Below are positions 1 to 64,000 of a stretch of 64,000 nucleotides of DNA, piece after piece. The translations under genes and the position numbers were made by a program. Numbering within the stretch: the first letter of the stretch is position 1; each line of letters starts with the position of its first letter. Under the pieces are notes generated by a model. It was not told where the DNA came from. It saw only the letters and a list, made by a program, of their open reading frames with translations, and did no database searches. Source of the stretch: Limimaricola cinnabarinus (lineage in GTDB: Bacteria > Pseudomonadota > Alphaproteobacteria > Rhodobacterales > Rhodobacteraceae); contig NZ_KZ304963.1 of assembly GCF_002723615.1 (NCBI RefSeq), positions 1 through 64,000 on the forward strand, given 5' to 3'.

Positions 1-299
1 AGGCCCCTACCGGCGCGACATACAGACGTTGATCCATCGAAATGAACCGAAGCCGCCCGCATATCTCTTCAGATATCATCAATGTCAAAGAGCGTGAAGA
101 AAACCAAACCAGAGCGCCCCCAACTTGTGGCGCCCCGCCCAGTTCCTTTCGGAATGTGTCCCCGACGCTGCATCTCTGCGCCGCCGGTGAGGGGCTATTT
201 AGGGATGGGGCCTGCGAGTCGCAACAGCAAAAACGCATGGGAGGGCAAAAAAGTTCATCTTCTTCGACAAAGCGTTTGCCCGTGCCTCCCGCGCCACCG
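1..299. other. Intergenic left edge, no gene recognised
   Basis: About 300 bases downstream of the alcohol dehydrogenase gene. The open frames here are short and have no family resemblance, composition or ribosome-binding site that supports them. The stretch is less GC-rich than its neighbours, with A-rich runs near 100 and 230-250. I see no clear terminator hairpin, so the end of the glp transcript is undefined. It may hold the promoter of a gene lying left of the window. Confidence 0.5.
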
Positions 300-1435
300 C
301 TAGAGGCTGGCGCGCAGGACCCCTTCCAGCGTCTCGGTCGGCAGCGTGACAGGGTTGCCGCGCATGGATGAGGAGGCGCGCGACGCTTCTGCGAGGTCCG
401 CCAGCTCCGCGGCATCGACGCCCATCGGGCCGAGCCGGGGCAGGCCATGATCGTCCATCCAGGCCTCCAGCGCGTCGAGCGGATCGTCCTTGGCGCCGAG
501 TGCCGCGCCGATCCAGCCCGCGACCTCACGGTGGCGCGTCATGTCGCCCCCCTGCCCCGCCACCGCGTCGGCATTGGCGCGCAGCACGCCCGGCAGCAGA
601 CGCCCGCACAGCGCGCCATGCGGCGCCCCGGTCCGGCCGCCGAGCACGCCGGCGAAGCCGTGCACCGCGCCGAGCCCGGCATTGGCAAGCGCCAGACCGC
701 CGAACAGGCTCGTCAGCGCCAGATCGTCGCGCGCGCCCGGGTCTTCGCCCTGCATCAGCCGCACCAGCGCCGCCAGCCCACGCGGGATCGCGTCGCGGCA
801 CAGCGCGTCGGTGAAGGGCGTGGCGCGGCACGACAGGTAGGGCTCGATCACCTGCGTCACCGCGTCGAGCCCGGAGGCCAGCGTCACGGCGCGCGGCGCG
901 CCGTCGGTCAGCGCCGGGTCGATGATGGCGCGATCGGCCAGCATCCGGTCGTCGCGCAAGGAGACCTTGCGGCCATGCGACGGCACGCCGATCACCGCGT
1001 TCTTGGTGACCTCCGCGCCGGTGCCCGCCGTGGTCGGAAGCGCCACGAAGGGCAAGGGCGCGGCTTCGAGCGGACGCCCCTCTCCCACCACTTCGAGATG
1101 GTGCATCGCCCCGCCCGGCGCGGGGATCAGCGCCGCCGCCGCCTTGCCCATGTCGATCACCGAGCCGCCGCCCAGCGCCGCCACGACCTCGGCCCGCATG
1201 TCGCGGCCCCGCGCGACCACGGCGTCGAGATCATCAAGCAGCGGCTCGCCCTTCTGCCGGATTTCCTCGACCTCGGCGCCAAGGCCCCGCAGATCGGCGG
1301 CGAGGCGGTCGGCGCCCGGATGCGAGCCGCGCAGCAGGAGCACCCGCGCGCCATGGGCACGGATCGCCCCGGCGGCCTCACCGGCCCGGCCCCGGCCGAA
1401 GGTGACGCGGCCTGCCGTCAGGATCTCGAAGCCGC

Positions 1436-1439
<4 letters not shown>
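300..1439 (-). CDS. Iron-containing alcohol dehydrogenase family protein
   Basis: 379-residue member of the Fe-type (group III) alcohol dehydrogenase family, which oxidises alcohols or reduces aldehydes with NAD(P). The N-terminal nucleotide-binding part has GGGSVID at residues 90-96 and the [10 protein letters not shown] segment at about 136-145. Metal-site residues are D192, H260 ([11 protein letters not shown]) and H274 (APHGALC). The usual second ligand His of the DAxxH motif is Q196 (LDAVTQ), a variant I believe occurs in a subgroup of the family, so metal dependence is uncertain. The start at 1439 is chosen because its ATG overlaps the glpK stop (ATGA), which implies translational coupling; a start further upstream would lie inside glpK. 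As the last gene of the glycerol operon it may act on glycerol, dihydroxyacetone or a three-carbon aldehyde. The substrate is inferred from context only. Confidence 0.85.
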
Positions 1440-2917
<1,478 letters not shown>

Positions 2918-2941
2918 CGGATGCTCGTGTCTGGAATGGGG

Positions 2942-2999
2942 GCGCCGCGGGCGGGACGGACCCGCCCGCGGCGCGAAGGGCCGGGGCCATCGGCCCCGG
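2942..2999 (-). other. Two consecutive hairpins between glpV and glpK
   Basis: The first is a perfect 14-bp stem (2942-2955 with 2961-2974) with a 5-base loop. The second is an 8-bp stem (2981-2988 with 2992-2999) with a 3-base loop. Neither is followed by a T-run on the minus strand, so a processing or mRNA-stabilising role downstream of the binding-protein cistron is more likely than termination. Such hairpins commonly raise the dose of binding protein over the other transporter parts. Confidence 0.7.
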
Positions 3000-3011
3000 C
3001 GGTTCAGGCGA

Positions 3012-4730
<1,719 letters not shown>

Positions 4731-4798
4731 ATGGTTTCCTCCCATTTGTCGAACCATGCAAAAGGCGCCGCCTCCCGAGCCGGCGCCATACCTTCCCG

Positions 4799-5071
4799 TC
4801 AGACCCAGCGGAACACCGCCGCGGCGTAGACGAGACAGACCAGCATCGCCCAGGGCTGCGCCGCCTCGGTGAGGCCGAGCCAGGCGAGATTGATGAAGGC
4901 GGAGCCCAGAAGCGTGATGAAGAGCCGGTCGCCGCGCGTCGTCTCGATCCCCAGAATGCCGCTGCGCGGCGTCTCGGGCCAGCGCGCCGCCAGCACCGTG
5001 AAGATCACCAGAAGCGCCGCGATGGTGCTAAAGAAGATCGCCGTCGGAACGGTCCATGCCATCCATGCCAT
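4799..5071 (-). CDS. glpU: Small inner-membrane protein of the glycerol ABC operon (DUF2160-like)
   Basis: 90-residue hydrophobic protein with three predicted membrane segments (about residues 8-28, 50-70 and 73-89), separated by a short polar stretch with RWPETPRSG. The start at 5071 is chosen from the purine-rich GGGAGAG just upstream; the coding sequence then begins with a duplicated MAWMAW. It lies between the second permease and the binding-protein gene, as glpU does in rhizobial glp operons. It probably assists or regulates the permease, but its molecular role is not established. Confidence 0.8.
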   Translation of the reverse strand: MAWMAWTVPTAIFFSTIAALLVIFTVLAARWPETPRSGILGIETTRGDRLFITLLGSAFINLAWLGLTEAAQPWAMLVCLVYAAAVFRWV

Positions 5072-5087
5072 GTCGTCTCTCCCTCTC

Positions 5088-5977
5088 TCAGACGCGGCCC
5101 AGGGCAAAGCCCTTGGCGATGTAGTTGCGCACGAACCAGATCACGAGTGCGCCCGGCACGATGGTCAAGACCCCCGCCGCCGCCAGAACGCCCCAGTCGA
5201 GCCCCGAGGCCGAGACCGTCCGCGTCATGGTGGCCGCGATCGGCTTGGCATCCACGGAGGTGAGCGTGCGCGACAGCAGCAGCTCCACCCACGAGAACAT
5301 GAAGCAGAAGAAGGCGGCAACGCCGATTCCGCTCGCGATCAGCGGCATGAAGATCTTCACGAAGAACTTCGGGAAGGAATAGCCGTCGATATAGGCGGTC
5401 TCGTCGATCTCGCGCGGCACGCCGCGCATGAAGCCTTCGAGAATCCACACCGCCAGCGGCACGTTGAAGAGCGTATGCGCCAGCGCCACCGCGATATGCG
5501 TGTCGAACAGCCCCACGGAGGAGTAGAGCTGGAAGAAGGGCAGCGCGAAGACCGCGGGCGGCGCCATGCGGTTGGTGAGCAGCCAGAAGAACAGGTGCTT
5601 GTCGCCCATGAAGCTGTAGCGCGAAAAGGCATAGGCCGCGGGCAGCGCCACCGCGATCGAGATCACCGTGTTCATCGTCACGTAGATGATCGAATTGACA
5701 TAGCCCATGTACCACGACGGATCGGTGAGGATCTTGGCGTAGTTGGCAAAGGTCAGGTCGCGCGGCCAGAGCGAGAAGGCCCCGAGGATCTCGGTGTTGG
5801 TCTTCAGGCTCATGTTGATGAGCCAGTAGATCGGCAGCATCAGGAAGACGAGGTAGAGCGTCATCACGATCACCGAGCCGTTCGGCCGGAACCGGCGGCG
5901 GGTGCGGGCGCGCGGCCTCGCGGCGGTGACGTCGCCGGGGATCGAGGCGGCGCCGGGGGCGGAAGTCGCGTCGCTCA

Positions 5978-5978
<1 letters not shown>
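5088..5978 (-). CDS. glpQ: Glycerol ABC transporter permease (GlpQ-like)
   Basis: 296-residue inner-membrane permease of the MalG-type binding-protein-dependent transport family, with six predicted helices. The first is at about residues 35-52. The EAA loop that contacts the ATPases is visible as EIDETAYIDGYSFPKFF. The N-terminus carries an Arg-rich cytoplasmic stretch (ARPRARTRRRFRP). The ATG at 5978 shares one base with the glpP stop (TGATG) and has GGGAGGG upstream; a GTG one codon earlier is the alternative. It pairs with GlpP to form the channel. Confidence 0.92.
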
Positions 5979-6849
<871 letters not shown>

Positions 6850-6850
<1 letters not shown>

Positions 6851-7944
6851 CACGCGGCCCTCCCCTGCGCGCCCTGCGGCGCGACTCGCCAGTCATCGGC
6901 ATAGACATTGATCGCATGCGCATCGAAGACGATCCGGTCCGCGCCCGCCGGCACGGGCTCGCCCTCGTCGAGGATGGCGTTGGCCGCCGTGCCGCCGACA
7001 TCGAGCCGGACGATCTTGTGGCGGCCCACATCCTCGACGCGGGTGATCCGCGCGGGCAGCCCCTCGCCGCCCGCCCGCAGCCGCACGAATTCGGGCCGCA
7101 CGCCGATCTGCGCATGGCCCCCGACCGGCGCATAGGCCGCCCCGAGCGGCACCGCCGCGCCCTGCACGGTCGCGGTCGCGCCCGAGACCTCGGCGTCGAA
7201 CAGGTTCATGCCGGGCGAGCCGATGAAGAAGCCGACGAAGGTATGTTCGGGCCGCTCGAACAGCTCCTGCGGCGTGCCGATCTGCACCACGCGCCCGTCA
7301 TACATCACCACCACCTTGTCGGCGAAGGTCAGCGCCTCGGTCTGGTCGTGGGTGACGTAGATCATGGTGTGGCCGAAATCATGGTGCAGCTGCTTGAGCT
7401 GGGTCCGAAGCTCCCACTTCATGTGCGGGTCGATCACGGTCAGCGGCTCGTCGAACAAGAGCGCGTTGACGTCCTCTCGCACCATGCCGCGGCCCAGAGA
7501 GATCTTCTGCTTGGCGTCGGCGGTCAGCCCGCGCGCCTTGCGCCTGAGCTGGTCTTCCATGCCGATCATCGCGGCGATCGCGTTCACGCGCTCGGCGATG
7601 TATTTCGGATCGGCGCCGCGGTTCTTCAGCGGAAAGGCGAGGTTCTCGCCAACGCTCATCGTGTCGTAGACCACCGGGAACTGGAACACCTGCGCGATGT
7701 TGCGCTCGGCCGTGGGCGCGTCGGTCACGTCATGCCCGTCGAACAGGATGCGCCCGCGCGAAGGCCGCAGCAGCCCCGAGATGATGTTGAGCAGCGTGGA
7801 CTTGCCGCAGCCCGAGGAGCCCAGCAGCGCATAGGCCTCGCCATCGACCCAGTCGTGGTTGAGCTCCTTGAGCGCCCAGTCGTCGTCGCTGGAGGGGTTC
7901 TTCAGGTAGGAATGGGCGAGGTTGTCGAGCGTGATCTTGGCCAT
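6850..7944 (-). CDS. glpT: Glycerol ABC transporter ATPase with degenerate signature (GlpT-like)
   Basis: 364-residue MalK-like ATPase: nucleotide-binding domain to about residue 240, then a C-terminal OB-fold (TOBE-like) domain. Walker A is GSSGCGKST (42-50), Q-loop Q88, Walker B ALLFDE (161-166) and an intact switch histidine H199 (VTHDQ). The ABC signature, normally LSGGQ, is LTADA at 140-144, so this subunit should not complete an efficient ATP site for its partner. This is not the glycerol-3-phosphate antiporter GlpT of Escherichia coli. The start at 7944 follows GGAGG and lies one base after the preceding gene. Confidence 0.92.
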
Positions 7945-7945
7945 G

Positions 7946-9034
<1,089 letters not shown>

Positions 9035-9059
9035 GTCATTCCTCCCGGGTCGCCCGGCC

Positions 9060-10652
9060 TCAGCCGTGCCGCGCGGCCCTCTCTCCCTGCATCCAGTCCT
9101 CGAGGGCGGCGGCCTGGTCTTCCGACAGGCGCAGCCCCAGCTTCGATCGCCGCCACAGCACGTCATCCGCGTGCCGAGCGTATTCCTTTTCCACCAGCCA
9201 CGCGACCTCCGCCTCGCGCAGCGTCGCGCCGAAATCGCGGCCCAGATCCTCGGGCGACCTCGCCGCCCCCAGAATGCCGCGCGCCTCGGTGCCGTAAGCG
9301 CGCACCAGCCGTCGCGCCCATGCGGCGTCGAGGAAGGGGTAATCCTCCATCAGCCCCGCAATCAGCGGCTCCACCCCGTCGACCGGGAAATCCCCGCCCG
9401 GCAACGGCGCGCCGGCGGTCCAGTCGCCCCTCTCCGTGGCCAGAAAGGGCGCGATCTTCTCCATCGCGCTCTCGGCGAGGCGGCGATAGGTGGTGATCTT
9501 GCCGCCAAAGACGTTGAGCACCGGCGCGCCGCCCGTGGCATCCACCGTCAGCGTGTAGTCGCGCGTCGCCGCCGTGGCCGAGGAGGCGCCGTCGTCATAA
9601 AGCGGGCGCACGCCGGAATAGGTCCAGACGATGTCCTCGCGCGTCACCTCGCGCTCGAAATAGCGACTGGCGAAGCGACAGAGATAGTCCTGCTCCTCGG
9701 GCGTGCATTCGGCGGGCTGCGACGGGTCGGGGTGATCGGCATCGGTGGTGCCGATCAGGGTGAAATCACTCTCGTAGGGGATGGCGAAGATGATCCGCCC
9801 GTCCGTGCCCTGAAAGAAATAGCACCTGTCGTGGTCATAGAGCCGCTTGGTGACGATGTGGCTGCCGCGCACGAGGCGCACGCCCTCGCGCGTCTCCACC
9901 TCGATCGCGCCCTTCAGAAGCTTGCCGACCCAAGGCCCGCCCGCATTGACCAGCATCTTTGCCCGATGCATGCGCCGCGCCCCGGTCTCGCGGTCCTCGA
10001 CCTCGACGGCCCAGAGGTCGCCCTCGCGCGCGGCATGCAGCACGCGGGTCCGCGTCATGATCTTCGCCCCATGCGCCTGCGCGTCGCGGGCATTGAGCAC
10101 GACGAGCCGCGAATCCTCGACCCAGCAGTCGGAATACTCGTAGGCGGTCTCGAAATCGGGGCGGAGCGGCGCCCCCGCCGGGTCGCTCTTCAGGTCCACC
10201 GTGCGGGTGCCGGGCAGGATCTTCCGACCGCCCAGATGGTCATACATGAAGAGCCCCAGCCGGATCAGCCAGGCCGGGCGGCGCCCCTTCATCCACGGCA
10301 TCACCGTGCTCAGCAGCTTCGAGGTCGGCGTCTCGCTCTCGAAGCGCATCGAGGGGTGATAGGGCAGCACGAAGCGCATCGGCCAGGAGATGTGCGGCAT
10401 GGCGCGCAAAAGCGTCTCGCGCTCGATCAGCGCCTCGCGCACCAGCCGGAACTCGAAATATTCGAGGTAGCGCAACCCGCCATGAAACAGCTTGGTCGAG
10501 GATGACGAGGTCGCCTGCGCGAGATCGTCCATCTCGGCCAGCGTGACCGACAGGCCGCGCCCCGCCGCGTCGCGGGCGATGCCGCAGCCATTGATGCCGC
10601 CGCCGATGACGAAAAGGTCGCTCACGCCTTCGGTTGACTGGATCGCAGACAA
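9060..10652 (-). CDS. glpD: Glycerol-3-phosphate dehydrogenase, FAD-dependent
   Basis: Oxidises sn-glycerol 3-phosphate to dihydroxyacetone phosphate at the inner membrane and passes electrons to the quinone pool. 530 residues from the chosen start. The FAD-binding dinucleotide motif is DLFVIGGGINGCGIARDAAG near the N-terminus, followed by SSSSTKLFHGGLRYLEYFEF, a GlpD family hallmark. I chose TTG at 10652 because GGAGG lies exactly 5 bases upstream. A GTG at 10625 is possible but has no good ribosome-binding site, and no ATG is close enough. It is the first gene of the operon and divergent from glpR. Confidence 0.95.
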   Translation of the reverse strand: MSAIQSTEGVSDLFVIGGGINGCGIARDAAGRGLSVTLAEMDDLAQATSSSSTKLFHGGLRYLEYFEFRLVREALIERETLLRAMPHISWPMRFVLPYHPSMRFESETPTSKLLSTVMPWMKGRRPAWLIRLGLFMYDHLGGRKILPGTRTVDLKSDPAGAPLRPDFETAYEYSDCWVEDSRLVVLNARDAQAHGAKIMTRTRVLHAAREGDLWAVEVEDRETGARRMHRAKMLVNAGGPWVGKLLKGAIEVETREGVRLVRGSHIVTKRLYDHDRCYFFQGTDGRIIFAIPYESDFTLIGTTDADHPDPSQPAECTPEEQDYLCRFASRYFEREVTREDIVWTYSGVRPLYDDGASSATAATRDYTLTVDATGGAPVLNVFGGKITTYRRLAESAMEKIAPFLATERGDWTAGAPLPGGDFPVDGVEPLIAGLMEDYPFLDAAWARRLVRAYGTEARGILGAARSPEDLGRDFGATLREAEVAWLVEKEYARHADDVLWRRSKLGLRLSEDQAAALEDWMQGERAARHG

Positions 10653-10722
10653 GTGGACCTCCCCGCCCCGCGTTCGGTTGCAGCATGATCCTGCCCCCTT
10701 CGAGACGCGTTTGGCAAGATGG

Positions 10723-10744
10723 ATTTTTCGTTTTCGTTCGTTTT
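10723..10744. promoter_or_regulatory. Candidate GlpR operator cluster upstream of glpD
   Basis: A T-rich island in a very GC-rich gap contains three closely spaced TCG half-sites (TTTTTCG, TTTTCG, TTCG). The half-site described for enterobacterial GlpR is WATKYTCGWW; the first copy here matches 9 of 10 positions. The site lies 71 bases from the glpD start and 185 from the glpR start, where a repressor of both could bind. The assignment is by similarity and position only. Confidence 0.4.
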
Positions 10745-10928
10745 GAAGGCCACGCCGGAGCGGCAAAGCGGCTTCATTGGCCCGGAAAGCACCGGGAAAA
10801 GGCGGGCAACAGCGCCGTTTCAGCGCATTCGCCCCCTGCCCCAGGGCAATTCCGCGCCCATGCGCCACGCGGCCGCGTTGCATAGCGCGCATTTTCGCGC
10901 ATTATGGAACACGGCCAAGGGAAGAGAG

Positions 10929-11696
10929 ATGATGTCGCAAAGCTTCAGGCAGCCGGAAATCCTCGAGATCGCGCGCCGCGAGGGGCGGGTGACGGTGGAG
11001 GGGCTGGCCGAACATTTCGGCGTCACGCTGCAGACCATCCGCCGCGATCTCAGCGATCTGGCCGAGGCCGGGCGGCTCGACCGGGTGCATGGCGGCGCGG
11101 TGCTGCCCTCGGGCACCGCCAATATCGGCTACGAGCATCGCCGCGGCCTCAACCCCGAGGCCAAGGCCGCCATCGCCGCCGCCTGCGCCGCCGAAATCTC
11201 GGACGACGCCTCGATCTTCCTCAACATCGGCACCTCGACCGAGGCGGTGGCGCGGGCGCTGTTGCGCCATCGCGGGCTGATGGTGGTCACCAACAACATG
11301 AACGTCGCCACGATCCTCGCCGAGAACGCCGAGGCGCAGGTGATCGTCACCGGCGGCGCGCTCAGGCGCTCGGATGGCGGGCTGGTGGGCGCGCTCACCA
11401 CCCGCACCATCCAGCAATTCAAGTTCGACCTCGCGGTGATCGGCTGCTCGGCGCTCGACGAGACCGGCGACCTTCTCGATTTCGATCTCGAGGAGGTCGG
11501 CGTGAACCAGAACCTTCTGGGCCGCTCGCGCCGCACCGTACTGGTGGCCGATCATTCCAAGTTCTCGCGCACCGCGCCCGCGCGGATCGCCTCGCTGCGC
11601 GAGATCGACGCCTTCTACACCGATGCGCCCCCGCCCGCGGCGCTGGCCCAGCGCTGCGCCGAATGGGGCACGCGGATCGTCGTCGCCGCAGGCTAG
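10929..11696 (+). CDS. glpR: DeoR-family glycerol regulon repressor
   Basis: 255-residue DeoR/GlpR regulator. The N-terminal winged helix-turn-helix is at about residues 16-40 (RVTVEGLAEHFGVTLQTIRR). The sugar-phosphate sensor domain follows, with FLNIGTSTEAVARAL and the VTNNMNVA and GGALRRSDGGLVG segments typical of the family. It probably releases DNA when glycerol 3-phosphate binds. The start at 10929 follows AAGGGAAGAG; a second ATG directly after it is equally possible. Divergent transcription from glpD fits control of the adjacent operon and itself. Confidence 0.93.
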   Translation: MMSQSFRQPEILEIARREGRVTVEGLAEHFGVTLQTIRRDLSDLAEAGRLDRVHGGAVLPSGTANIGYEHRRGLNPEAKAAIAAACAAEISDDASIFLNIGTSTEAVARALLRHRGLMVVTNNMNVATILAENAEAQVIVTGGALRRSDGGLVGALTTRTIQQFKFDLAVIGCSALDETGDLLDFDLEEVGVNQNLLGRSRRTVLVADHSKFSRTAPARIASLREIDAFYTDAPPPAALAQRCAEWGTRIVVAAG

Positions 11697-11767
11697 GCGG
11701 ACACTGGCGATTCATCTTCCGAGCGCATAGAGGAAGCCGCGCCCCCCTCGCGGCGCCCGGAGAGCCC

Positions 11768-12421
11768 ATGCGTGCCACCCTGCCCCGACTGGCCCTGCGC
11801 CTCGCGCTGGTCGTGATCCTCGTCGCGGCCAATCTCTGGCTCGCCCTCTGGCTGCGCGATTTCGCCGCCGAAATGGCGGCGCAGGGGCGGATGGACCTGC
11901 TCGGCGCCACCTTGGCCGGGCTGCTGCTGCTCTATGCCGTCGTGCTGGCGATCCCCTTCGTGCCCGGCGCCGAGATCGGGCTGGCGCTTTTGATGGCGCA
12001 TGGCGCCACCGCCGCGCCCTTCGTCTGGGGCGCGACGGCGCTGGGCCTGATTCTGGCCTATGCCGCCGGGCGCGCATTGGCCGCGCCCCGCACCTGCCGG
12101 ACGATCGATCGCATGGGGTTCGACCGGGCCGCCGCGGCGCTGGGCCGGCTGCGCGAGACCGATCCCGACACCCGGCTGCGCCGGCTGGAGGACAGCGTGC
12201 CGCGCTGGGCGCGGGGCTGGGTGCTGCGGCGGCGCTACCTGCTGCTGGCGCTGCTGATCAACCTGCCGGGCAATTCGCTGATCGGCGGCGGCGGCGGCAT
12301 CCTGATCGCCGCCGGGCTGAGCCGCCTGTTCCGCTCCGCCCCGGTGCTGCTCACCCTCGTGCTCGCCACCGCGCCCGTGCCGCTGCTCTTGATGATCCTC
12401 GGGCCGGGCATCCTGCCCTGA
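11768..12421 (+). CDS. Polytopic membrane protein, function unknown
   Basis: 217 residues with about five or six hydrophobic segments: residues 10-28, 44-64, 70-98, 156-185 and 190-215. A soluble stretch with two Arg-rich patches lies at about 100-155. A glycine-rich segment, LPGNSLIGGGGGI, sits in the fourth hydrophobic region. The layout and this re-entrant-like segment recall VTT/DedA-type proteins, but I do not recognise the family securely. It follows glpR by 71 bases and may be cotranscribed with it. The ATG at 11768 has a GGAGAG stretch upstream. Confidence 0.7.
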   Translation: MRATLPRLALRLALVVILVAANLWLALWLRDFAAEMAAQGRMDLLGATLAGLLLLYAVVLAIPFVPGAEIGLALLMAHGATAAPFVWGATALGLILAYAAGRALAAPRTCRTIDRMGFDRAAAALGRLRETDPDTRLRRLEDSVPRWARGWVLRRRYLLLALLINLPGNSLIGGGGGILIAAGLSRLFRSAPVLLTLVLATAPVPLLLMILGPGILP

Positions 12422-12496
12422 GTTCGTCCCCGCCCCGGCTCTGGCCCCCTCGGGCGTGGCGCGATAACAGGGCGGGGCCGCAATGACGGGGGTTCC

Positions 12497-13450
12497 GTGG
12501 CCTATCTCGACAATATCCGCACCTTCGTAAGGGTCTACGAGCTGGGCTCGATGTCTGCGGCGGGCCGCGACATGCGGATCTCGGCCGCCGTCGCCTCGGC
12601 CCGGATCGGCCAGCTCGAAGCGCATCTGGGCGTGCGCCTGTTCCAGCGCACCACGCGCAGCCTCTCGCCCACCGAGCAGGGGCGCAGCTTCTACGAGGGC
12701 GCGCGCGAGGTGCTCGACAAGGTCGACGAGGCCGAGGCGCGGGTCTCCGAGATCACCGAGACGCCGCGCGGCACGATCCATGTCGCCGCGCCGCTCGGGG
12801 TCGGGCGGCGGCTGATCGCGCCGCAGCTGCCCGGCTTCGCGCAGGCCTATCCAAAGATCGATCTCAGGCTCCGGCTTTCGGACCGCAGGATCGACCTCGC
12901 CGCCGAGGCGATCGATCTGCGCTTCTTTCTCGGCCATCCCGCCGACAGCGATCTCACGATCAGGCCGATCGCCAGCTGCGCCCGCGTGCTCTGCGCCGCC
13001 CCCGATTATGTCGCGCGCCGCGGCGCACCCCGCGACGGCGCGGCGCTGGTCTCTGACAACCATGCCTGCCTCAACCTGCGCTTTCCCGGCGCGACCGAGT
13101 TTCGCTGGACCCTGCAGACGCCCGAGGGGCCGCGCCCCTACCCCGTCTCCGGGCGGCTCGAATGCGATGATGGCGACGTGCTGACGGCCTGGGCGCTCGA
13201 CGGCGCGGGAATCGCCATGAAGCCGGTCTTCGAGGTGGCCGAGCATCTCGCCGCCGGGCGGCTCGTCGCGCTGTGCCACGAGACGCCGCCCCTGCCGGTG
13301 CAGATGGCCTGCCTCTACACCCATCGCCGGCTGCAGGACCCCAAGATCCGCATCTTCATGGATCACGTCTGCGGCCGCGTGGCCTCTGCCGTGGCACAGG
13401 CCGAGGCACAGGCCGGGTCGCAGGCCGGGTCGCAGGCCGCACCGGGCTGA
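12497..13450 (+). CDS. LysR-family transcriptional regulator
   Basis: 317-residue LysR regulator of the CrgA/PecT-like branch. The helix-turn-helix occupies about residues 1-60 (SMSAAGRDMRISAAVASARI then LFQRTTRSLSPTEQG), followed by a periplasmic-binding-like effector domain to about residue 295. The GTG at 12497 gives the standard LysR N-terminus. The last 20 residues are a low-complexity tail with repeats of AGSQ, encoded by a short imperfect tandem repeat near 13400-13440. The neighbours do not reveal its target, since no catabolic operon is divergent from it. Confidence 0.9.
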   Translation: MAYLDNIRTFVRVYELGSMSAAGRDMRISAAVASARIGQLEAHLGVRLFQRTTRSLSPTEQGRSFYEGAREVLDKVDEAEARVSEITETPRGTIHVAAPLGVGRRLIAPQLPGFAQAYPKIDLRLRLSDRRIDLAAEAIDLRFFLGHPADSDLTIRPIASCARVLCAAPDYVARRGAPRDGAALVSDNHACLNLRFPGATEFRWTLQTPEGPRPYPVSGRLECDDGDVLTAWALDGAGIAMKPVFEVAEHLAAGRLVALCHETPPLPVQMACLYTHRRLQDPKIRIFMDHVCGRVASAVAQAEAQAGSQAGSQAAPG

Positions 13451-13470
13451 TCGGCAGATATCTGCTGATC
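13449..13470. promoter_or_regulatory. 22-bp near-perfect palindrome, candidate operator
   Basis: The symmetric core GCAGATATCTGC (13454-13465) is flanked on both sides by GATC. It overlaps the LysR stop codon and lies about 80 bases before the MbcA/ParS-like gene. The CTGATCG element recurs at 13447, 13465 and 13494; the last copy falls on the candidate -35 of that gene. Autoregulation by the downstream Xre-type protein is plausible but untested. Confidence 0.4.
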
Positions 13471-13493
13471 GCGCCCCATACGGGGAACCGTTT

Positions 13494-13522
13494 CTGATCG
13501 CGCAACGCGACTCGGCTATACC
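13494..13522 (+). promoter_or_regulatory. Candidate promoter of the MbcA/ParS-like gene
   Basis: CTGATC (13494-13499), a 17-base spacer and TATACC (13517-13522) form a moderate sigma70-like promoter about 28 bases upstream of the TTG start. The -35 lies inside a CTGATCGCG repeat that also occurs at 13465-13473. Confidence 0.35.
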
Positions 13523-13549
13523 CGGGGTAAGAGCCAAAGGAGATCGCCC

Positions 13550-13945
13550 TTGTTCGCAGCCGCCCAGCCCATCGAGGCCCCCGAACGTTCCGTCAGCCAG
13601 GCCGAAGCCGGCCCCCTCGTGCGCACGACCGTCCTGCTGGCCCGCGTCTGGGAGCTGCGCGATGCGCAGATGGTGGCGATCCTCGGCGGCATGCAGCCCG
13701 AAAGCTGGCGGCGCTGGCGCGCGGGCCGGGTCGAGATCGTCGATCGCGAGCGGCTGCGCCGCATGGCGCTCTTGCGCGACATCCATGTCACCACCCGCAC
13801 CGAGGCCGCACGCCTCGGCGCCGCCGACTGGATTCGCGCGCGCCAGCCCCGGCTCGACCGGCGCAGCCCGCTGGAGATGATGGCCTCGGGCCGGATCGCG
13901 GATCTCATCCGGCTGCGCGACGCCTACGCCCCCCTCGCCGCCTGA
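13550..13945 (+). CDS. Orphan MbcA/ParS/Xre antitoxin-domain protein (DUF2384-like)
   Basis: 131-residue soluble protein. The central part (about residues 35-65) looks like a degenerate Xre-type helix-turn-helix with SWRRWRAGRVEIVDRERLRR. The C-terminal 60 residues fit the MbcA/ParS toxin-binding fold, ending with RRSPLEMMASGRIADLIRLR; a SPLE-L-M-x-G-R pattern is typical of that domain. The TTG start at 13550 is supported by AAAGGAGA at 13536-13543. In classical loci this domain is the antitoxin to a RES-domain toxin. No RES gene is adjacent: the next gene is a TRIC-type channel and the previous one a LysR regulator. It is either a solitary regulator or the remnant of a toxin-antitoxin pair. 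Confidence 0.75.
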   Translation: MFAAAQPIEAPERSVSQAEAGPLVRTTVLLARVWELRDAQMVAILGGMQPESWRRWRAGRVEIVDRERLRRMALLRDIHVTTRTEAARLGAADWIRARQPRLDRRSPLEMMASGRIADLIRLRDAYAPLAA

Positions 13946-14061
13946 GCGCGCCGAAGCGGCACGAGGCGGCGCAGCCCGGGGGCGCGCGGCGCCCCGGTTG
14001 ACAGACCCGCGCCGATGGGTAGGAGGGCGCCTTTCGCCCTTCCCGCCGGAGCCCGCCCCCC

Positions 14062-14724
14062 ATGGATCTGCCCATTGCCCAGCTGCTGGTGGCGCTCGAC
14101 GTCGTCGCCGCCGTCTCCTTTGCCGCCACCGGCGCGCTGGTCGCCTCGCGCAAGGAGCTCGACATCCTCGGCTTCGTCTGGTTCGGGGTGATCACCGGCG
14201 TCGGCGGCGGCACGCTGCGCGACCTGCTGCTCGGCCTGCCGGTGTTCTGGGTCGAAGAGCCCGCCACGGTGCTGGTCTGCCTCGCCACCGCGATCGCGGT
14301 GCATTTCACCGCCCATCTGATCGAATACCGCTACCGCTACATCCTGTGGCTCGATGCCTTCGGCATGGCGCTGGTCAGCGTGGTCGGCACGCTCAAGGCC
14401 CTCGACGCGGGCGCGGGCGTCACCGTGGCCATCGCCATGGGCGTGATCACCGCCAATGTCGGCGGCATCATCCGCGACACGCTGGGTCAGGAGCCTTCGG
14501 TGATCCTGCGCCGCGAGATCTATGTCGCCGCCTCGATGCTGGGGGCGGCGGCCTGCGCGGCGCTGGTGGTGGCGGGCGCGGGGCGCGAGGCGGCGGCACT
14601 GGCGGGCTTCATCGCCGCCTTCGCCCTGCGGATGCTGGCGCTCTGGCGCGGCTGGTCGCTGCCGGCCTACCGCTCGCGCCCCGGCCGCAAGAACCCGCCC
14701 ACCGGTTTCGAAACCAAGCCGTGA
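14062..14724 (+). CDS. TRIC-type (UPF0126) cation channel family protein
   Basis: 220-residue inner-membrane protein of the YadS/YicG family, the prokaryotic relatives of trimeric intracellular cation channels. It has seven predicted helices built from two repeats of three. Each repeat carries the hallmark glycine-rich Arg-Asp motif: GVGGGTLRDLLLG at about residues 49-61 and NVGGIIRDTLG at about 132-142. The C-terminal tail is basic. A bidirectional terminator hairpin follows directly. Ion selectivity cannot be read from the sequence. Confidence 0.92.
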   Translation: MDLPIAQLLVALDVVAAVSFAATGALVASRKELDILGFVWFGVITGVGGGTLRDLLLGLPVFWVEEPATVLVCLATAIAVHFTAHLIEYRYRYILWLDAFGMALVSVVGTLKALDAGAGVTVAIAMGVITANVGGIIRDTLGQEPSVILRREIYVAASMLGAAACAALVVAGAGREAAALAGFIAAFALRMLALWRGWSLPAYRSRPGRKNPPTGFETKP

Positions 14725-14728
14725 CATG

Positions 14729-14755
14729 AAAAAGGGGGGCCGCCGGCCCCCCTTT
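14729..14755. terminator. Bidirectional intrinsic terminator
   Basis: A perfect 11-bp stem (14731-14741 with 14745-14755) has a 3-base loop. Read on the minus strand it is followed by five T, so it terminates the AGCS symporter transcript well; on the plus strand it ends in three T behind the TRIC-type gene. It sits in the 55-base gap between the two convergent genes. Confidence 0.85.
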
Positions 14756-14779
14756 CCCGTCTTGCATGCCGTGCGGCGC

Positions 14780-16216
14780 TCAGCCGAGCGGCCGGGTCCG
14801 GGCCGGCGTGGCCCAGGCGGTGGGGTCGATGTCGAGATCCTTGTAATCCGCGATCTCCAGCACCGGCTCCACCGCGCCCGCGCGCAGCTGGCGGCGGTAA
14901 TCGGCCAGAAGCCGCAAGCCCACCGGGAACAGCATCGCCAGCGCCAAGAGGTTGACCAGCGCCAGAAGCCCCATCAGCGGGTCGGAGAAGAAGAACACTT
15001 CCGTCGCCCCGGGCGCCGCCGCGCCGAGGAACACCACCACCGGCACCGCGATGCGCAGCGCCACGCGCGCGATGGTCGTGTCCGACAGCACCGTCAGCGC
15101 GGTCTCGCCGAGATAGTAGTTGTAGATGATCGAGCTGAAGGCGAAGAGCAGCACCGCGCCTGTCAGGAAATACTGCGCCCATGTGCCCAGGTGATCGACG
15201 AGGCTCTGCTGGGTGAGCGCCACGCCGTCCACCTCGGTCGCGCCGGGCACGTAGACATCGCCCAGAAGGATGACCATCGCCGTGCAGGTGCAGATGATGA
15301 TGGTGTCGATGAAGACCGAGAGCGACTGCACGATGCCCTGGCTGACCGGGTGCGGCACCGCCGCCGCCGCCGCGACGTTGGGGGCCGAGCCGAGGCCCGC
15401 CTCGTTGGAGAAGAGACCGCGCCGCATGCCTTGCGCCACCGCCGCGCCGACGCCGCCGCCGACCGCTTCCTCAAGGCCCACTGCGTTAGCCACGATGGTC
15501 CACAGCGCCGCAGGCACCTCGGTGATGTTGAGCACGATCACCGCGAGCGCCAGCACGATGTAGCCCAGCGCCATCACCGGGATCACCACGTCCGAGACGC
15601 GGGCGATGCGGCGGATGCCGCCGAAGACGATGACCATCGTCACCAGCGCGAGACCCACGCCGACCCAGATCGGATCGAGCCCGAGGCTGTCATTCGCGGC
15701 CACGGCCACGGTGTTGCCCTGAAAGGCCGAGAAGCCGAGGCCGAAGGAGGCCAGGAGGCAGGCGGCATAGAGCATGGCAAGCCAGGTGAAGCGCTTGCCC
15801 AGCCCGTGGATGATGTATTGCGCCGGCCCGCCGCGGAAGGTGCCGTCGGGCTCGGTGCGCTTGTAGAGCTGCGCCAGCGCGCATTCGAACAGCGAGGTCG
15901 CCATGCCGATCAGCGCCACGACCCACATCCAGAACACGGCGCCCGGCCCACCGAGCGTGATCGCCACCGCGACGCCCGCGATGTTGCCGCCGCCGACGCG
16001 CCCGCCGATCGACACCAGCAGCGCCTCGCGCGAGGAGACGCCGCCGTCGCGGTTGCCGCGCTCCGAGAGCACGCCCCACATGCGCCCGAAGAAGCGCAGC
16101 TGGACAAAGCCCGACATCAGGGTGAAGGCCCCGCCGAGCACGATCAGGAACGGGATGAGCGCCCACCCCCATGTGGCGTCTCCGATCCAGCCGAAGAGCG
16201 TCTGCAATTGTGTCAT
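14780..16216 (-). CDS. Alanine/glycine:cation symporter (AGCS family)
   Basis: 478-residue sodium-coupled amino-acid carrier of the AGCS (DagA/AlsT) family. It has about ten to twelve predicted helices and the family motifs GGRVGGGNIAGVAVAITLGGPGA split over about residues 50-72, FRGGPAQYI near 150, and SNEAGLGSAPNVAAAA near 270-285. Likely substrates are alanine, glycine or D-alanine taken up with sodium. It appears to be a single-gene unit: it ends at the terminator 14729-14755 and is preceded by a purine-rich GGGGAGACAGG. Confidence 0.95.
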   Translation of the reverse strand: MTQLQTLFGWIGDATWGWALIPFLIVLGGAFTLMSGFVQLRFFGRMWGVLSERGNRDGGVSSREALLVSIGGRVGGGNIAGVAVAITLGGPGAVFWMWVVALIGMATSLFECALAQLYKRTEPDGTFRGGPAQYIIHGLGKRFTWLAMLYAACLLASFGLGFSAFQGNTVAVAANDSLGLDPIWVGVGLALVTMVIVFGGIRRIARVSDVVIPVMALGYIVLALAVIVLNITEVPAALWTIVANAVGLEEAVGGGVGAAVAQGMRRGLFSNEAGLGSAPNVAAAAAVPHPVSQGIVQSLSVFIDTIIICTCTAMVILLGDVYVPGATEVDGVALTQQSLVDHLGTWAQYFLTGAVLLFAFSSIIYNYYLGETALTVLSDTTIARVALRIAVPVVVFLGAAAPGATEVFFFSDPLMGLLALVNLLALAMLFPVGLRLLADYRRQLRAGAVEPVLEIADYKDLDIDPTAWATPARTRPLG

Positions 16217-16310
16217 CTGGTCCTGTCTCCCCTAACGCGCGCAATATCCAAGGTGCGGCTCTGTGGCGCGTTTGCGCAAGCGGCGCAACGCATTGTTCAC
16301 GAGAACCGCG

Positions 16311-17336
16311 TCAGAGAAGCACCAGCACCACGGAGCCGACATAGAGCCCCAGCACCAGCACGCTTTCGAATCCGATCCGCACCGGCCCCGCCTTCTGCCG
16401 CCGCAAGAGGCCCAAAAGCAGCACCCCCGTCATCAGCATGGCGATGAGCGCGGTGGAGCGGTCGCCCGCGGTCATCGCGCCGTAGATCGAGCCCTCGTCG
16501 AAGAAATCCGCCGCCGAGAGGAACATCACCTCGAAGGCATTGCCGCCGATGATGTCGCCCACGGCAAGGCTGACCGCGCCGATCCGCACCGCCGCGATGG
16601 CGGTGACCAGCTCGGGCAGCGAATTGGCGACGCCGGCAAAGATCGTGCCCACAGCGCTTTCGCCCATGCCGGTGATCTCGACGAGCGCGAGGCTCGCCTC
16701 GCCGATCACCCAGCCCGCCACCGCCGTCACCCCGGCATAGAGGGCAAAGCGCAGCCACAGGCCGCTGTCGGACTTGCCGTCCTCGCGCTCGGGCTCGGAG
16801 ACCTCCTCGCGCGTCTCGTCGGTCTGGACCGGCTGCCACATCGGGTCGTCATGGATCTGGCTCAGGAGATGCAGGCCGAAGCCGTAGCCCACCGGGATCA
16901 GCACCGAGGCGGGATGCACGCCCCAAACGGTGATCTGCGGCTCGGCCGAGGCGATGAGCGGGATCGAGAGCAGCACCACCAGCAGCACGCCCTGCGCGAG
17001 GCCGGTGACCGAGGCCGCGGCATGTTCGAGATTGGCGCGGCGGTAGAACAGGTCGGCCACGGCGATGAAGGCGGTCTGCGCCGTCAGCCCGCCCAGCGCG
17101 TTGCCCACGGCGAGGCCCGAGGCCCCCTGCGCCGCGGTCGAGATCGAGGTGATGGCGCCGGGCAGCGAGGTCGCGGCACCGACGAAAAGCGCGCCCGCGA
17201 CGACCTCTCCCATGCCGGTGCGGTCGGCCAGCGCATCGGCCACATGGGCAAGCCGCACCCCGGCCAGCGCGATGGCCGCCGCCGCCATCGCGAAGATGCC
17301 GGCGACGGCCCAGAGCGAAAGTCCCGCGAGGTCCAT
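16311..17336 (-). CDS. Sodium/calcium antiporter family protein
   Basis: 341-residue inner-membrane cation/Ca2+ exchanger-type protein with about ten predicted helices in two inverted halves. The alpha-repeats are recognisable: GAATSLPGAITS with GNALGG in the N-half, and GVANSLPELVTAIAA with GGNAFE in the C-half. The halves are joined by an acidic, Arg/Glu-rich cytoplasmic loop at about residues 175-205 (ETREEVSEPEREDGK). It exports Ca2+ or a similar cation in exchange for Na+ or H+. It starts 20 bases after the coiled-coil protein gene and is probably cotranscribed with it. Confidence 0.9.
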   Translation of the reverse strand: MDLAGLSLWAVAGIFAMAAAAIALAGVRLAHVADALADRTGMGEVVAGALFVGAATSLPGAITSISTAAQGASGLAVGNALGGLTAQTAFIAVADLFYRRANLEHAAASVTGLAQGVLLVVLLSIPLIASAEPQITVWGVHPASVLIPVGYGFGLHLLSQIHDDPMWQPVQTDETREEVSEPEREDGKSDSGLWLRFALYAGVTAVAGWVIGEASLALVEITGMGESAVGTIFAGVANSLPELVTAIAAVRIGAVSLAVGDIIGGNAFEVMFLSAADFFDEGSIYGAMTAGDRSTALIAMLMTGVLLLGLLRRQKAGPVRIGFESVLVLGLYVGSVVLVLL

Positions 17337-17356
17337 CTAACGCGCGGATCCGGCCG

Positions 17357-18862
17357 TCATTCGGCGGCCGTGAACTCGCGGCCTTCGAACAGCGCGCAGG
17401 AGCCGTCGCTGTCGCCGATGGCAAAGCCCGTCGGGCTCTGGCTGATGTCGCAGCGCATCGGGAAGATCGCCGTACCCGTGTCGCCCTGCGCCTCGTCGAG
17501 CGTCAGCACGCCGTTCTCGACGCTGTAGAGGCCATTGACGCGGCCCAGCTGGTTGCTGCCGGCCATGCTGAAGCGCCCGTCTTGCGAAAACTTCACCGCG
17601 ATCGGCCCGAGCCGGTAGAGACCGGGCGCGATGGTCGCTGCGGGCTGCGCGGCTTCGGTGGCATCGGTGTCGGCCGGCGCGGCGGCGGGGCCTGCGGGCG
17701 CGTCCTTGGGGCCGTCGGGCGCGTTCTGCGCCGGCGCGATCGCCTGCTCCTGCTCTGCGGCCGGCGCCTGCGCGGGCGTTTCGGCGGCAGCGGCCTCCTC
17801 ATCCGGCAGGTCGCTGATCTGCGGGCGCGCGGGGGCTTCGGTTTGGGTCGCGCGCGGCACGACGGGCGCGGGCGTGCCGCTCTCGCCCTCGGGGGCCGCC
17901 GCGTCCTCGGTCCCGGTCTCCATGCCGGTCTCGGCGGGCAGGTCGGTGATCATCGGACGCGCGCCTTGCGGCGCGCTGGCAGTGCCGCCCCGCGTCGCGG
18001 CAGCGGCGATGCGGCTTTCGACCTGCGACAGCTCCTCGGCCCGCATGGCGAGGTTCTGCGCCAGCCGCGCGACCTCTTCCTGCAGCAGCTGCTGCTGATC
18101 GCGCGCGGCCTCGACCTCGCCGCTCAGCGCCTCGCGCTCCTCGGACAGCCGCGCCACCTCGGTCTGCAGCCCGTCGCGGCGCTCGGTCAGCTCGGCCATA
18201 CGCGCTTCGGCTTCGGAGACCTGCTGTTCGAGCGTGTCGTTGCGGTCGCGCAGCTCGCCCAGCTCGGTCTCGGCCTGCGAGACCTGCTCGGTCAGCTCGG
18301 CGGCCTCGGTGCTCAGCGTTGCGAGAAGCTGGCGCAGCTCGGCCTCTTCGGCACGCGCCTGTTCGAGCCGGTCGGTGACATCGCGCAGCTCGGCCATCGC
18401 CGTTTCGGTCTGAGCCTGCGCGTCGGCGCGGCGGGTCTCGATGCTGTCGAGCTCGCTGCGCAGCGGCGCGAGCCGCTCCTCGAGCGCCTGCGTCTCCGCC
18501 TGCGCCTGGCCGAGATCGGTCTCGGCGGTGGCGATCTGCCCCGAAAGCTCCTGCAGCCGCGCCTCGGCGGGGGCGATCTCGGCCTCGATCGTGGCGCGGC
18601 GGCTCTCGAGCTCCTGCTCCTCGACCCGAAGCTGATCGAGCTCGCCGCGCAGCGCCTCGATGCTGCCCATGGTCTCGGTCTGCACCGCGATCTGGTCTTC
18701 GAGCTCGACCACGCGCGTCTGCGTCTCCTCCAGATCGCCGCCGATCGAGGAACGGGCGATGAGCAGCCACAGCACCAGGATCCAGCCGATCACCGCGGCG
18801 GCCACCGCGATCCAGAATTTCGACGAGTTGGGCCGCTTGGCGGGTTCGGCAGTATCGGTCAT
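17357..18862 (-). CDS. Membrane-anchored coiled-coil protein, function unknown
   Basis: 501 residues. One N-terminal membrane helix (about residues 15-40, ending LWLLIARSS) is followed by some 270 residues of Glu/Gln/Arg/Leu heptads predicted to be one long coiled coil. A Pro/Ala-rich linker runs at about 325-430, and a compact C-terminal domain of about 75 residues (LYRLGPIAVKFSQDGRFSM near its start, two cysteines) would sit in the periplasm. The ATG at 18862 has GGGGAGA upstream. The Na/Ca antiporter follows 20 bases downstream. The architecture suggests an envelope spacer or scaffold; I do not recognise the C-terminal domain. Confidence 0.8.
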   Translation of the reverse strand: MTDTAEPAKRPNSSKFWIAVAAAVIGWILVLWLLIARSSIGGDLEETQTRVVELEDQIAVQTETMGSIEALRGELDQLRVEEQELESRRATIEAEIAPAEARLQELSGQIATAETDLGQAQAETQALEERLAPLRSELDSIETRRADAQAQTETAMAELRDVTDRLEQARAEEAELRQLLATLSTEAAELTEQVSQAETELGELRDRNDTLEQQVSEAEARMAELTERRDGLQTEVARLSEEREALSGEVEAARDQQQLLQEEVARLAQNLAMRAEELSQVESRIAAAATRGGTASAPQGARPMITDLPAETGMETGTEDAAAPEGESGTPAPVVPRATQTEAPARPQISDLPDEEAAAAETPAQAPAAEQEQAIAPAQNAPDGPKDAPAGPAAAPADTDATEAAQPAATIAPGLYRLGPIAVKFSQDGRFSMAGSNQLGRVNGLYSVENGVLTLDEAQGDTGTAIFPMRCDISQSPTGFAIGDSDGSCALFEGREFTAAE

Positions 18863-18976
18863 GTCGTAAGATCTCCCCTCGTGGCACGCCTGGGCGCCGC
18901 ATTCTTGTCGCGATGGGCCAACCGGGGCGAGCGCGGCGGGTTCCGCCGGAGGCACGAAAAATCCGCGGCCCGGCCG

Positions 18977-19765
18977 TCAGCGCGGCGGCCAGACCCGCGC
19001 CACCGCCTCGCCTATCTCGCGCAGCGGATGGGCCACCGTGCGGGTCCGCAGCGGCAGCACCGCCCCGCCCGGCCCGTAGCCCAGCGCCGCCATCGGCGCT
19101 TTCGCCGCCTCCGGCAGCGGCATCCGCTCGCGCAGGTCGTAATCGAGATTGCCGTCGCGCACCGGTTCGGGCGCCTGGCCCGCATCGGGCCGCGCGCAGA
19201 ACGCCGCCAGGGCCCGCCGCGCCGCGCCGGGGTCGGCGACGAGATCCTCGTAGCGCAGGATCAGCCGCGCATGCAGCCGCGCGGCGTCGTCGAGCGCCAG
19301 CGCATGGGCCCGGCCCCAATGCGCCACCAGCTCGGCCTCGGTCAGATCGCTCCATTTCCCGGTCGCCCGCGCCACCGCCACCGGGTGCCGGGTGACGATC
19401 ACGAATTGCGACAGCGGAAAGAGCTGCTGGTAGAGCCGGCTGCGCAGCAGGTTCACCGGCGATTTCTCGGCCCGCCACGGCGTGTCGGGGAACCACGGCG
19501 CCCAATCGGCCTCCAGCCGCTCGCGCACCTCGCGCCGGTCGAAGCGGCAGCCTTCGACAAGGTGCTGCGCGGGATCATGGGCAAAGCGGCCCGGCGCCCC
19601 GGACAGCGCGTCATGCGGAATAGCCCCCTGAAGATAGACCCCTTCATTCTCCGGCACCGGCGCGTCCGTTATCGTACCGATCCCCGCGATCGAACCCGCG
19701 ATCCGCGCCGCGAGCGAGGTGCCCGAGCGGTGCACCCCCCCAATGAACAGGTAACGATGACGCAT
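18977..19765 (-). CDS. Sulfotransferase family protein
   Basis: 262 residues. The N-terminal FIGGVHRSGTSLAARI (about residues 7-22) matches the 5'-phosphosulfate-binding loop of PAPS-dependent sulfotransferases, and VIVTRHPVAVARA at about 130-142 matches the 3'-phosphate-binding region. It would transfer sulfate from PAPS to a hydroxyl, probably on a carbohydrate or lipid given the divergent glycosyltransferase cluster. The start at 19765 is preceded by GGAG; 148 bases separate it from the divergent SPS-like gene, leaving room for both promoters. Confidence 0.85.
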   Translation of the reverse strand: MRHRYLFIGGVHRSGTSLAARIAGSIAGIGTITDAPVPENEGVYLQGAIPHDALSGAPGRFAHDPAQHLVEGCRFDRREVRERLEADWAPWFPDTPWRAEKSPVNLLRSRLYQQLFPLSQFVIVTRHPVAVARATGKWSDLTEAELVAHWGRAHALALDDAARLHARLILRYEDLVADPGAARRALAAFCARPDAGQAPEPVRDGNLDYDLRERMPLPEAAKAPMAALGYGPGGAVLPLRTRTVAHPLREIGEAVARVWPPR

Positions 19766-19913
19766 GGTTTGGCTCTCCGCTTCGTTCGGCTGTGCCGCAG
19801 CTAGGGCGGGCTTGCCCGAAATCCGCAACTGTACGCGACGGAACAGGGGGGGAACCGAAGCGGGCGACGCGGCATTGGGCCGCGAAACCGAGAGTTTGGC
19901 GAAAGTTTTCCCG

Positions 19914-21974
19914 ATGTACGTGATGCAGATCGCGCTCGGCGGCTGCCTCAAGGCGCCGCCCATTCCCTATGGGCTGACCGACGATACCGGCGGTCACATC
20001 GCCTATGTGCTGGCCGCCACGCGGGCGCTCGAGGCACGGCCCGACATCGAGCGGGTCGAGGTCGTCACCCGGCGTTTCGACCGGCCCGATCTCGGCGCGA
20101 TCCACGCCCGGCGCCACGAGCGGCTGGGGCCGAAATCCTCGATCCTGCGGATCGATGACGGCGCGGCGGACTACCTCTCCAAGGAGGCGCTGGAGGCGCG
20201 GCTCGACGCCTTCACCGAAGCCTTCCTGCGCCATCTCGACGGCCTGCCGCGCAAGCCCGACGCGATCCACGCCCATTTCGCCGACGCCGCGCGCGTCGCC
20301 CTCGCCGCGCGCGAGCGGTTCGGCATCCCCGTGCTCTACACGCCCCATTCCCTCGGTCTCGACAAGGCGCAGGCCATGGCAGGCAATGCAAGCGCCGCCT
20401 CGGGCATGGAGCGCCGCATTGCCGAGGAAACCCGCGCCATCACGGGGGTTTGCGCCACCGTCGTCTCCTCGCGCGAAGAGGCCGAGCGGCAGGTCTGCGC
20501 CTACCGGGGCGCCGATCCGGCCCGCGTCCACTGCATCGCCCCCGGTGCCACCCTGCCCGCCGCGCCCGACCGGGCGGCGGCCCGCGCGCTCATCGCGCCA
20601 TGGCTCGATGATGCGGACAAGCCGATGATTCTCGCCGTGGCGCGCCCGGTCGAAAAGAAGAACCTCGCCGGGCTGGTCGAGGCCTATGCCAAGACGCCCG
20701 GCCTGCGCGAGCGGGCCAATCTGGTGATCCTCGCCGGTCTGCGCGGCCCCACCCGACAGGGCAGCGACGAGCAGCGCCGGGTGATCGCCGGGATCGAGGG
20801 GGCGTTGCGCCGTCACAAGCTCGAAGGACGGGTGGCCCTGCCGCCCGAGCATGACGCGGCGAGCCTGGCCGGGCTCTACGCCCTCGCCGCCGAAGGGCGC
20901 GGCGTCTTCGCCAACCCGGCGCTGACCGAGCCCTTCGGCCTGACCCTCCTCGAAGCGGCCGCGTCCGGCCTGCCGGTGGTGGCGACCTGCCGGGGCGGGC
21001 CGTCGGACATCGTCGCCCGCATCGGCCACGGCCTGCTCGCGGAGCCGACCGATGCGCAGGCCTTCGGAGCGGCGCTGTCGCGGCTGCTGACCGATGCCGA
21101 TCTGCACGCGCGCTGCCGCGCCGCGGCCGCCGGTCATGGCGCGGCCTATTCCTGGGAGGGCTGGGCCGAGCGGGTGACGCAGCTCATGGCCCGCCTCGCC
21201 CGTCCGCGCCCCCTCGCGGCGCCATCGCGCATCCTCGCCAGCGACATCGACAACACGCTGACCGGCGATGCCGCGGCCCTGCCCGAATTCGCCCGCTGGC
21301 GCGCCGGGGGCCATGCGCTCTTTGCCGTGGCCACGGGGCGCAGCATCACCGAGGCGCGGCGCATCCTCGCGGAATGGGAGATCGACGAGCCCGATGCCTT
21401 CATCACCTCCGTGGGCTCCGAGATCTACCGCCGCGACGCCCAAGGGCGGCTCGGCTTCGATGCGACATGGGCGTGCGAGATCGAGCGGGACTGGCGCCGC
21501 GAGGCGATCCGCGCCACGCTCGACAACCCCTCGATCCGGCCCCAGCCCGCGATCGAGCAGCGCCCCTGGAAGCTGAGCTATTTCGGCGATGCGCGGCAGG
21601 CGATGCGGATTCGCAACCGGCTCGACATGGCCGGCCTCGCGGCGCGGGTCATCGCCTCGCATGGGCGGCTGATCGACGTGCTGCCGGTGCGCGCGGGCAA
21701 GGGCGCGGCCATCGCGCATCTGGCCAAGGCCCATGGGCTGACGCTCGACCACTGCGTCGCGGCGGGCGATTCGGGCAATGACGAATGCATGCTGCGCGCC
21801 GCCGGGCGGGCCATCGTGGTCGGCAATGCCGATGCCGATCTGGCCCGCCTGCCGCGCCGCCCCGGCCTCTTTCGCAGCCGCGAGGCCCATGCCGCGGGGC
21901 TGCTCGACGGTCTGGCCTGGGCCGGGCTGCACCAGCGGGCGGAGGCTCCGGCATGGCGGATGGCGGCGGAATGA
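19914..21974 (+). CDS. Sucrose-phosphate synthase-like glycosyltransferase fused to HAD phosphatase
   Basis: 686-residue bifunctional protein. Residues 1-430 are a GT4 glycosyltransferase. It has the SPS-type N-terminus LTDDTGGHIAYVL (21-33), R244 and K248 in AVARPVEKKN, and the EX7E motif E339-E347 in TEPFGLTLLEA. Residues about 437-686 are an HAD-family sucrose-phosphatase-like domain with DIDNTLTGD (444-452), K553 and GDSGNDECML (618-627). The likely reaction is UDP- or ADP-glucose plus fructose 6-phosphate to sucrose 6-phosphate, then dephosphorylation. Mannosylfructose synthesis is an alternative known in alphaproteobacteria. Unlike many bacterial SPS proteins, the phosphatase aspartates are intact. 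The start at 19914 gives the family N-terminus but has no strong ribosome-binding site. The downstream GT overlaps by 22 bases. Confidence 0.85.
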   Translation: MYVMQIALGGCLKAPPIPYGLTDDTGGHIAYVLAATRALEARPDIERVEVVTRRFDRPDLGAIHARRHERLGPKSSILRIDDGAADYLSKEALEARLDAFTEAFLRHLDGLPRKPDAIHAHFADAARVALAARERFGIPVLYTPHSLGLDKAQAMAGNASAASGMERRIAEETRAITGVCATVVSSREEAERQVCAYRGADPARVHCIAPGATLPAAPDRAAARALIAPWLDDADKPMILAVARPVEKKNLAGLVEAYAKTPGLRERANLVILAGLRGPTRQGSDEQRRVIAGIEGALRRHKLEGRVALPPEHDAASLAGLYALAAEGRGVFANPALTEPFGLTLLEAAASGLPVVATCRGGPSDIVARIGHGLLAEPTDAQAFGAALSRLLTDADLHARCRAAAAGHGAAYSWEGWAERVTQLMARLARPRPLAAPSRILASDIDNTLTGDAAALPEFARWRAGGHALFAVATGRSITEARRILAEWEIDEPDAFITSVGSEIYRRDAQGRLGFDATWACEIERDWRREAIRATLDNPSIRPQPAIEQRPWKLSYFGDARQAMRIRNRLDMAGLAARVIASHGRLIDVLPVRAGKGAAIAHLAKAHGLTLDHCVAAGDSGNDECMLRAAGRAIVVGNADADLARLPRRPGLFRSREAHAAGLLDGLAWAGLHQRAEAPAWRMAAE

Positions 21975-23092
21975 GACCGATCGGCTACTTCGTCCACCAC
22001 CAGGGCCGCGGCCATGCCGAGCGCTGCGCCGCCATCGCCCATGCGCTGCCGCCCGAGCGGCCATTGGTGATCTTCTGCGCCCGCGACGACATCTTTCCGC
22101 CCCTGCCCGCCCAGGCGCGGATCGTCACCATCCCCTCGCTGTTCGAGGCCACGGGGGCGGAGGCGCCGGGCCTTGCCGATCTCGACACGCCCGACACGCT
22201 GCATTGCGCGCCCGCCGGCTGGCCCGGCATCCGCGAGGCGATGGGCATCATCGCCGGCTGGTTTCGCGAGGCCGACCCGGCGCTGATGATCTGCGACGTC
22301 TCGGCCGAGATCGCGCAGCTTGCGCGGATCTGCTCGGTGCCGCATGTGAAGGTGGTCCAGCATGGCGACCGCAGCGATCCGGGCCATGTCGCGGCCTATC
22401 GCGGCGCGCTGGGGTTGCTCGCGCCCTGCCACGCCGATCTGGCGCAGCCGGACTGGCCCGACTGGATGATCGGCAGGATGCATTTCGCCGGCGGCCTCGG
22501 CATCGCACCGATGCCCGATCGCGCCGAGGCCCGCGCGCGGCTTGGGCATGCGCCCGATGACAGGATCGCCCTTGTCGTTTCGGGCGGTGGCGGTTCGGGC
22601 TTTGCGCAGGCCCCCATCGGGGTCGGCGCGCGCACGCTCTCCGACTGGCGCTGGCACACGATAGGCCATGTGGAGCGCGACTGGCACGCCACCGAGCCCG
22701 GCAACCTCGTCCATCACGGCTGGGTCGATGACGCGGCCGACCGGATCGCCGCCGCCGATCTGGTGATCGCCTCGACCGGCAACACCACCTGCCATCAGGT
22801 GATGGCGGCGGGCGTGCCGTGGATCGCGGTGCCCGAATGGCGCTATTTCGACGAGCAGCACGAAAAGGCCCGCGCGCTCGACGCCGCCGCCATTGCCCAT
22901 GTCGCGCCGCACCTGCCCTCATCGGCCCATGCCTGGCGCGCGGCGTTCGACACCGCGCAGGCCCGGCACGACGCCGGGCGCATGCGCGCCCTCGTCGATG
23001 CCGATGCCGCGCACGCCACCGCCCACTGGCTCGAAGAGCTGATTCACCGCGCCTGGGGGGCCGAGGCCCCGCTCGCCCTCGTTGCCGAATGA
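21953..23092 (+). CDS. GT-B glycosyltransferase, MurG/GT28-like
   Basis: 379 residues. The N-terminal domain begins IGYFVHHQGRGHAERC, a signature of MurG/UGT-like transferases (glycine-rich loop and His), and the C-terminal nucleotide-sugar site includes ADLVIASTGNTTCHQVMAAG and VPEWRYFDEQ. A SGGGGSGF segment lies mid-protein. GGAGG at 21941-21945 supports the ATG at 21953, which lies inside the end of the SPS-like gene. A second ATG at 21971 would give the more usual family N-terminus and an ATGA overlap. The acceptor is unknown; coupling to the SPS-like gene suggests the same glycan or glycoside. Confidence 0.8.
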   Translation: MADGGGMRPIGYFVHHQGRGHAERCAAIAHALPPERPLVIFCARDDIFPPLPAQARIVTIPSLFEATGAEAPGLADLDTPDTLHCAPAGWPGIREAMGIIAGWFREADPALMICDVSAEIAQLARICSVPHVKVVQHGDRSDPGHVAAYRGALGLLAPCHADLAQPDWPDWMIGRMHFAGGLGIAPMPDRAEARARLGHAPDDRIALVVSGGGGSGFAQAPIGVGARTLSDWRWHTIGHVERDWHATEPGNLVHHGWVDDAADRIAAADLVIASTGNTTCHQVMAAGVPWIAVPEWRYFDEQHEKARALDAAAIAHVAPHLPSSAHAWRAAFDTAQARHDAGRMRALVDADAAHATAHWLEELIHRAWGAEAPLALVAE

Positions 23093-23109
23093 CATATCGG
23101 AGACCCCGG

Positions 23110-24024
23110 ATGACCGCTTCCGTCCTGACCATCGCCCGCGGGCGCGCCGCCCATCTCGCCAATCTCGTGCGCGGCCTCGCCCGCCAGACCGAGCTGCCAT
23201 CCGAGCTGGTGATCGTGCGGATGCAGCCCGAGGCCTACGAGCTGCCCGACGCCCCCTTCCCGGTGCGGCAGATCGAGCTGATCCGCGACAGCCTGCCGCT
23301 GGCCGAGGCGCGCAACCTCGCGGTGCGCGAGGCCAGGGGCGACGAGCTTTTGTTCCTCGACGTGGATTGCATCCCCGACCCCGGTTTCGTCGCCGAGTAC
23401 CGCCGCCACCTCGCCGGTTTCGACGGGCTGGTGATGGGCGAGGTCATGTATCTGCCCGACGGGGTGAACCGCGACGGCTGGGACTACGCCGATTTCGAAG
23501 CGGTGGCCGAGCGCCATTCCGACCGGCAGGGCCCGCCGCCCGAAGGCATCCGGCCCTGCCACGACTACCGCTGCTTCTGGTCGCTCAACTTCGCGATCCG
23601 CCGCGCCGATTTCGAGCGCGCCGGCGGCTTTGACGAGCGGTTTCACGGCTATGGTGGCGAGGATACCGATTTCGGCCGCCTGCTCGACGAGGCCGGGGTG
23701 AAGATCGGCTGGGCCAGGGGCGCGCGCGCCTATCACCAGTATCACCCGCATCACATGCCGCCCGTGCATCACCTCGAAAGCGTCGTGCGCAACGCCGAGC
23801 TGTTTCGCGAGAAATGGGGCCATCGCACCATGGGCCACTGGCTCCATGCCTTCGAGCTGATGGGGCTGATCGCGCAGGACGAGGAGGAGATCCGCATCCT
23901 GCGCGCGCCCTCCGAGGCGGATCTGGAGCTGACGCGCCACCAGAGCCACCGCCCCTATTGCAACTCGGCCGAGGTGATCCGCGAGATCGAACGCCGCCGC
24001 GCGCAGGCCATCGCCGCGCAGTAG
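23110..24024 (+). CDS. Family 2-type glycosyltransferase
   Basis: 304-residue GT-A fold enzyme. The N-terminal nucleotide-sugar domain includes the metal-binding LFLDVDCIPDPG (about residues 79-90). The C-terminal part has the galactosyltransferase-like acceptor motif GGFDERFHGYGGEDTDFGRL. There is no membrane helix. The start at 23110 follows CGGAGA at good spacing; an in-frame ATG at 23089 overlapping the previous stop would add MTYRRPR. It is third in a plus-strand run of carbohydrate genes. Donor and acceptor are not deducible. Confidence 0.85.
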   Translation: MTASVLTIARGRAAHLANLVRGLARQTELPSELVIVRMQPEAYELPDAPFPVRQIELIRDSLPLAEARNLAVREARGDELLFLDVDCIPDPGFVAEYRRHLAGFDGLVMGEVMYLPDGVNRDGWDYADFEAVAERHSDRQGPPPEGIRPCHDYRCFWSLNFAIRRADFERAGGFDERFHGYGGEDTDFGRLLDEAGVKIGWARGARAYHQYHPHHMPPVHHLESVVRNAELFREKWGHRTMGHWLHAFELMGLIAQDEEEIRILRAPSEADLELTRHQSHRPYCNSAEVIREIERRRAQAIAAQ

Positions 24025-24055
24025 CGCTCAAGCGATCGCCGCGCAGCAGCGCTCA
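24010..24055. repeat. 21-bp imperfect direct repeat at convergent gene ends
   Basis: The 21-base unit starting ATCGCCGCGCAG occurs at 24010-24030 and again at 24035-24055 with one substitution. The first copy contains the TAG stop of the plus-strand glycosyltransferase. The second contains the stop of the convergent minus-strand glycosyltransferase. It looks like a small tandem duplication that separates the two 3' ends. Confidence 0.8.
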
Positions 24056-25189
24056 GGCCCCGGTGGCGGCGACCTCCGGGGCCAGCCAGAGCTCGTGCGG
24101 CGCGTAGGCGATGCCGGGCCACTCCGCATCGCGCGCCGCGATCGCCTCGCCATAGAGCGCCTCGTAGCCATCGACCATCGCCCGCACCGAAAACCGCCCC
24201 TCCACCCGCGCCCGCGCCGCCTTGCGCGGCAGCGCCATCGCCTCGCGCAAGGCACGCGCGAGCGCCGCGGCGTCATCGGGGGGCGCATAGGCGCCGCACT
24301 CGCCGATCACCTCGCGCACCGCTCCCATCTCGATCGCCGCGACCGGCAGGCCGCAGGCCATCGCCTCGATCGCGGCGAGGCCGAAGGGCTCGTCCCATAG
24401 CGGCGTGAAAAGCAGCGCCGAGGCGCGGCCGAAGGCGGCGGCGAGATCGGCCCCCTCAAAATGCCCGCCATAGCGGATATCGCCGCCCAGATGCGGCCTG
24501 ACCTCGTTCTCGAAGTAATCGCGGTGCTCGACCACGCCGTAGAGCGTCAGCGGCACGCCCGCGATCCGTGCCGCCTGCGCCGCGAGATGCGCGCCCTTGG
24601 TCGGGGTGATCCGCCCGGCCCAGACCGCCGAGCCGTCGCCCGCTGCGCAATAGGGCCAGTCGGCCAGGGCGATGCCGTTGCCGACCACCCGCGCCGAGGG
24701 CGGCGTGTCGTCCCACCAGCGGCCGAGCTGGCGGCGCGAGCAGGTGGTGACGAGATGCCATGGCGCGAGGCTGTCATTCATCGCCCGGCGCAGCGCCGCG
24801 AAGGGCGGCACATGCATCGACGACACCATGGGCAGGCGTTTCGCGCGCGACACACGCGGCACGAAGCGGTGCAGCGTGTTGTTGTGCACCACGTCGAAGC
24901 CCCCCGCCGCCACGTCGCGGCAGGCGCCCGCGAAGGCCGTGTCGAGATGGTCGTTGAGCGTGTCGGTGCCGTGAAAGTCGTGCCACGGGTAGCGGCGGTC
25001 GTAATGCTCGGCCACCACCGGATGCAGCGTCACGCCCGGAGGCGGCGCGCTGTCGCCGCTGGCGAACATCGTCACCGCGTGGCCGCGCGCGGCAAGCTCG
25101 CGCGCAAGATACCAGCCATGCGCCTCCATGCCGCCCATGAAGGGCGGGCGCACGGGGTGACGGATATGGGTCATCAGGGCGATCTTCAC
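24053..25189 (-). CDS. GT4 glycosyltransferase
   Basis: 378-residue GT-B glycosyltransferase. The N-terminal glycine-rich acceptor loop is RPPFMGGMEAHGWYLARELA (about residues 14-33). The donor domain has VWAGRITPTKGAHLAAQAA and the EX7E motif in DEPFGLAAIEAMACGLPV. It is soluble. It is convergent with the preceding plus-strand glycosyltransferase gene but clearly part of the same carbohydrate island. A role in extending the sucrose-type or lipid-linked product is inference. Confidence 0.87.
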   Translation of the reverse strand: MKIALMTHIRHPVRPPFMGGMEAHGWYLARELAARGHAVTMFASGDSAPPPGVTLHPVVAEHYDRRYPWHDFHGTDTLNDHLDTAFAGACRDVAAGGFDVVHNNTLHRFVPRVSRAKRLPMVSSMHVPPFAALRRAMNDSLAPWHLVTTCSRRQLGRWWDDTPPSARVVGNGIALADWPYCAAGDGSAVWAGRITPTKGAHLAAQAARIAGVPLTLYGVVEHRDYFENEVRPHLGGDIRYGGHFEGADLAAAFGRASALLFTPLWDEPFGLAAIEAMACGLPVAAIEMGAVREVIGECGAYAPPDDAAALARALREAMALPRKAARARVEGRFSVRAMVDGYEALYGEAIAARDAEWPGIAYAPHELWLAPEVAATGA

Positions 25190-25373
25190 GGCGGGCGGCT
25201 CCGGGCGGTGGGGTTCGGGCGGTGGGGTTCGGGCTGCAAGCTGCGCCGCGCGGGCGACGGGTCAAGCGCGGATGCGGTGGCGCAGCGCCCGGCCCGCAAA
25301 GCCGCCCCCCGGAGGAACGAAGCCGCCCTGCTCGTCGTTTCTTCGGCGGACACAGGGCGGAAAGGACACTTCC

Positions 25374-26078
25374 ATGAGCCTCAAACGTATTCTCGGCGTC
25401 ATGCTGGCCTCGCGCATGGCCGGTCGCGGCCGTCGCCGCGGCTCGCTCGGCAATGCCGCGCTTCTGGGCGGCCTCGGCAGCCGCGGCCTGCGCGGCAAGG
25501 CGGGCGTCGCGGCACTCGGATACATGGCCTACAAGGCCTATAACGATCACCAGGCGCGCCAGCGCGCCAGCGGCTCGACCGCGCATGCCGGCGCCTCCAC
25601 GGGCACCGCCTCAAAGGCGAGCGCCAGCTCCGGTCTGAGCGGCATCTTCGACCAGATCGCAGGCGCGCTGGGCGGCGAGGCGCAGTCTTCCGAAACACCC
25701 GATCCGCGCCACGCCGAGGCCGCCGAGCGGATGAGCGACGACCGCGCGCTCCTGCTGATCCGCGGCATGATCGCGGCGGCCCATGCCGACGGCACGCTGT
25801 CGATGGACGAGCGCCAGCGCATCAGCGGCCAGCTCGACGAGGCCGAGGCCACGGCCGATGAGCGGCGGCTGATCTCGACCGAGATCGAGAACCCCAAGCC
25901 GCTCGATACGCTTCTGACCCAGATCAACGACCACGACACGGCGATCGAGTTCTACCTCGCCTCCCGCGCGGCGGTGGATTCGGAGACCGAGGCGAACCGG
26001 GCCTATCTGACGCTGCTGCGCCACCGGCTCGACATCACCGAGGAGGAGGCGCGCGAGGCCGAGGAGCTGGCCCCCTGA
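25374..26078 (+). CDS. DUF533/TerB-like protein
   Basis: 234 residues. Basic, glycine-rich N-terminus (RGRRRGSLGNAALLGGLG) with a short hydrophobic stretch, an Ala/Ser/Thr-rich linker at about residues 60-95, and a C-terminal helical domain of about 120 residues with LLIRGMIAAAHADGTLSMDE, an acidic helix pattern related to TerB. DUF533 proteins are often inner-membrane associated; function is not established. AAAGGA precedes the ATG at 25374. It is followed by a clear terminator hairpin. Confidence 0.85.
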   Translation: MSLKRILGVMLASRMAGRGRRRGSLGNAALLGGLGSRGLRGKAGVAALGYMAYKAYNDHQARQRASGSTAHAGASTGTASKASASSGLSGIFDQIAGALGGEAQSSETPDPRHAEAAERMSDDRALLLIRGMIAAAHADGTLSMDERQRISGQLDEAEATADERRLISTEIENPKPLDTLLTQINDHDTAIEFYLASRAAVDSETEANRAYLTLLRHRLDITEEEAREAEELAP

Positions 26079-26111
26079 AGCCGCGCCCTGCCCCGGCTTT
26101 CGGACATGCGA

Positions 26112-26138
26112 AAGGCCGCTCCGTCATGGAGCGGCCTT
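26112..26138 (+). terminator. Hairpin terminator after the DUF533 gene
   Basis: A perfect 11-bp stem (26112-26122 with 26128-26138) with a 5-base loop lies 33 bases after the stop, followed by CTGTCTGTTT. It is in the gap between convergent genes and may serve both. Confidence 0.7.
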
Positions 26139-26174
26139 CTGTCTGTTTGGCGAGGCCTGCACCCGCGGGGGGCG

Positions 26175-26702
26175 TCACTCCGTCTTGCTCGGCCCCTTGG
26201 CATAGGCGTCGGCGCTCTTTTCGGGGCCGGAGCGCACCGCGCGGCGCGAAACCTTCTTTTTCCCCGCATCCGTCGTGTTGCCGCCGGGTGCTGCGCCAAG
26301 CTTGCCCGGATCGGCCTCCGCGACCGGCTTGGCCTTCTTGGGGCGGCCCCGCTTGGGCGCGGCGCCCGGCTCGCGCGTCTTGGCCGCGGCCTTGCGGCGC
26401 CCGCCCGTCGCGGGCGTGGTATCGGCGACCTGTTCGCCCGGGGCCTCGCCCATGTTGGCATGGGCCTGGTCGAGCCCCTGCTCGTCGAGACCGCCGGCGC
26501 CTTTTGGCCCGTCATCGGCCCGTCCGGCGAGCCCCGCGGCCGCCGAGCTTTCGATCGCGACCTCCGAGTCGCGCGTTTCTTCGGCATCGATCTGCGCCGC
26601 GGCTTCGTGCCAGTGATCCTGATCGCGCCCCTCGGGCGCGCCTTCGCGCTGCCACAGGTCGTAGGCGCGCTGCCGGATCCGTTCTTCCCTGTCGTCGGCC
26701 AT
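26175..26702 (-). CDS. DUF2934-domain protein
   Basis: 175 residues. The N-terminal 45 residues match the short DUF2934 motif (IRQRAYDLWQREGAPEG then DHWHEAAAQI). The rest is a low-complexity Ala/Lys/Gly-rich tail with KRGRPKKAKP, an AT-hook-like basic patch, at about residues 120-140. The ATG at 26702 has GGGAGGG upstream. The tail suggests nucleic-acid binding, but there is no direct evidence. It is a single gene between the DUF533 gene and tRNA-Arg. Confidence 0.75.
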   Translation of the reverse strand: MADDREERIRQRAYDLWQREGAPEGRDQDHWHEAAAQIDAEETRDSEVAIESSAAAGLAGRADDGPKGAGGLDEQGLDQAHANMGEAPGEQVADTTPATGGRRKAAAKTREPGAAPKRGRPKKAKPVAEADPGKLGAAPGGNTTDAGKKKVSRRAVRSGPEKSADAYAKGPSKTE

Positions 26703-26803
26703 CTGGCCCTCCCGATTGAAAACCATGTTCTTTCCGGGAGGTATCGCTGATCGGCGCGATTTCGAGTCTCCGCTTCAAAAAGAAGGCAGGGCCCAAACGA
26801 CGA

Positions 26804-26821
26804 AAGCCCCCGGAGGGGCTT
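26804..26821 (-). terminator. Terminator hairpin of tRNA-Arg
   Basis: A 7-bp GC-rich stem (26804-26810 with 26815-26821) with a 4-base loop, about 33 bases downstream of the tRNA 3' end on the minus strand. It is followed by a T-containing but interrupted tail. Confidence 0.6.
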
Positions 26822-26853
26822 CATCGGTCTCTCGTGTCTTTCCGGGAGGGAAG

Positions 26854-26930
26854 TGGCGGACTGGGGAGGATTCGAACCCCCGACCCCTTGATTCGTAGTC
26901 AAGTACTCTATCCAACTGAGCTACCAGTCC
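26854..26930 (-). tRNA. tRNA-Arg (anticodon ACG)
   Basis: 77 nt including an encoded CCA. The acceptor stem GGACTGG pairs with CCAGTCC, followed by discriminator G and CCA. The D-arm is TAGCTCAGTTGGATAGAG. The anticodon arm is CTTGA-CTACGAA-TCAAG with ACG at the anticodon. The T-arm contains GGTTCGAATCC. Read by A34-to-I editing it would decode CGU, CGC and CGA. There is no integrase gene beside it, although tRNA genes are common integration sites. Confidence 0.97.
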
Positions 26931-27035
26931 GCTGTAGAGTGAGGCCGATCTACCGTTCGCTGCCGGGACATGCAAGGGCCGTTTTCACGAATTTCGCGCT
27001 TTTCCTTCTCCTGCCCGCCTGCCGTCGCGGCACTC

Positions 27036-28433
27036 TCAGCCGGAGACGGCGAGATCCGGCGCGCTGCGCGGCAGGTGGATCTCGAAGGCGGTGCCGGTCT
27101 CGTCCGAGCGCGCCAGCTCCAGCTGCCCGCCATGGCCGCGCACCAGCTCGGCGGCGATGGCGAGGCCGAGGCCGGTGCCGCCCTTGGTGACCCCGCCGCG
27201 AAAGGCGCTGAACAAATGTTCGCGCGCGCGCGGCGGCAGGCCGGGGCCGGTATCCTCGATGCGGATCGACCAGGCTTCGTCCTCCTCATGCGCCGAAACG
27301 GTGACGCGCCCCGCGGCCCCCGTCGCGGCGATCGCCTGCCGGGCGTTGCGCACGAGGTTCGACAGCACCCGGAACAGCTGCTCGGAATCGGCGCGCAGCA
27401 CGAGGCCGGGCGGGACCTGCGCGGCAAAGGCGATCGCGTCATCGCCGGCGGCGAGGCGTTCGGCCTCGATCACCTCGCTCACCAGCGGCGCCAGCTCGAA
27501 CCGGGCAAGCCGGGGCGGCGGCTCTTCGGCCCGGCCAAAGGCCAGCGTCGATTCGCACAGGCTCACCGCGCGGCTGATCGAGCCGACGAGCTTGGGCGCC
27601 ATGCGCTTGACCAGCGGGTCCTCGGAGCTGTCGAGCCGGTCGGCGAAGAGCTGGGCCGAGGTGAGGATGTTGCGCAGATCATGGCTGACCTTGGCGACGC
27701 CCGAGCCGAGCTGCGCCAGCCTGTCCTTCTGCCGGAGCGCGCCGGTGAGCTGGGTCTCCATCGCCTGCAGCGCGGTTTCCGCCTCGCGCAGCTCGCGCAG
27801 GCTGGCGCGCGGCGAGATGATCCGCCGCGCATCCTCGGGCGCGTCGGCATAGCTGCGGATCTGGCCCACCACCCGCTTGATCGGCACCACCAGAAAGGCC
27901 TGCACCGCGGCAAAGAGCAGCGCCGCCGTCACCACCGAGATCACCGCCGAGAGCAACAGGATGCGCAGCCCGTACTCGACCATCTCCTCGCGCAGCGGCT
28001 TTTCGTCCATCGTCACCTCGATCAGGAGCCCGCCTTGCTGCACCGGGTCGCCGATCACGCGGATGATCCGCTCATCGGCATCGAGCAAGGTCCCCATCGC
28101 GTCGCGGATCAGCGTCAGGGCCGAGACATCGCGCAGATCGTAGGTGGCGTGGATCGGCTCGGGCAGCGGCGAGGACAGCGCGAGCTGGCGCACCTCGTCG
28201 CGCCGGAGCACCACGTTGTAGACGCCCGCATTCTCCAGAAGCTCGGCCTCCAGCTCGGCATCGAGCGTCTCGCTCGCCAGCAGCGCCAGCGAGGCGATCT
28301 GCGCCCGTTCCAGCCGCAGCTGCAGGTAATCTTCGCGGAATCGCGCCACGGAAGGCACGAAGATCAACACCTCGGCCAGCATGACGAAGACCGTGGTCAG
28401 AGCGAGGAATCGTCCGGAAAGGGTATTGAACAT
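27036..28433 (-). CDS. Orphan membrane sensor histidine kinase
   Basis: 465 residues. TM1 is at about residues 10-28, an extracytoplasmic sensor of about 130 residues follows, TM2 is at about 158-182, then a HAMP-like linker. The HisKA domain has H251 in VSHDLRN, and the HATPase domain carries N-box LSNLVRNARQA, G1 DTGPGLPP and G2 GGTGLGLA. No response-regulator gene is adjacent: the neighbours are tRNA-Arg and an oxidoreductase, so its partner must be encoded elsewhere. GGGACC precedes the ATG. Confidence 0.92.
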   Translation of the reverse strand: MFNTLSGRFLALTTVFVMLAEVLIFVPSVARFREDYLQLRLERAQIASLALLASETLDAELEAELLENAGVYNVVLRRDEVRQLALSSPLPEPIHATYDLRDVSALTLIRDAMGTLLDADERIIRVIGDPVQQGGLLIEVTMDEKPLREEMVEYGLRILLLSAVISVVTAALLFAAVQAFLVVPIKRVVGQIRSYADAPEDARRIISPRASLRELREAETALQAMETQLTGALRQKDRLAQLGSGVAKVSHDLRNILTSAQLFADRLDSSEDPLVKRMAPKLVGSISRAVSLCESTLAFGRAEEPPPRLARFELAPLVSEVIEAERLAAGDDAIAFAAQVPPGLVLRADSEQLFRVLSNLVRNARQAIAATGAAGRVTVSAHEEDEAWSIRIEDTGPGLPPRAREHLFSAFRGGVTKGGTGLGLAIAAELVRGHGGQLELARSDETGTAFEIHLPRSAPDLAVSG

Positions 28434-28467
28434 CTGGTCCCTTCTGCGCCGCCGGACGACCGGGGCC

Positions 28468-29886
28468 TCAGGGCACCCAGCGTTGGACCGCCCGGACGGC
28501 TGTCTTCACCCACTCGTTACCAAACAGTCTGCTGCTGAAATAGTTGCCTGCCGCGCGTTTGTTGATTTCGCCCAGGGAGGGATAGGGCAGCACCGCGCCC
28601 GCGATCTTCGACAGCTTGGTGCCGCTGGCGATGGCGATGGCCCAGACGCCGATCAGCTCGTCGGCATGGGCGCCGAGGATCGTCGCCCCCACCGGCCGCC
28701 CCCTGACCGCCATCAGCTTGAGCATGCCCTCGGTGCGCCCTTCGGCAATGGCGCGGTCGTTCTCGTCGTAATCGGCGCGGATCACCTCCAGCGCGTCGCC
28801 ATGCGCCTTACGCGCCTGTGCCTCGGTCAGCCCGACCTGCGCGAGGCCCGGATCGGTATAGGTGACCCACGGGATATGCGCGGTCTTCGCCTTGGAGGGC
28901 AGGCCGAACAGCATGGAGCGGATGATGACGCCCGCATGGTAGCCCGCCACATGGGTGAACATCAGCCCGCCCGCCGCATCGCCCACCGCATAGACCCGGC
29001 GATTCGTCTCGGAGCGCAAATCGTCGCCCACGGCGATGCCCTTTGGCCCATGTTTCACGTGTGCCATGTCGAGCCCGAGCCCCTCGGTCACCACCTCGCG
29101 GCCCACGGCCATCAAGAGATGCGTGCCCTCGAACCGGCCCTTCTCCGTCTCGACCGCGACCGCGCCATTGCTGCCCGAAACGGCGGTGACCTTGGCCCCC
29201 TCCTCGATGCGGATGCCCTCGCCGCGCAGCATGTCCAAGAGCCGCCCGGCAAGCTCGGGGTCGTCCTTGCCCAGCGCCTTCGCCCCCTCGATCACCGTGA
29301 CCTCAGAGCCCAGCCTGCGATGCGCCTGCGCCATCTCCACGCCGATCGGCCCGCCGCCGATGATCAGCAGGTGATCGGGCCTCTCGCGCAGATCGAAGAT
29401 GGTCTCGTTGGTGAGATAGGGCGTGTCCTCGATCCCGTCGATCGGCGGCACCATGGGGCGCGAGCCGGTGGCCAGCACGAAGCGGCGCGCCCTGATCGTG
29501 GTGTCGCCCGCCTGCATCTCCTCGGGCGAGGTGAAGCGCGCATGCTCGCGGATCACGGTGACGCCGAAGCCCTCGTAGCGCTCCTGCGAATCGACCGGCG
29601 CGATGGTGGCGATGGCGCGCGCGACATGGTCCTTCACGGCGGCGAAGTCGATCTCGGGCGTGACGGGGGTGATGCCCATCTCGGCCCCCTTGGTCATCGC
29701 GTGCGCCTGCCTGGCCGCCGCCAGGAGCGCCTTGGAGGGCACGCAGCCGCGATTGAGGCAATCGCCGCCCATCTCGCCCTTTTCCACGAGGACGACCCTG
29801 GCCCCCATCTGCGCCGCCCCGGCGGCGACCGAAAGCCCGCCCGATCCGGCGCCGATGATGCAGATGTCGCAGTCGATATGGCTCAT
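28468..29886 (-). CDS. Mercuric reductase/dihydrolipoamide dehydrogenase-like FAD oxidoreductase
   Basis: 472-residue class I pyridine-nucleotide disulfide oxidoreductase. It has the FAD motif CIIGAGSGGLSVA (9-21), redox-active C43 and C48 in GGDCLNRGCVPSKALL, a second nucleotide-binding motif LIIGGGPIGVEMAQ and a C-terminal dimerisation domain. The catalytic His-Pro of dihydrolipoamide dehydrogenase is Tyr-Pro here (LPYPSLGE), so it is not a standard E3 subunit. MerA's terminal Cys pair is also missing. Its ATG at 29886 overlaps the TVP38-type gene by 4 bases. The physiological substrate is unknown. Confidence 0.88.
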   Translation of the reverse strand: MSHIDCDICIIGAGSGGLSVAAGAAQMGARVVLVEKGEMGGDCLNRGCVPSKALLAAARQAHAMTKGAEMGITPVTPEIDFAAVKDHVARAIATIAPVDSQERYEGFGVTVIREHARFTSPEEMQAGDTTIRARRFVLATGSRPMVPPIDGIEDTPYLTNETIFDLRERPDHLLIIGGGPIGVEMAQAHRRLGSEVTVIEGAKALGKDDPELAGRLLDMLRGEGIRIEEGAKVTAVSGSNGAVAVETEKGRFEGTHLLMAVGREVVTEGLGLDMAHVKHGPKGIAVGDDLRSETNRRVYAVGDAAGGLMFTHVAGYHAGVIIRSMLFGLPSKAKTAHIPWVTYTDPGLAQVGLTEAQARKAHGDALEVIRADYDENDRAIAEGRTEGMLKLMAVRGRPVGATILGAHADELIGVWAIAIASGTKLSKIAGAVLPYPSLGEINKRAAGNYFSSRLFGNEWVKTAVRAVQRWVP

Positions 29887-30629
29887 GCGAGACCTTTCCG
29901 GCCCTTCACGGCCTTGATCACGAGGGGAAGCGCCGAAAGCGCGGCGAGGCCGAGCAGCGGCAGGAGGATATGCGGCTCGAAGATGAGGCCGAGATCGGGC
30001 GTCTCCCCGGCGGCAAAGACAGCGCCGAGCCCCGCGCCCACCGAGGTGAAGACCAGCGCGCCCGGCGCGATGCCCAGAAGCGTGGTGAGCGCGAAGGGGA
30101 CAAGCCCCACGCCGATCAGCGCCGGCAGCAGGTTGGCCACGAAGAACGGCACCACCGGCAGCAGCCGCAGCAAAAGCAGCATCGACCACTGATTCTCGCG
30201 GATGCCCTCCTTGATCTTCTTCAGCCGCCCTTCGGAAGTATCCATCCCCTTGGAAAGCCGCCGCCCCAGCCCTGCGCGCGCGGCAAGAAAGATCAGCACC
30301 GCGCCGATCGTCGCGGCAATGACGTTGTAGGCCACGCCCGGAAAGGTGCCGAAGAGAAACCCGCCGGTCAGCGTCGCCACCGTGGCGCCGGGCAGCGAGA
30401 AGGCGACGATGGCGACATAGGCGGCCATGAAGCCCGCCACGGCGAGCGCGTAATTGGCGTCGCGCCAGGCGATCAGCGCCTCGCGGTTGTCGCGCAGCGT
30501 CTCGAAGCTCAGCAGGTCGCGCAGGAAGAAGGCGCCCGCCAGCGCCACGATCCCGATCACCGCGAGCGGCAGGTAGCGCAGCCAGCCGGGCCGCGCGGGC
30601 GCTGAATCATCCGTGGTTTCGCTGGCCAT
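29883..30629 (-). CDS. TVP38/TMEM64 (VTT-domain) membrane protein
   Basis: 248 residues with about six predicted membrane segments. The VTT core includes FSLPGATVATLTGGFLFG and the conserved arginine region LLLLRLLPVVPFFVANLL, followed by GIAPGALVFTSVGAGLG. Members of this superfamily are linked to lipid scrambling or membrane ion homeostasis. GGAGGACC precedes the ATG at 30629. The 4-base overlap with the downstream flavin oxidoreductase indicates a two-gene unit. Confidence 0.9.
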   Translation of the reverse strand: MASETTDDSAPARPGWLRYLPLAVIGIVALAGAFFLRDLLSFETLRDNREALIAWRDANYALAVAGFMAAYVAIVAFSLPGATVATLTGGFLFGTFPGVAYNVIAATIGAVLIFLAARAGLGRRLSKGMDTSEGRLKKIKEGIRENQWSMLLLLRLLPVVPFFVANLLPALIGVGLVPFALTTLLGIAPGALVFTSVGAGLGAVFAAGETPDLGLIFEPHILLPLLGLAALSALPLVIKAVKGRKGLA

Positions 30630-30763
30630 CTGGTCCTCCGGGGCTGCCCGCCCGACCAGACATGCACCGCGAGCGGGGGCGCGCCCAGCCCCCTCGCGCC
30701 CTGTTGATCCAGACCCATCGCCTGTAACATTGCGCGGGCTTGCGGGAATCCGGCCCGGCCGCG

Positions 30764-30792
30764 TTGACAGGCCGCGGATCGCTCTTTATGGC
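30764..30792 (+). promoter_or_regulatory. Promoter of rpmH-rnpA-yidD
   Basis: A perfect -35 TTGACA (30764-30769), a 17-base spacer and TATGGC (30787-30792) lie 77 bases before the rpmH start in the 240-base gap between divergent genes. The rest of that gap shows no gene. Confidence 0.6.
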
Positions 30793-30869
30793 ACGGGCTT
30801 CGAATATGGCAGGCCCCGAATCCGGCATGGACGGCGGACGGCGCGGCCCCTTGAGACGGAGAAAGCGCA

Positions 30870-31004
30870 ATGAAACGCACGTTCCAACCCTCGAACCGTG
30901 TGCGCAAGTCGCGTCACGGCTTCCGCGCCCGCATGGCCACCAAGGCCGGCCGGAAGATCATCAACGCCCGCCGCGCGCAGGGCCGCAAGGTCCTGAGCGC
31001 CTGA
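30870..31004 (+). CDS. rpmH: 50S ribosomal protein L34
   Basis: 44 residues, beginning [20 protein letters not shown] and ending [11 protein letters not shown], diagnostic for L34. Very basic, part of the large subunit. GGAGAAAG lies upstream of the ATG. It heads the rpmH-rnpA-yidD cluster and is followed by a strong hairpin (31027-31071) before rnpA. Confidence 0.98.
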
Positions 31005-31026
31005 TTTCCGATCAGGTGACAGCGGA

Positions 31027-31071
31027 AAAGACCCCCGTGGCCGGCAGCGATGCCGCCGCGCAGGGGTCTTT
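31027..31071 (+). terminator. Attenuator-like hairpin between rpmH and rnpA
   Basis: The 9-bp outer stem AAAGACCCC (31027-31035) pairs with GGGGTCTTT (31063-31071) around a GC-rich interior that can fold further. It ends in TTTC, so partial termination would keep rnpA expression below rpmH. Its presence also argues that rnpA translation starts downstream of it. Confidence 0.6.
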
Positions 31072-31090
31072 CGGCGTTGGCGTGGACAAG

Positions 31091-31417
31091 ATGCGCAAGC
31101 GCCCCGATTTCCTGCGCGCCGCCCGGGCGCTGCGGCAGGGCACGACCGGCTTCCACCTTCAGGGCAATCCGCGCCGCGACGGCTCGGAAGCCATGCGCGT
31201 GGGCTTCACCTGCTCCAAGAAGGTCGGCAATGCCGTCGCGCGCAACCGCGCCAAGCGCCGCCTGCGCGAGGTGGCGCGCCGGGTGCTGCCCGATCAGGGC
31301 CGCGCGGGCTGGGACTACGTGCTGATCGGCCGGGCCGAGATCACCTCCACCCATGATTTCGAGCAGATGTGCCGCGATCTCGAATGGGCGCTGGGCCGCG
31401 TCCACGCGCGGGCATGA
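31091..31417 (+). CDS. rnpA: Ribonuclease P protein component
   Basis: 108 residues from the chosen start. RnpA binds the RNase P RNA and helps 5'-end maturation of tRNA precursors. The family core is clear: RVGFTCSKKVGNAVARNRAKRR split over about residues 37-58, then LREVARRVLP and DYVLIGRA. The frame stays open upstream to a GTG at 31016, but that extension would run through the rpmH-rnpA hairpin and has no ribosome-binding site, so ATG 31091 is preferred. The stop overlaps the yidD start (ATGA). Confidence 0.9.
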   Translation: MRKRPDFLRAARALRQGTTGFHLQGNPRRDGSEAMRVGFTCSKKVGNAVARNRAKRRLREVARRVLPDQGRAGWDYVLIGRAEITSTHDFEQMCRDLEWALGRVHARA

Positions 31418-31635
31418 GCCCGCTGGCGCGGCTCGTGGCGCTGCCGGTGCGCGCCTACCGCCTCACCTTTTCGCCCATGGTCGGCCATGGCTGCCGCTTT
31501 CACCCGACCTGCTCGGCCTATGCGCTGGAGGCGCTGGAAAAGCATGGCGGGCTCAGGGGCGGCTGGCTGACGCTGCGGCGGCTGGCCCGCTGCCACCCCT
31601 GGGGCGGCAGCGGCATAGACAACGTCCCCGACTGA
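31414..31635 (+). CDS. yidD: Membrane protein insertion efficiency factor YidD
   Basis: 73 residues with the family signature: YRLTFSPMVGHGCRFHPTCS in the first half, then YALEALEKHG, and RCHPWGGSGID near the end, including the conserved Cys residues. YidD is a small amphipathic protein that assists YidC-dependent membrane insertion. It overlaps rnpA by 4 bases. Its stop codon directly abuts the stop of the convergent sodC gene with no intervening base. Confidence 0.95.
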   Translation: MSPLARLVALPVRAYRLTFSPMVGHGCRFHPTCSAYALEALEKHGGLRGGWLTLRRLARCHPWGGSGIDNVPD

Positions 31636-32151
31636 TCACTGCCTGAGCGTGATGACGCCGCAGGCGATGCGGTCGCCCGCCCCGGCCTCGGCCTGGTAGG
31701 TGTCGGGGTTCACATGGATGATGACCGCCGAGCCGTCCTCGTCGAACAGGCTGTTCTCGGCCCCTTCCTGCATCGAGAGCCGGTCGGTGAACATGTCGGC
31801 GTTCACCTCCTGCTCGGCATCGGCATAGATGTTGGGCATGTCGCCCGCATGCGGCCCCGCCTCGTTCTGGAAGCCATGCTCGGCGCCGTCGGGGTTGAAG
31901 TGATCGCCCGCCGCCGAGAAATCGGGCTCGCAGGCGCCGGTCTCGTGAATGTGAAAGCTGTGGCCGCCCTCGGGCAGGTTGGTGATGCCGAGCGTCAGCA
32001 GCACGCCGTTCGGGGTCTGGGTGAAGGCCACGGTGCCCATCTCCATGCCGTCGACGCCGACCATGTCGGCCACGGCGTCCTGCGCGGTTGCGGCGGCAGG
32101 CAGCGCCATCAGCGCCGTGCAGGCCGCAAAGAATGTCGTCCGTGTCGTCAT
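31636..32151 (-). CDS. sodC: Periplasmic Cu/Zn superoxide dismutase
   Basis: 171 residues. Signal peptide to about residue 23 (ending ALPAAATAQ). Copper ligands are H67 and H69 (FHIHE), H84 (GDHFNP) and H146 (IIHVNPD). Zinc ligands are H84, H92, H101 and D104. The disulfide cysteines are C74 and C164. All catalytic features of bacterial SodC are present, so it should dismutate extracytoplasmic superoxide. GGGAGAG precedes the ATG. It is inserted in reverse orientation inside the rpmH...yidC block. Confidence 0.96.
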   Translation of the reverse strand: MTTRTTFFAACTALMALPAAATAQDAVADMVGVDGMEMGTVAFTQTPNGVLLTLGITNLPEGGHSFHIHETGACEPDFSAAGDHFNPDGAEHGFQNEAGPHAGDMPNIYADAEQEVNADMFTDRLSMQEGAENSLFDEDGSAVIIHVNPDTYQAEAGAGDRIACGVITLRQ

Positions 32152-32286
32152 CGGGTCTCTCCCTTGCCATCGGGCGGCTTTGCCGCCCCGTGAAACCCAA
32201 CCGGAACGGGCAGGCCCGCGTTCCCGGACCTTTCCTCGCCGCGCCGCACGTGGCATATCCCCGCCGATCCCTGAGGAGCCCCCGCC

Positions 32287-33198
32287 ATGCTCGACGATGC
32301 CCGAGACGACAGCCCCGACGACGCGAATGACGACATCCACCCGCTTTTCGCCGGGGCGCCCAAGACCACCGAGTTCCGCAAGCTGCGCAAGCGGATCATC
32401 CGCGACACCCGCGAGGCGATCGAGACATACGGCATGGTCGAGCGCGGCGCGCGCTGGCTGGTTTGCCTGTCGGGCGGCAAGGACAGCTACACGCTGCTCG
32501 CCGCGCTGACCGAACTGCAATGGCGCGGGCTGCTGCCCGTGGAGATCCTCGCCTGCAATCTCGACCAGGGCCAGCCGGGCTTTCCGGCGACCGTGCTGCC
32601 CGAGTTTCTCGAGCGCATGAAGGTGCCGCACCGGATCGAGTATCAGGACACCTATTCCATCGTCATGGACAAGGTGCCGCAGGGCCGGACCATGTGCGCG
32701 CTGTGCTCGCGGCTGCGCCGGGCCAATCTCTACCGCGTCGCGCGCGAGGAGGGCTGCTCGGCCGTGGTTCTGGGCCATCACCGCGACGACATGCTCGAGA
32801 CCTTCTTTCTCAATCTCTTCCATGGCGGCAAGATCGCGACCATGCCGCCCAAGCTGCTCAATGACGAGGGCGACCTCTTCCTCTACCGCCCGCTCGCCCA
32901 TGTGGCCGAGGCCGATTGCGAGAAATTTGCAAGCGCGATGAACTACCCCATCATCCCCTGCGACCTGTGCGGCAGCCAGGACGGGCTGCAGCGCCAGCAG
33001 ATCAAGCAGATGATCGACCAGTGGGAAAGGAACGCGCCGGGCCGGCGGCAGAAGATGTTCACCGCGCTGAGCCAGGTGCGCCCGAGCCACATGCTCGACC
33101 CTTCCCTGTTCGACTTCATGGCGCTCGCGCGCGAGGCCGAGACAGGCGGGGCCGAGACCGGCGAGGACAATTTTAGAGATCAGGCGGCCCCGCGTTAA
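32287..33198 (+). CDS. ttcA: tRNA 2-thiocytidine(32) synthetase
   Basis: 303 residues. The ATP-pyrophosphatase P-loop SGGKDS is at about residues 62-67. Two Fe-S cysteine pairs, MCALCSR and PCDLCGSQ, surround the [20 protein letters not shown] core. TtcA uses a [4Fe-4S] cluster to thiolate C32 in certain tRNAs, including tRNA-Arg(ACG) in enterobacteria; that tRNA is also encoded in this window. The N-terminal 20 residues are Asp-rich and variable. Confidence 0.96.
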
Positions 33199-33284
33199 CA
33201 GACCGCTTAGAATGGCTTTCTAGGGTGTCCCCCTGTCGGCCCGGCCGCATTCGCGGCAGGGGTCCAAGGGCAGGAAAGGACACC

Positions 33285-34847
33285 ATGCGCAGCTCGGCCG
33301 GTCTCACGTCGCATCGCACTTCCCTCCCCTCCCGGCGGCAGCTCGGCCGGCTGGGGCGGCTGCTGATGCTGGGGCTGGCGCCCGCGCTCCTGCTCGGGGC
33401 GCTGGCGCTGGGCGGCGCATGGGCGGTGGTGCTCGTGGTCATCGCGTTGCCGCTGACCGTATCGAGCGCGCTGGGCCGGCCGATCCTGTCGCGCAACCTG
33501 ACGCGCGATGCGCTGACCGGGCTGGGCGACCGCGCCGCGATCACCGGCCGCCTCGACAGGATGCTCGCCCACCCCGGCGGGATGCCCCCCTCGGTCGCGG
33601 CCATGGTGCTCGAGATCGACGGCTTCAAGCAGCTCGAACAGCGCCATGACCGCGCGCTGATCGAACATCTGCTGCGGGTGGTGGGCGAAAGGCTCCAGAT
33701 CGGGCTGCGGCACGACGACATGCTCGCCCGCCTCGACGGGGCCTGCTTCGGGCTCGCGCTTTCCTCCTCGCACCGGCTCGACCTCGAGGCCGCGCTCCAG
33801 CTTGGCCAGAGGTTGCAGGAAAGCGTGGCCGATCCGGTCGAACGCGGCGGCACGAAGGTCCGCGTCAGCCTCTCGCTCGGCTTCGCGCTCGCGGCCCGGC
33901 TGAACCGGCCGGGCGGGGCCGAGCTGCTGCACGCCGCCACGCTGGCGCTGATCGAGGCGCAGCGCGGCGATCCCGGCTCCATCCGCTGCTATTCCGAGGC
34001 GATGCGCCACCGCGTCCGCATCCGCAACGCCCTCGTGGACGAGGCCGCCGCCGCGCTCGACAGGGGCGACGTGGCCGCGCATTTCCAGCCGCAGGTCTCG
34101 CTGAGTGATGGCCGGCTCACCGGGGTCGAGGCGCTCGCCCGCTGGAACCACCCCCGGCGCGGCCTGATCTCGCCGGCCGAATTCCTGCCGGTGATGGAGC
34201 AGGCCGGGCTGATGGGGCGGCTCGGCGAGGTGATGGTGCAGGACGGGCTCAACGCGCTGCGCCTGTGGGACGCGGCGGGGATCGAGGTGCCGCAGGTCGC
34301 GATCAACTTCTCGCAGGTGGAGCTGGCGGATCCGCGCCTCGTCGATCGCCTCGCCTGGGAGCTCGACCGCTTCGACCTGCGCCCCGAGCGGCTGGCGGTC
34401 GAGGTGCTGGAGACGGTGGTGGCGCATCGTCTCGAAGACGTGGTGGTCCGCAATCTTTCGGGCCTTTCGGGGCTGGGCTGCCAGCTCGATCTCGACGATT
34501 TCGGCACCGGCCACGCCGCCATCACCTCGATCCGGCGCTTCTCGATCCAGCGGATCAAGATCGACCGCTCCTTCGTCAGCCGAATCGACGCGGATGCCGA
34601 CCAGCAGAAGATGGTCTCGGCGATCCTGACCATGGCCGAAAGGCTCGGTCTCGAAACCCTGGCCGAAGGGGTCGAGACGCAGGCCGAGCGCGACATGCTC
34701 AGATCGCTCGGCTGCGGCCATGCGCAGGGGTTCGGCATCGGCCGGCCGATGCCGCGCCCGGAGGCCGAGGCCTGGATGCGCGCGCGCCCGGTCGCGCGGC
34801 CCGCGCCCGCCACATCCGCCACATCCACCGCGCGGCACGCGGTCTGA
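33285..34847 (+). CDS. EAL-domain c-di-GMP phosphodiesterase with degenerate GGDEF
   Basis: 520 residues. Two N-terminal hydrophobic segments (about 25-62) anchor it without a sizeable sensor domain. A GGDEF domain follows at about 72-240, whose active-site motif is degraded to RLDGACF (149-155), so no cyclase activity is expected. The EAL domain (about 250-500) is intact: EAL 282-284, N341, E373, D404-D405 (DDFGTG), K425, E461 and Q481. It should hydrolyse c-di-GMP to pGpG, with the GGDEF part perhaps binding GTP as a regulator. AGGAAAGGA precedes the ATG. It lies upstream of yidC with its own gap. Confidence 0.92.
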   Translation: MRSSAGLTSHRTSLPSRRQLGRLGRLLMLGLAPALLLGALALGGAWAVVLVVIALPLTVSSALGRPILSRNLTRDALTGLGDRAAITGRLDRMLAHPGGMPPSVAAMVLEIDGFKQLEQRHDRALIEHLLRVVGERLQIGLRHDDMLARLDGACFGLALSSSHRLDLEAALQLGQRLQESVADPVERGGTKVRVSLSLGFALAARLNRPGGAELLHAATLALIEAQRGDPGSIRCYSEAMRHRVRIRNALVDEAAAALDRGDVAAHFQPQVSLSDGRLTGVEALARWNHPRRGLISPAEFLPVMEQAGLMGRLGEVMVQDGLNALRLWDAAGIEVPQVAINFSQVELADPRLVDRLAWELDRFDLRPERLAVEVLETVVAHRLEDVVVRNLSGLSGLGCQLDLDDFGTGHAAITSIRRFSIQRIKIDRSFVSRIDADADQQKMVSAILTMAERLGLETLAEGVETQAERDMLRSLGCGHAQGFGIGRPMPRPEAEAWMRARPVARPAPATSATSTARHAV

Positions 34848-34859
34848 CGCCATCGGCGG

Positions 34860-34932
34860 CCCGCCGCCCATCCGCCCTGCCCATCCCCCCTGCCCGTCTG
34901 CCCGTCCACCCTTCCCCTCCGCCCCGCCCGCA
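34860..34932. other. C-rich, G-poor tract upstream of yidC
   Basis: About 70 bases with strong strand asymmetry, mostly C with T, containing repeats of the type CTGCCC(A/G)TC. It lies between the EAL gene stop and the candidate yidC promoter. It could mark a Rho-dependent termination region (C-rich, G-poor RNA) for the upstream gene. No coding sequence is seen. Confidence 0.45.
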
Positions 34933-34953
34933 TGGCGCCCGGGGCGAAAGAGC

Positions 34954-34982
34954 TTGACCTTCCGACCCTCGCCCTGTTGAAC
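34954..34982 (+). promoter_or_regulatory. Candidate promoter of yidC-engB-argB-sixA
   Basis: TTGACC (34954-34959), a 17-base spacer and TTGAAC (34977-34982). The -35 is good and the -10 weak. It lies 38 bases before the yidC start. Confidence 0.35.
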
Positions 34983-35020
34983 CGCCACTGACCTTTTCCG
35001 GCGATCGAGGGCGGCTTTTC

Positions 35021-36856
35021 ATGGATGATCAGAACAAGAACCTGATCCTGGCGACGGTGCTCAGCCTGGTGGTGATCCTCGGCTGGTTCCTGATCTTCCC
35101 GCCCGAGGAGCAGGCGCCCTCGCCCGAGATCGACGAGATCTCGACCGCGCCGACCGAGAGCCTCGGCCCCGGCACCGCCAATGATTCCGTTCCCGGCAGC
35201 GCGCTGGAGCAGGCCGCGCCCGTGGCGCAGGAGGCCCCGCGCATCGCCGTCGAGACGCCCGAGCTGACCGGTTCGCTGTCGCTGCGCGGCGGCCGGATCG
35301 ACGACCTGTCGCTGGTCGACTACAACGAGACGCTCGACCCCGAGAGCCCGCTGGTGCGGCTCTTGTCGCCGGTGGGCACCGACACGCCCTATTACGCCGT
35401 CTGGGGCTGGGCCCCGGTCGGCGGCACGGCGACCGCCCTGCCCGGCCCCGACACCGTCTGGTCGCTCGAAAGCGGCGAGACGCTGACCCCCGAAAGCCCC
35501 GTCACCCTGTCTTGGGACAATGGCGAGGGGCTGATCTTCCGCCGCACCATCTCGGTCGACGACAAGTTCATGTTCGACGTCGAGCAGACCGTCGAGAACA
35601 CCACCGACACCGCCGTCACCCTCGCCCCCTACGGCTTCGTGGCGCGGCATGGCGAGCCCGACACGCAGGGCTTCTTCATCCTGCATGAGGGCGTGGTGCG
35701 GATGACCGACGGCACGCTCGAGGAGATCGACTACTCCGACATGCCCGATCTCGAGCCCGACGCGCGCGGCGCGGGCCGGGTCGATGTCTCCGAGGTCACC
35801 GGCAATGGCTGGACCGGCTTCACCGACAAATACTGGATGACCACGCTGATCCCCGAGCCCGGCACGCCGTTCCGCTCGGTGGTGCGCTATTCCGACCGCT
35901 CGGAGGTCTACCAGACCGATGCCGTTCTGCCCGCGCTCGAAGTGGCGCCCGGCGCCACCGCCTCCTCCGACACCCGCCTCTTCGCGGGCGCCAAGGAATG
36001 GGAAGCGATCCAGGGCTACCAGAACGAGGGCGGCATCGAGGGCTTCGTCGACAGCATCGACTGGGGCTGGTTCTTCTTCCTGACCAAGCCGATCTTCATG
36101 CTGCTGCATTTCCTCAACGGCCTGATCGGCAACATGGGCTGGGCCATCGTCGCGCTGACGCTGATCCTCAAGGCGATCGTCTTCCCGCTGGCCTACCGCT
36201 CCTACGTCTCCATGGCCAAGATGAAGGAGCTGCAGCCCGAGATGGAGGCGCTCAAGGAGCGCGCGGGCGACGACCGGCAGGAAATGCAGAAGGGCATGAT
36301 GAAGCTCTACAAGGAGAACAAGGTGAACCCGGCTTCGGGCTGCCTTCCGATCCTTTTGCAGATCCCGATCTTCTTCTCGCTCTACAAGGTGATCTTCGTC
36401 ACCATCGAACTGCGGCACGCGCCCTGGTTCGGCTGGATCCGCGACCTGTCGGCCCCCGACCCGTCCTCGATCCTGAACCTGTTCGGCCTGCTGCCCTTCG
36501 CGGCACCCGATCCGTCGAGCTTCCTCGCGATCATCTCGCTCGGCGTGCTGCCGATCCTGCTGGGCGTCTCGATGTGGCTGCAGCAGAAGCTGAACCCGGC
36601 CCCCTCCGACCCGACCCAGAAGATGGTCTTCGCCTGGATGCCCTGGGTCTTCATGTTCATGCTGGGCAATTTCGCCAGCGGCCTCGTGCTCTACTGGATC
36701 ACCAACAACGTGGTCACCTTCGTCCAGCAATACGCGATCATGCGCAGCCATGGCGCCAAGCCCGACATCTTCGGCAACATCAAGCAGGGCTTCAAGCGCA
36801 AGCCCAAGCCCGCCGAGGCCAAGGCCGCCAACACGCCCGGGAAGCCGAAGAAGTGA
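35021..36856 (+). CDS. yidC: Membrane protein insertase YidC
   Basis: 611 residues. The N-terminal signal anchor is at about residues 8-26 (LILATVLSLVVILGWFLIF). A large periplasmic P1 domain follows at about 60-340. The conserved 60KD insertase core comes next with five membrane segments in all, including the region around LPILLQIPIFFSLYKVIF and YWITNNVVTFVQQYAIM. The C-terminal tail is Lys-rich (KRKPKPAEAKA), fitting ribosome contact. It inserts proteins alone or with SecYEG. engB begins 5 bases after its stop, so they are cotranscribed. Confidence 0.97.
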   Translation: MDDQNKNLILATVLSLVVILGWFLIFPPEEQAPSPEIDEISTAPTESLGPGTANDSVPGSALEQAAPVAQEAPRIAVETPELTGSLSLRGGRIDDLSLVDYNETLDPESPLVRLLSPVGTDTPYYAVWGWAPVGGTATALPGPDTVWSLESGETLTPESPVTLSWDNGEGLIFRRTISVDDKFMFDVEQTVENTTDTAVTLAPYGFVARHGEPDTQGFFILHEGVVRMTDGTLEEIDYSDMPDLEPDARGAGRVDVSEVTGNGWTGFTDKYWMTTLIPEPGTPFRSVVRYSDRSEVYQTDAVLPALEVAPGATASSDTRLFAGAKEWEAIQGYQNEGGIEGFVDSIDWGWFFFLTKPIFMLLHFLNGLIGNMGWAIVALTLILKAIVFPLAYRSYVSMAKMKELQPEMEALKERAGDDRQEMQKGMMKLYKENKVNPASGCLPILLQIPIFFSLYKVIFVTIELRHAPWFGWIRDLSAPDPSSILNLFGLLPFAAPDPSSFLAIISLGVLPILLGVSMWLQQKLNPAPSDPTQKMVFAWMPWVFMFMLGNFASGLVLYWITNNVVTFVQQYAIMRSHGAKPDIFGNIKQGFKRKPKPAEAKAANTPGKPKK

Positions 36857-36861
36857 GCGGC

Positions 36862-37512
36862 ATGAAGATGACCTTTCCCGAGGCCGCCCCGCCCGAGCCG
36901 CATGAGGCCGAGGCGGGGCGGCTTCTCTTCGCCGGCGAGGTCGAGTTCCTCAAGGGCGTGGTCGCCATGTCGGGCCTGCCGCCGGCCGACCGGATCGAGG
37001 TCTGCTTCGCGGGCCGCTCCAATGTCGGCAAGTCGTCGCTGATCAACGCGCTGACCGGCCGCAAGGCGATCGCGCGGGCCTCCAACACGCCGGGCCGGAC
37101 GCAGGAGATCAACTTCTTCACCGCCGCAGACAGCCACTACATCGTCGACCTGCCGGGCTACGGCTTTGCCAACGCCCCCGTCGCCGTGGTCGAGAAATGG
37201 CAGCGCCTCCTCAAGCAGTATCTCTCGGGCCGCCCGACCCTGCGCCGCGCCTTCGTGCTGATCGACGCGCGCCACGGCGCCAAGAAGGTCGACGAGGAGA
37301 TCATGACCCTGCTCGACCGCTCCGCCGTGCCGTTCCAGGTGGTGATGACCAAGATCGACAAGGTGAAGAAGAGCGATCTGGAGCAGAGCCTCGGCCTGAC
37401 CCGCGCGGCGCTTGCCAAGCACCCCGCCGCCTATCCCGAGCTGGTGCTGACCAGCTCCGAGAAGGGCGACGGGATCGAGACGCTCCGCGCCATCGTCGCG
37501 GGGCTTTCCTGA
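36862..37512 (+). CDS. engB: Ribosome biogenesis GTP-binding protein YihA/YsxC
   Basis: 216 residues, an EngB-type GTPase needed for late 50S assembly. G1 is AGRSNVGKSSLIN, the switch region is NTPGRTQEINFF, G3 DLPGYGFA, G4 TKIDK and G5 TSSEKG. Start choice: ATG 36862 lies between a GTG at 36853, which overlaps the yidC stop, and another ATG at 36868; all give nearly the same protein. It lies in the yidC-engB-argB-sixA unit. Confidence 0.95.
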   Translation: MKMTFPEAAPPEPHEAEAGRLLFAGEVEFLKGVVAMSGLPPADRIEVCFAGRSNVGKSSLINALTGRKAIARASNTPGRTQEINFFTAADSHYIVDLPGYGFANAPVAVVEKWQRLLKQYLSGRPTLRRAFVLIDARHGAKKVDEEIMTLLDRSAVPFQVVMTKIDKVKKSDLEQSLGLTRAALAKHPAAYPELVLTSSEKGDGIETLRAIVAGLS

Positions 37513-37533
37513 CGCATTGAACAGGGGCCTCTG

Positions 37534-38430
37534 ATGAGGACGCAGAAGATGGACCGAGACTGGATCGCCACCGCCAAGACCCTCTCCGAGGCCCTGCCCT
37601 ACCTGCAGCGCTATTCCGGCGCCATCGTGGTGGTGAAGTTCGGCGGCAATGCCATGGGCGATGCCGAGGCCATGGCCGAGTTCGCCCGCGACATCGTGCT
37701 GATGCGCCAGGTCGGCGTGAACCCGGTCGTCGTGCATGGCGGCGGCCCGATGATCAACGAGATGCTGGCCAAGCTCGGCATCGAATCCTCGTTCGTGCGC
37801 GGCAAGCGCGTCACCGACAAGGCCACGGTCGAGGTGGTCGAAATGGTGCTCACCGGTCTCGTCAACAAGCGCATCGTGCAGGCGATCATGGATGAGGGCG
37901 GCCGCGCCGTGGGCCTTTCGGGCAAGGATGACGACCTGATGGTCGCGGTGGCCGACGATCCCGAGCTGGGCTTCGTGGGCCGCCCGGTGGAGATGAACGT
38001 GCAGGTGCTGCGCGACATGTTCGCCGCCGGCATCATCCCCGTCGTCGCCCCCGTCGCCACCGGCATGGACGCCAACGAGACCTTCAACGTCAATGGCGAC
38101 ACCGCCGCCGGCGCCATCGCGGGCGCATTGGAGGCCGACCGCCTGCTGCTGCTCACCGACGTCTCGGGCGTCAAGGACGCGTCGGGCGAGGTCGTCACCC
38201 AGCTCTCCCCCGAACAGGTGCGCCAGCTGACCGCCGACGGCGTGATCGCGGGCGGCATGATCCCCAAGACCGAGACCGCGCTCGCCGCGCTCGAACAGGG
38301 CGTGCGCGCGGTGGTGATCCTCGACGGGCGGCTGCCCAACGCCGCGCTGTTGGAGCTCTTCACCGAGCATGGCGCGGGCTCGATCATCCGCTCGACCGAG
38401 AGCAGCATGAAGCCGCGCGGCGCGGCATGA
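37534..38430 (+). CDS. argB: Acetylglutamate kinase
   Basis: 298 residues. It phosphorylates N-acetyl-L-glutamate, the second step of arginine synthesis. Amino-acid kinase family motifs: VVKFGGNAM near residue 35, [10 protein letters not shown] near 68, the [12 protein letters not shown] substrate loop and [13 protein letters not shown] near the C-terminus. The ATG at 37534 matches the usual N-terminus, which continues [12 protein letters not shown]; a second ATG at 37549 is less likely. It overlaps sixA by 4 bases. Confidence 0.96.
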
Positions 38431-38921
38431 GCCTCACGCTCATCCTGATCCGCCACGCGAAATCCGATTGGGCCGATCCCGGCCAGCCCGACCATGCGCG
38501 CCCGCTCGCCCCGCGCGGCCGGCGCGATGCGCCGCGCATGGGCGCGTGGCTGGCCCGGGGCGGCCATCTTCCCGAACTGGTGCTCTGCTCCGACGCGGCC
38601 CGCACGCGCGAAACGCTCGCGCTGATGCAGTCCGAATGGCCCACCACCCCCGAAATCCGCCACGCGCCCGCGCTTTACGCCGCCCCGCCGCGCAAGCTGC
38701 GCGGCGCGCTGGAGGGCATGGGCGCGCGCAGCATCGCCCTCGTCGCCCACAATCCCGGCATCGGCCAGCTTGCCGCCGATCTCGCGGCCGAGGCCCCGGC
38801 GCATCCGCGCTTTGCCGATTACCCGACCTGCGCCGTCACGGTGCTGAAGTTCGAAGCGAAGGACTGGTCTTCCATCTCGAAAGGCCACATCGCCGCCTTC
38901 GCCATCCCCGCCGATCTCTGA
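38427..38921 (+). CDS. sixA: SixA-type histidine phosphatase
   Basis: 164 residues. Phosphoglycerate-mutase-fold phosphohistidine phosphatase with the catalytic RHA motif in [15 protein letters not shown] (about residues 5-19). It also has the second arginine in [12 protein letters not shown] and the second catalytic histidine in [14 protein letters not shown]. SixA proteins dephosphorylate phosphohistidine residues such as those on Hpt domains. Here it is translationally coupled to argB rather than to a kinase, so its target is not evident. Confidence 0.93.
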
Positions 38922-38954
38922 CGCGCGAAAGGGGCCGCCTTTGCGCGCCCCCTT

Positions 38955-38979
38955 CCCTTTCATCTTTCTTCAAATACGC
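38955..38979. repeat. 25-base dispersed motif, copy 1
   Basis: CCCTTTCATCTTTC followed by TTCAAATACGC. The same 25-mer with two substitutions occurs at 46877-46901. This copy lies in the 69-base gap between the convergent sixA and aapP genes, next to an imperfect GC-rich hairpin (about 38928-38956). I recall near-identical sequences as common intergenic elements in Rhodobacterales, but cannot check this here. Confidence 0.6.
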
Positions 38980-38990
38980 AAATCCGACGG

Positions 38991-39782
38991 TCAGTGACCG
39001 AGGATCTGGCTGAGGAACAGCTTGGTCCGGTCGGACTGGGGGCTGTTGAAGAAGGCTTCCGGCTCGTTCTGCTCGACGATCTGGCCCTGATCCATGAAGA
39101 TCACCCGGTTGGCGACCTGCCGCGCGAAGCCCATCTCGTGGGTCACGCAGAGCATGGTCATGCCCTCCTCGGCGAGCTCGATCATGGTGTCGAGCACCTC
39201 CTTGATCATCTCGGGATCGAGCGCGGAGGTCGGCTCGTCGAAGAGCATGATCCGCGGCTTCATGCACAGCGAGCGCGCGATGGCCACGCGCTGCTGCTGC
39301 CCGCCCGAGAGCTGGCCGGGATATTTGAGCGCCTGATCGGGGATCTTCACCTTTTCGAGGAAATGCATCGCGATCTCCTCGGCCTCGCGCTTGGGCGTCT
39401 TGCGGACCCAGATCGGCGCGAGGGTGCAGTTCTCGAGGATGGTCAGATGCGGAAACAGGTTGAAGTGCTGAAAGCACATGCCGACCTCGGAGCGGATCTT
39501 GTCGATGTTCTTCAGATCCGAGGTCAGCTCGATCCCGTCGACGACGATCCGGCCCGACTGGTGCTCCTCCAGCCGGTTGATGCAGCGGATCAGCGTCGAC
39601 TTGCCCGAGCCCGAGGGCCCGCAGATCACGATGCGTTCGCCGCGATAGACGGTGAGGTCGATGTCGCGCAGCACGTGGAACGCGCCGTACCACTTGTTCA
39701 TGTTCGAGATTTCGATCGCGACCTCGTCCGAGATCTGCATCTGGCTGCGGTCGATGGTGCGGGCGGCGGTGGTGTCGGTCAT
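38991..39782 (-). CDS. aapP: General L-amino-acid ABC transporter, ATP-binding protein
   Basis: 263-residue ATPase of the GlnQ/AapP/BztD type. Walker [11 protein letters not shown]-loop FQHFNLFPH, intact signature [15 protein letters not shown], Walker [14 protein letters not shown] and switch histidine in CVTHEMGF. The ATG at 39782 is preceded by GGAGG at 5 bases; a GTG one codon upstream is the alternative. Last gene of the aapJQMP operon. It drives the AapQ/AapM permease. Confidence 0.96.
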
Positions 39783-39792
39783 CACACCCTCC

Positions 39793-41109
39793 TCAGTTGT
39801 GGCCGCGCTGGAGCTTCTTCTCCAGATACAGCGAATAGCGGGACATGCTGAAGCAGCAGATGAAGAACAGCAGGCCGATGAAGACGAAAAGCTCCCAGTA
39901 GATGCCGTTCCATTCGGTCGAGGCGCGGATCGCGTTCGACAGGCCGATCGGGTCCAGAAGGCCGATGAACACCACCAGCGTCGTGTCCTTGAACAGGCCG
40001 ATGAAGGTGTTGACGATGCCGGGGATCGAGATCTTGAGCGCCTGCGGCAGGATGATCAGCCGCATCGACTGCCAGTAGGAGAGGCCGAGGCTGTCGGCCC
40101 CCTCATACTGGCCCTTGGGCAGCGCCGCGAGACCGCCGCGCACCACTTCGGCGATATAGGCCGCGGCGAAGAGCGTCACCATGATGATGACCCGCAGCAT
40201 AAGGTCGAAATTGGTCCCCGGCGGCAAAAAGTAGTTCAGCAGCAAGGAGGCGGTGAACAGCCAGACGATCAGCGGCACGCCGCGGATGATCTCGATGAAG
40301 CCCACGGAGATCTTGTTGATGATGAAGAGGTCCGACTGCCGGCCCAGCGCCAAGAGGATGCCCAAGGGAAGCGACAGGATGATGCCCGCGATGCCGATGA
40401 TGAAGGACAGCATGAAGCCGCCGAAATCCTGGCTCGGCACGTATTCGATGCCGAGCGCCAGCACCTGCTCCAGCTCGCGCGCCAGCGGCCCGGCGGTGTA
40501 GAGCCAGTAGACGATCGGCAGCAATGCGGCGACGATGGAGGCGACGAGCGTGCCCGCCGGCCCCGAAAGCGCCCGCCACGCGGCCCAGCCCAGCACGAAG
40601 CCGAAGGCGATGGAGACCGGGAACCAGACCGAGCCGCCCCAGAGCAGCCAGAACATGACGAAGGGCGACAGGGCCGTGAACCACAGCGCCCGGCGCGGCA
40701 CATGGGCAAAGAGCACCGGCGCGATGGCCGCGAGGAAGATCACCAGCGCCAGCACCGGGCGCCAGTAAAGCTCGCGCGGGTAGAAGCCGAACATCAGCTG
40801 CTGCCAGCGGTCGCCCAGCACCGCCCAACAGGCGGCGGAAATGCCCTCGGGCAGGGTGGCGTCGCGGATCTCGCGGCATTCCGAGAGCGAGCCCGCGTTC
40901 CAGATGCCGCGGAAGACCCATGGCATGGTATGCGCCAGCGCCCACCAGATCACGTAGAGCGAGACGAGGGTGAGCAGGATGTTGAGCCAGCCCGAGAACA
41001 GGTTCTCGCGCATCCAGAGCAGCGCGTCGCGGTTGCCGACCGGCGGCTCGGCCTGTGGCAGCATGGTCTCGCGCACATAGGAGACGGTCTGCGCATGCGT
41101 ATCCGACAT
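39793..41109 (-). CDS. aapM: General L-amino-acid ABC transporter, permease AapM/BztC
   Basis: 438-residue permease of the HisMQ branch. Several N-terminal hydrophobic segments lie before the conserved transport domain (about residues 235-430). The EAA loop is [21 protein letters not shown] periplasmic stretch with two Cys (SECREI and ACWAVLG) lies between the first helices. AapM pairs with AapQ. Its start is one base after the aapQ stop. Confidence 0.95.
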
Positions 41110-41110
41110 C

Positions 41111-42643
41111 TCAGCGCTCCTTCAGCTTCACGCGGGAATTGTAGAGGTTCATGGCGCTGGAGATCACGAGGCTGGTGACGAGGTAGAACAGCCCCAGAAG
41201 CAGCATCCCCTCCAGCTCCTTGCCGGTCTGGTTGATGGTGATGCCCCCCAGCGTCGAGCGCACATCCATGTAGCCCACCGCGATCGCCAGCGACGAGTTC
41301 TTGGTGAGGTTCAGATATTGCGAGATCATCGGCGGGATGATGACGCGCAGCGCCTGCGGCAGGATGACGAGGCGCATGGTGCGCGAGGGCTTGATGCCCA
41401 GCGCGTAGGCCGCCTCGGTCTGGCCCTTGGAGACCGCGAGGATGCCGCCGCGCACGTTCTCGGCGATGAAGGCGCCGGTGTAGAGCGACAGCGCCAGCCA
41501 CAGCGCGATCAGCGAATTGCGAAGCTGCAACCCGCCCTCGAAGTTGAAGCCGCCCAGCACCGGGCGCTCGAACTCGACCGGCAGGCCGCGCGCGATGTCG
41601 TCCGACAGCGCCAGCGCGCCGGCGGGCAGCGTCGCGGGATCGACCGAGCCCGGCAGCGACATGATGTTGCAGCGCCCCGCTTCGGCGGCGGCGATGGCGG
41701 CGGCGTTGTCTTCCACGGCGACGAGGTTGAAGCGCGCCTCATTGCTTCGCATCAGGCGGCGCAGGTTCAAGGCCTCGGTCGAGCCGGGCACGGCGCAGAC
41801 ATTCATGCCCTGCGCGCCCGGCCCGGCGGCATAATCGGCGAGGCTCATCTGCGCCTCGGCCCCGGTGACATAGACCGGCTGACGCTCGCGGCCCATGGTG
41901 GCCGACAGCACGAGAAAGGCCAGCGCCGTGGGCAGGATCAGGAGCCCCAGCGTGCCCCAGCCGATCGGCAGGATGCGGCCCGTCTGCTCCTGCACCTTGT
42001 GGGCGTGGCGGCGCCAGGCCCAGATCGCCACCAGCGACAGCAGGAAGACGGCAAGCAGGATGCCCGCCCCCGCGCCCCAATGCGGCGCCGGGATGAAGAC
42101 GCCGCGATTGGTGATCGCGACGCTGTCGCCGAAGATCATCGAGGCACCGCCGCCCTCGCGGAAATCGCGCGGCTGCGGGGTCGATTCGGTCATCAGCGCG
42201 AAGATCAGCAGGATCCACAGCAGCAGCGGGATGTTGCGGAAGCCCTCGACATAGACCGCCATCAGCTTGGCGACGATCCAGTTCTTGGACAGGCGCAGCA
42301 CGCCCGCCAGAACGCCGAGGATGGTCGCAAGCGTGCAGCCCAGCACCGCGACGAGCAGCGTGTTGAGGATGCCCACGAGGGCGGCGCGGCCATGGGTCGA
42401 GCCGCTGTCATAGTCGATCAGGCGCTGGTTGATGTCATATCCCGCGCGCTGGCCGAGAAAGCCGAAATCGAAATCCTTGCCGAGCGCGGAGAGGTTGGCG
42501 ATCGTGTTCGACACCAGCCAGCTCAGCCCCAGCATGAGGGCGATGAAGGCGATCACCTGAATGGTCAGGGAGCGGTAGCGGGTGTCGTAGATGAGCTGGC
42601 TAGGCCGAAACCCGGCCTTCGGAACATCCGAGGTCGTTGTCAT
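41111..42643 (-). CDS. aapQ: General L-amino-acid ABC transporter, permease AapQ/BztB with SBP-like insertion
   Basis: 510 residues, about 80-110 longer than the AapQ and BztB lengths I recall (about 400 and 430). TM1 is at about 26-48, and the transport domain is split. Its first part is at about 88-150 and its second at about 375-500, with the EAA loop KGQTEAAYALGIKPSRTMRL. Between them are two more hydrophobic segments (about 190-210 and 227-247) and an extracytoplasmic insertion at about 250-362. Residues 281-327 of this insertion align without gaps to residues 145-191 of the binding protein AapJ, sharing VC, a Gly/Thr-rich ligand loop ending LNL, VE-NA and AG-C. This is an unusual permease-embedded binding-domain fragment. 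Confidence 0.94.
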   Translation of the reverse strand: MTTTSDVPKAGFRPSQLIYDTRYRSLTIQVIAFIALMLGLSWLVSNTIANLSALGKDFDFGFLGQRAGYDINQRLIDYDSGSTHGRAALVGILNTLLVAVLGCTLATILGVLAGVLRLSKNWIVAKLMAVYVEGFRNIPLLLWILLIFALMTESTPQPRDFREGGGASMIFGDSVAITNRGVFIPAPHWGAGAGILLAVFLLSLVAIWAWRRHAHKVQEQTGRILPIGWGTLGLLILPTALAFLVLSATMGRERQPVYVTGAEAQMSLADYAAGPGAQGMNVCAVPGSTEALNLRRLMRSNEARFNLVAVEDNAAAIAAAEAGRCNIMSLPGSVDPATLPAGALALSDDIARGLPVEFERPVLGGFNFEGGLQLRNSLIALWLALSLYTGAFIAENVRGGILAVSKGQTEAAYALGIKPSRTMRLVILPQALRVIIPPMISQYLNLTKNSSLAIAVGYMDVRSTLGGITINQTGKELEGMLLLGLFYLVTSLVISSAMNLYNSRVKLKER

Positions 42644-42748
42644 GAAATGGTCCCCGTTGGTCCCCCGTGCCGGCTTCGCGCCGGTTGCTCCGGCTGCGCC
42701 CTGAAAACGGGAGAAAGGCGGCGCTGCGCGCCATGTCCTTCATTGGTG

Positions 42749-42772
42749 GGGAGGGGCGCGCACGCCCCTCCC
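42749..42772 (-). other. Intercistronic hairpin after aapJ
   Basis: A perfect 10-bp stem (42749-42758 with 42763-42772) with a 4-base loop lies 7 bases after the aapJ stop on the minus strand and lacks a T-run. It probably protects the aapJ message or attenuates read-through into aapQMP, giving binding protein in excess. The remaining 105 bases up to aapQ show no gene. Confidence 0.75.
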
Positions 42773-42779
42773 GATCAGC

Positions 42780-43799
42780 TTAGCGGAAGGGCGGCGCGTA
42801 GATCAGGCCGCCATTGGTCCACTGCGCGTTGAGACCGCGCGCGAGGCCGATGGGGGTGTTCTCGCCGATGTTCTTCTCGAAGATCTCGCCGTAATTGCCG
42901 CCGGCGGCGATCGCCCTCTTGGCCCAGTCGTTCTCGAGGCCGATCATCGCGCCAAGCTCGCCCTCGGTGCCCAGAAGGCGGTTCACTTCGGGGTTGGTGC
43001 CCGGGGCGGAGGCCAGCTCGTTGACATTGGCCGAGGTCACGCCGAACTCCTCGGCGGCGATCAGCGCGTTGAGCGTCCAGCGCACGATGTCGCCCCACTC
43101 GTTGTCGCCATGGCGCACCAGCGGGCCGAGCGGCTCCTTGGAGATGATCTCGGGCAGGATCACGTGATCGCCCGGGTTCTCGAAGGTGGCGCGGGTCGCG
43201 GCGAGGCCGGAGGCGTCGGTGGTGTAGGCGTCGCAGGCCCCGGCGAGGTATTGCTGCTGGGCCTCGGCGTTGGTCTCGACCGGCACGGGCTCGTAGCTGA
43301 TGTTGTTGTTGCGGAAGAAGTCCGCGAGGTTCAGCTCGGTGGTGGTGCCGGTCTGGATGCAGACGGTCGCGCCGTCGAGATCCTTGGCCGAGGAGACGCC
43401 CAGCTCGGTCGGCACGATGAAGCCCTGGCCGTCATAATAGTTGACGCCGGCGAAATCGAACTTGAGGTCGGTGTCGCGCGAGAAGGTCCAGGTGGTGTTG
43501 CGCGCCAGCATGTCGATCTCGCCCGAGGCGAGCGCGGTAAAGCGGGTCTGGCCGGTGGTGGGCACGAAGTTGACGGCCGTGGGATCGCCCAGCACGGCGG
43601 CGGCGACGGCGCGGCAGACGGAGACGTCGAAGCCCTCCCAGACGCCATTGGCATCGGGGGCGCCGAAGCCGGCCAGGCCGGTCACCACGCCGCAGTTCAG
43701 CTCGCCGCGCTCCTTGACGTCGTCGAGCGTGGCGGCTTGCGTCGCTCCGGCGGCGAGACCGGTGACGGTCAGGGCGCCGAAGAGTACGGATTTCTTCAT
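42780..43799 (-). CDS. aapJ: General L-amino-acid ABC transporter, binding protein
   Basis: 339 residues. The signal peptide ends near residue 22 (ATQA-ATLDD). Family 3 solute-binding fold with CGVVTGLAGFGAPDANGVWEG split over about 36-56. It also has VCIQTGTTTELNL (146-158), the loop that in this family contacts the ligand's alpha-carboxylate, and a paired Cys at about 189. It delivers a broad range of L-amino acids, or glutamate/glutamine/aspartate/asparagine if it is more BztA-like. AGGAAGAGG precedes the ATG. Confidence 0.96.
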   Translation of the reverse strand: MKKSVLFGALTVTGLAAGATQAATLDDVKERGELNCGVVTGLAGFGAPDANGVWEGFDVSVCRAVAAAVLGDPTAVNFVPTTGQTRFTALASGEIDMLARNTTWTFSRDTDLKFDFAGVNYYDGQGFIVPTELGVSSAKDLDGATVCIQTGTTTELNLADFFRNNNISYEPVPVETNAEAQQQYLAGACDAYTTDASGLAATRATFENPGDHVILPEIISKEPLGPLVRHGDNEWGDIVRWTLNALIAAEEFGVTSANVNELASAPGTNPEVNRLLGTEGELGAMIGLENDWAKRAIAAGGNYGEIFEKNIGENTPIGLARGLNAQWTNGGLIYAPPFR

Positions 43800-43993
43800 G
43801 AACAACCTCTTCCTGTGTAGCGGCCCCTCTTGGCGGGGGCGGCTTTCCTTGTGCCGGGCGCGGTCCGGCCCGGCGGGATGCTGGAGCCAAGAGGCCCCCA
43901 CCGGGGCAGTTGGGCAATGATTTGCCGACAGGTCAAGTCCCAGCCCCCGTCACGTCACGGAGCGAACGCGGGGTAAAGCGGCACCCATGCACG

Positions 43994-44022
43994 AAAAACG
44001 GGCGGCCCCGAAGGGACCGCCC
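43994..44022 (-). terminator. Intrinsic terminator of the crcB-rluC-gph-atp12 unit
   Basis: A 10-bp stem (44000-44009 with 44013-44022, one G-T pair) with a 3-base loop is followed on the minus strand by G and five T. It lies 28 bases after the ATP12-type gene. The 194 bases between it and aapJ carry a TTGACC-like element near 43925-43930 but no convincing -10 and no gene. Confidence 0.85.
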
Positions 44023-44050
44023 GCATGCCTTGCACCGCTGTTTCGCGGCC

Positions 44051-44758
44051 TCAGCCGAGCAGCGTCCAGAACCGCGCCGCATCGTGAAACGCCGTGCGTT
44101 TCACCTGTGCGAGCGCCTCGGCCTCCTCGTCCTCGCCCCATTGCTCGATCTGCCATTCCTCGTCGAGCCGCGACAGCCGCCAGGCCTCGGCGGCGTCGAG
44201 CCGCGCCTCGGTGACGGCATGGGCCAGCACGAGCGAGCCCGAAAGCGCCACGAGATCGTGAAACGCCGCGAGCGCGAAGGGGTCCATCTCGCGCAGCGGC
44301 GCGGCCAGCCGCTCCAGTGCCGCCGCGTCCTGCGCCACCGGCATGACGCCCGCCGTCACCGCAAGCCGCGCGCCAAAGCGCGTCTCGGCCCAGTCGAGCA
44401 GCGGGTCCCAGTCCGCCGATTGCCGCGCCACCAGCTCGGCCGGCCCATCGGCGCGGTAGCACAGCATGTCCGAGCCGCCGTAAGCCGCCAGCATCGCGGC
44501 CACCTCCTCGTGCTGCACCGCCACCTTGTCGATGGCCGAGTTTGCGGTGCGGGTGGCGGGCATGGCGCGCGGGTCGATCTTTTCGCCCTGCGCCTGCCAT
44601 TCGGCGGCGATGGCCTGCGCCAGCCGCTCGGAGGGCAGCACCAGCGCCGCCTTGGCCGGGGTGCGCACGGGGCGCCCGTCGAGCAGCACCTGCCAGCCGC
44701 TCTCCGCCGGCTCGAAGGTGGCTTCCTTCCAGAACCGCTTGGCCTTCCATTCGCTCAT
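44051..44758 (-). CDS. ATP12-family F1-ATPase assembly chaperone
   Basis: 235 residues. It matches the ATP12 chaperone family: N-terminal KRFWKEATFEPAESGWQVLL with DGRPVRTPAKA, EWQAQGEKIDP, a conserved TRTANSAID, and DMLCYRADGP followed by WDPLLDWAE. In mitochondria Atp12 protects F1 alpha subunits; alphaproteobacteria carry homologues with a presumed similar role. Last gene of a four-gene overlapping unit. It overlaps the preceding HAD gene by 4 bases. Confidence 0.92.
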   Translation of the reverse strand: MSEWKAKRFWKEATFEPAESGWQVLLDGRPVRTPAKAALVLPSERLAQAIAAEWQAQGEKIDPRAMPATRTANSAIDKVAVQHEEVAAMLAAYGGSDMLCYRADGPAELVARQSADWDPLLDWAETRFGARLAVTAGVMPVAQDAAALERLAAPLREMDPFALAAFHDLVALSGSLVLAHAVTEARLDAAEAWRLSRLDEEWQIEQWGEDEEAEALAQVKRTAFHDAARFWTLLG

Positions 44759-45429
44759 GAAATCGTCTCCGTCAGCTCGTCGAGCGCGGGCATGAGCCCG
44801 GCCCAGTCATGGATGATGCGGTCGGCGCCAAGCCCCGCCGCCGGCTGATAGCCCCAGCCCACCCCGATCGAGGCGACGCCCGCGGCGCGCGCCATGTCGG
44901 TGTCAAAGCGCGTGTCGCCCACCATCACCGCGCGATGCGCCGCCACCCCCGTCTCGCCCAAGGCGGCGCGGATCATCGCCGGGTTGGGCTTCGAGGGGTG
45001 ATCGTCGGCGGTCTGGCGGCTGTGAAACAGCCCCTCAAGCCCATGCGCCTCGACCAGCCCATCAAGCCCGCGCCGCGACTTGCCGGTGGCCACGGCGAGC
45101 AGCGTGAAGGGCTCCCCCGCCAGCCGCTCCAGCATCTCCCGCGCACCGGGATAAAAGGGACTGCTCCCGGCCCCGTTCGCCTGCCGCAGCCCGGCATAGG
45201 CGCTGCAATAGCTGGCGATCATGCGCGCGCGGGTGTCCGGCCCCTGCTCGCCCGCGAGGCGCAGGAAGGTTTCGGGCAGCGACAGCCCCACCCCCGACAG
45301 CACCCGCTCGCGCGGCGGCATGGCGAGGCCCTCGGCCCCGAAGGCCGCCGCCATCGCCGCGAGGATGTCGCGCTGGCTGTCGACCAGCGTGCCGTCGACA
45401 TCGAAGATCACCAGCCGCGTCTCGGTCAT
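44755..45429 (-). CDS. HAD-superfamily phosphatase, phosphoglycolate phosphatase-like
   Basis: 224 residues. Subfamily IA HAD hydrolase with nucleophile motif IFDVDGTLVDSQRD (about residues 8-21), motif II TGKSRRG and motifs III/IV KPNPAMI and VGDTRFDTDMARAAG. The cap domain is helical. The substrate could be 2-phosphoglycolate or another small phosphate ester. It overlaps both rluC (upstream) and the ATP12-type gene by 4 bases. Its resemblance to Gph is good but not decisive. Confidence 0.85.
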   Translation of the reverse strand: MTETRLVIFDVDGTLVDSQRDILAAMAAAFGAEGLAMPPRERVLSGVGLSLPETFLRLAGEQGPDTRARMIASYCSAYAGLRQANGAGSSPFYPGAREMLERLAGEPFTLLAVATGKSRRGLDGLVEAHGLEGLFHSRQTADDHPSKPNPAMIRAALGETGVAAHRAVMVGDTRFDTDMARAAGVASIGVGWGYQPAAGLGADRIIHDWAGLMPALDELTETIS

Positions 45430-46484
45430 CCGGCGACGTCGTCCGGGTCGAACGGGTCCATCGGCGCGTCGCGCGCATCCCAGCCGAGGAAATCCCATGT
45501 CCGTTCCATGTGATCGGGCAGCGGCGCCACGAGCTGCAGGATCGCCTTGGTCACCGGATGCTCGATCTTGAGCGAACGCGCATGCAGGTGCAGCTTGCGG
45601 TCGATCTCGGCGCCGAGCCCCGCGCCCCAGCCATCGCCGAGGTTCTCCTGCCCCGAGCCGCCATATTTGCCGTCGCCCACCACCGGGTGGCCAAGCTCGG
45701 CCATATGCGCGCGCAGCTGGTGGGTCCGCCCCGTCACCGGCACCAGCGCCATCCACGACACGCGCTGGCCCAGCGCGCTGATGGTGGCGAATTCGGTGGT
45801 GGCGCGCTTGGCGCCCGGCGTCCTGTCGACCTCCGCGGGATGGATGCACTGCATCTTCTCCCCCTCGCCGCCCTTCCCGTGGCCCATCGCCTTGACGAGG
45901 CCATACTTGATGATGCCCGCGCGCGGCTGCGGCGCGCCGGCGACGGCGGCCCAGTAGATCTTGCGCGTCTCGCGGTGCTTGAGGTTCTCGGTCAGCCCCT
46001 TGGCGGCCATGCGGGTGCGCGCCAGCAGCAGCACGCCCGAAGTGTCGCGGTCGAGCCGATGCACGAGGCGCGGCTTGTCGTCATAGCCGTCGCGCAGCGC
46101 CTCGGCGAGCCCGTCGACATGCTTGGAGACCCCCGATCCGCCCTGCGTCGGCAGGCCCGCGGGCTTGTTGATGGCGATGATGTGCTCGTCGCGGAAGATC
46201 ACGCAGCCGCGGATCATCTCCGCGTCCTTCTTGGAGATCTGGGAGCGATCGACGGGCCGGCTTTCGACCTCGTGCGCCTCGGGGATCGGCGGCACGCGCA
46301 CGCTTTGCCCGACCTCCAGCCTCGTGGCGGGCTTCACGCGCCCGCCCTCGACCCGCAGCTCGCCCTTGCGGCACATCTTCTCGATCCGGGTCTGGACGAG
46401 GTGGGGAAAGCGCCGCTTGAGCCAGCGGTCGAGCCGCTGGTCGCCTTCGTCGGCGCCTACGGTGATGGTCTGCACGCCGCTCAT
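45426..46484 (-). CDS. rluC: 23S rRNA pseudouridine synthase, RluC type
   Basis: 352 residues. An N-terminal S4 RNA-binding domain (about residues 17-75) is followed by the pseudouridine synthase domain with catalytic Asp in PRLVHRLDRDTSGVLLL. Further family motifs are VTGRTHQLRAHMAELGHP and GDGKYGG. RluC modifies positions 955, 2504 and 2580 in Escherichia coli 23S rRNA. AAGGAG precedes the ATG at 46484. It overlaps crcB and the HAD gene by 4 bases each. Confidence 0.94.
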   Translation of the reverse strand: MSGVQTITVGADEGDQRLDRWLKRRFPHLVQTRIEKMCRKGELRVEGGRVKPATRLEVGQSVRVPPIPEAHEVESRPVDRSQISKKDAEMIRGCVIFRDEHIIAINKPAGLPTQGGSGVSKHVDGLAEALRDGYDDKPRLVHRLDRDTSGVLLLARTRMAAKGLTENLKHRETRKIYWAAVAGAPQPRAGIIKYGLVKAMGHGKGGEGEKMQCIHPAEVDRTPGAKRATTEFATISALGQRVSWMALVPVTGRTHQLRAHMAELGHPVVGDGKYGGSGQENLGDGWGAGLGAEIDRKLHLHARSLKIEHPVTKAILQLVAPLPDHMERTWDFLGWDARDAPMDPFDPDDVAG

Positions 46485-46834
46485 GAGAGGCTCCTTGCGA
46501 TCCAGAGGCCCGAAGCACAGGCCATGATTGAGAGAATGACCGATCCCGCCACATAGGCCAACGCCGCGCTCGCGCGCCCCGCCTCCATGAGCCGCAGCGC
46601 ATCGAGCGAGAAGGCCGAAAAGGTGGTGAACCCGCCCAGAAGCCCGGTGATCAGCAGCGGCGCGAGATGCGCCGCGCGGGTTTCGAGCAGCACCCACAGC
46701 ACCCCGATGGCCAGGCTGCCCGCGACATTGACCGCGAGGGTGCCCATCGGGAAGGCCAGCGCCTGCCCGACGAGAAACCGCAGGCTCGCGCCCGTGGCGC
46801 CGCCCATGGCCACCAATGCAAGGGATGTCATCAT
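46481..46834 (-). CDS. crcB: Fluoride channel CrcB/Fluc
   Basis: 117 residues, four predicted helices. Family motifs are GGATGASLRFLVG (about residues 12-24), GTLAVNVAGSLAIG (about 32-45) with the conserved Asn, and GLLGGFTTFSAFS (about 68-80), which lines the fluoride pore. It forms a dual-topology dimer exporting fluoride. The start is ATG at 46834 or the next codon. No fluoride riboswitch pattern is recognisable upstream. First gene of the crcB-rluC-gph-atp12 unit. Confidence 0.94.
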   Translation of the reverse strand: MMTSLALVAMGGATGASLRFLVGQALAFPMGTLAVNVAGSLAIGVLWVLLETRAAHLAPLLITGLLGGFTTFSAFSLDALRLMEAGRASAALAYVAGSVILSIMACASGLWIARSLS

Positions 46835-46876
46835 CCGCGCGGTGTCGCGGCGCCGCCCCCGCTTGTCAAGCGCCGC

Positions 46877-46901
46877 CCCTTTCATCTTTCCCCAAATACG
46901 C
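46877..46901. repeat. 25-base dispersed motif, copy 2, with adjoining hairpins
   Basis: CCCTTTCATCTTTC followed by CCCAAATACGC, two substitutions from the copy at 38955-38979. It is directly followed by GC-rich inverted repeats: GGCC-GCA-GGCC and a 6-bp stem at 46920-46934 (loop AGC). The whole block (46877-46940) looks like an intergenic repeat unit. Confidence 0.6.
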
Positions 46902-47098
46902 CGGGGGAGGCCGCAGGCCGGGGGCAGCGCCCCCCGCCCACGGTAAAACACAAGAACGATCGGCCCCAAACCCCCTCCCCCGCACACCCCGAAAGAGAAG
47001 ACGCACGAGCCACCGATGCCCCCATCTTCGCGCCCCGCCGCGCGCCAACAATGCGTGCCGAGCGGCGCTTGCGGGACCGGAGAACATGAAGCCGGGGG

Positions 47099-47128
47099 TT
47101 GACGTAGCGTCACTTTGCAGGCGGAATT
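47099..47128 (+). promoter_or_regulatory. Candidate promoter/operator of the phosphorelay-transporter operon
   Basis: TTGACG (47099-47104) is a good -35; the best -10 at 17-18 bases is weak (near 47122-47128, GGAATT). The inverted repeat TGACG-TAG-CGTCA (47100-47112) overlaps the -35. A weak core with an overlapping dyad suggests control by an activator or repressor that I cannot name. Confidence 0.35.
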
Positions 47129-47159
47129 GGTTCCATCCGCGATTGAATGGAGCTGGCCG

Positions 47160-47912
47160 ATGAAGTGCGCCCATCTTGTCATCCTTGCCGGCCTCCTGCT
47201 CTCATCCCCCGCCCTGGCCGATCGGCATTCCGTGGTCGTCGCGACGCTCAACTGGCCGCCCTATGTCTCCGAGGAGCTGCCGAAGGGAGGGGCCACCGCG
47301 GAGGTCGTGCGCCGGGCCTTCGCCGCCGCCAGGACCGAGGTCGAGATCCGCACCCTGCCGTGGAAACGGGCGATCTCGATGACCCGCGACACCGAAGAGG
47401 TCGTGGCCTATTTTCCGGGCTATCATTGCCGGCATGTCGAGGGCTTCGTGCCCTCGGACCCGATCGGGGACGGCCCGCTCGGCTTCGTCGAGCATGTCGC
47501 AGCGCCGATCACCTGGGAGCGCGTCGACGATCTCGGCGAGCAGAAGCTGAAGATCGGCACGGTTCTCGGCTATGCCAATACCGACGAGTTCGACGAGAAG
47601 GCCGGGACGGGCTGGATTCATGCCATTCCGGCCGCGGACGACGTCACCAACCTGCGCAAGCTGTCGTTGCAGCGCATCGATGTCGCGGTCATCGACAAGC
47701 TGGTGCTGGCCTACCTGCTGGCGACGGAGCCCTCGCTCGAAGGGCTGGAGACGGTGCTGCGCTTCAACCCGAGGCCGCTCGAGCACAAGACGCTCTACCT
47801 GTGCTTCAACGATGACGCGGCGGGCCGCGCCCTGCGCGACCACTTCAATGCCGGGCTCGCGCAGATCGACGTGCCCGCCCTCGTCGAAAGCTACTTCGCG
47901 GACGAGTTCTGA
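47160..47912 (+). CDS. Periplasmic family 3-like solute-binding protein (putative sensor partner)
   Basis: 250 residues. Signal peptide of 20 residues ending SPALA-DRH. The mature part has the family 3 opening VVVATLNWPPYVSEELPKGG with a lobe-1 motif LPWKRAISM and lobe-2 KIGTVLGYANTDEFD. It resembles amino-acid or small-solute receptors, but no ABC permease or ATPase is adjacent. Instead its TGA shares a base with the ATG of a hybrid histidine kinase, so it probably reports ligand to that kinase's periplasmic domain or feeds the transporter at the operon's end. ATGGAG precedes the ATG. Confidence 0.87.
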   Translation: MKCAHLVILAGLLLSSPALADRHSVVVATLNWPPYVSEELPKGGATAEVVRRAFAAARTEVEIRTLPWKRAISMTRDTEEVVAYFPGYHCRHVEGFVPSDPIGDGPLGFVEHVAAPITWERVDDLGEQKLKIGTVLGYANTDEFDEKAGTGWIHAIPAADDVTNLRKLSLQRIDVAVIDKLVLAYLLATEPSLEGLETVLRFNPRPLEHKTLYLCFNDDAAGRALRDHFNAGLAQIDVPALVESYFADEF

Positions 47913-50731
47913 TGCTGGGGAGCGCCCGCCTCAAGGCCGGCCCCGGCCCGCCGGTGCCGGGGCTGCGGTGGCTGACCGGTTCGGTTCAGGGCAAGCTGCT
48001 GGCCTATCTGCTGCCGCTGGTCATGATCTCGACCATCATCGTCTTCGGCCTTTTCGAATGGAATGCCCGCCGCTCGGCCGAGGCGCAGCTTCATGCCAAG
48101 CTCGACAAGATGGCGGAAATCCAGAGCGCCGTGGTGGCGGAGGCCCTGTGGAACGTCGCCGACGAGCAGATCAAGCTGATCCTTGCCGCGGTGATGACCG
48201 ACGAGGACGTCCTGGCGGTCTCGGTTCTCGACGAGCAGGACCGGATCGTCGCCGCGCTCGGCGCGCCCGATGCCTTCGAGCGCAGCGCCTTCACCGCCCG
48301 GCGCGACATCCTCTACGACACGGGCGAGAGCGCCTTGCGGATCGGCACGCTCGAGATCGCGCTTTCGGAGGCACGGCTGACCGAGCTGGCGCGCGAGCGC
48401 CTCACGCTGGCCCTGATCCTCGCGGGGATCCTGATGGCCGCCGTGGTGACCGCGACGCTCATCGTCAACCGCCGGATCATCGGCCGGCCGCTCTCGCTGC
48501 TCATGGCCTCGATCAGCCGGGTCGCCTCCAGCGCGCCGCGCGCCCGCGTCGACTGGGACAGCGGCGACGAGATCGGCCGCGTCGTGGCCGCCTTCAACGA
48601 GATGCAGGCGCGGCAGGACGCCTATGAGGCGCAGCTGCGCGCCACCAATGACGAGTTGGAGCGCCGGGTGGAGGAGCGCACCGCCGAGCTGGCAGGCGCC
48701 GAAGCCACGGCGCGACAGGCGCGTGGCCAGCTCGCGGATGCGATCGGCAGCATCTCTGAGGGTTTCGCCCTCTTCGACGAGGCCGATCGGCTGGTCGTCG
48801 CCAACCGCCGCTACCGCGAGATCATGCTGGGCGACGGCGATGACGCCGACGCGCTCGGGCCCGGCCTGTCCTTCGAGGCGCTGCTGCGCGGATCGGTCGA
48901 AACCGGCGCCTTTCCGAATGCGCACCCGGACCCGGAGAGCTGGATCCAGCGCCAGCTTTCGCGTCATCGCCAGCCCGGCGCGCCCTATGTCCAGGAGATG
49001 AGGGGCAATCGCTGGCTGCAGGTCAGCAACCGGCGCACCTCCGAGGGCGGGACCGTCGCCGTCCATTCCGACATCACCGAGATCAAGCGCATCTCGGACG
49101 AGCTGAAACACGCCAAGGAGGCCGCGGAGGCCGCCAACGAGGCCAAGAGCGCCTTCCTCGCCACGATGAGCCACGAGATCCGCACGCCGCTGAACGGCAT
49201 CATCGGGATGAGCACGCTGCTGGCCGGCACCGATCTCGACGAGGAGCAGCGCGATTTCAGCGATACGATCGTCACCGCGGCGGACAGCCTGCTGACCATC
49301 ATCAGCGACATCCTCGATTTCTCCAAGGTCGAGGCCGGCGCGCTGGAGCTGGAGCAGACGCCGATGGATCTGGGCGAGACCATCGAGGCGGCGGTGGAGA
49401 TCGTCGCGCCCAAGGCCGCCGAGAAGGATGTCGAGCTGGCCTGCCGGATCAATCCCGACGTGCCCGCCGGGATGATCGGCGATCAGGTCAGGCTCAAGCA
49501 GATCCTGATGAACCTGCTCAACAACGCGGTGAAGTTCACCGCGAAGGGGGAGGTGGTGCTGACGGTCTCCACGATGATGCCCGATGCGGGCCGGATACCG
49601 GGCGAGACGGTGCTCCTGACATTCGAGGTGCGCGACACCGGGATCGGCATTCCCGAGGAACGGATGAACCGGCTCTTCAAATCCTTCAGCCAGGTCGATG
49701 CCTCGACCACGCGGCGCTATGGCGGCACGGGTCTCGGCCTCGTCATCACCAAGCGGCTGGTCGAGCTGATGGGCGGGGAGATCAGCGTCACGAGCACGCC
49801 CGGCCGGGGCACGACCTTTTCCTTCACCCTGCCGGGCGAGGTCGCCGCCATTCCCGACCGCGCCAGCCGCGAAAGGCAGCTGGCGGCGCTCCGGGGCGCG
49901 CGCATCCTCGTCGTCGACGACAACCGCACCAACCGCATCATTCTCAGCGAGAGGTTCCGCGCCTGGGACCTCGTGCCCCACGGCTGCGGCGACCCGCAGG
50001 AGGCGCTCGACCTGCTGGCGGAGGGGCGCGTCTTCGATGTCGTCGTGGTGGACTACAAGATGCCGCACATGAACGGCTTCGAATTCACCACCGCCGTGCG
50101 CGAACGGCTGAAGGCGGCGGCACCCCCCATGATCCTCTTCAGCTCGATCTCGCCGATGGAGGGGCGCTTTCGCGAGGCGGTGGCGGAAATGGGCTATGCC
50201 GCGGCGCTGACCAAACCGGCCAAGTCCGGCCAGCTGCTCCAGGCGCTGGTGCGCATCCTCGCCCCCGCGCAGATGCCGGCATCGCGCGGCACCCCTCCGG
50301 GGCAGGCCGAAGGCGCGGAGCAGAATGATCTGCGGGTGCTGCTGGTGGATGACAACGCCATCAACCGGAAGGTCGGGAGCAAGATCCTCAAGCGGCTCGG
50401 CATCGCGCCGGTCGTCACCGGCAGCGGCGCGGGCGCGATCGAGGCCTGCCGCGGCGATGCGTTCGACATCGTGCTGATGGATATCGAGATGCCGGAGATG
50501 GACGGGGTGACGGCGACGCAGAAGATCCGCGAAAGCCTGCCCGAAGACGAGACCCCCTATATCGTCGCGCTGACGGCCAATGCGATGCATTCCGAGCGCG
50601 AGACCTATCTGCGCTCCGGCTTCGACGATTACCTCAGCAAGCCGATCGACGTCGAGGCGCTGGTCGCGAGCCTCGATGCGGCCCGGCGGCTGCGCGAGAC
50701 GCGCCTTGGCGCGGCGGCGGCAGGCCCATGA
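47912..50731 (+). CDS. Hybrid histidine kinase with PAS and two receiver domains
   Basis: 939 residues. TM1 about 27-48, periplasmic sensor of about 115 residues, TM2 about 165-185, HAMP about 186-240, a coiled helix, then a PAS-type domain about 270-390. HisKA has H421 (SHEIRTPLNGI). HATPase has N-box LMNLLNNAVKF, G1 DTGIGIP (575-581) and G2 GGTGLGL (604-610). REC1 is at about 664-780 (D669, D670, phosphoacceptor D714) and REC2 at about 807-920 (D813, D814, phosphoacceptor D857, K910). Like BarA/ArcB-type kinases it needs an Hpt domain; none is fused, but one is encoded next with a 4-base overlap. The input is probably the upstream binding protein. Confidence 0.94.
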   Translation: MLGSARLKAGPGPPVPGLRWLTGSVQGKLLAYLLPLVMISTIIVFGLFEWNARRSAEAQLHAKLDKMAEIQSAVVAEALWNVADEQIKLILAAVMTDEDVLAVSVLDEQDRIVAALGAPDAFERSAFTARRDILYDTGESALRIGTLEIALSEARLTELARERLTLALILAGILMAAVVTATLIVNRRIIGRPLSLLMASISRVASSAPRARVDWDSGDEIGRVVAAFNEMQARQDAYEAQLRATNDELERRVEERTAELAGAEATARQARGQLADAIGSISEGFALFDEADRLVVANRRYREIMLGDGDDADALGPGLSFEALLRGSVETGAFPNAHPDPESWIQRQLSRHRQPGAPYVQEMRGNRWLQVSNRRTSEGGTVAVHSDITEIKRISDELKHAKEAAEAANEAKSAFLATMSHEIRTPLNGIIGMSTLLAGTDLDEEQRDFSDTIVTAADSLLTIISDILDFSKVEAGALELEQTPMDLGETIEAAVEIVAPKAAEKDVELACRINPDVPAGMIGDQVRLKQILMNLLNNAVKFTAKGEVVLTVSTMMPDAGRIPGETVLLTFEVRDTGIGIPEERMNRLFKSFSQVDASTTRRYGGTGLGLVITKRLVELMGGEISVTSTPGRGTTFSFTLPGEVAAIPDRASRERQLAALRGARILVVDDNRTNRIILSERFRAWDLVPHGCGDPQEALDLLAEGRVFDVVVVDYKMPHMNGFEFTTAVRERLKAAAPPMILFSSISPMEGRFREAVAEMGYAAALTKPAKSGQLLQALVRILAPAQMPASRGTPPGQAEGAEQNDLRVLLVDDNAINRKVGSKILKRLGIAPVVTGSGAGAIEACRGDAFDIVLMDIEMPEMDGVTATQKIRESLPEDETPYIVALTANAMHSERETYLRSGFDDYLSKPIDVEALVASLDAARRLRETRLGAAAAGP

Positions 50732-51087
50732 GCGGCGAGGTGATCGATCCGGCCGCGCTGGAGCGGCTGCTGGCCGCGATCGGCGGCGACCCCGAGGACC
50801 TTCGGGAATTGCTGGATGATTTCCAGCAGGAAGGGCCCCGCGCCCTTTCGCAGATGCAAAGCGCCGCCCATGCGGGCGATCGCGACGCGCTGCGCATTTC
50901 GGCCCACAGCCTCAAATCCAACGCGCGCGATTTCGGCGCCACCGCGCTCGCGGCCGAATGCGCGCGAACCGAACAGGCCGCCGCCACCGATGATCTCGAG
51001 GCGCTGCACGCGCGGATCGGCGTGATCGCCGCCGAGCTGGAGCGTGCCCGGACCGCCCTCGCCGAATTGGCGCGACGCGATGAATGA
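50728..51087 (+). CDS. Stand-alone Hpt phosphotransfer protein
   Basis: 119 residues, all helical. Phosphoacceptor H60 in SAHSLKSNARDFGA, the classical Hpt motif, with the four-helix bundle spanning about 5-105. It would take phosphate from D857 or D714 of the hybrid kinase and pass it to the receiver of the following REC-EamA protein. It overlaps the kinase gene by 4 bases and the next gene by 8 bases, consistent with tight stoichiometric coupling. Confidence 0.92.
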   Translation: MSGEVIDPAALERLLAAIGGDPEDLRELLDDFQQEGPRALSQMQSAAHAGDRDALRISAHSLKSNARDFGATALAAECARTEQAAATDDLEALHARIGVIAAELERARTALAELARRDE

Positions 51088-52630
51088 CGCCACCGCCCCC
51101 GCCGCCCCCGCTGCCCATGCCGCCCCGGGCGCGCCCCTCCCGGCCAGGGTTCTCGTCGTCGACGACAACGCCATCAACCGCAAGAAGCTGCGCATCGCGG
51201 TGACCCGTCTCGGGCATGATGCCGAAACCGCCACGGATGGCCGCGAGGCGCTAAGGATGCTGGCGGAGCGGAGCTTCGACGCGGTGCTGCTCGACATCGT
51301 GATGCCGCAGATGGACGGCTTCGACGTGCTCGACCGGATGCGGGCGAGCCCTGCGATGCGCGACGTGCCGGTGATCGTGGTGTCCGCCCTCGACGACGAG
51401 ACCGAGAGCGTCGTCCGCGCGATCGAGCTGGGCGCCGAGGATTTCCTGCCCAAGAGCTTCGATCCGGTGATCCTGAAGGCGCGGCTCGAAGCCTCTCTCA
51501 CCCGCAAGCGCTTTCGCGATCAGGAGAAGGAGTATTTCGGGCGCATCGAACGGCTGACCGAGGCGGCCGAAAAGCTCGAACGCGGGCGCTTCGATCCCGA
51601 CAGCCTGGCGCTCGACGATCTGGTCCGGCACAGCGATCCGCTGGGCCGGCTCGCGGCGGTCTTTCGCGGCATGGCCAACGAGATCTACGAGCGCGAGCTG
51701 AAGCTGCACCGCGCCGTGGCGACGCTTCAGGGCAGCTTTCTGGTGCTGGCCGTGGGCCTCGTCTGGGGGCTCACCCCCGCCCTGTCGCGCATGGCTGCCG
51801 GCCTCGGCTCCAATCCGCTGGGGCTCGCCGTCTGGGTGAACGGCATCGCGGCGCTGCTCTGCCTCGGCATCGCGTGCTACCGGCGGCGCCTGCCGCGGCT
51901 GGGCTGGCGGGAGCTGCGCTTTTATGCCTACTGGGCCCTCATCGCCGGCATCCTGCAACGCATGACCACCTTCGTCGCCGCGGCCCATGTCGAGGCGGCG
52001 ATGCTGTCGCTGATCGTGACCTTGCAGGGCTTCATCGTCTTTGCCGTCGCCGCGATGACCGGCATGGAGAGAGCCGACGCGAAGCGCCTCGCGGGGCTGC
52101 TGGTCGGTCTTGCCGGTGTCTCGCTGGTGCTGTTCACCCGCTTCGACATCGCGGCCGGGGCGCAGAACGCCTGGCTGATCTTCGCGATGCTCCTGCCGCT
52201 TCTCTTTGCCGTCGAGGCGCTGGTTCTCGCGGGCAAGCGCCCCGCGCAGGTGGATATCTTCGCCTCGGTCGGCCTGATGATGGGCCTCTCCGCCGCCTTT
52301 CTCGCCCCTGTCGCCTGGGCCACGGACAGCCTCCTGCCGCTGGGCCCCGATATCGGCAGGCTGGAGCTGCTGGTTCTGCTGATGGGCATCGTCGGCGCCT
52401 CCTCCCTGCTCCTGGCGTTCCGCCTCGTCGCCACGGCGGGGGCGGTCTTCTACAGCCAGAGCGCCTATGCCATGACCATCGCGGGCGTCGTCTGGGGCAT
52501 GCTGCTGCTGAGCGAGGAGCTTTCGCCGCTGGCATGGCTGGCCTTCGCGGTCATCGTTCTGGGCATGTATCTCGTGGAGCCCAAGCGAAACGACAAGGAG
52601 TTGGTGATCAAGCGGTCCTTCGTCCGGTAA
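51080..52630 (+). CDS. Response-regulator receiver fused to EamA/DMT transporter
   Basis: 516 residues in one uninterrupted frame. An Ala/Pro-rich N-terminus is followed by a complete receiver domain at about 22-140: acidic pair D28-D29, phosphoacceptor D72 in LLDIVMPQMDG, S102 and K125. Residues about 145-212 form a helical HAMP-like connector (DPLGRLAAVFRGMANEIYE). From about 216 to 500 there are some ten hydrophobic helices with EamA features: GLVWGLTPALSRM, YWALIAGILQR, a second repeat starting near 363, and a terminal helix ending GMYLVEPKR. EamA proteins export metabolites or drugs. The fusion implies that phosphorylation at D72 controls transport directly. The start at 51080 overlaps the Hpt gene by 8 bases. 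The substrate is unknown. Confidence 0.9.
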   Translation: MNDATAPAAPAAHAAPGAPLPARVLVVDDNAINRKKLRIAVTRLGHDAETATDGREALRMLAERSFDAVLLDIVMPQMDGFDVLDRMRASPAMRDVPVIVVSALDDETESVVRAIELGAEDFLPKSFDPVILKARLEASLTRKRFRDQEKEYFGRIERLTEAAEKLERGRFDPDSLALDDLVRHSDPLGRLAAVFRGMANEIYERELKLHRAVATLQGSFLVLAVGLVWGLTPALSRMAAGLGSNPLGLAVWVNGIAALLCLGIACYRRRLPRLGWRELRFYAYWALIAGILQRMTTFVAAAHVEAAMLSLIVTLQGFIVFAVAAMTGMERADAKRLAGLLVGLAGVSLVLFTRFDIAAGAQNAWLIFAMLLPLLFAVEALVLAGKRPAQVDIFASVGLMMGLSAAFLAPVAWATDSLLPLGPDIGRLELLVLLMGIVGASSLLLAFRLVATAGAVFYSQSAYAMTIAGVVWGMLLLSEELSPLAWLAFAVIVLGMYLVEPKRNDKELVIKRSFVR

Positions 52631-52678
52631 GCACGGCTTCCCGCACGCCCTTGCGCATGGATCAGCTGCCCGGCCCGC

Positions 52679-54028
52679 CTAGCGCCCCTCGCCGCGCCTG
52701 CGTTTCTCGCGCAGCCCCGAAAAGAACTCGACCCGCTTCCTGAGCTCGCGCTCATGCCCGCGATCGACCGGCGTGTAATAGACCGGCCGCTTCATCGTCT
52801 CGGGGAAGTAGTTCTGCCCCGAAAACGCATCCTCCGCGTCGTGGTCGTAATCATAGCCCTTGCCATAGCCCTGCTCCTTCATCAGCCGGGTCGGCGCGTT
52901 GAGGATGTGCTTGGGCGGCGGCTCGGAGCCGGTCTTGCGCGCCTCGGCCAAGGCCGCCTTGAAGGCGGCGTAGCCCGCGTTGGATTTCGGCGCGAGCGCG
53001 AGGTAGATCACCGCCTGCCCGAGTGCGAGATCGCCCTCGGGGCTGCCCAGCCGCTCATAGGTCTCCCAGGCATGCAGGCAGATCGTCTGCGCCTGCGGAT
53101 CGGCGAGGCCGATATCCTCGACCGCCATGCGGGTGATGCGCCGCGCGAGGTAGCGCGGGTCCTCCCCCCCGACCAGCATCCGCCCGAGCCAGTACAGCGC
53201 GGCGTCGGGGTCCGAGCCGCGCACCGATTTGTGCAGCGCCGAGATGAGGTTGAAATGCTCCTCGCCCGACTTGTCGTATTTCGCCGCCCGCTTCATCAGC
53301 CGCGCGGTCAGCGCCTCGACCCCGAGCCGGGTGTCGGTCTTCCACGCCGCGACCTGCTCGATCAGGTTGAGCAGCGCCCGCCCGTCGCCATCGGCCATCT
53401 CCAGCAGCGTCTCGCGCGCCGCCCCGTCGAGCGGCAGCGCCCGGCCCAGCTCCTTCTCGGCCCGCTGGGCGAGCCGTTCGAGATCCGACAGGTCGAGCCG
53501 CTCCAGCACCAGCACCTGCGCCCGGCTCAAAAGCGCGGCGTTCAGCTCGAAGGAGGGGTTCTCGGTGGTGGCCCCCACCAGCAGGATCGTCCCGTCCTCC
53601 ATATGCGGCAGGAAGCCGTCCTGCTGCGCCTTGTTGAAGCGGTGGATCTCGTCGACGAAAAGCAGCGTCGCCCGCCCCTGCCCGCGCCTGAGCTTGGCCG
53701 CCTCGAACACCTTCTTGAGGTCGGCGACGCCGGTGAAGATCGCGCTGACCTGCACGAAGGCGAGATCGGCGGCATCGGCCAGAAGCCGCGCGATGGTGGT
53801 CTTGCCCACCCCCGGCGGCCCCCACAGGATCAGCGAGGAGAGCGACCCCGCCTCGAGCATCGCCCCGAGCGGCGCATCCCGCCCCAGCACCTGCTCCTGC
53901 CCGATGACCTCGCCGAGCCTTTGCGGGCGCAGCCGGTCGGCCAGCGGCCGATGCGCGGCCTGCGCCTCGGGCGGCGCGGGCCGGGGCGCGGATGCGGGTT
54001 CGGTGAGATGATCGAACAGGTCAGCCAT
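52679..54028 (-). CDS. rarA: Replication-associated recombination protein A (RarA/MgsA)
   Basis: 449-residue AAA+ ATPase acting at stalled replication forks, with links to SSB. N-terminal RPLADRLRPQRLGEVIGQEQ, Walker A LWGPPGVGKTT, Walker B LLFVDEIHRFNKAQQD, sensor 1 VGATTENPSFE and a C-terminal tetramerisation region with LHKSVRGSDPDAALYWLGRM. It appears monocistronic and is convergent with the phosphorelay operon. Its leader carries a perfect DnaA-box consensus within an inverted repeat. Confidence 0.95.
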   Translation of the reverse strand: MADLFDHLTEPASAPRPAPPEAQAAHRPLADRLRPQRLGEVIGQEQVLGRDAPLGAMLEAGSLSSLILWGPPGVGKTTIARLLADAADLAFVQVSAIFTGVADLKKVFEAAKLRRGQGRATLLFVDEIHRFNKAQQDGFLPHMEDGTILLVGATTENPSFELNAALLSRAQVLVLERLDLSDLERLAQRAEKELGRALPLDGAARETLLEMADGDGRALLNLIEQVAAWKTDTRLGVEALTARLMKRAAKYDKSGEEHFNLISALHKSVRGSDPDAALYWLGRMLVGGEDPRYLARRITRMAVEDIGLADPQAQTICLHAWETYERLGSPEGDLALGQAVIYLALAPKSNAGYAAFKAALAEARKTGSEPPPKHILNAPTRLMKEQGYGKGYDYDHDAEDAFSGQNYFPETMKRPVYYTPVDRGHERELRKRVEFFSGLREKRRRGEGR

Positions 54029-54031
54029 GCC

Positions 54032-54072
54032 CCAAATCTAGTGTATCTGTGGATAACTTCCAAGAGATTTGG
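54032..54072 (-). promoter_or_regulatory. DnaA-box match inside an inverted repeat in the rarA leader
   Basis: On the minus strand TTATCCACA (54048-54056) is an exact match to the DnaA-box consensus TTATNCACA. It lies between inverted arms CCAAATCT (54032-54039) and AGATTTGG (54065-54072), 20 bases before the rarA start. A single box does not make an origin but could link rarA expression to DnaA. No convincing -35/-10 pair is visible. Confidence 0.45.
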
Positions 54073-54141
54073 TATTGCTGCCGAAATCTGGGGCGCAGCC
54101 CCCCGACCCCTGCCCGCGTCGCCCCGATTTGCCCCGCCTCT

Positions 54142-54753
54142 TCAGAGCATCCGCTGGTCGCGGGCCCTCTGGATCGCCTCGGTGGTGGTGCGCGCCAGCA
54201 GCGCGCTGCGCGCCGAGGCGAGCCGCGCCTTGAGCGCACTTTCGGAGATCCCCAGCCGCGCCGCCGCGGCGGTGTGCCGATCGCCTTCCGCGATGCAGCG
54301 CAAGGCTTCGATCTGCGCCTTGGTCAGCCCGCGCGGCGGCTCGGTGAGCTCGTGCAGATGCGCGATGCGCTCCGCGAAGCGCTCGATCTCGGCATCGGTG
54401 AATTCGCGATCCGGGCGGCAGGCCGAGGCGATGCTGCGCGATTGCAGCGGGCCGCAGGAGACCGACACGCCGAAATTCATCCCGAACTCGCGCGCCTGCC
54501 CGAGGATGTCGAAGGGATCGGGGATCTCGATCTCGCTCCAGCGGCAGCTTCCGGTGGTGCTGAAGCCCCAGGCGATGATCGGATCGCGCAGCGCATAGGC
54601 CTCCTCGGCATAGCGCTCGACCCAGCCCTCCGGGAAGGCCTGGTGGCTCAGGGAGGGCACGGCGGAGCGGATGTGCAGCGCAACGCAGAACCCCGCCGGG
54701 GCGAGAGCCGAAAGCTTGGCGAGATACAGGTCGATGCCGGCGCTGCGTGACAT
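54142..54753 (-). CDS. LuxR-type autoinducer-binding regulator (solo)
   Basis: 203 residues. The N-terminal autoinducer-binding domain keeps the key residues W44, Y48, D57 and W72 (equivalent to TraR W57, Y61, D70, W85), so it could bind an acyl-homoserine lactone. The C-terminal GerE-type helix-turn-helix (about 143-197) has LTKAQIEALRCIAEGDRHTA then LGISESALKARL. No luxI-type synthase gene is present in the window. ATG 54753 is preferred over an upstream GTG at 54783. Confidence 0.88.
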   Translation of the reverse strand: MSRSAGIDLYLAKLSALAPAGFCVALHIRSAVPSLSHQAFPEGWVERYAEEAYALRDPIIAWGFSTTGSCRWSEIEIPDPFDILGQAREFGMNFGVSVSCGPLQSRSIASACRPDREFTDAEIERFAERIAHLHELTEPPRGLTKAQIEALRCIAEGDRHTAAAARLGISESALKARLASARSALLARTTTEAIQRARDQRML

Positions 54754-54816
54754 GGCTTTCCCATTCTCCAAAGGATCAGGCACGTCACGTTTCTACGTCG
54801 TCAAACCCCCGGTCCC

Positions 54817-54833
54817 CAAGGGCTAAGCCCTTG
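54817..54833. promoter_or_regulatory. 17-bp inverted repeat upstream of the LuxR-type gene
   Basis: CAAGGGCT-A-AGCCCTTG, eight-base arms around a single central base, 64 bases upstream of the LuxR-type start. It does not fit a classical lux box, but it is the only strong dyad between that gene and the rplQ terminator. It could be an operator or a weak secondary terminator for rplQ. Confidence 0.4.
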
Positions 54834-54850
54834 ACGTTGGGGCATTAACC

Positions 54851-54879
54851 AAAAAAGCCCCACCCTTTGGGGGTGAGGC
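54851..54879 (-). terminator. Intrinsic terminator of the ribosomal operon
   Basis: A 9-bp stem (one G-T pair) with a 5-base loop, followed on the minus strand by six T. It lies 26 bases after the rplQ stop and ends the rpsM-rpsK-rpoA-rplQ transcript. Confidence 0.93.
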
Positions 54880-54904
54880 TCTATCCTTAGGGATTAGCTC
54901 CCTA

Positions 54905-55324
54905 TCACTCCGCGGCGGCGTCTTCCGCTTCGAGCCGGGCGCGGTCGGCGGCGCCCTTGGCGTCGACGTCGCGATCGACGAATTCGATGATCGCCATCGG
55001 CGCCATGTCGCCATAGCGGAAGCCGGCCTTCAGCACGCGGACATAGCCGCCCTGACGCTCGGCGTAGCGCGGCCCGAGGATCTCGAACAGCTTGGCGACA
55101 TGCGCGTCCTGCTTGAGCTGCGAGGCGGCCTGGCGGCGGGCATGCAGGTCACCGCGCTTGCCGAGCGTGACGAGCTTCTCGATCACGCGGCGCAGGTCTT
55201 TCGCCTTGGGCAGCGTGGTCTTGATCTGCTCGTGCTCGATCAGCGAGCCGGCGAGGTTCGAAAACAGCGCCTTGCGGTGCTCGTGGGTGCGGTTCAGGCG
55301 GCGGTAGCCACTTCCATGACGCAT
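54905..55324 (-). CDS. rplQ: 50S ribosomal protein L17
   Basis: 139 residues. It begins [20 protein letters not shown], diagnostic for L17, with [19 protein letters not shown] following. The C-terminal extension is Glu/Ala-rich and ends AAE, as is common in alphaproteobacteria. Last gene of the alpha operon, ended by the terminator at 54851-54879. Confidence 0.98.
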
Positions 55325-55407
55325 TGGGTGTCTCCTTCAGCGTTTTGCTTTGTCCGGCGGCCGATGCGTGTCGACCGCTCTCCTTGGGGCGGAATGCCCG
55401 GGTCGTG

Positions 55408-55429
55408 CGGGGGCGGTGGCCCGCCCCCG
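55408..55429 (-). other. Intercistronic hairpin rpoA-rplQ
   Basis: A 9-bp GC stem (55408-55416 with 55421-55429) with a 4-base loop, six bases after the rpoA stop. There is no T-run. It is one of several such hairpins in the wider gaps of this operon. Confidence 0.65.
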
Positions 55430-55435
55430 TGAACC

Positions 55436-56452
55436 TCAGAACTGGTCTTCGAACTTCTTGGCCAGGTCCTCGATGTTGTCCGGCGGCCAGTCCTCGACAT
55501 CCATGCCGAGATGCAGGCCCATGCCCGAAAGCACTTCCTTGATCTCGTTGAGGGACTTGCGGCCGAAGTTCGGGGTGCGGAGCATCTCGGCTTCGGTCTT
55601 CTGGATCAGGTCGCCGATATAGACGATGTTGTCGTTCTTCAGGCAGTTGGCCGAACGCACCGACAGCTCCAGCTCGTCGACCTTCTTGAGAAGCAGCGGG
55701 TTGAACTCCAGCCCGTCGTCGAGCGCGCCGGCGGAGGCCGATTCCGGCTCGTCGAAATTGACGAAGATCGACAGCTGGTCCTGCAGGATGCGCGCGGCAT
55801 AGGCCACGGCGTCGTCGGGGGTCAGCGAGCCGTCGGTCTCGACCTTCATGGTCAGCTTGTCATAGTCGAGCACCTGCCCCTCGCGGGTCGGCTGCACGTC
55901 GTAGGAGACCTTCTTGACCGGCGAGTAGATGGCGTCGATGGCGATCATGCCGATCGGCGCGTCCTCGGGCTTGTTGCGGTCGGCCGCGACATAGCCTTTG
56001 CCGGTGTTGACGGTCAGCTCCATGTAGAGATTTGCGCCGTCGTCGAGATGGCAGATCACGTGATCCTTGTTGAGGATCTCGATGCCCGCGGTCTCGGAGA
56101 TGTCACCGGCGGTGACGACGCCCGGGCCGGTCGCCTGGACGGAGAGCCGCTTGGGGCCTTCGACTTCCATGCGGATCGCCACGCCCTTGAGGTTCAGCAC
56201 CACGTCGGTCACGTCTTCGCGGACGCCCGAGATCGAGGAGAACTCGTGCAGCACGTTGTCGATCTGGACGGAGGTGATGGCCGCACCCTGGAGCGAGGAC
56301 ATCAGCACGCGGCGCAGCGCGTTGCCCAGCGTCAGGCCGAAGCCGCGCTCGAGCGGCTCGGCGACCACGGTCGCCTGACGCGACGGATCGTTGCCCGGCT
56401 TGACGTCGAGCTGCGTCGGCTTGATCAGCTCGGCCCAATTCTTGTGGATCAT
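55436..56452 (-). CDS. rpoA: RNA polymerase alpha subunit
   Basis: 338 residues. The N-terminal dimerisation domain has [20 protein letters not shown] (about residues 35-54). The C-terminal DNA- and activator-binding domain is at about 255-320 ([20 protein letters not shown], then [13 protein letters not shown]). The ATG at 56452 is preceded by GGAGGG; a start 12 bases upstream is possible but less likely. Preceded by a large hairpin in the rpsK-rpoA gap. Confidence 0.98.
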
Positions 56453-56520
56453 GCGTCCCTCCATTCCTGTCCGTGCTCCATGGTCCCGAAGAGCCGGACG
56501 CCCGAGGTTTCAAAATGACG

Positions 56521-56554
56521 GTTCGGGGCCGCGCGAAAAGGCGCGGCCCCGAAC
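56521..56554 (-). other. Intercistronic hairpin rpsK-rpoA
   Basis: A perfect 14-bp stem (56521-56534 with 56541-56554) with a 6-base loop, 13 bases after the rpsK stop. It is very stable. On the minus strand the following bases CGTCATTTTG include a short T-run but no canonical terminator tail. It may tune rpoA relative to r-protein synthesis. Confidence 0.8.
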
Positions 56555-56567
56555 GGGTAGTGCTGGC

Positions 56568-56960
56568 TCAGACGCGGCGGCGCTTCGGCGGGCGGCAGCC
56601 GTTATGGGCGATCGGCGTCACGTCGCGGATCGACGTGATGTTGAAGCCGACGGCAGCCAGGGCGCGCAGCGCGCTCTCGCGGCCCGAACCGGGGCCCTGC
56701 ACTTCGACTTCCAGCGTCTTGACGCCGTGGTCCTGCGCCTTCTTGCCGGCGTCTTCGGCGGCGAGCTGGGCGGCGTAGGGGGTCGACTTGCGCGAGCCCT
56801 TGAAGCCCATGGTGCCGGCGGACGACCAGGAGATCGCGTTGCCCTGCACGTCCGAGATCAGGATCTTGGTGTTGTTGAACGAGGAGTTCACATGCGCCAC
56901 GCCTGCGGCGATGTTCTTGGAGACCTTCTTCTTGCCTCCGCGACGGGTATCACGTGCCAT
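56568..56960 (-). CDS. rpsK: 30S ribosomal protein S11
   Basis: 130 residues. Typical S11: [40 protein letters not shown] and C-terminal [14 protein letters not shown]. It forms part of the 30S platform. It starts 12 bases after rpsM. Confidence 0.98.
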
Positions 56961-56972
56961 TGATGCGTCCCC

Positions 56973-57341
56973 TTATTTCTTCTTGCCGGCAATGGCCTTC
57001 GCGGGGCCTTTGCGGGTGCGAGCATTGGTGTGGGTACGCTGGCCGCGGACCGGCAGGTTGCGACGGTGGCGCAGGCCACGGTAGCAGCCGAGGTCCATCA
57101 GGCGCTTGATGTTCATCGTGGTCTCGCGACGCAGGTCGCCTTCCACGGTGAGGTTGGCGTCGATGTGCTCGCGGATCGCCAGCACTTCGGCATCCGACAG
57201 GTCGTTGACCCGGCGGGTGACGTCGATGCCGACGGCTTCGCAGATCTGGCGGGCGGTGGTGTCACCGATACCGGTGATGTAGGTGAGGGCGATCGGAACC
57301 CGCTTCGCGGTCGGGATGTTCACGCCGGCAATACGTGCCAC
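56973..57341 (-). CDS. rpsM: 30S ribosomal protein S13
   Basis: 122 residues, beginning [20 protein letters not shown] and containing [20 protein letters not shown]. The start codon at 57341 is GTG, unusual for a ribosomal protein gene but supported by AAAGGA upstream and by the protein's N-terminus. First gene of a unit with its own promoter (57496-57524) and a structured leader of about 150 bases. Contacts the A-site finger of 23S rRNA. Confidence 0.97.
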
Positions 57342-57361
57342 GTTTAGCGTCCTTTCGTTGC

Positions 57362-57416
57362 GGCTCCGTGATTCCGGAGCCTTTTTTCACAACTGAGGCC
57401 CGGAACGATCCGGGCC
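57362..57416 (-). promoter_or_regulatory. Structured 5' leader of rpsM (two hairpins)
   Basis: The stem at 57397-57403 with 57410-57416 (7 bp, 6-base loop) and that at 57362-57368 with 57375-57381 (7 bp, 6-base loop) lie between the promoter and the rpsM ribosome-binding site. They are separated by an A-rich single strand. The second hairpin read on the plus strand looks like a terminator (six T), but no plus-strand gene ends here. The position is that of the S4-regulated leader in the Escherichia coli alpha operon; S4 is not encoded here. Confidence 0.5.
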
Positions 57417-57495
57417 GCATCCTGCGAGGTGATCCGCGCGAGGCCGGGGGCGACCCGGGGCATTCGCGCGAAATGATTCCCTTTCGGGATGGGGC

Positions 57496-57524
57496 TGTCT
57501 ATGGGCTGCCGGGCAGAGGGTCAA
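57496..57524 (-). promoter_or_regulatory. Promoter upstream of rpsM
   Basis: On the minus strand TTGACC (57519-57524), a 17-base spacer and TAGACA (57496-57501), with the expected start of transcription near 57489. It lies in the 212-base gap between adk and rpsM and would drive rpsM-rpsK-rpoA-rplQ independently of the spc operon. Confidence 0.65.
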
Positions 57525-57553
57525 GCCCCCTGCCCCGGCGGGCCGTCGCCGGC

Positions 57554-58218
57554 TCAGGCGTCCTGGGTCTGCTGGCCCAGAAGCCCCGCGATCTCGGCCG
57601 AAACCTCCTCGATCGCGGCAAGCCCGTTGACGCTCTCAAGCTGGTCCTTGGCGTGGTAGTAGCCGATCAAGGGCGAGGTCTGCTTGTAATAGGCCAGAAG
57701 CCGCGTGCGCAGCGCGTCCTCGTTGTCGTCGGCGCGGCGCGTGATCTCGGTCGAGCCGCAATTGGCGCATTTGCCATCCGCCGGGATCGGGCGGGTCACG
57801 TCGTGATAGACCTCGCCGCAATTGGCGCAGGAGGCCCGCCCGGTGATCCGCGCGACCAGCACCTCGTCATCGACCCGCATCTCGATCACGTGGTCGAGGC
57901 TCTGGCCCAGCTCGTCGAGCAGCGCCGCCAGCGCGTCGGCCTGGGCCAGCGTGCGCGGAAAGCCGTCGAAGATGTAGCCGCCCGAGGCCGCGCCCGAGGT
58001 CAGCTTCTCGCGGATGAGCCCGATGACGATCTCGTCGGTCACCAGCTCGCCGCGGTCCATGACGGCGGCGACGCGCTTGCCCATCTCGGTGCCCGAGGAG
58101 CGCGCCTCGCGCAGCATGTCGCCGGTCGAGAGCTGGACCATGCCGCGCTCCTCGACCAGCCGCTTGGCCTGCGTGCCCTTGCCCGCTCCCGGCGGCCCCA
58201 GAAGAATGATGTTCGTGC

Positions 58219-58222
<4 letters not shown>
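57554..58222 (-). CDS. adk: Adenylate kinase
   Basis: 222 residues. Interconverts ATP plus AMP and two ADP. P-loop [12 protein letters not shown] (8-19), the AMP-binding segment [10 protein letters not shown] and [13 protein letters not shown] (86-98). The long LID domain carries four cysteines, C132, C135, C152 and C155, in CxxC pairs that can bind a structural zinc, a form less common in Gram-negatives than in Bacilli. The start overlaps the secY stop by 4 bases. Confidence 0.97.
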
Positions 58223-59592
<1,370 letters not shown>

Positions 59593-59613
59593 CGGGGCTC
59601 TCTTGTCATGTCA

Positions 59614-59648
59614 GCGCCGCCGGACCGGGGTCTTCCGGTCGGCGGCGC
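59614..59648 (-). other. Intercistronic hairpin rplO-secY
   Basis: A 14-bp stem interrupted by a single bulged G (59614-59628 with 59635-59648), 6-base loop, directly before the secY ribosome-binding region on the minus strand. No T-run. Possibly an mRNA stability or translation-control element. Confidence 0.7.
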
Positions 59649-59698
59649 GGGAACAGTCGGTGACGGGGGCGGGGAGCGCAAGGCCCCCCGGCCACCGA

Positions 59699-60175
59699 TT
59701 ATTCGGCGGCGGCCGCCGGCGCGGTGGTGGTGAGCTTGCCGCCCGCCTTCTCCACCGCCTCGATCGCGCCCTTGGAGGCGCCGGTGACGGCGATGTTGGC
59801 CTTGGCGGTGAACTCGCCCTTCGACAGCACGCGGATGCCGTCGCGCTTGCGGCGGATCAGGCCGGAAGCGACCAGCGCGTCCTCGGTGATGTCCTGGCCC
59901 GCGTCGATCTTGCCGGCGTCGATGAACTTCTGGATCAGGCCCAGGTTGACGACGGCGTATTCCATGCGGTTGGGCTTGTTGAAGCCGCGCTTGGGCAGAC
60001 GCTGGTAGAGCGGCATCTGGCCGCCCTCGTAGCCCTTGATGGCCACGCCCGAGCGGGATTTCTGACCCTTGATGCCGCGGCCGCCCATCTTGCCGGTGCC
60101 GGAGCCCGGACCGCGGCCGACGCGCTTGGCCTTCTTGGCCGCACCCGGGTTGTCGCGCAGTTCGTTGAGTTTCAT
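59699..60175 (-). CDS. rplO: 50S ribosomal protein L15
   Basis: 158 residues. [20 protein letters not shown] then [20 protein letters not shown], the glycine-rich N-terminus of L15. The C-terminal domain has [16 protein letters not shown]. It is separated from rpmD by 278 bases that contain a strong hairpin and a promoter, so it heads the rplO-secY-adk unit. Confidence 0.97.
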
Positions 60176-60271
60176 GTCGCTTCTCCTGTGCCGGAACTGC
60201 CCCCCAGCGACGGATGGGGCAAACGCGGCTTGCTGAATTGGATTCGCGGCCCCGAAAGAGGCCACCGGCGG

Positions 60272-60300
60272 CGTATACGCCCGATGGCCCCGCCGTGCAA
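60272..60300 (-). promoter_or_regulatory. Promoter upstream of rplO
   Basis: On the minus strand TTGCAC (60295-60300), a 17-base spacer and TATACG (60272-60277), about 97 bases before the rplO start. It is the best promoter-like sequence in the 278-base gap and falls after the terminator-like hairpin behind rpmD. Confidence 0.6.
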
Positions 60301-60401
60301 GCCGCGCGCCGCGACCCCGCGTCAGCACGGGCGTCAGGACCGGCGCAAAGGGCACGGATGCTGACCGTTTCGCGCGCGAAACACGGCGCAGCGGCACGCG
60401 A

Positions 60402-60433
60402 AAGGGGCGCCGCGGTTGCCCGCGACGCCCCTT
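60402..60433 (-). terminator. Terminator-like hairpin after rpmD
   Basis: A 14-bp stem (60402-60415 with 60420-60433, one G-T pair) capped by a GCAA tetraloop (GNRA type) on the minus strand, followed by TTTCGCG. It is 20 bases after the rpmD stop. The short T-run means partial rather than complete termination is likely. Confidence 0.7.
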
Positions 60434-60453
60434 CCCTTGGCCGAGCCGGTGGC

Positions 60454-60639
60454 TCAGGCCTTTTCTTCGACGATCTGCACCAGGTGCGGGATCGAGTTCA
60501 CCATGCCGCGCACCGAGGGGGTGTCCTCGAGCTCGCGGGTGCGGTGCATCTTGTTCAGGCCCAGGCCCTTCAGCGTGGCACGCTGCGAGGCGGGGCGACG
60601 GATCGGCGAGCCGATCTGCTTGACGACGATGGTTGCCAT
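60454..60639 (-). CDS. rpmD: 50S ribosomal protein L30
   Basis: 61 residues: [20 protein letters not shown] then [20 protein letters not shown], typical L30. It starts 11 bases after rpsE and is followed by a strong hairpin. Confidence 0.97.
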
Positions 60640-60650
60640 GTCCGCTCTCC

Positions 60651-61208
60651 TCAGGCTTCGGCGACTTCGGCGCTGGCCTCTTCGGGCTTGCGCAGAATGT
60701 CGGCGACCTTCTTGCCGCGACGCTGGGCGACCGCACGCGGCGACTGCTCGGCGCGCAGGCCGTCCAGCGTGGCGCGGATCATGTTGTAGGGGTTCTGCGA
60801 ACCGAGCGACTTCGAGACGACGTCCTGAAGGCCCAGCATCTCGAACACCGCACGCATCGGGCCGCCGGCGATGATGCCGGTACCGGCGGGCGCCGAGCGC
60901 ATGACGACACGGCCGGCGCCGTGGCGGCCTTCCATGTCGTGATGCAGGGTCCGACCCTCGCGCAGCGGCACGCGGATCAGGTTGCGGCGCGCCTGCTCGG
61001 TGGCCTTGCGGATGGCCTCGGGGACCTCCTTGGCCTTGCCCTTGCCAAAGCCGACACGGCCCTTCTGGTCGCCCACGACGACGAGCGCCGCGAAGCCGAA
61101 GCGCTTGCCGCCCTTGACCGTCTTGGACACCCGGTTGATCGCCACGAGACGATCGGCGAATTCCGGGTTCTCGTCGCGGTCGCGGCGACGGTTGTCACGT
61201 TCTGCCAT
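60651..61208 (-). CDS. rpsE: 30S ribosomal protein S5
   Basis: 185 residues. The double-stranded RNA-binding-like N-domain has [20 protein letters not shown] and [20 protein letters not shown]. The C-domain has [20 protein letters not shown] and [16 protein letters not shown]. The spectinomycin-resistance loop region is present and unremarkable. The C-terminal tail is Glu/Ala-rich. Confidence 0.98.
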
Positions 61209-61219
61209 GTTACGTCTCC

Positions 61220-61579
61220 TCAGATCTTCAGGCCGGCGTCACGCGCCGCGTCAGCGAGCGCCTTGACCTTGCCGTGGAACAGGAAGCCGCCGCGGTCGAA
61301 ATAGGCTTCGGACACGCCGGCCTTCTTCGCACGCTCCGCGATCGCCGCACCGACCTTGGCGGCCGCCTCGACGTTGTTCTTCCCGACGATGCCCAGATCC
61401 TTCTCGAGCGAGGAGGCCGAGGCGAGAGTGACGCCGTTCACGTCGTCGATCAGCTGCACGCTGATGTTCTTGTTGCTGCGGTGCACGGAGAGACGCGGAC
61501 GATCCGCGTTCACCTTGCGCAGCTTGCTCCGGACGCGCTGACGGCGCTTCAGGAACAGATCCCGTTTGCTGTTTGCCAT
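61220..61579 (-). CDS. rplR: 50S ribosomal protein L18
   Basis: 119 residues: [36 protein letters not shown], and C-terminal [20 protein letters not shown]. It binds 5S rRNA. Gaps to rplF and rpsE are about 11 bases each. Confidence 0.98.
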
Positions 61580-61591
61580 TTTTTCGCGTCC

Positions 61592-62125
61592 TTACTTCTT
61601 CTTGCCTTCCTTGCGGAAGATGAACTCGCCTTTGTAGCGGATGCCCTTGCCCTTGTAGGGCTCCGGGGCGCGCCACTCGCGAATGTTCGCCGCAACCTGA
61701 CCCACGAGCTGCTGGTCGATGCCCTCGACAACAATCTCGGTCTGCTTGGGGGCCGTGACGGTCACGCCCTCCGGCACCTCGAAGTTGACGTCGTGGCTGT
61801 AGCCGAGCGCCAGCTTCAGGGTGTTGCCCTGCATCTGCGCGCGGTAGCCGACGCCCTGGATCTCGAGCTCTTTCTTGAAGCCGGTCGAGACCCCGGTGAC
61901 GAGGTTCTGCACCATCGAGCGGGACATGCCCCACTGCTGACGGGCACGCTTGGACAGGCCGCGCGGCGCGATGTTGATCGCGTCGTTCTCGACCGTCAGG
62001 GTGACGTCGTCGGTGGCGGTGAAGCTGCGGGTGCCCTTGGGGCCCTTCACTTCGACCGACTGGCCGGAGACGCTGGCGGTCACGCCGCTGGGCAGGGCGA
62101 CCGGGCGTTTACCAATACGAGACAT
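61592..62125 (-). CDS. rplF: 50S ribosomal protein L6
   Basis: 177 residues beginning [19 protein letters not shown], with [20 protein letters not shown] and C-terminal [20 protein letters not shown], diagnostic for L6. The start at 62125 is set by this N-terminus. A longer open frame would extend into rpsH. Confidence 0.98.
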
Positions 62126-62138
62126 TACCGGACCCTCC

Positions 62139-62531
62139 TTAGAATACGGTGCAAAGCACTTCGCCGCCGACATTGGCTGCGCGTGCGTTTGCATCCGACA
62201 TCACGCCGCGGGGCGTGGAGACGATCGAGACGCCGAGACCCTGGCGCGGAGCCGGCAGGTCGGAGACGCTCATGTAGACGCGGCGGCCGGGCTTGGAGAC
62301 CCGCTTGAGCTCACGGATCACCGGGGCGCCTTCGTAGTAGCGCAGGCTGATCTCGAGAGCGGGGTGCCCGTCCTTGCCGGTGGTCGACTCGTAGCCACGG
62401 ATGTAGCCTTCGTCGGCGAGGACATCGAGCACCCAGCCGCGCAGCTTGGAGGCGGGGGTGATGACGGTGGACTTGTGACGCATCTGCGCGTTGCGGATGC
62501 GGGTCAGCATATCACCGATGGGATCGTTCAT
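62139..62531 (-). CDS. rpsH: 30S ribosomal protein S8
   Basis: 130 residues: [20 protein letters not shown] at the N-terminus and [20 protein letters not shown] near the C-terminus, typical S8. It binds the central domain of 16S rRNA and in many bacteria represses the spc operon. Confidence 0.98.
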
Positions 62532-62544
62532 CTGTGGACCCTCC

Positions 62545-62850
62545 TTACCAGCTCGACTTGACCATGCCGGGGATTTCCCCGTTCGAGCCGAGCTCGCGCA
62601 GCATGATCCGGCTGAGTTTCAGCTTGCGGTAATAGGCGTGCGGACGCCCCGTCAGCTGGCAGCGGTTGTGAAGACGGGTGGGCGAGCTGTTGCGCGGCAG
62701 TTGCGCGAGCTTCAGGTTCGCCTTGAAGCGCTCTTCCACGGGCTTGTCTTTGTCGTTCGCGATCGCCTTGAGCTCGGCGCGCTTGGCGGCATACTGAGCC
62801 ACCAGACGCTCGCGCTTCTTCTCGCGTTCGATCATGGATTTCTTGGCCAT
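62545..62850 (-). CDS. rpsN: 30S ribosomal protein S14
   Basis: 101 residues, the longer zinc-free form: a single Cys in [20 protein letters not shown] and C-terminal [17 protein letters not shown]-terminus [20 protein letters not shown]. Confidence 0.98.
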
Positions 62851-62872
62851 ATCTCTCTTTTCCTCCCGCGGA

Positions 62873-63436
62873 TCAGCTGTTGAACGGCATGTTGAAATGC
62901 TTCAACAGCGCCTTCGCTTCCGCGTCGGTCTTCGCGGTGGTGCAGATGACGATGTCCATGCCCCAGACCTCGTCGACCTTGTCGAAGTTGATCTCCGGGA
63001 ACACGATGTGCTCCTTGAGGCCCATGGCGTAGTTGCCGCGGCCGTCGAAGCTCTTGCCCGACACGCCGCGGAAGTCGCGGATGCGCGGCATGGCCACGGT
63101 GATCAGGCGGTCGAGGAATTCGTACATCCGGTCGCCACGCAGGGTCACCTTCGCACCGAGCGGCATGTCCTCGCGGACGCGGAAGCCGGCGATCGACTTC
63201 TTGGCCTTGGTGACGACGGCGCGCTGACCGGCGATGGTCGAAAGATCGTCCTGGGCGGACTTGGCTTTCTTGCTGTCGCGGACGGCCTCGGCCCCGGCGC
63301 CGATGTTCAGGACGATCTTGTCCAGGCGCGGGATCTGCATGTCGTTCTTGTAGCCGAACTCTTCCTTGAGCTTGGCCTTGATCTCGTCGGCGAAGGTCGC
63401 CTTGAGACGCGGGGTGTAGTTCGCGGTGTCGAGCAT
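62873..63436 (-). CDS. rplE: 50S ribosomal protein L5
   Basis: 187 residues. [37 protein letters not shown], and [20 protein letters not shown] identify L5, which binds 5S rRNA and P-site tRNA. Its ATG shares one base with the rplX stop (TGATG), so the two are translationally coupled. Confidence 0.98.
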
Positions 63437-63741
63437 CAGATCACGTCCCCGGTTGTCTTGGCGAAGCGGACCTTCTTGCCGTCTTCCTCGCGGAAGCCGA
63501 CGCGGGCCGGTTTGCCGTTGGCATCGACGATGGCCAGGTTCGACAGCTGGATCGGCATCGCCTTGGGCTGGCGGCCGCCCTGGTCGGTCTGGCTTTGCTT
63601 GACGTGGCGGATCGCGACGTTGATGCCCTCGACCACGGCCTTGCCGGCCTTGGGATCGACGGACTGGATCTCGCCGGTCTTGCCCTTGTCCTTGCCGGTC
63701 AGGACGACGACCTTGTCACCTTTGCGGAGTTTCGCAGCCAT
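63436..63741 (-). CDS. rplX: 50S ribosomal protein L24
   Basis: 101 residues. KOW-type N-terminus [20 protein letters not shown] followed by [19 protein letters not shown]. An assembly-initiating protein of the large subunit. Its ATG shares one base with the rplN stop (TAATG). Confidence 0.98.
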
Positions 63742-64000
63742 TACAGCACCTCCGGCGCGAGCGAGATGATCTTCATGAAGTTCTTCGCGCGCAGCTCGCG
63801 AACCACCGGCCCGAAGATACGGGTGCCGACCGGCTCGTTGTTGTTGTTGAGAATGACGGCCGCGTTGCGGTCGAAGCGGATCGAGGTGCCGTCTTCGCGG
63901 CGAACTTCCTTGGCGGTGCGCACGACGACGGCCTTGCGGACGTCACCTTTCTTCACGCGGCCACGGGGGATCGCTTCCTTGACGGACACCACGATGATGT
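63741..64000 (-). CDS. rplN: 50S ribosomal protein L14 (5' end beyond the window)
   Basis: Partial: the last 86 codons are present and the start lies beyond base 64000. The visible part contains [40 protein letters not shown] and the terminal [14 protein letters not shown], typical L14. The gene continues the standard order rplN-rplX-rplE. Confidence 0.97.

Follow-up and report, generated by a model that had tools for sequence, protein, structure and literature searches.

What is a piece of a solute-binding protein doing inside the permease of the same importer? The question is raised by an amino-acid transporter of Limimaricola cinnabarinus encoded in the window, that is, the whole stretch of 64,000 nucleotides that was analysed (contig NZ_KZ304963.1, positions 1 to 64,000). 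The first-pass annotation of this DNA proposed that the permease AapQ carries half of a binding domain resembling its own binding protein AapJ, and sequence, profiles, predicted fold and fold search all support this proposal.

The aap operon

The minus strand of the window encodes an aapJQMP-type operon. It is formed by aapJ (42780-43799, minus strand), encoding a family 3 binding protein of 339 aa; aapQ (41111-42643, minus strand), an open frame whose translation is an amino-acid ABC importer permease of 510 aa; aapM (39793-41109, minus strand), encoding a second permease of 438 aa with a BPD_transp_1 match of 84.8 bits; and the ATPase frame aapP (38991-39785, minus strand), assigned by its place and by the recognisable Walker A and signature motifs of its open frame. 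AapJ matches SBP_bac_3 with 52.1 bits (cut-off 26.4) and its best PDB sequence match is 4z9n (E 9.3e-122), the AapJ homologue from Brucella ovis. By curated models and predicted fold AapQ is a polar amino-acid ABC importer permease of the AapQ / HisM type: it scores 60 bits with BPD_transp_1 and 53 bits with HEQRo_perm_3TM, above the curated cut-offs of 26.4 and 42.2, and its full AlphaFold model (mean pLDDT 74) matches the solved amino-acid ABC permease 4yms_D with Z 20.9, aligning 210 of 215 residues over the model range 56-506. The closest named relative found was Limimaricola hongkongensis, with 92% AapQ identity. AapM has longer forms of 497-500 aa in L072 and other loci, with about 50 extra residues after GFYP and a shorter extra piece later, as aligned for L072 only.

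Place and predicted fold of the insert

Alignment with AapQs of 402-410 aa, where the insert is missing at the corresponding loop, places about 106 extra residues (247-352) in the TM5-TM6 loop of AapQ, between the end of TM5 and the GxPxxxExPxLxGFNF loop that precedes TM6. The inserted domain corresponds to 41588-41905 (minus strand). An extra segment had previously been delimited at residues 250-362 (41558-41896, minus strand); it is present, and its bounds shift because residues 353-362 are ordinary loop. The positive-inside rule, a general rule for membrane protein topology, together with an RRHAHK stretch in the TM4-TM5 loop ahead of the insert, suggests that the domain faces the periplasm.

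The insert modelled alone by AlphaFold had a mean pLDDT of 79 and the order E-H-H-E-H-E-H-E-E. In the full AapQ model it forms a separate domain between helices 227-249 and 376-403, with blocks of pLDDT 72-87. All nine Foldseek matches with E <=0.001 were amino-acid-binding proteins or sensors that incorporate such a protein, with 4z9n at the top. In VIA, residues 7-105 of the insert model aligned to 4z9n 103-202 with Z 10.1 (93 residues, 2.6 A), and the top row was Peb1A (Z 10.8). A fold unrelated to a binding-protein lobe had been named as grounds for rejecting the proposal, and the predicted fold is that of lobe 2. HisG (Z 10.3) and LysR effector domains scored about equally to the binding proteins, so the lobe fold alone is no proof of homology.

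Homology to lobe 2 of AapJ

Lobe 2 of AapJ comprises approximately residues 121-232 (43104-43439, minus strand; the bounds are an estimate). AapQ 281-327 aligns without gaps to AapJ 145-191 with 18 identities in 47 positions, where about 17 had been counted by eye in the earlier annotation. With the AapQ loop as query and AapJ as subject, blastp returned an ungapped match of AapQ 278-333 to AapJ 142-197 (41645-41812, minus strand; 36% identity, E 1.6e-7). The local score of the loop against AapJ was 80, and 3000 residue shuffles of the loop gave a mean of 33.5 (SD 5.4), with a single outlier (81) reaching the observed score. AapQ with the loop masked scored 30 against AapJ, below the shuffle mean.

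The profile alignment that had been recommended as a check gave the same answer. Aligned by hhalign, the profile of 19 distinct inserts matched that of 94 AapJ rows with score 51.2, E 1.9e-7 and a probability of 94%, whereas 200 column-shuffled AapJ profiles gave a best score of 23.2 and a best probability of 4.45%. AapJ columns outside lobe 2 stayed within the shuffle range against the insert profile (score 22.0, probability 4.4%). The sequence match spans AapJ 123-202, and the predicted fold widens this span to approximately the whole of lobe 2.

The genome contains six SBP_bac_3 places, AapJ included. Searched against it, the insert profile recovered the insert, then AapJ (E 6.1e-7) and then nothing better than 0.25; the other five SBP_bac_3 places gave no match at E <=10. 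Since only AapJ was matched among these places, the source of the insert was AapJ-like, and not any binding protein. Among PDB sequences 4z9n came first (E 2.2e-5, in register), followed by a designed protein (E 0.046). In Pfam, AapQ has no SBP_bac_3 row at E <=1, HMMER filters partly losing such weak matches, and for lack of such a reported match ordinary annotation misses the insert.

It is barely credible that the insert is an unrelated alpha/beta domain merely resembling a lobe. The Z values of the HisG and LysR effector domains and the one shuffle in 3000 that equalled the pairwise score speak for non-homology, but the sequence match within the genome is to AapJ alone among the SBP_bac_3 places, 4z9n leads the PDB rows and two Cys residues lie in register. 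Chance likeness was ruled out by the profile nulls, the within-genome specificity and the PDB ranking, that single shuffle notwithstanding. On sequence and predicted structure we conclude that the AapQ insert is homologous to lobe 2 of AapJ. It has in common with AapJ, SBP_bac_3 and 4z9n the lobe-2 fold, the Cys pair and the in-register sequence; it differs from the AapJ relatives in comprising lobe 2 only, one lobe instead of the two hinged lobes of family 3 solute-binding proteins, in the loss of the anchor Asp and in the missing SBP_bac_3 row.

Residues kept and lost

The insert has a pair of conserved Cys residues spaced 42 residues apart: Cys283 (codon 41795-41797, minus strand), aligned to AapJ Cys147, and Cys325 (codon 41669-41671, minus strand), aligned to AapJ Cys189. 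Every one of the 23 distinct inserts and of the 94 AapJ rows has Cys at both positions, and the pair likely forms a disulfide in the insert. The Gly two positions before the second Cys is found in 22 of 23 inserts, and Asn157 and Arg163 (AapJ numbers) are each kept in 17 of 23. The matched stretch contains 33 AapJ positions conserved at >=97%, of which 8 are kept in most inserts. Glu155 of AapJ is kept in none.

Pro331 (codon 41651-41653, minus strand) is aligned to AapJ Asp195, which we take, from related proteins, to be the amino-acid anchor that holds the ligand amino group. All 94 AapJ rows have Asp at this position, whereas only one of the 23 inserts, that of L122, does. The L122 / L149 (G258) insert with its Asp could be a less changed form. 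The loss of the anchor Asp and of a partner lobe means that the insert most likely does not bind substrate; from these residues a canonical ligand site is not expected and a working one is unlikely. The low-affinity vestibule site that had been put forward, a lobe still holding amino acids near the channel mouth, is weakened by this and is now very improbable. The Gly/Thr loop is partly kept, with Thr153 in 15 of 23 inserts and Gly151 in 12 of the 19 that have a letter there, but Thr154 is kept in 1 of 23, Gln149 in none of the 20 with a letter, Asp195 in L122 only, and the second lobe needed to close the site is absent.

Occurrence among relatives

In the family survey AapQ was identified in 183 of 198 genomes at E 1e-60, with at least 4 insert carriers among the matches listed. 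Of the best 80 named loci, 17 encode an AapQ of 508-596 aa; these loci were picked by likeness to the AapQ of the window and are thus biased towards carriers. In the order survey the insert profile matched 246 of 292 genomes at E 0.001. All 20 of the non-insert matches that were fetched fall in AapJ frames, and the insert proper (E <1e-20) was identified in 10 of the 292 genomes. The distribution of the insert is patchy. In the class survey the only match at E 1e-9 was the window's own genome (1 of 385), so a wider home in the class is unsupported, although a strongly changed insert could miss that strict limit. Spread by plasmids is likewise unsupported: one of 72,556 plasmid records, from Rhizobium, matched AapQ at E 1e-60, over residues 1-246.

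Four genera (g183, g186, g199 and g203) contain both carrier and non-carrier species, and in g203 three forms of AapQ were identified, of 404, 479 and 512 aa. Among loci named Limimaricola the insert is present in 4 of 5, the exception being L058. Other additions to AapQ were observed as well. In L026, L081 and L111 (AapQ of 473-479 aa) a Gly/Ala/Ser-rich low-complexity insert lies between TM3 and TM4, and the lobe domain is absent. In L015 / L064 (AapQ of 596 aa) a further charged, coiled-coil-like piece of about 80 residues lies inside the insert after the second Cys. The contigs of L060 and L061 are filed as Deltaproteobacteria bins; their aapQ groups with Rhodobacteraceae and they are possibly misbinned.

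Capture, loss and exchange

In the lobe tree (23 inserts and 24 AapJ lobes) all inserts fall on one side, with 100/100 support and a branch of 3.1 changes per column. The tree has no outgroup and several long branches, and every fourth distinct AapJ lobe was taken; a single origin is for these reasons compatible with it, not proven. Recent copying from the present aapJ was dismissed on identity levels: 36% between insert and AapJ, against 96-99% for the AapJ lobe 2 in the eight pairs compared. The flank tree of AapQ, built from 97 rows of which 19 are carriers and with its bootstrap still unsettled, requires 11 label changes, at least 7 of them forced by starred branches.

The variable part of AapQ is a central cassette (41588-42118, minus strand; residues approximately 176-352) comprising TM4, the cytoplasmic loop, TM5 and the lobe domain. 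Two Amylibacter bins, OFTM131 (L041), which has the insert, and OFTM397 (L110), which lacks it, encode sister AapQs in which the cassette diverges as a unit. On the N side these two are 100% (1-60), 93% (61-120) and 80% (121-175) identical, and on the C side 91% (363-420) and 100% (421-510); between them, identity is 36% in the TM4 segment (191-215) and 48% in the TM5 segment (216-247). Compared with the carrier L042, L041 is 88% identical in the TM4 segment and 91% in the TM5 segment, and 75-82% in the N-terminal part. The mosaic is likewise present in L041 at third codon positions. Between L041 and L110 these agree at 60-96% in the flanks, except for 44% and 36% in the comparison windows at 151 and 355, and at 32-44% over 176-250, while between L041 and L042 they agree at 36-60% before 176 and 56-72% over 176-250. 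This one pair shows, at the level of sequence, an insert apparently exchanged together with TM4-TM5; since both members are binned from metagenomes, a chimeric assembly could also produce the pattern.

The nearest TM4-TM5 segment (190-245) comes from another carrier in 17 of 23 carriers. For the N-terminal part (1-176) this holds in 9 of 23 and for the C-terminal part (375-510) in 10 of 23, each with 2 ties. When the five Limimaricola and two Wenxinia-type rows are removed, the counts are 10, 2 and 3 of 16 for TM4-TM5, N-terminal and C-terminal parts respectively. These counts fit a cassette moving with TM4-TM5, although the identities often differ little and shared ancestry is possible. TM4-TM5 is the least conserved of the compared segments, also in AapQs without the insert.

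Selection and co-variation

The dN/dS of the insert region was 0.15-0.75 and below 1 in all nine pairs (ratios of printed dN and dS; the region was taken as approximately 250-362, thus including ten ordinary residues). The rest of AapQ had 0.08-0.21 in the nine pairs and lobe 2 of AapJ 0.02-0.11 in the eight pairs with AapJ. The dN of the insert exceeded that of the rest of AapQ 2.8-6.4 times in 7 of 9 pairs, with ratios of 1.9 and 1.0 in the other two. None of the 10 full insert matches contained a stop in a search reading through stops. Judged by these ratios, the insert is constrained, but loosely.

Of the 196 variable columns in AapJ, a single one, at residue 13 of the signal peptide, co-varied with carrying the insert above the shuffled 95% maximum, and none did so in mature AapJ; in AapM none of 338 columns passed. 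As no mature AapJ or AapM column follows the insert, there is no sign of co-adaptation, and co-adaptation of these proteins with the insert was set aside as unsupported.

Possible roles of the insert

Site, fold and loss of ligand residues point, through the predicted model, to an accessory lobe facing docked AapJ. The reading we tentatively prefer, at somewhat less than an even chance, is that the insert is a degenerate, domesticated AapJ-type pseudo-lobe, captured once, that modulates the docking of AapJ. A lobe 2 of this type was probably captured a single time, perhaps from the neighbouring aapJ, into the TM5-TM6 loop. Losses and transfers would have followed, at least one of the transfers by recombination of a block that includes TM4-TM5. 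The captured lobe is predicted to fold as an alpha/beta domain, likely with a disulfide, on the membrane side where AapJ docks. There it would touch docked AapJ and may tune either its residence or the strength with which it triggers the transporter. Points against a modulating role are that the insert is missing in most relatives, that no column of mature AapJ or AapM co-varies with it and that it evolves fast.

The same observations feed the main competitor, a tolerated ornament: a near-neutral lobe that folds only to spare the permease and is gained and lost by recombination and deletion. This is a real possibility, if a doubtful one, and almost as likely as docking modulation. It would account for the patchy presence (10 of 292 genomes), the label changes on the flank tree (11, at least 7 forced), the dN/dS of up to 0.75, the lack of co-variation in mature AapJ and AapM and the Limimaricola locus without an insert, L058. 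It sits less well with the fact that, despite deep divergence, none of the 23 distinct inserts has lost either Cys, with dN/dS below 1 in 9 of 9 pairs and with the insert being kept in 4 of 5 loci named Limimaricola. A periplasmic plug or competitor, capping the outer mouth of AapQ-AapM or the docking surface when AapJ is absent and lowering idle ATP use, is distinctly unlikely; the loop lies directly before helix 376-403 and resembles a lobe of the docking protein, from which such a role might be guessed, but only 8 of the 33 AapJ positions under strong conservation persist in the majority of inserts.

Comparison with known systems

In GlnPQ and OpuA, binding-protein sequence is covalently part of the permease, as in AapQ. 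The fused domains of GlnPQ and OpuA are complete, two-lobed, working and placed at the chain end, whereas AapQ has a single degenerate lobe within a loop and the operon still encodes AapJ as a free protein; the insert, a single lobe, is thus not a complete binding domain of that kind. MalF P2 has a different origin from the AapQ insert and lies between other helices. In the permease of that type I importer it is an additional domain on the periplasmic side, as the insert putatively is in AapQ, and in simulations it behaves as a rigid body in its motion around MalE (PMC8134467). MalE fused to MalF is transport-competent according to PMC7756565, whose reference list includes Licht et al. 2019; there a binding protein is joined to a transmembrane subunit, as AapQ has a binding-protein lobe. 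By analogy we think that the AapQ insert may be comparable to MalF P2 in role, presumably through contact with AapJ, and not in origin. Fusions of whole binding domains to permeases are known, and searches of open-access papers turned up no single binding-protein lobe inside a permease loop.

From this case, one half of a binding protein seems able to exist as a domain in its own right. Relatives with and without the insert are natural pairs for testing what an accessory domain in the periplasm does to a type I importer. A more specific picture, which we consider unlikely, is that the outer AapQ hairpin, made of TM4, TM5 and the loop joining them, is a recombining cassette, one form of which is a domesticated half AapJ acting as a false partner lobe to docked AapJ and thereby setting the response of the transporter. 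If true, the permease would carry its regulator within itself, in the form of a mimic of the protein that delivers its ligand.
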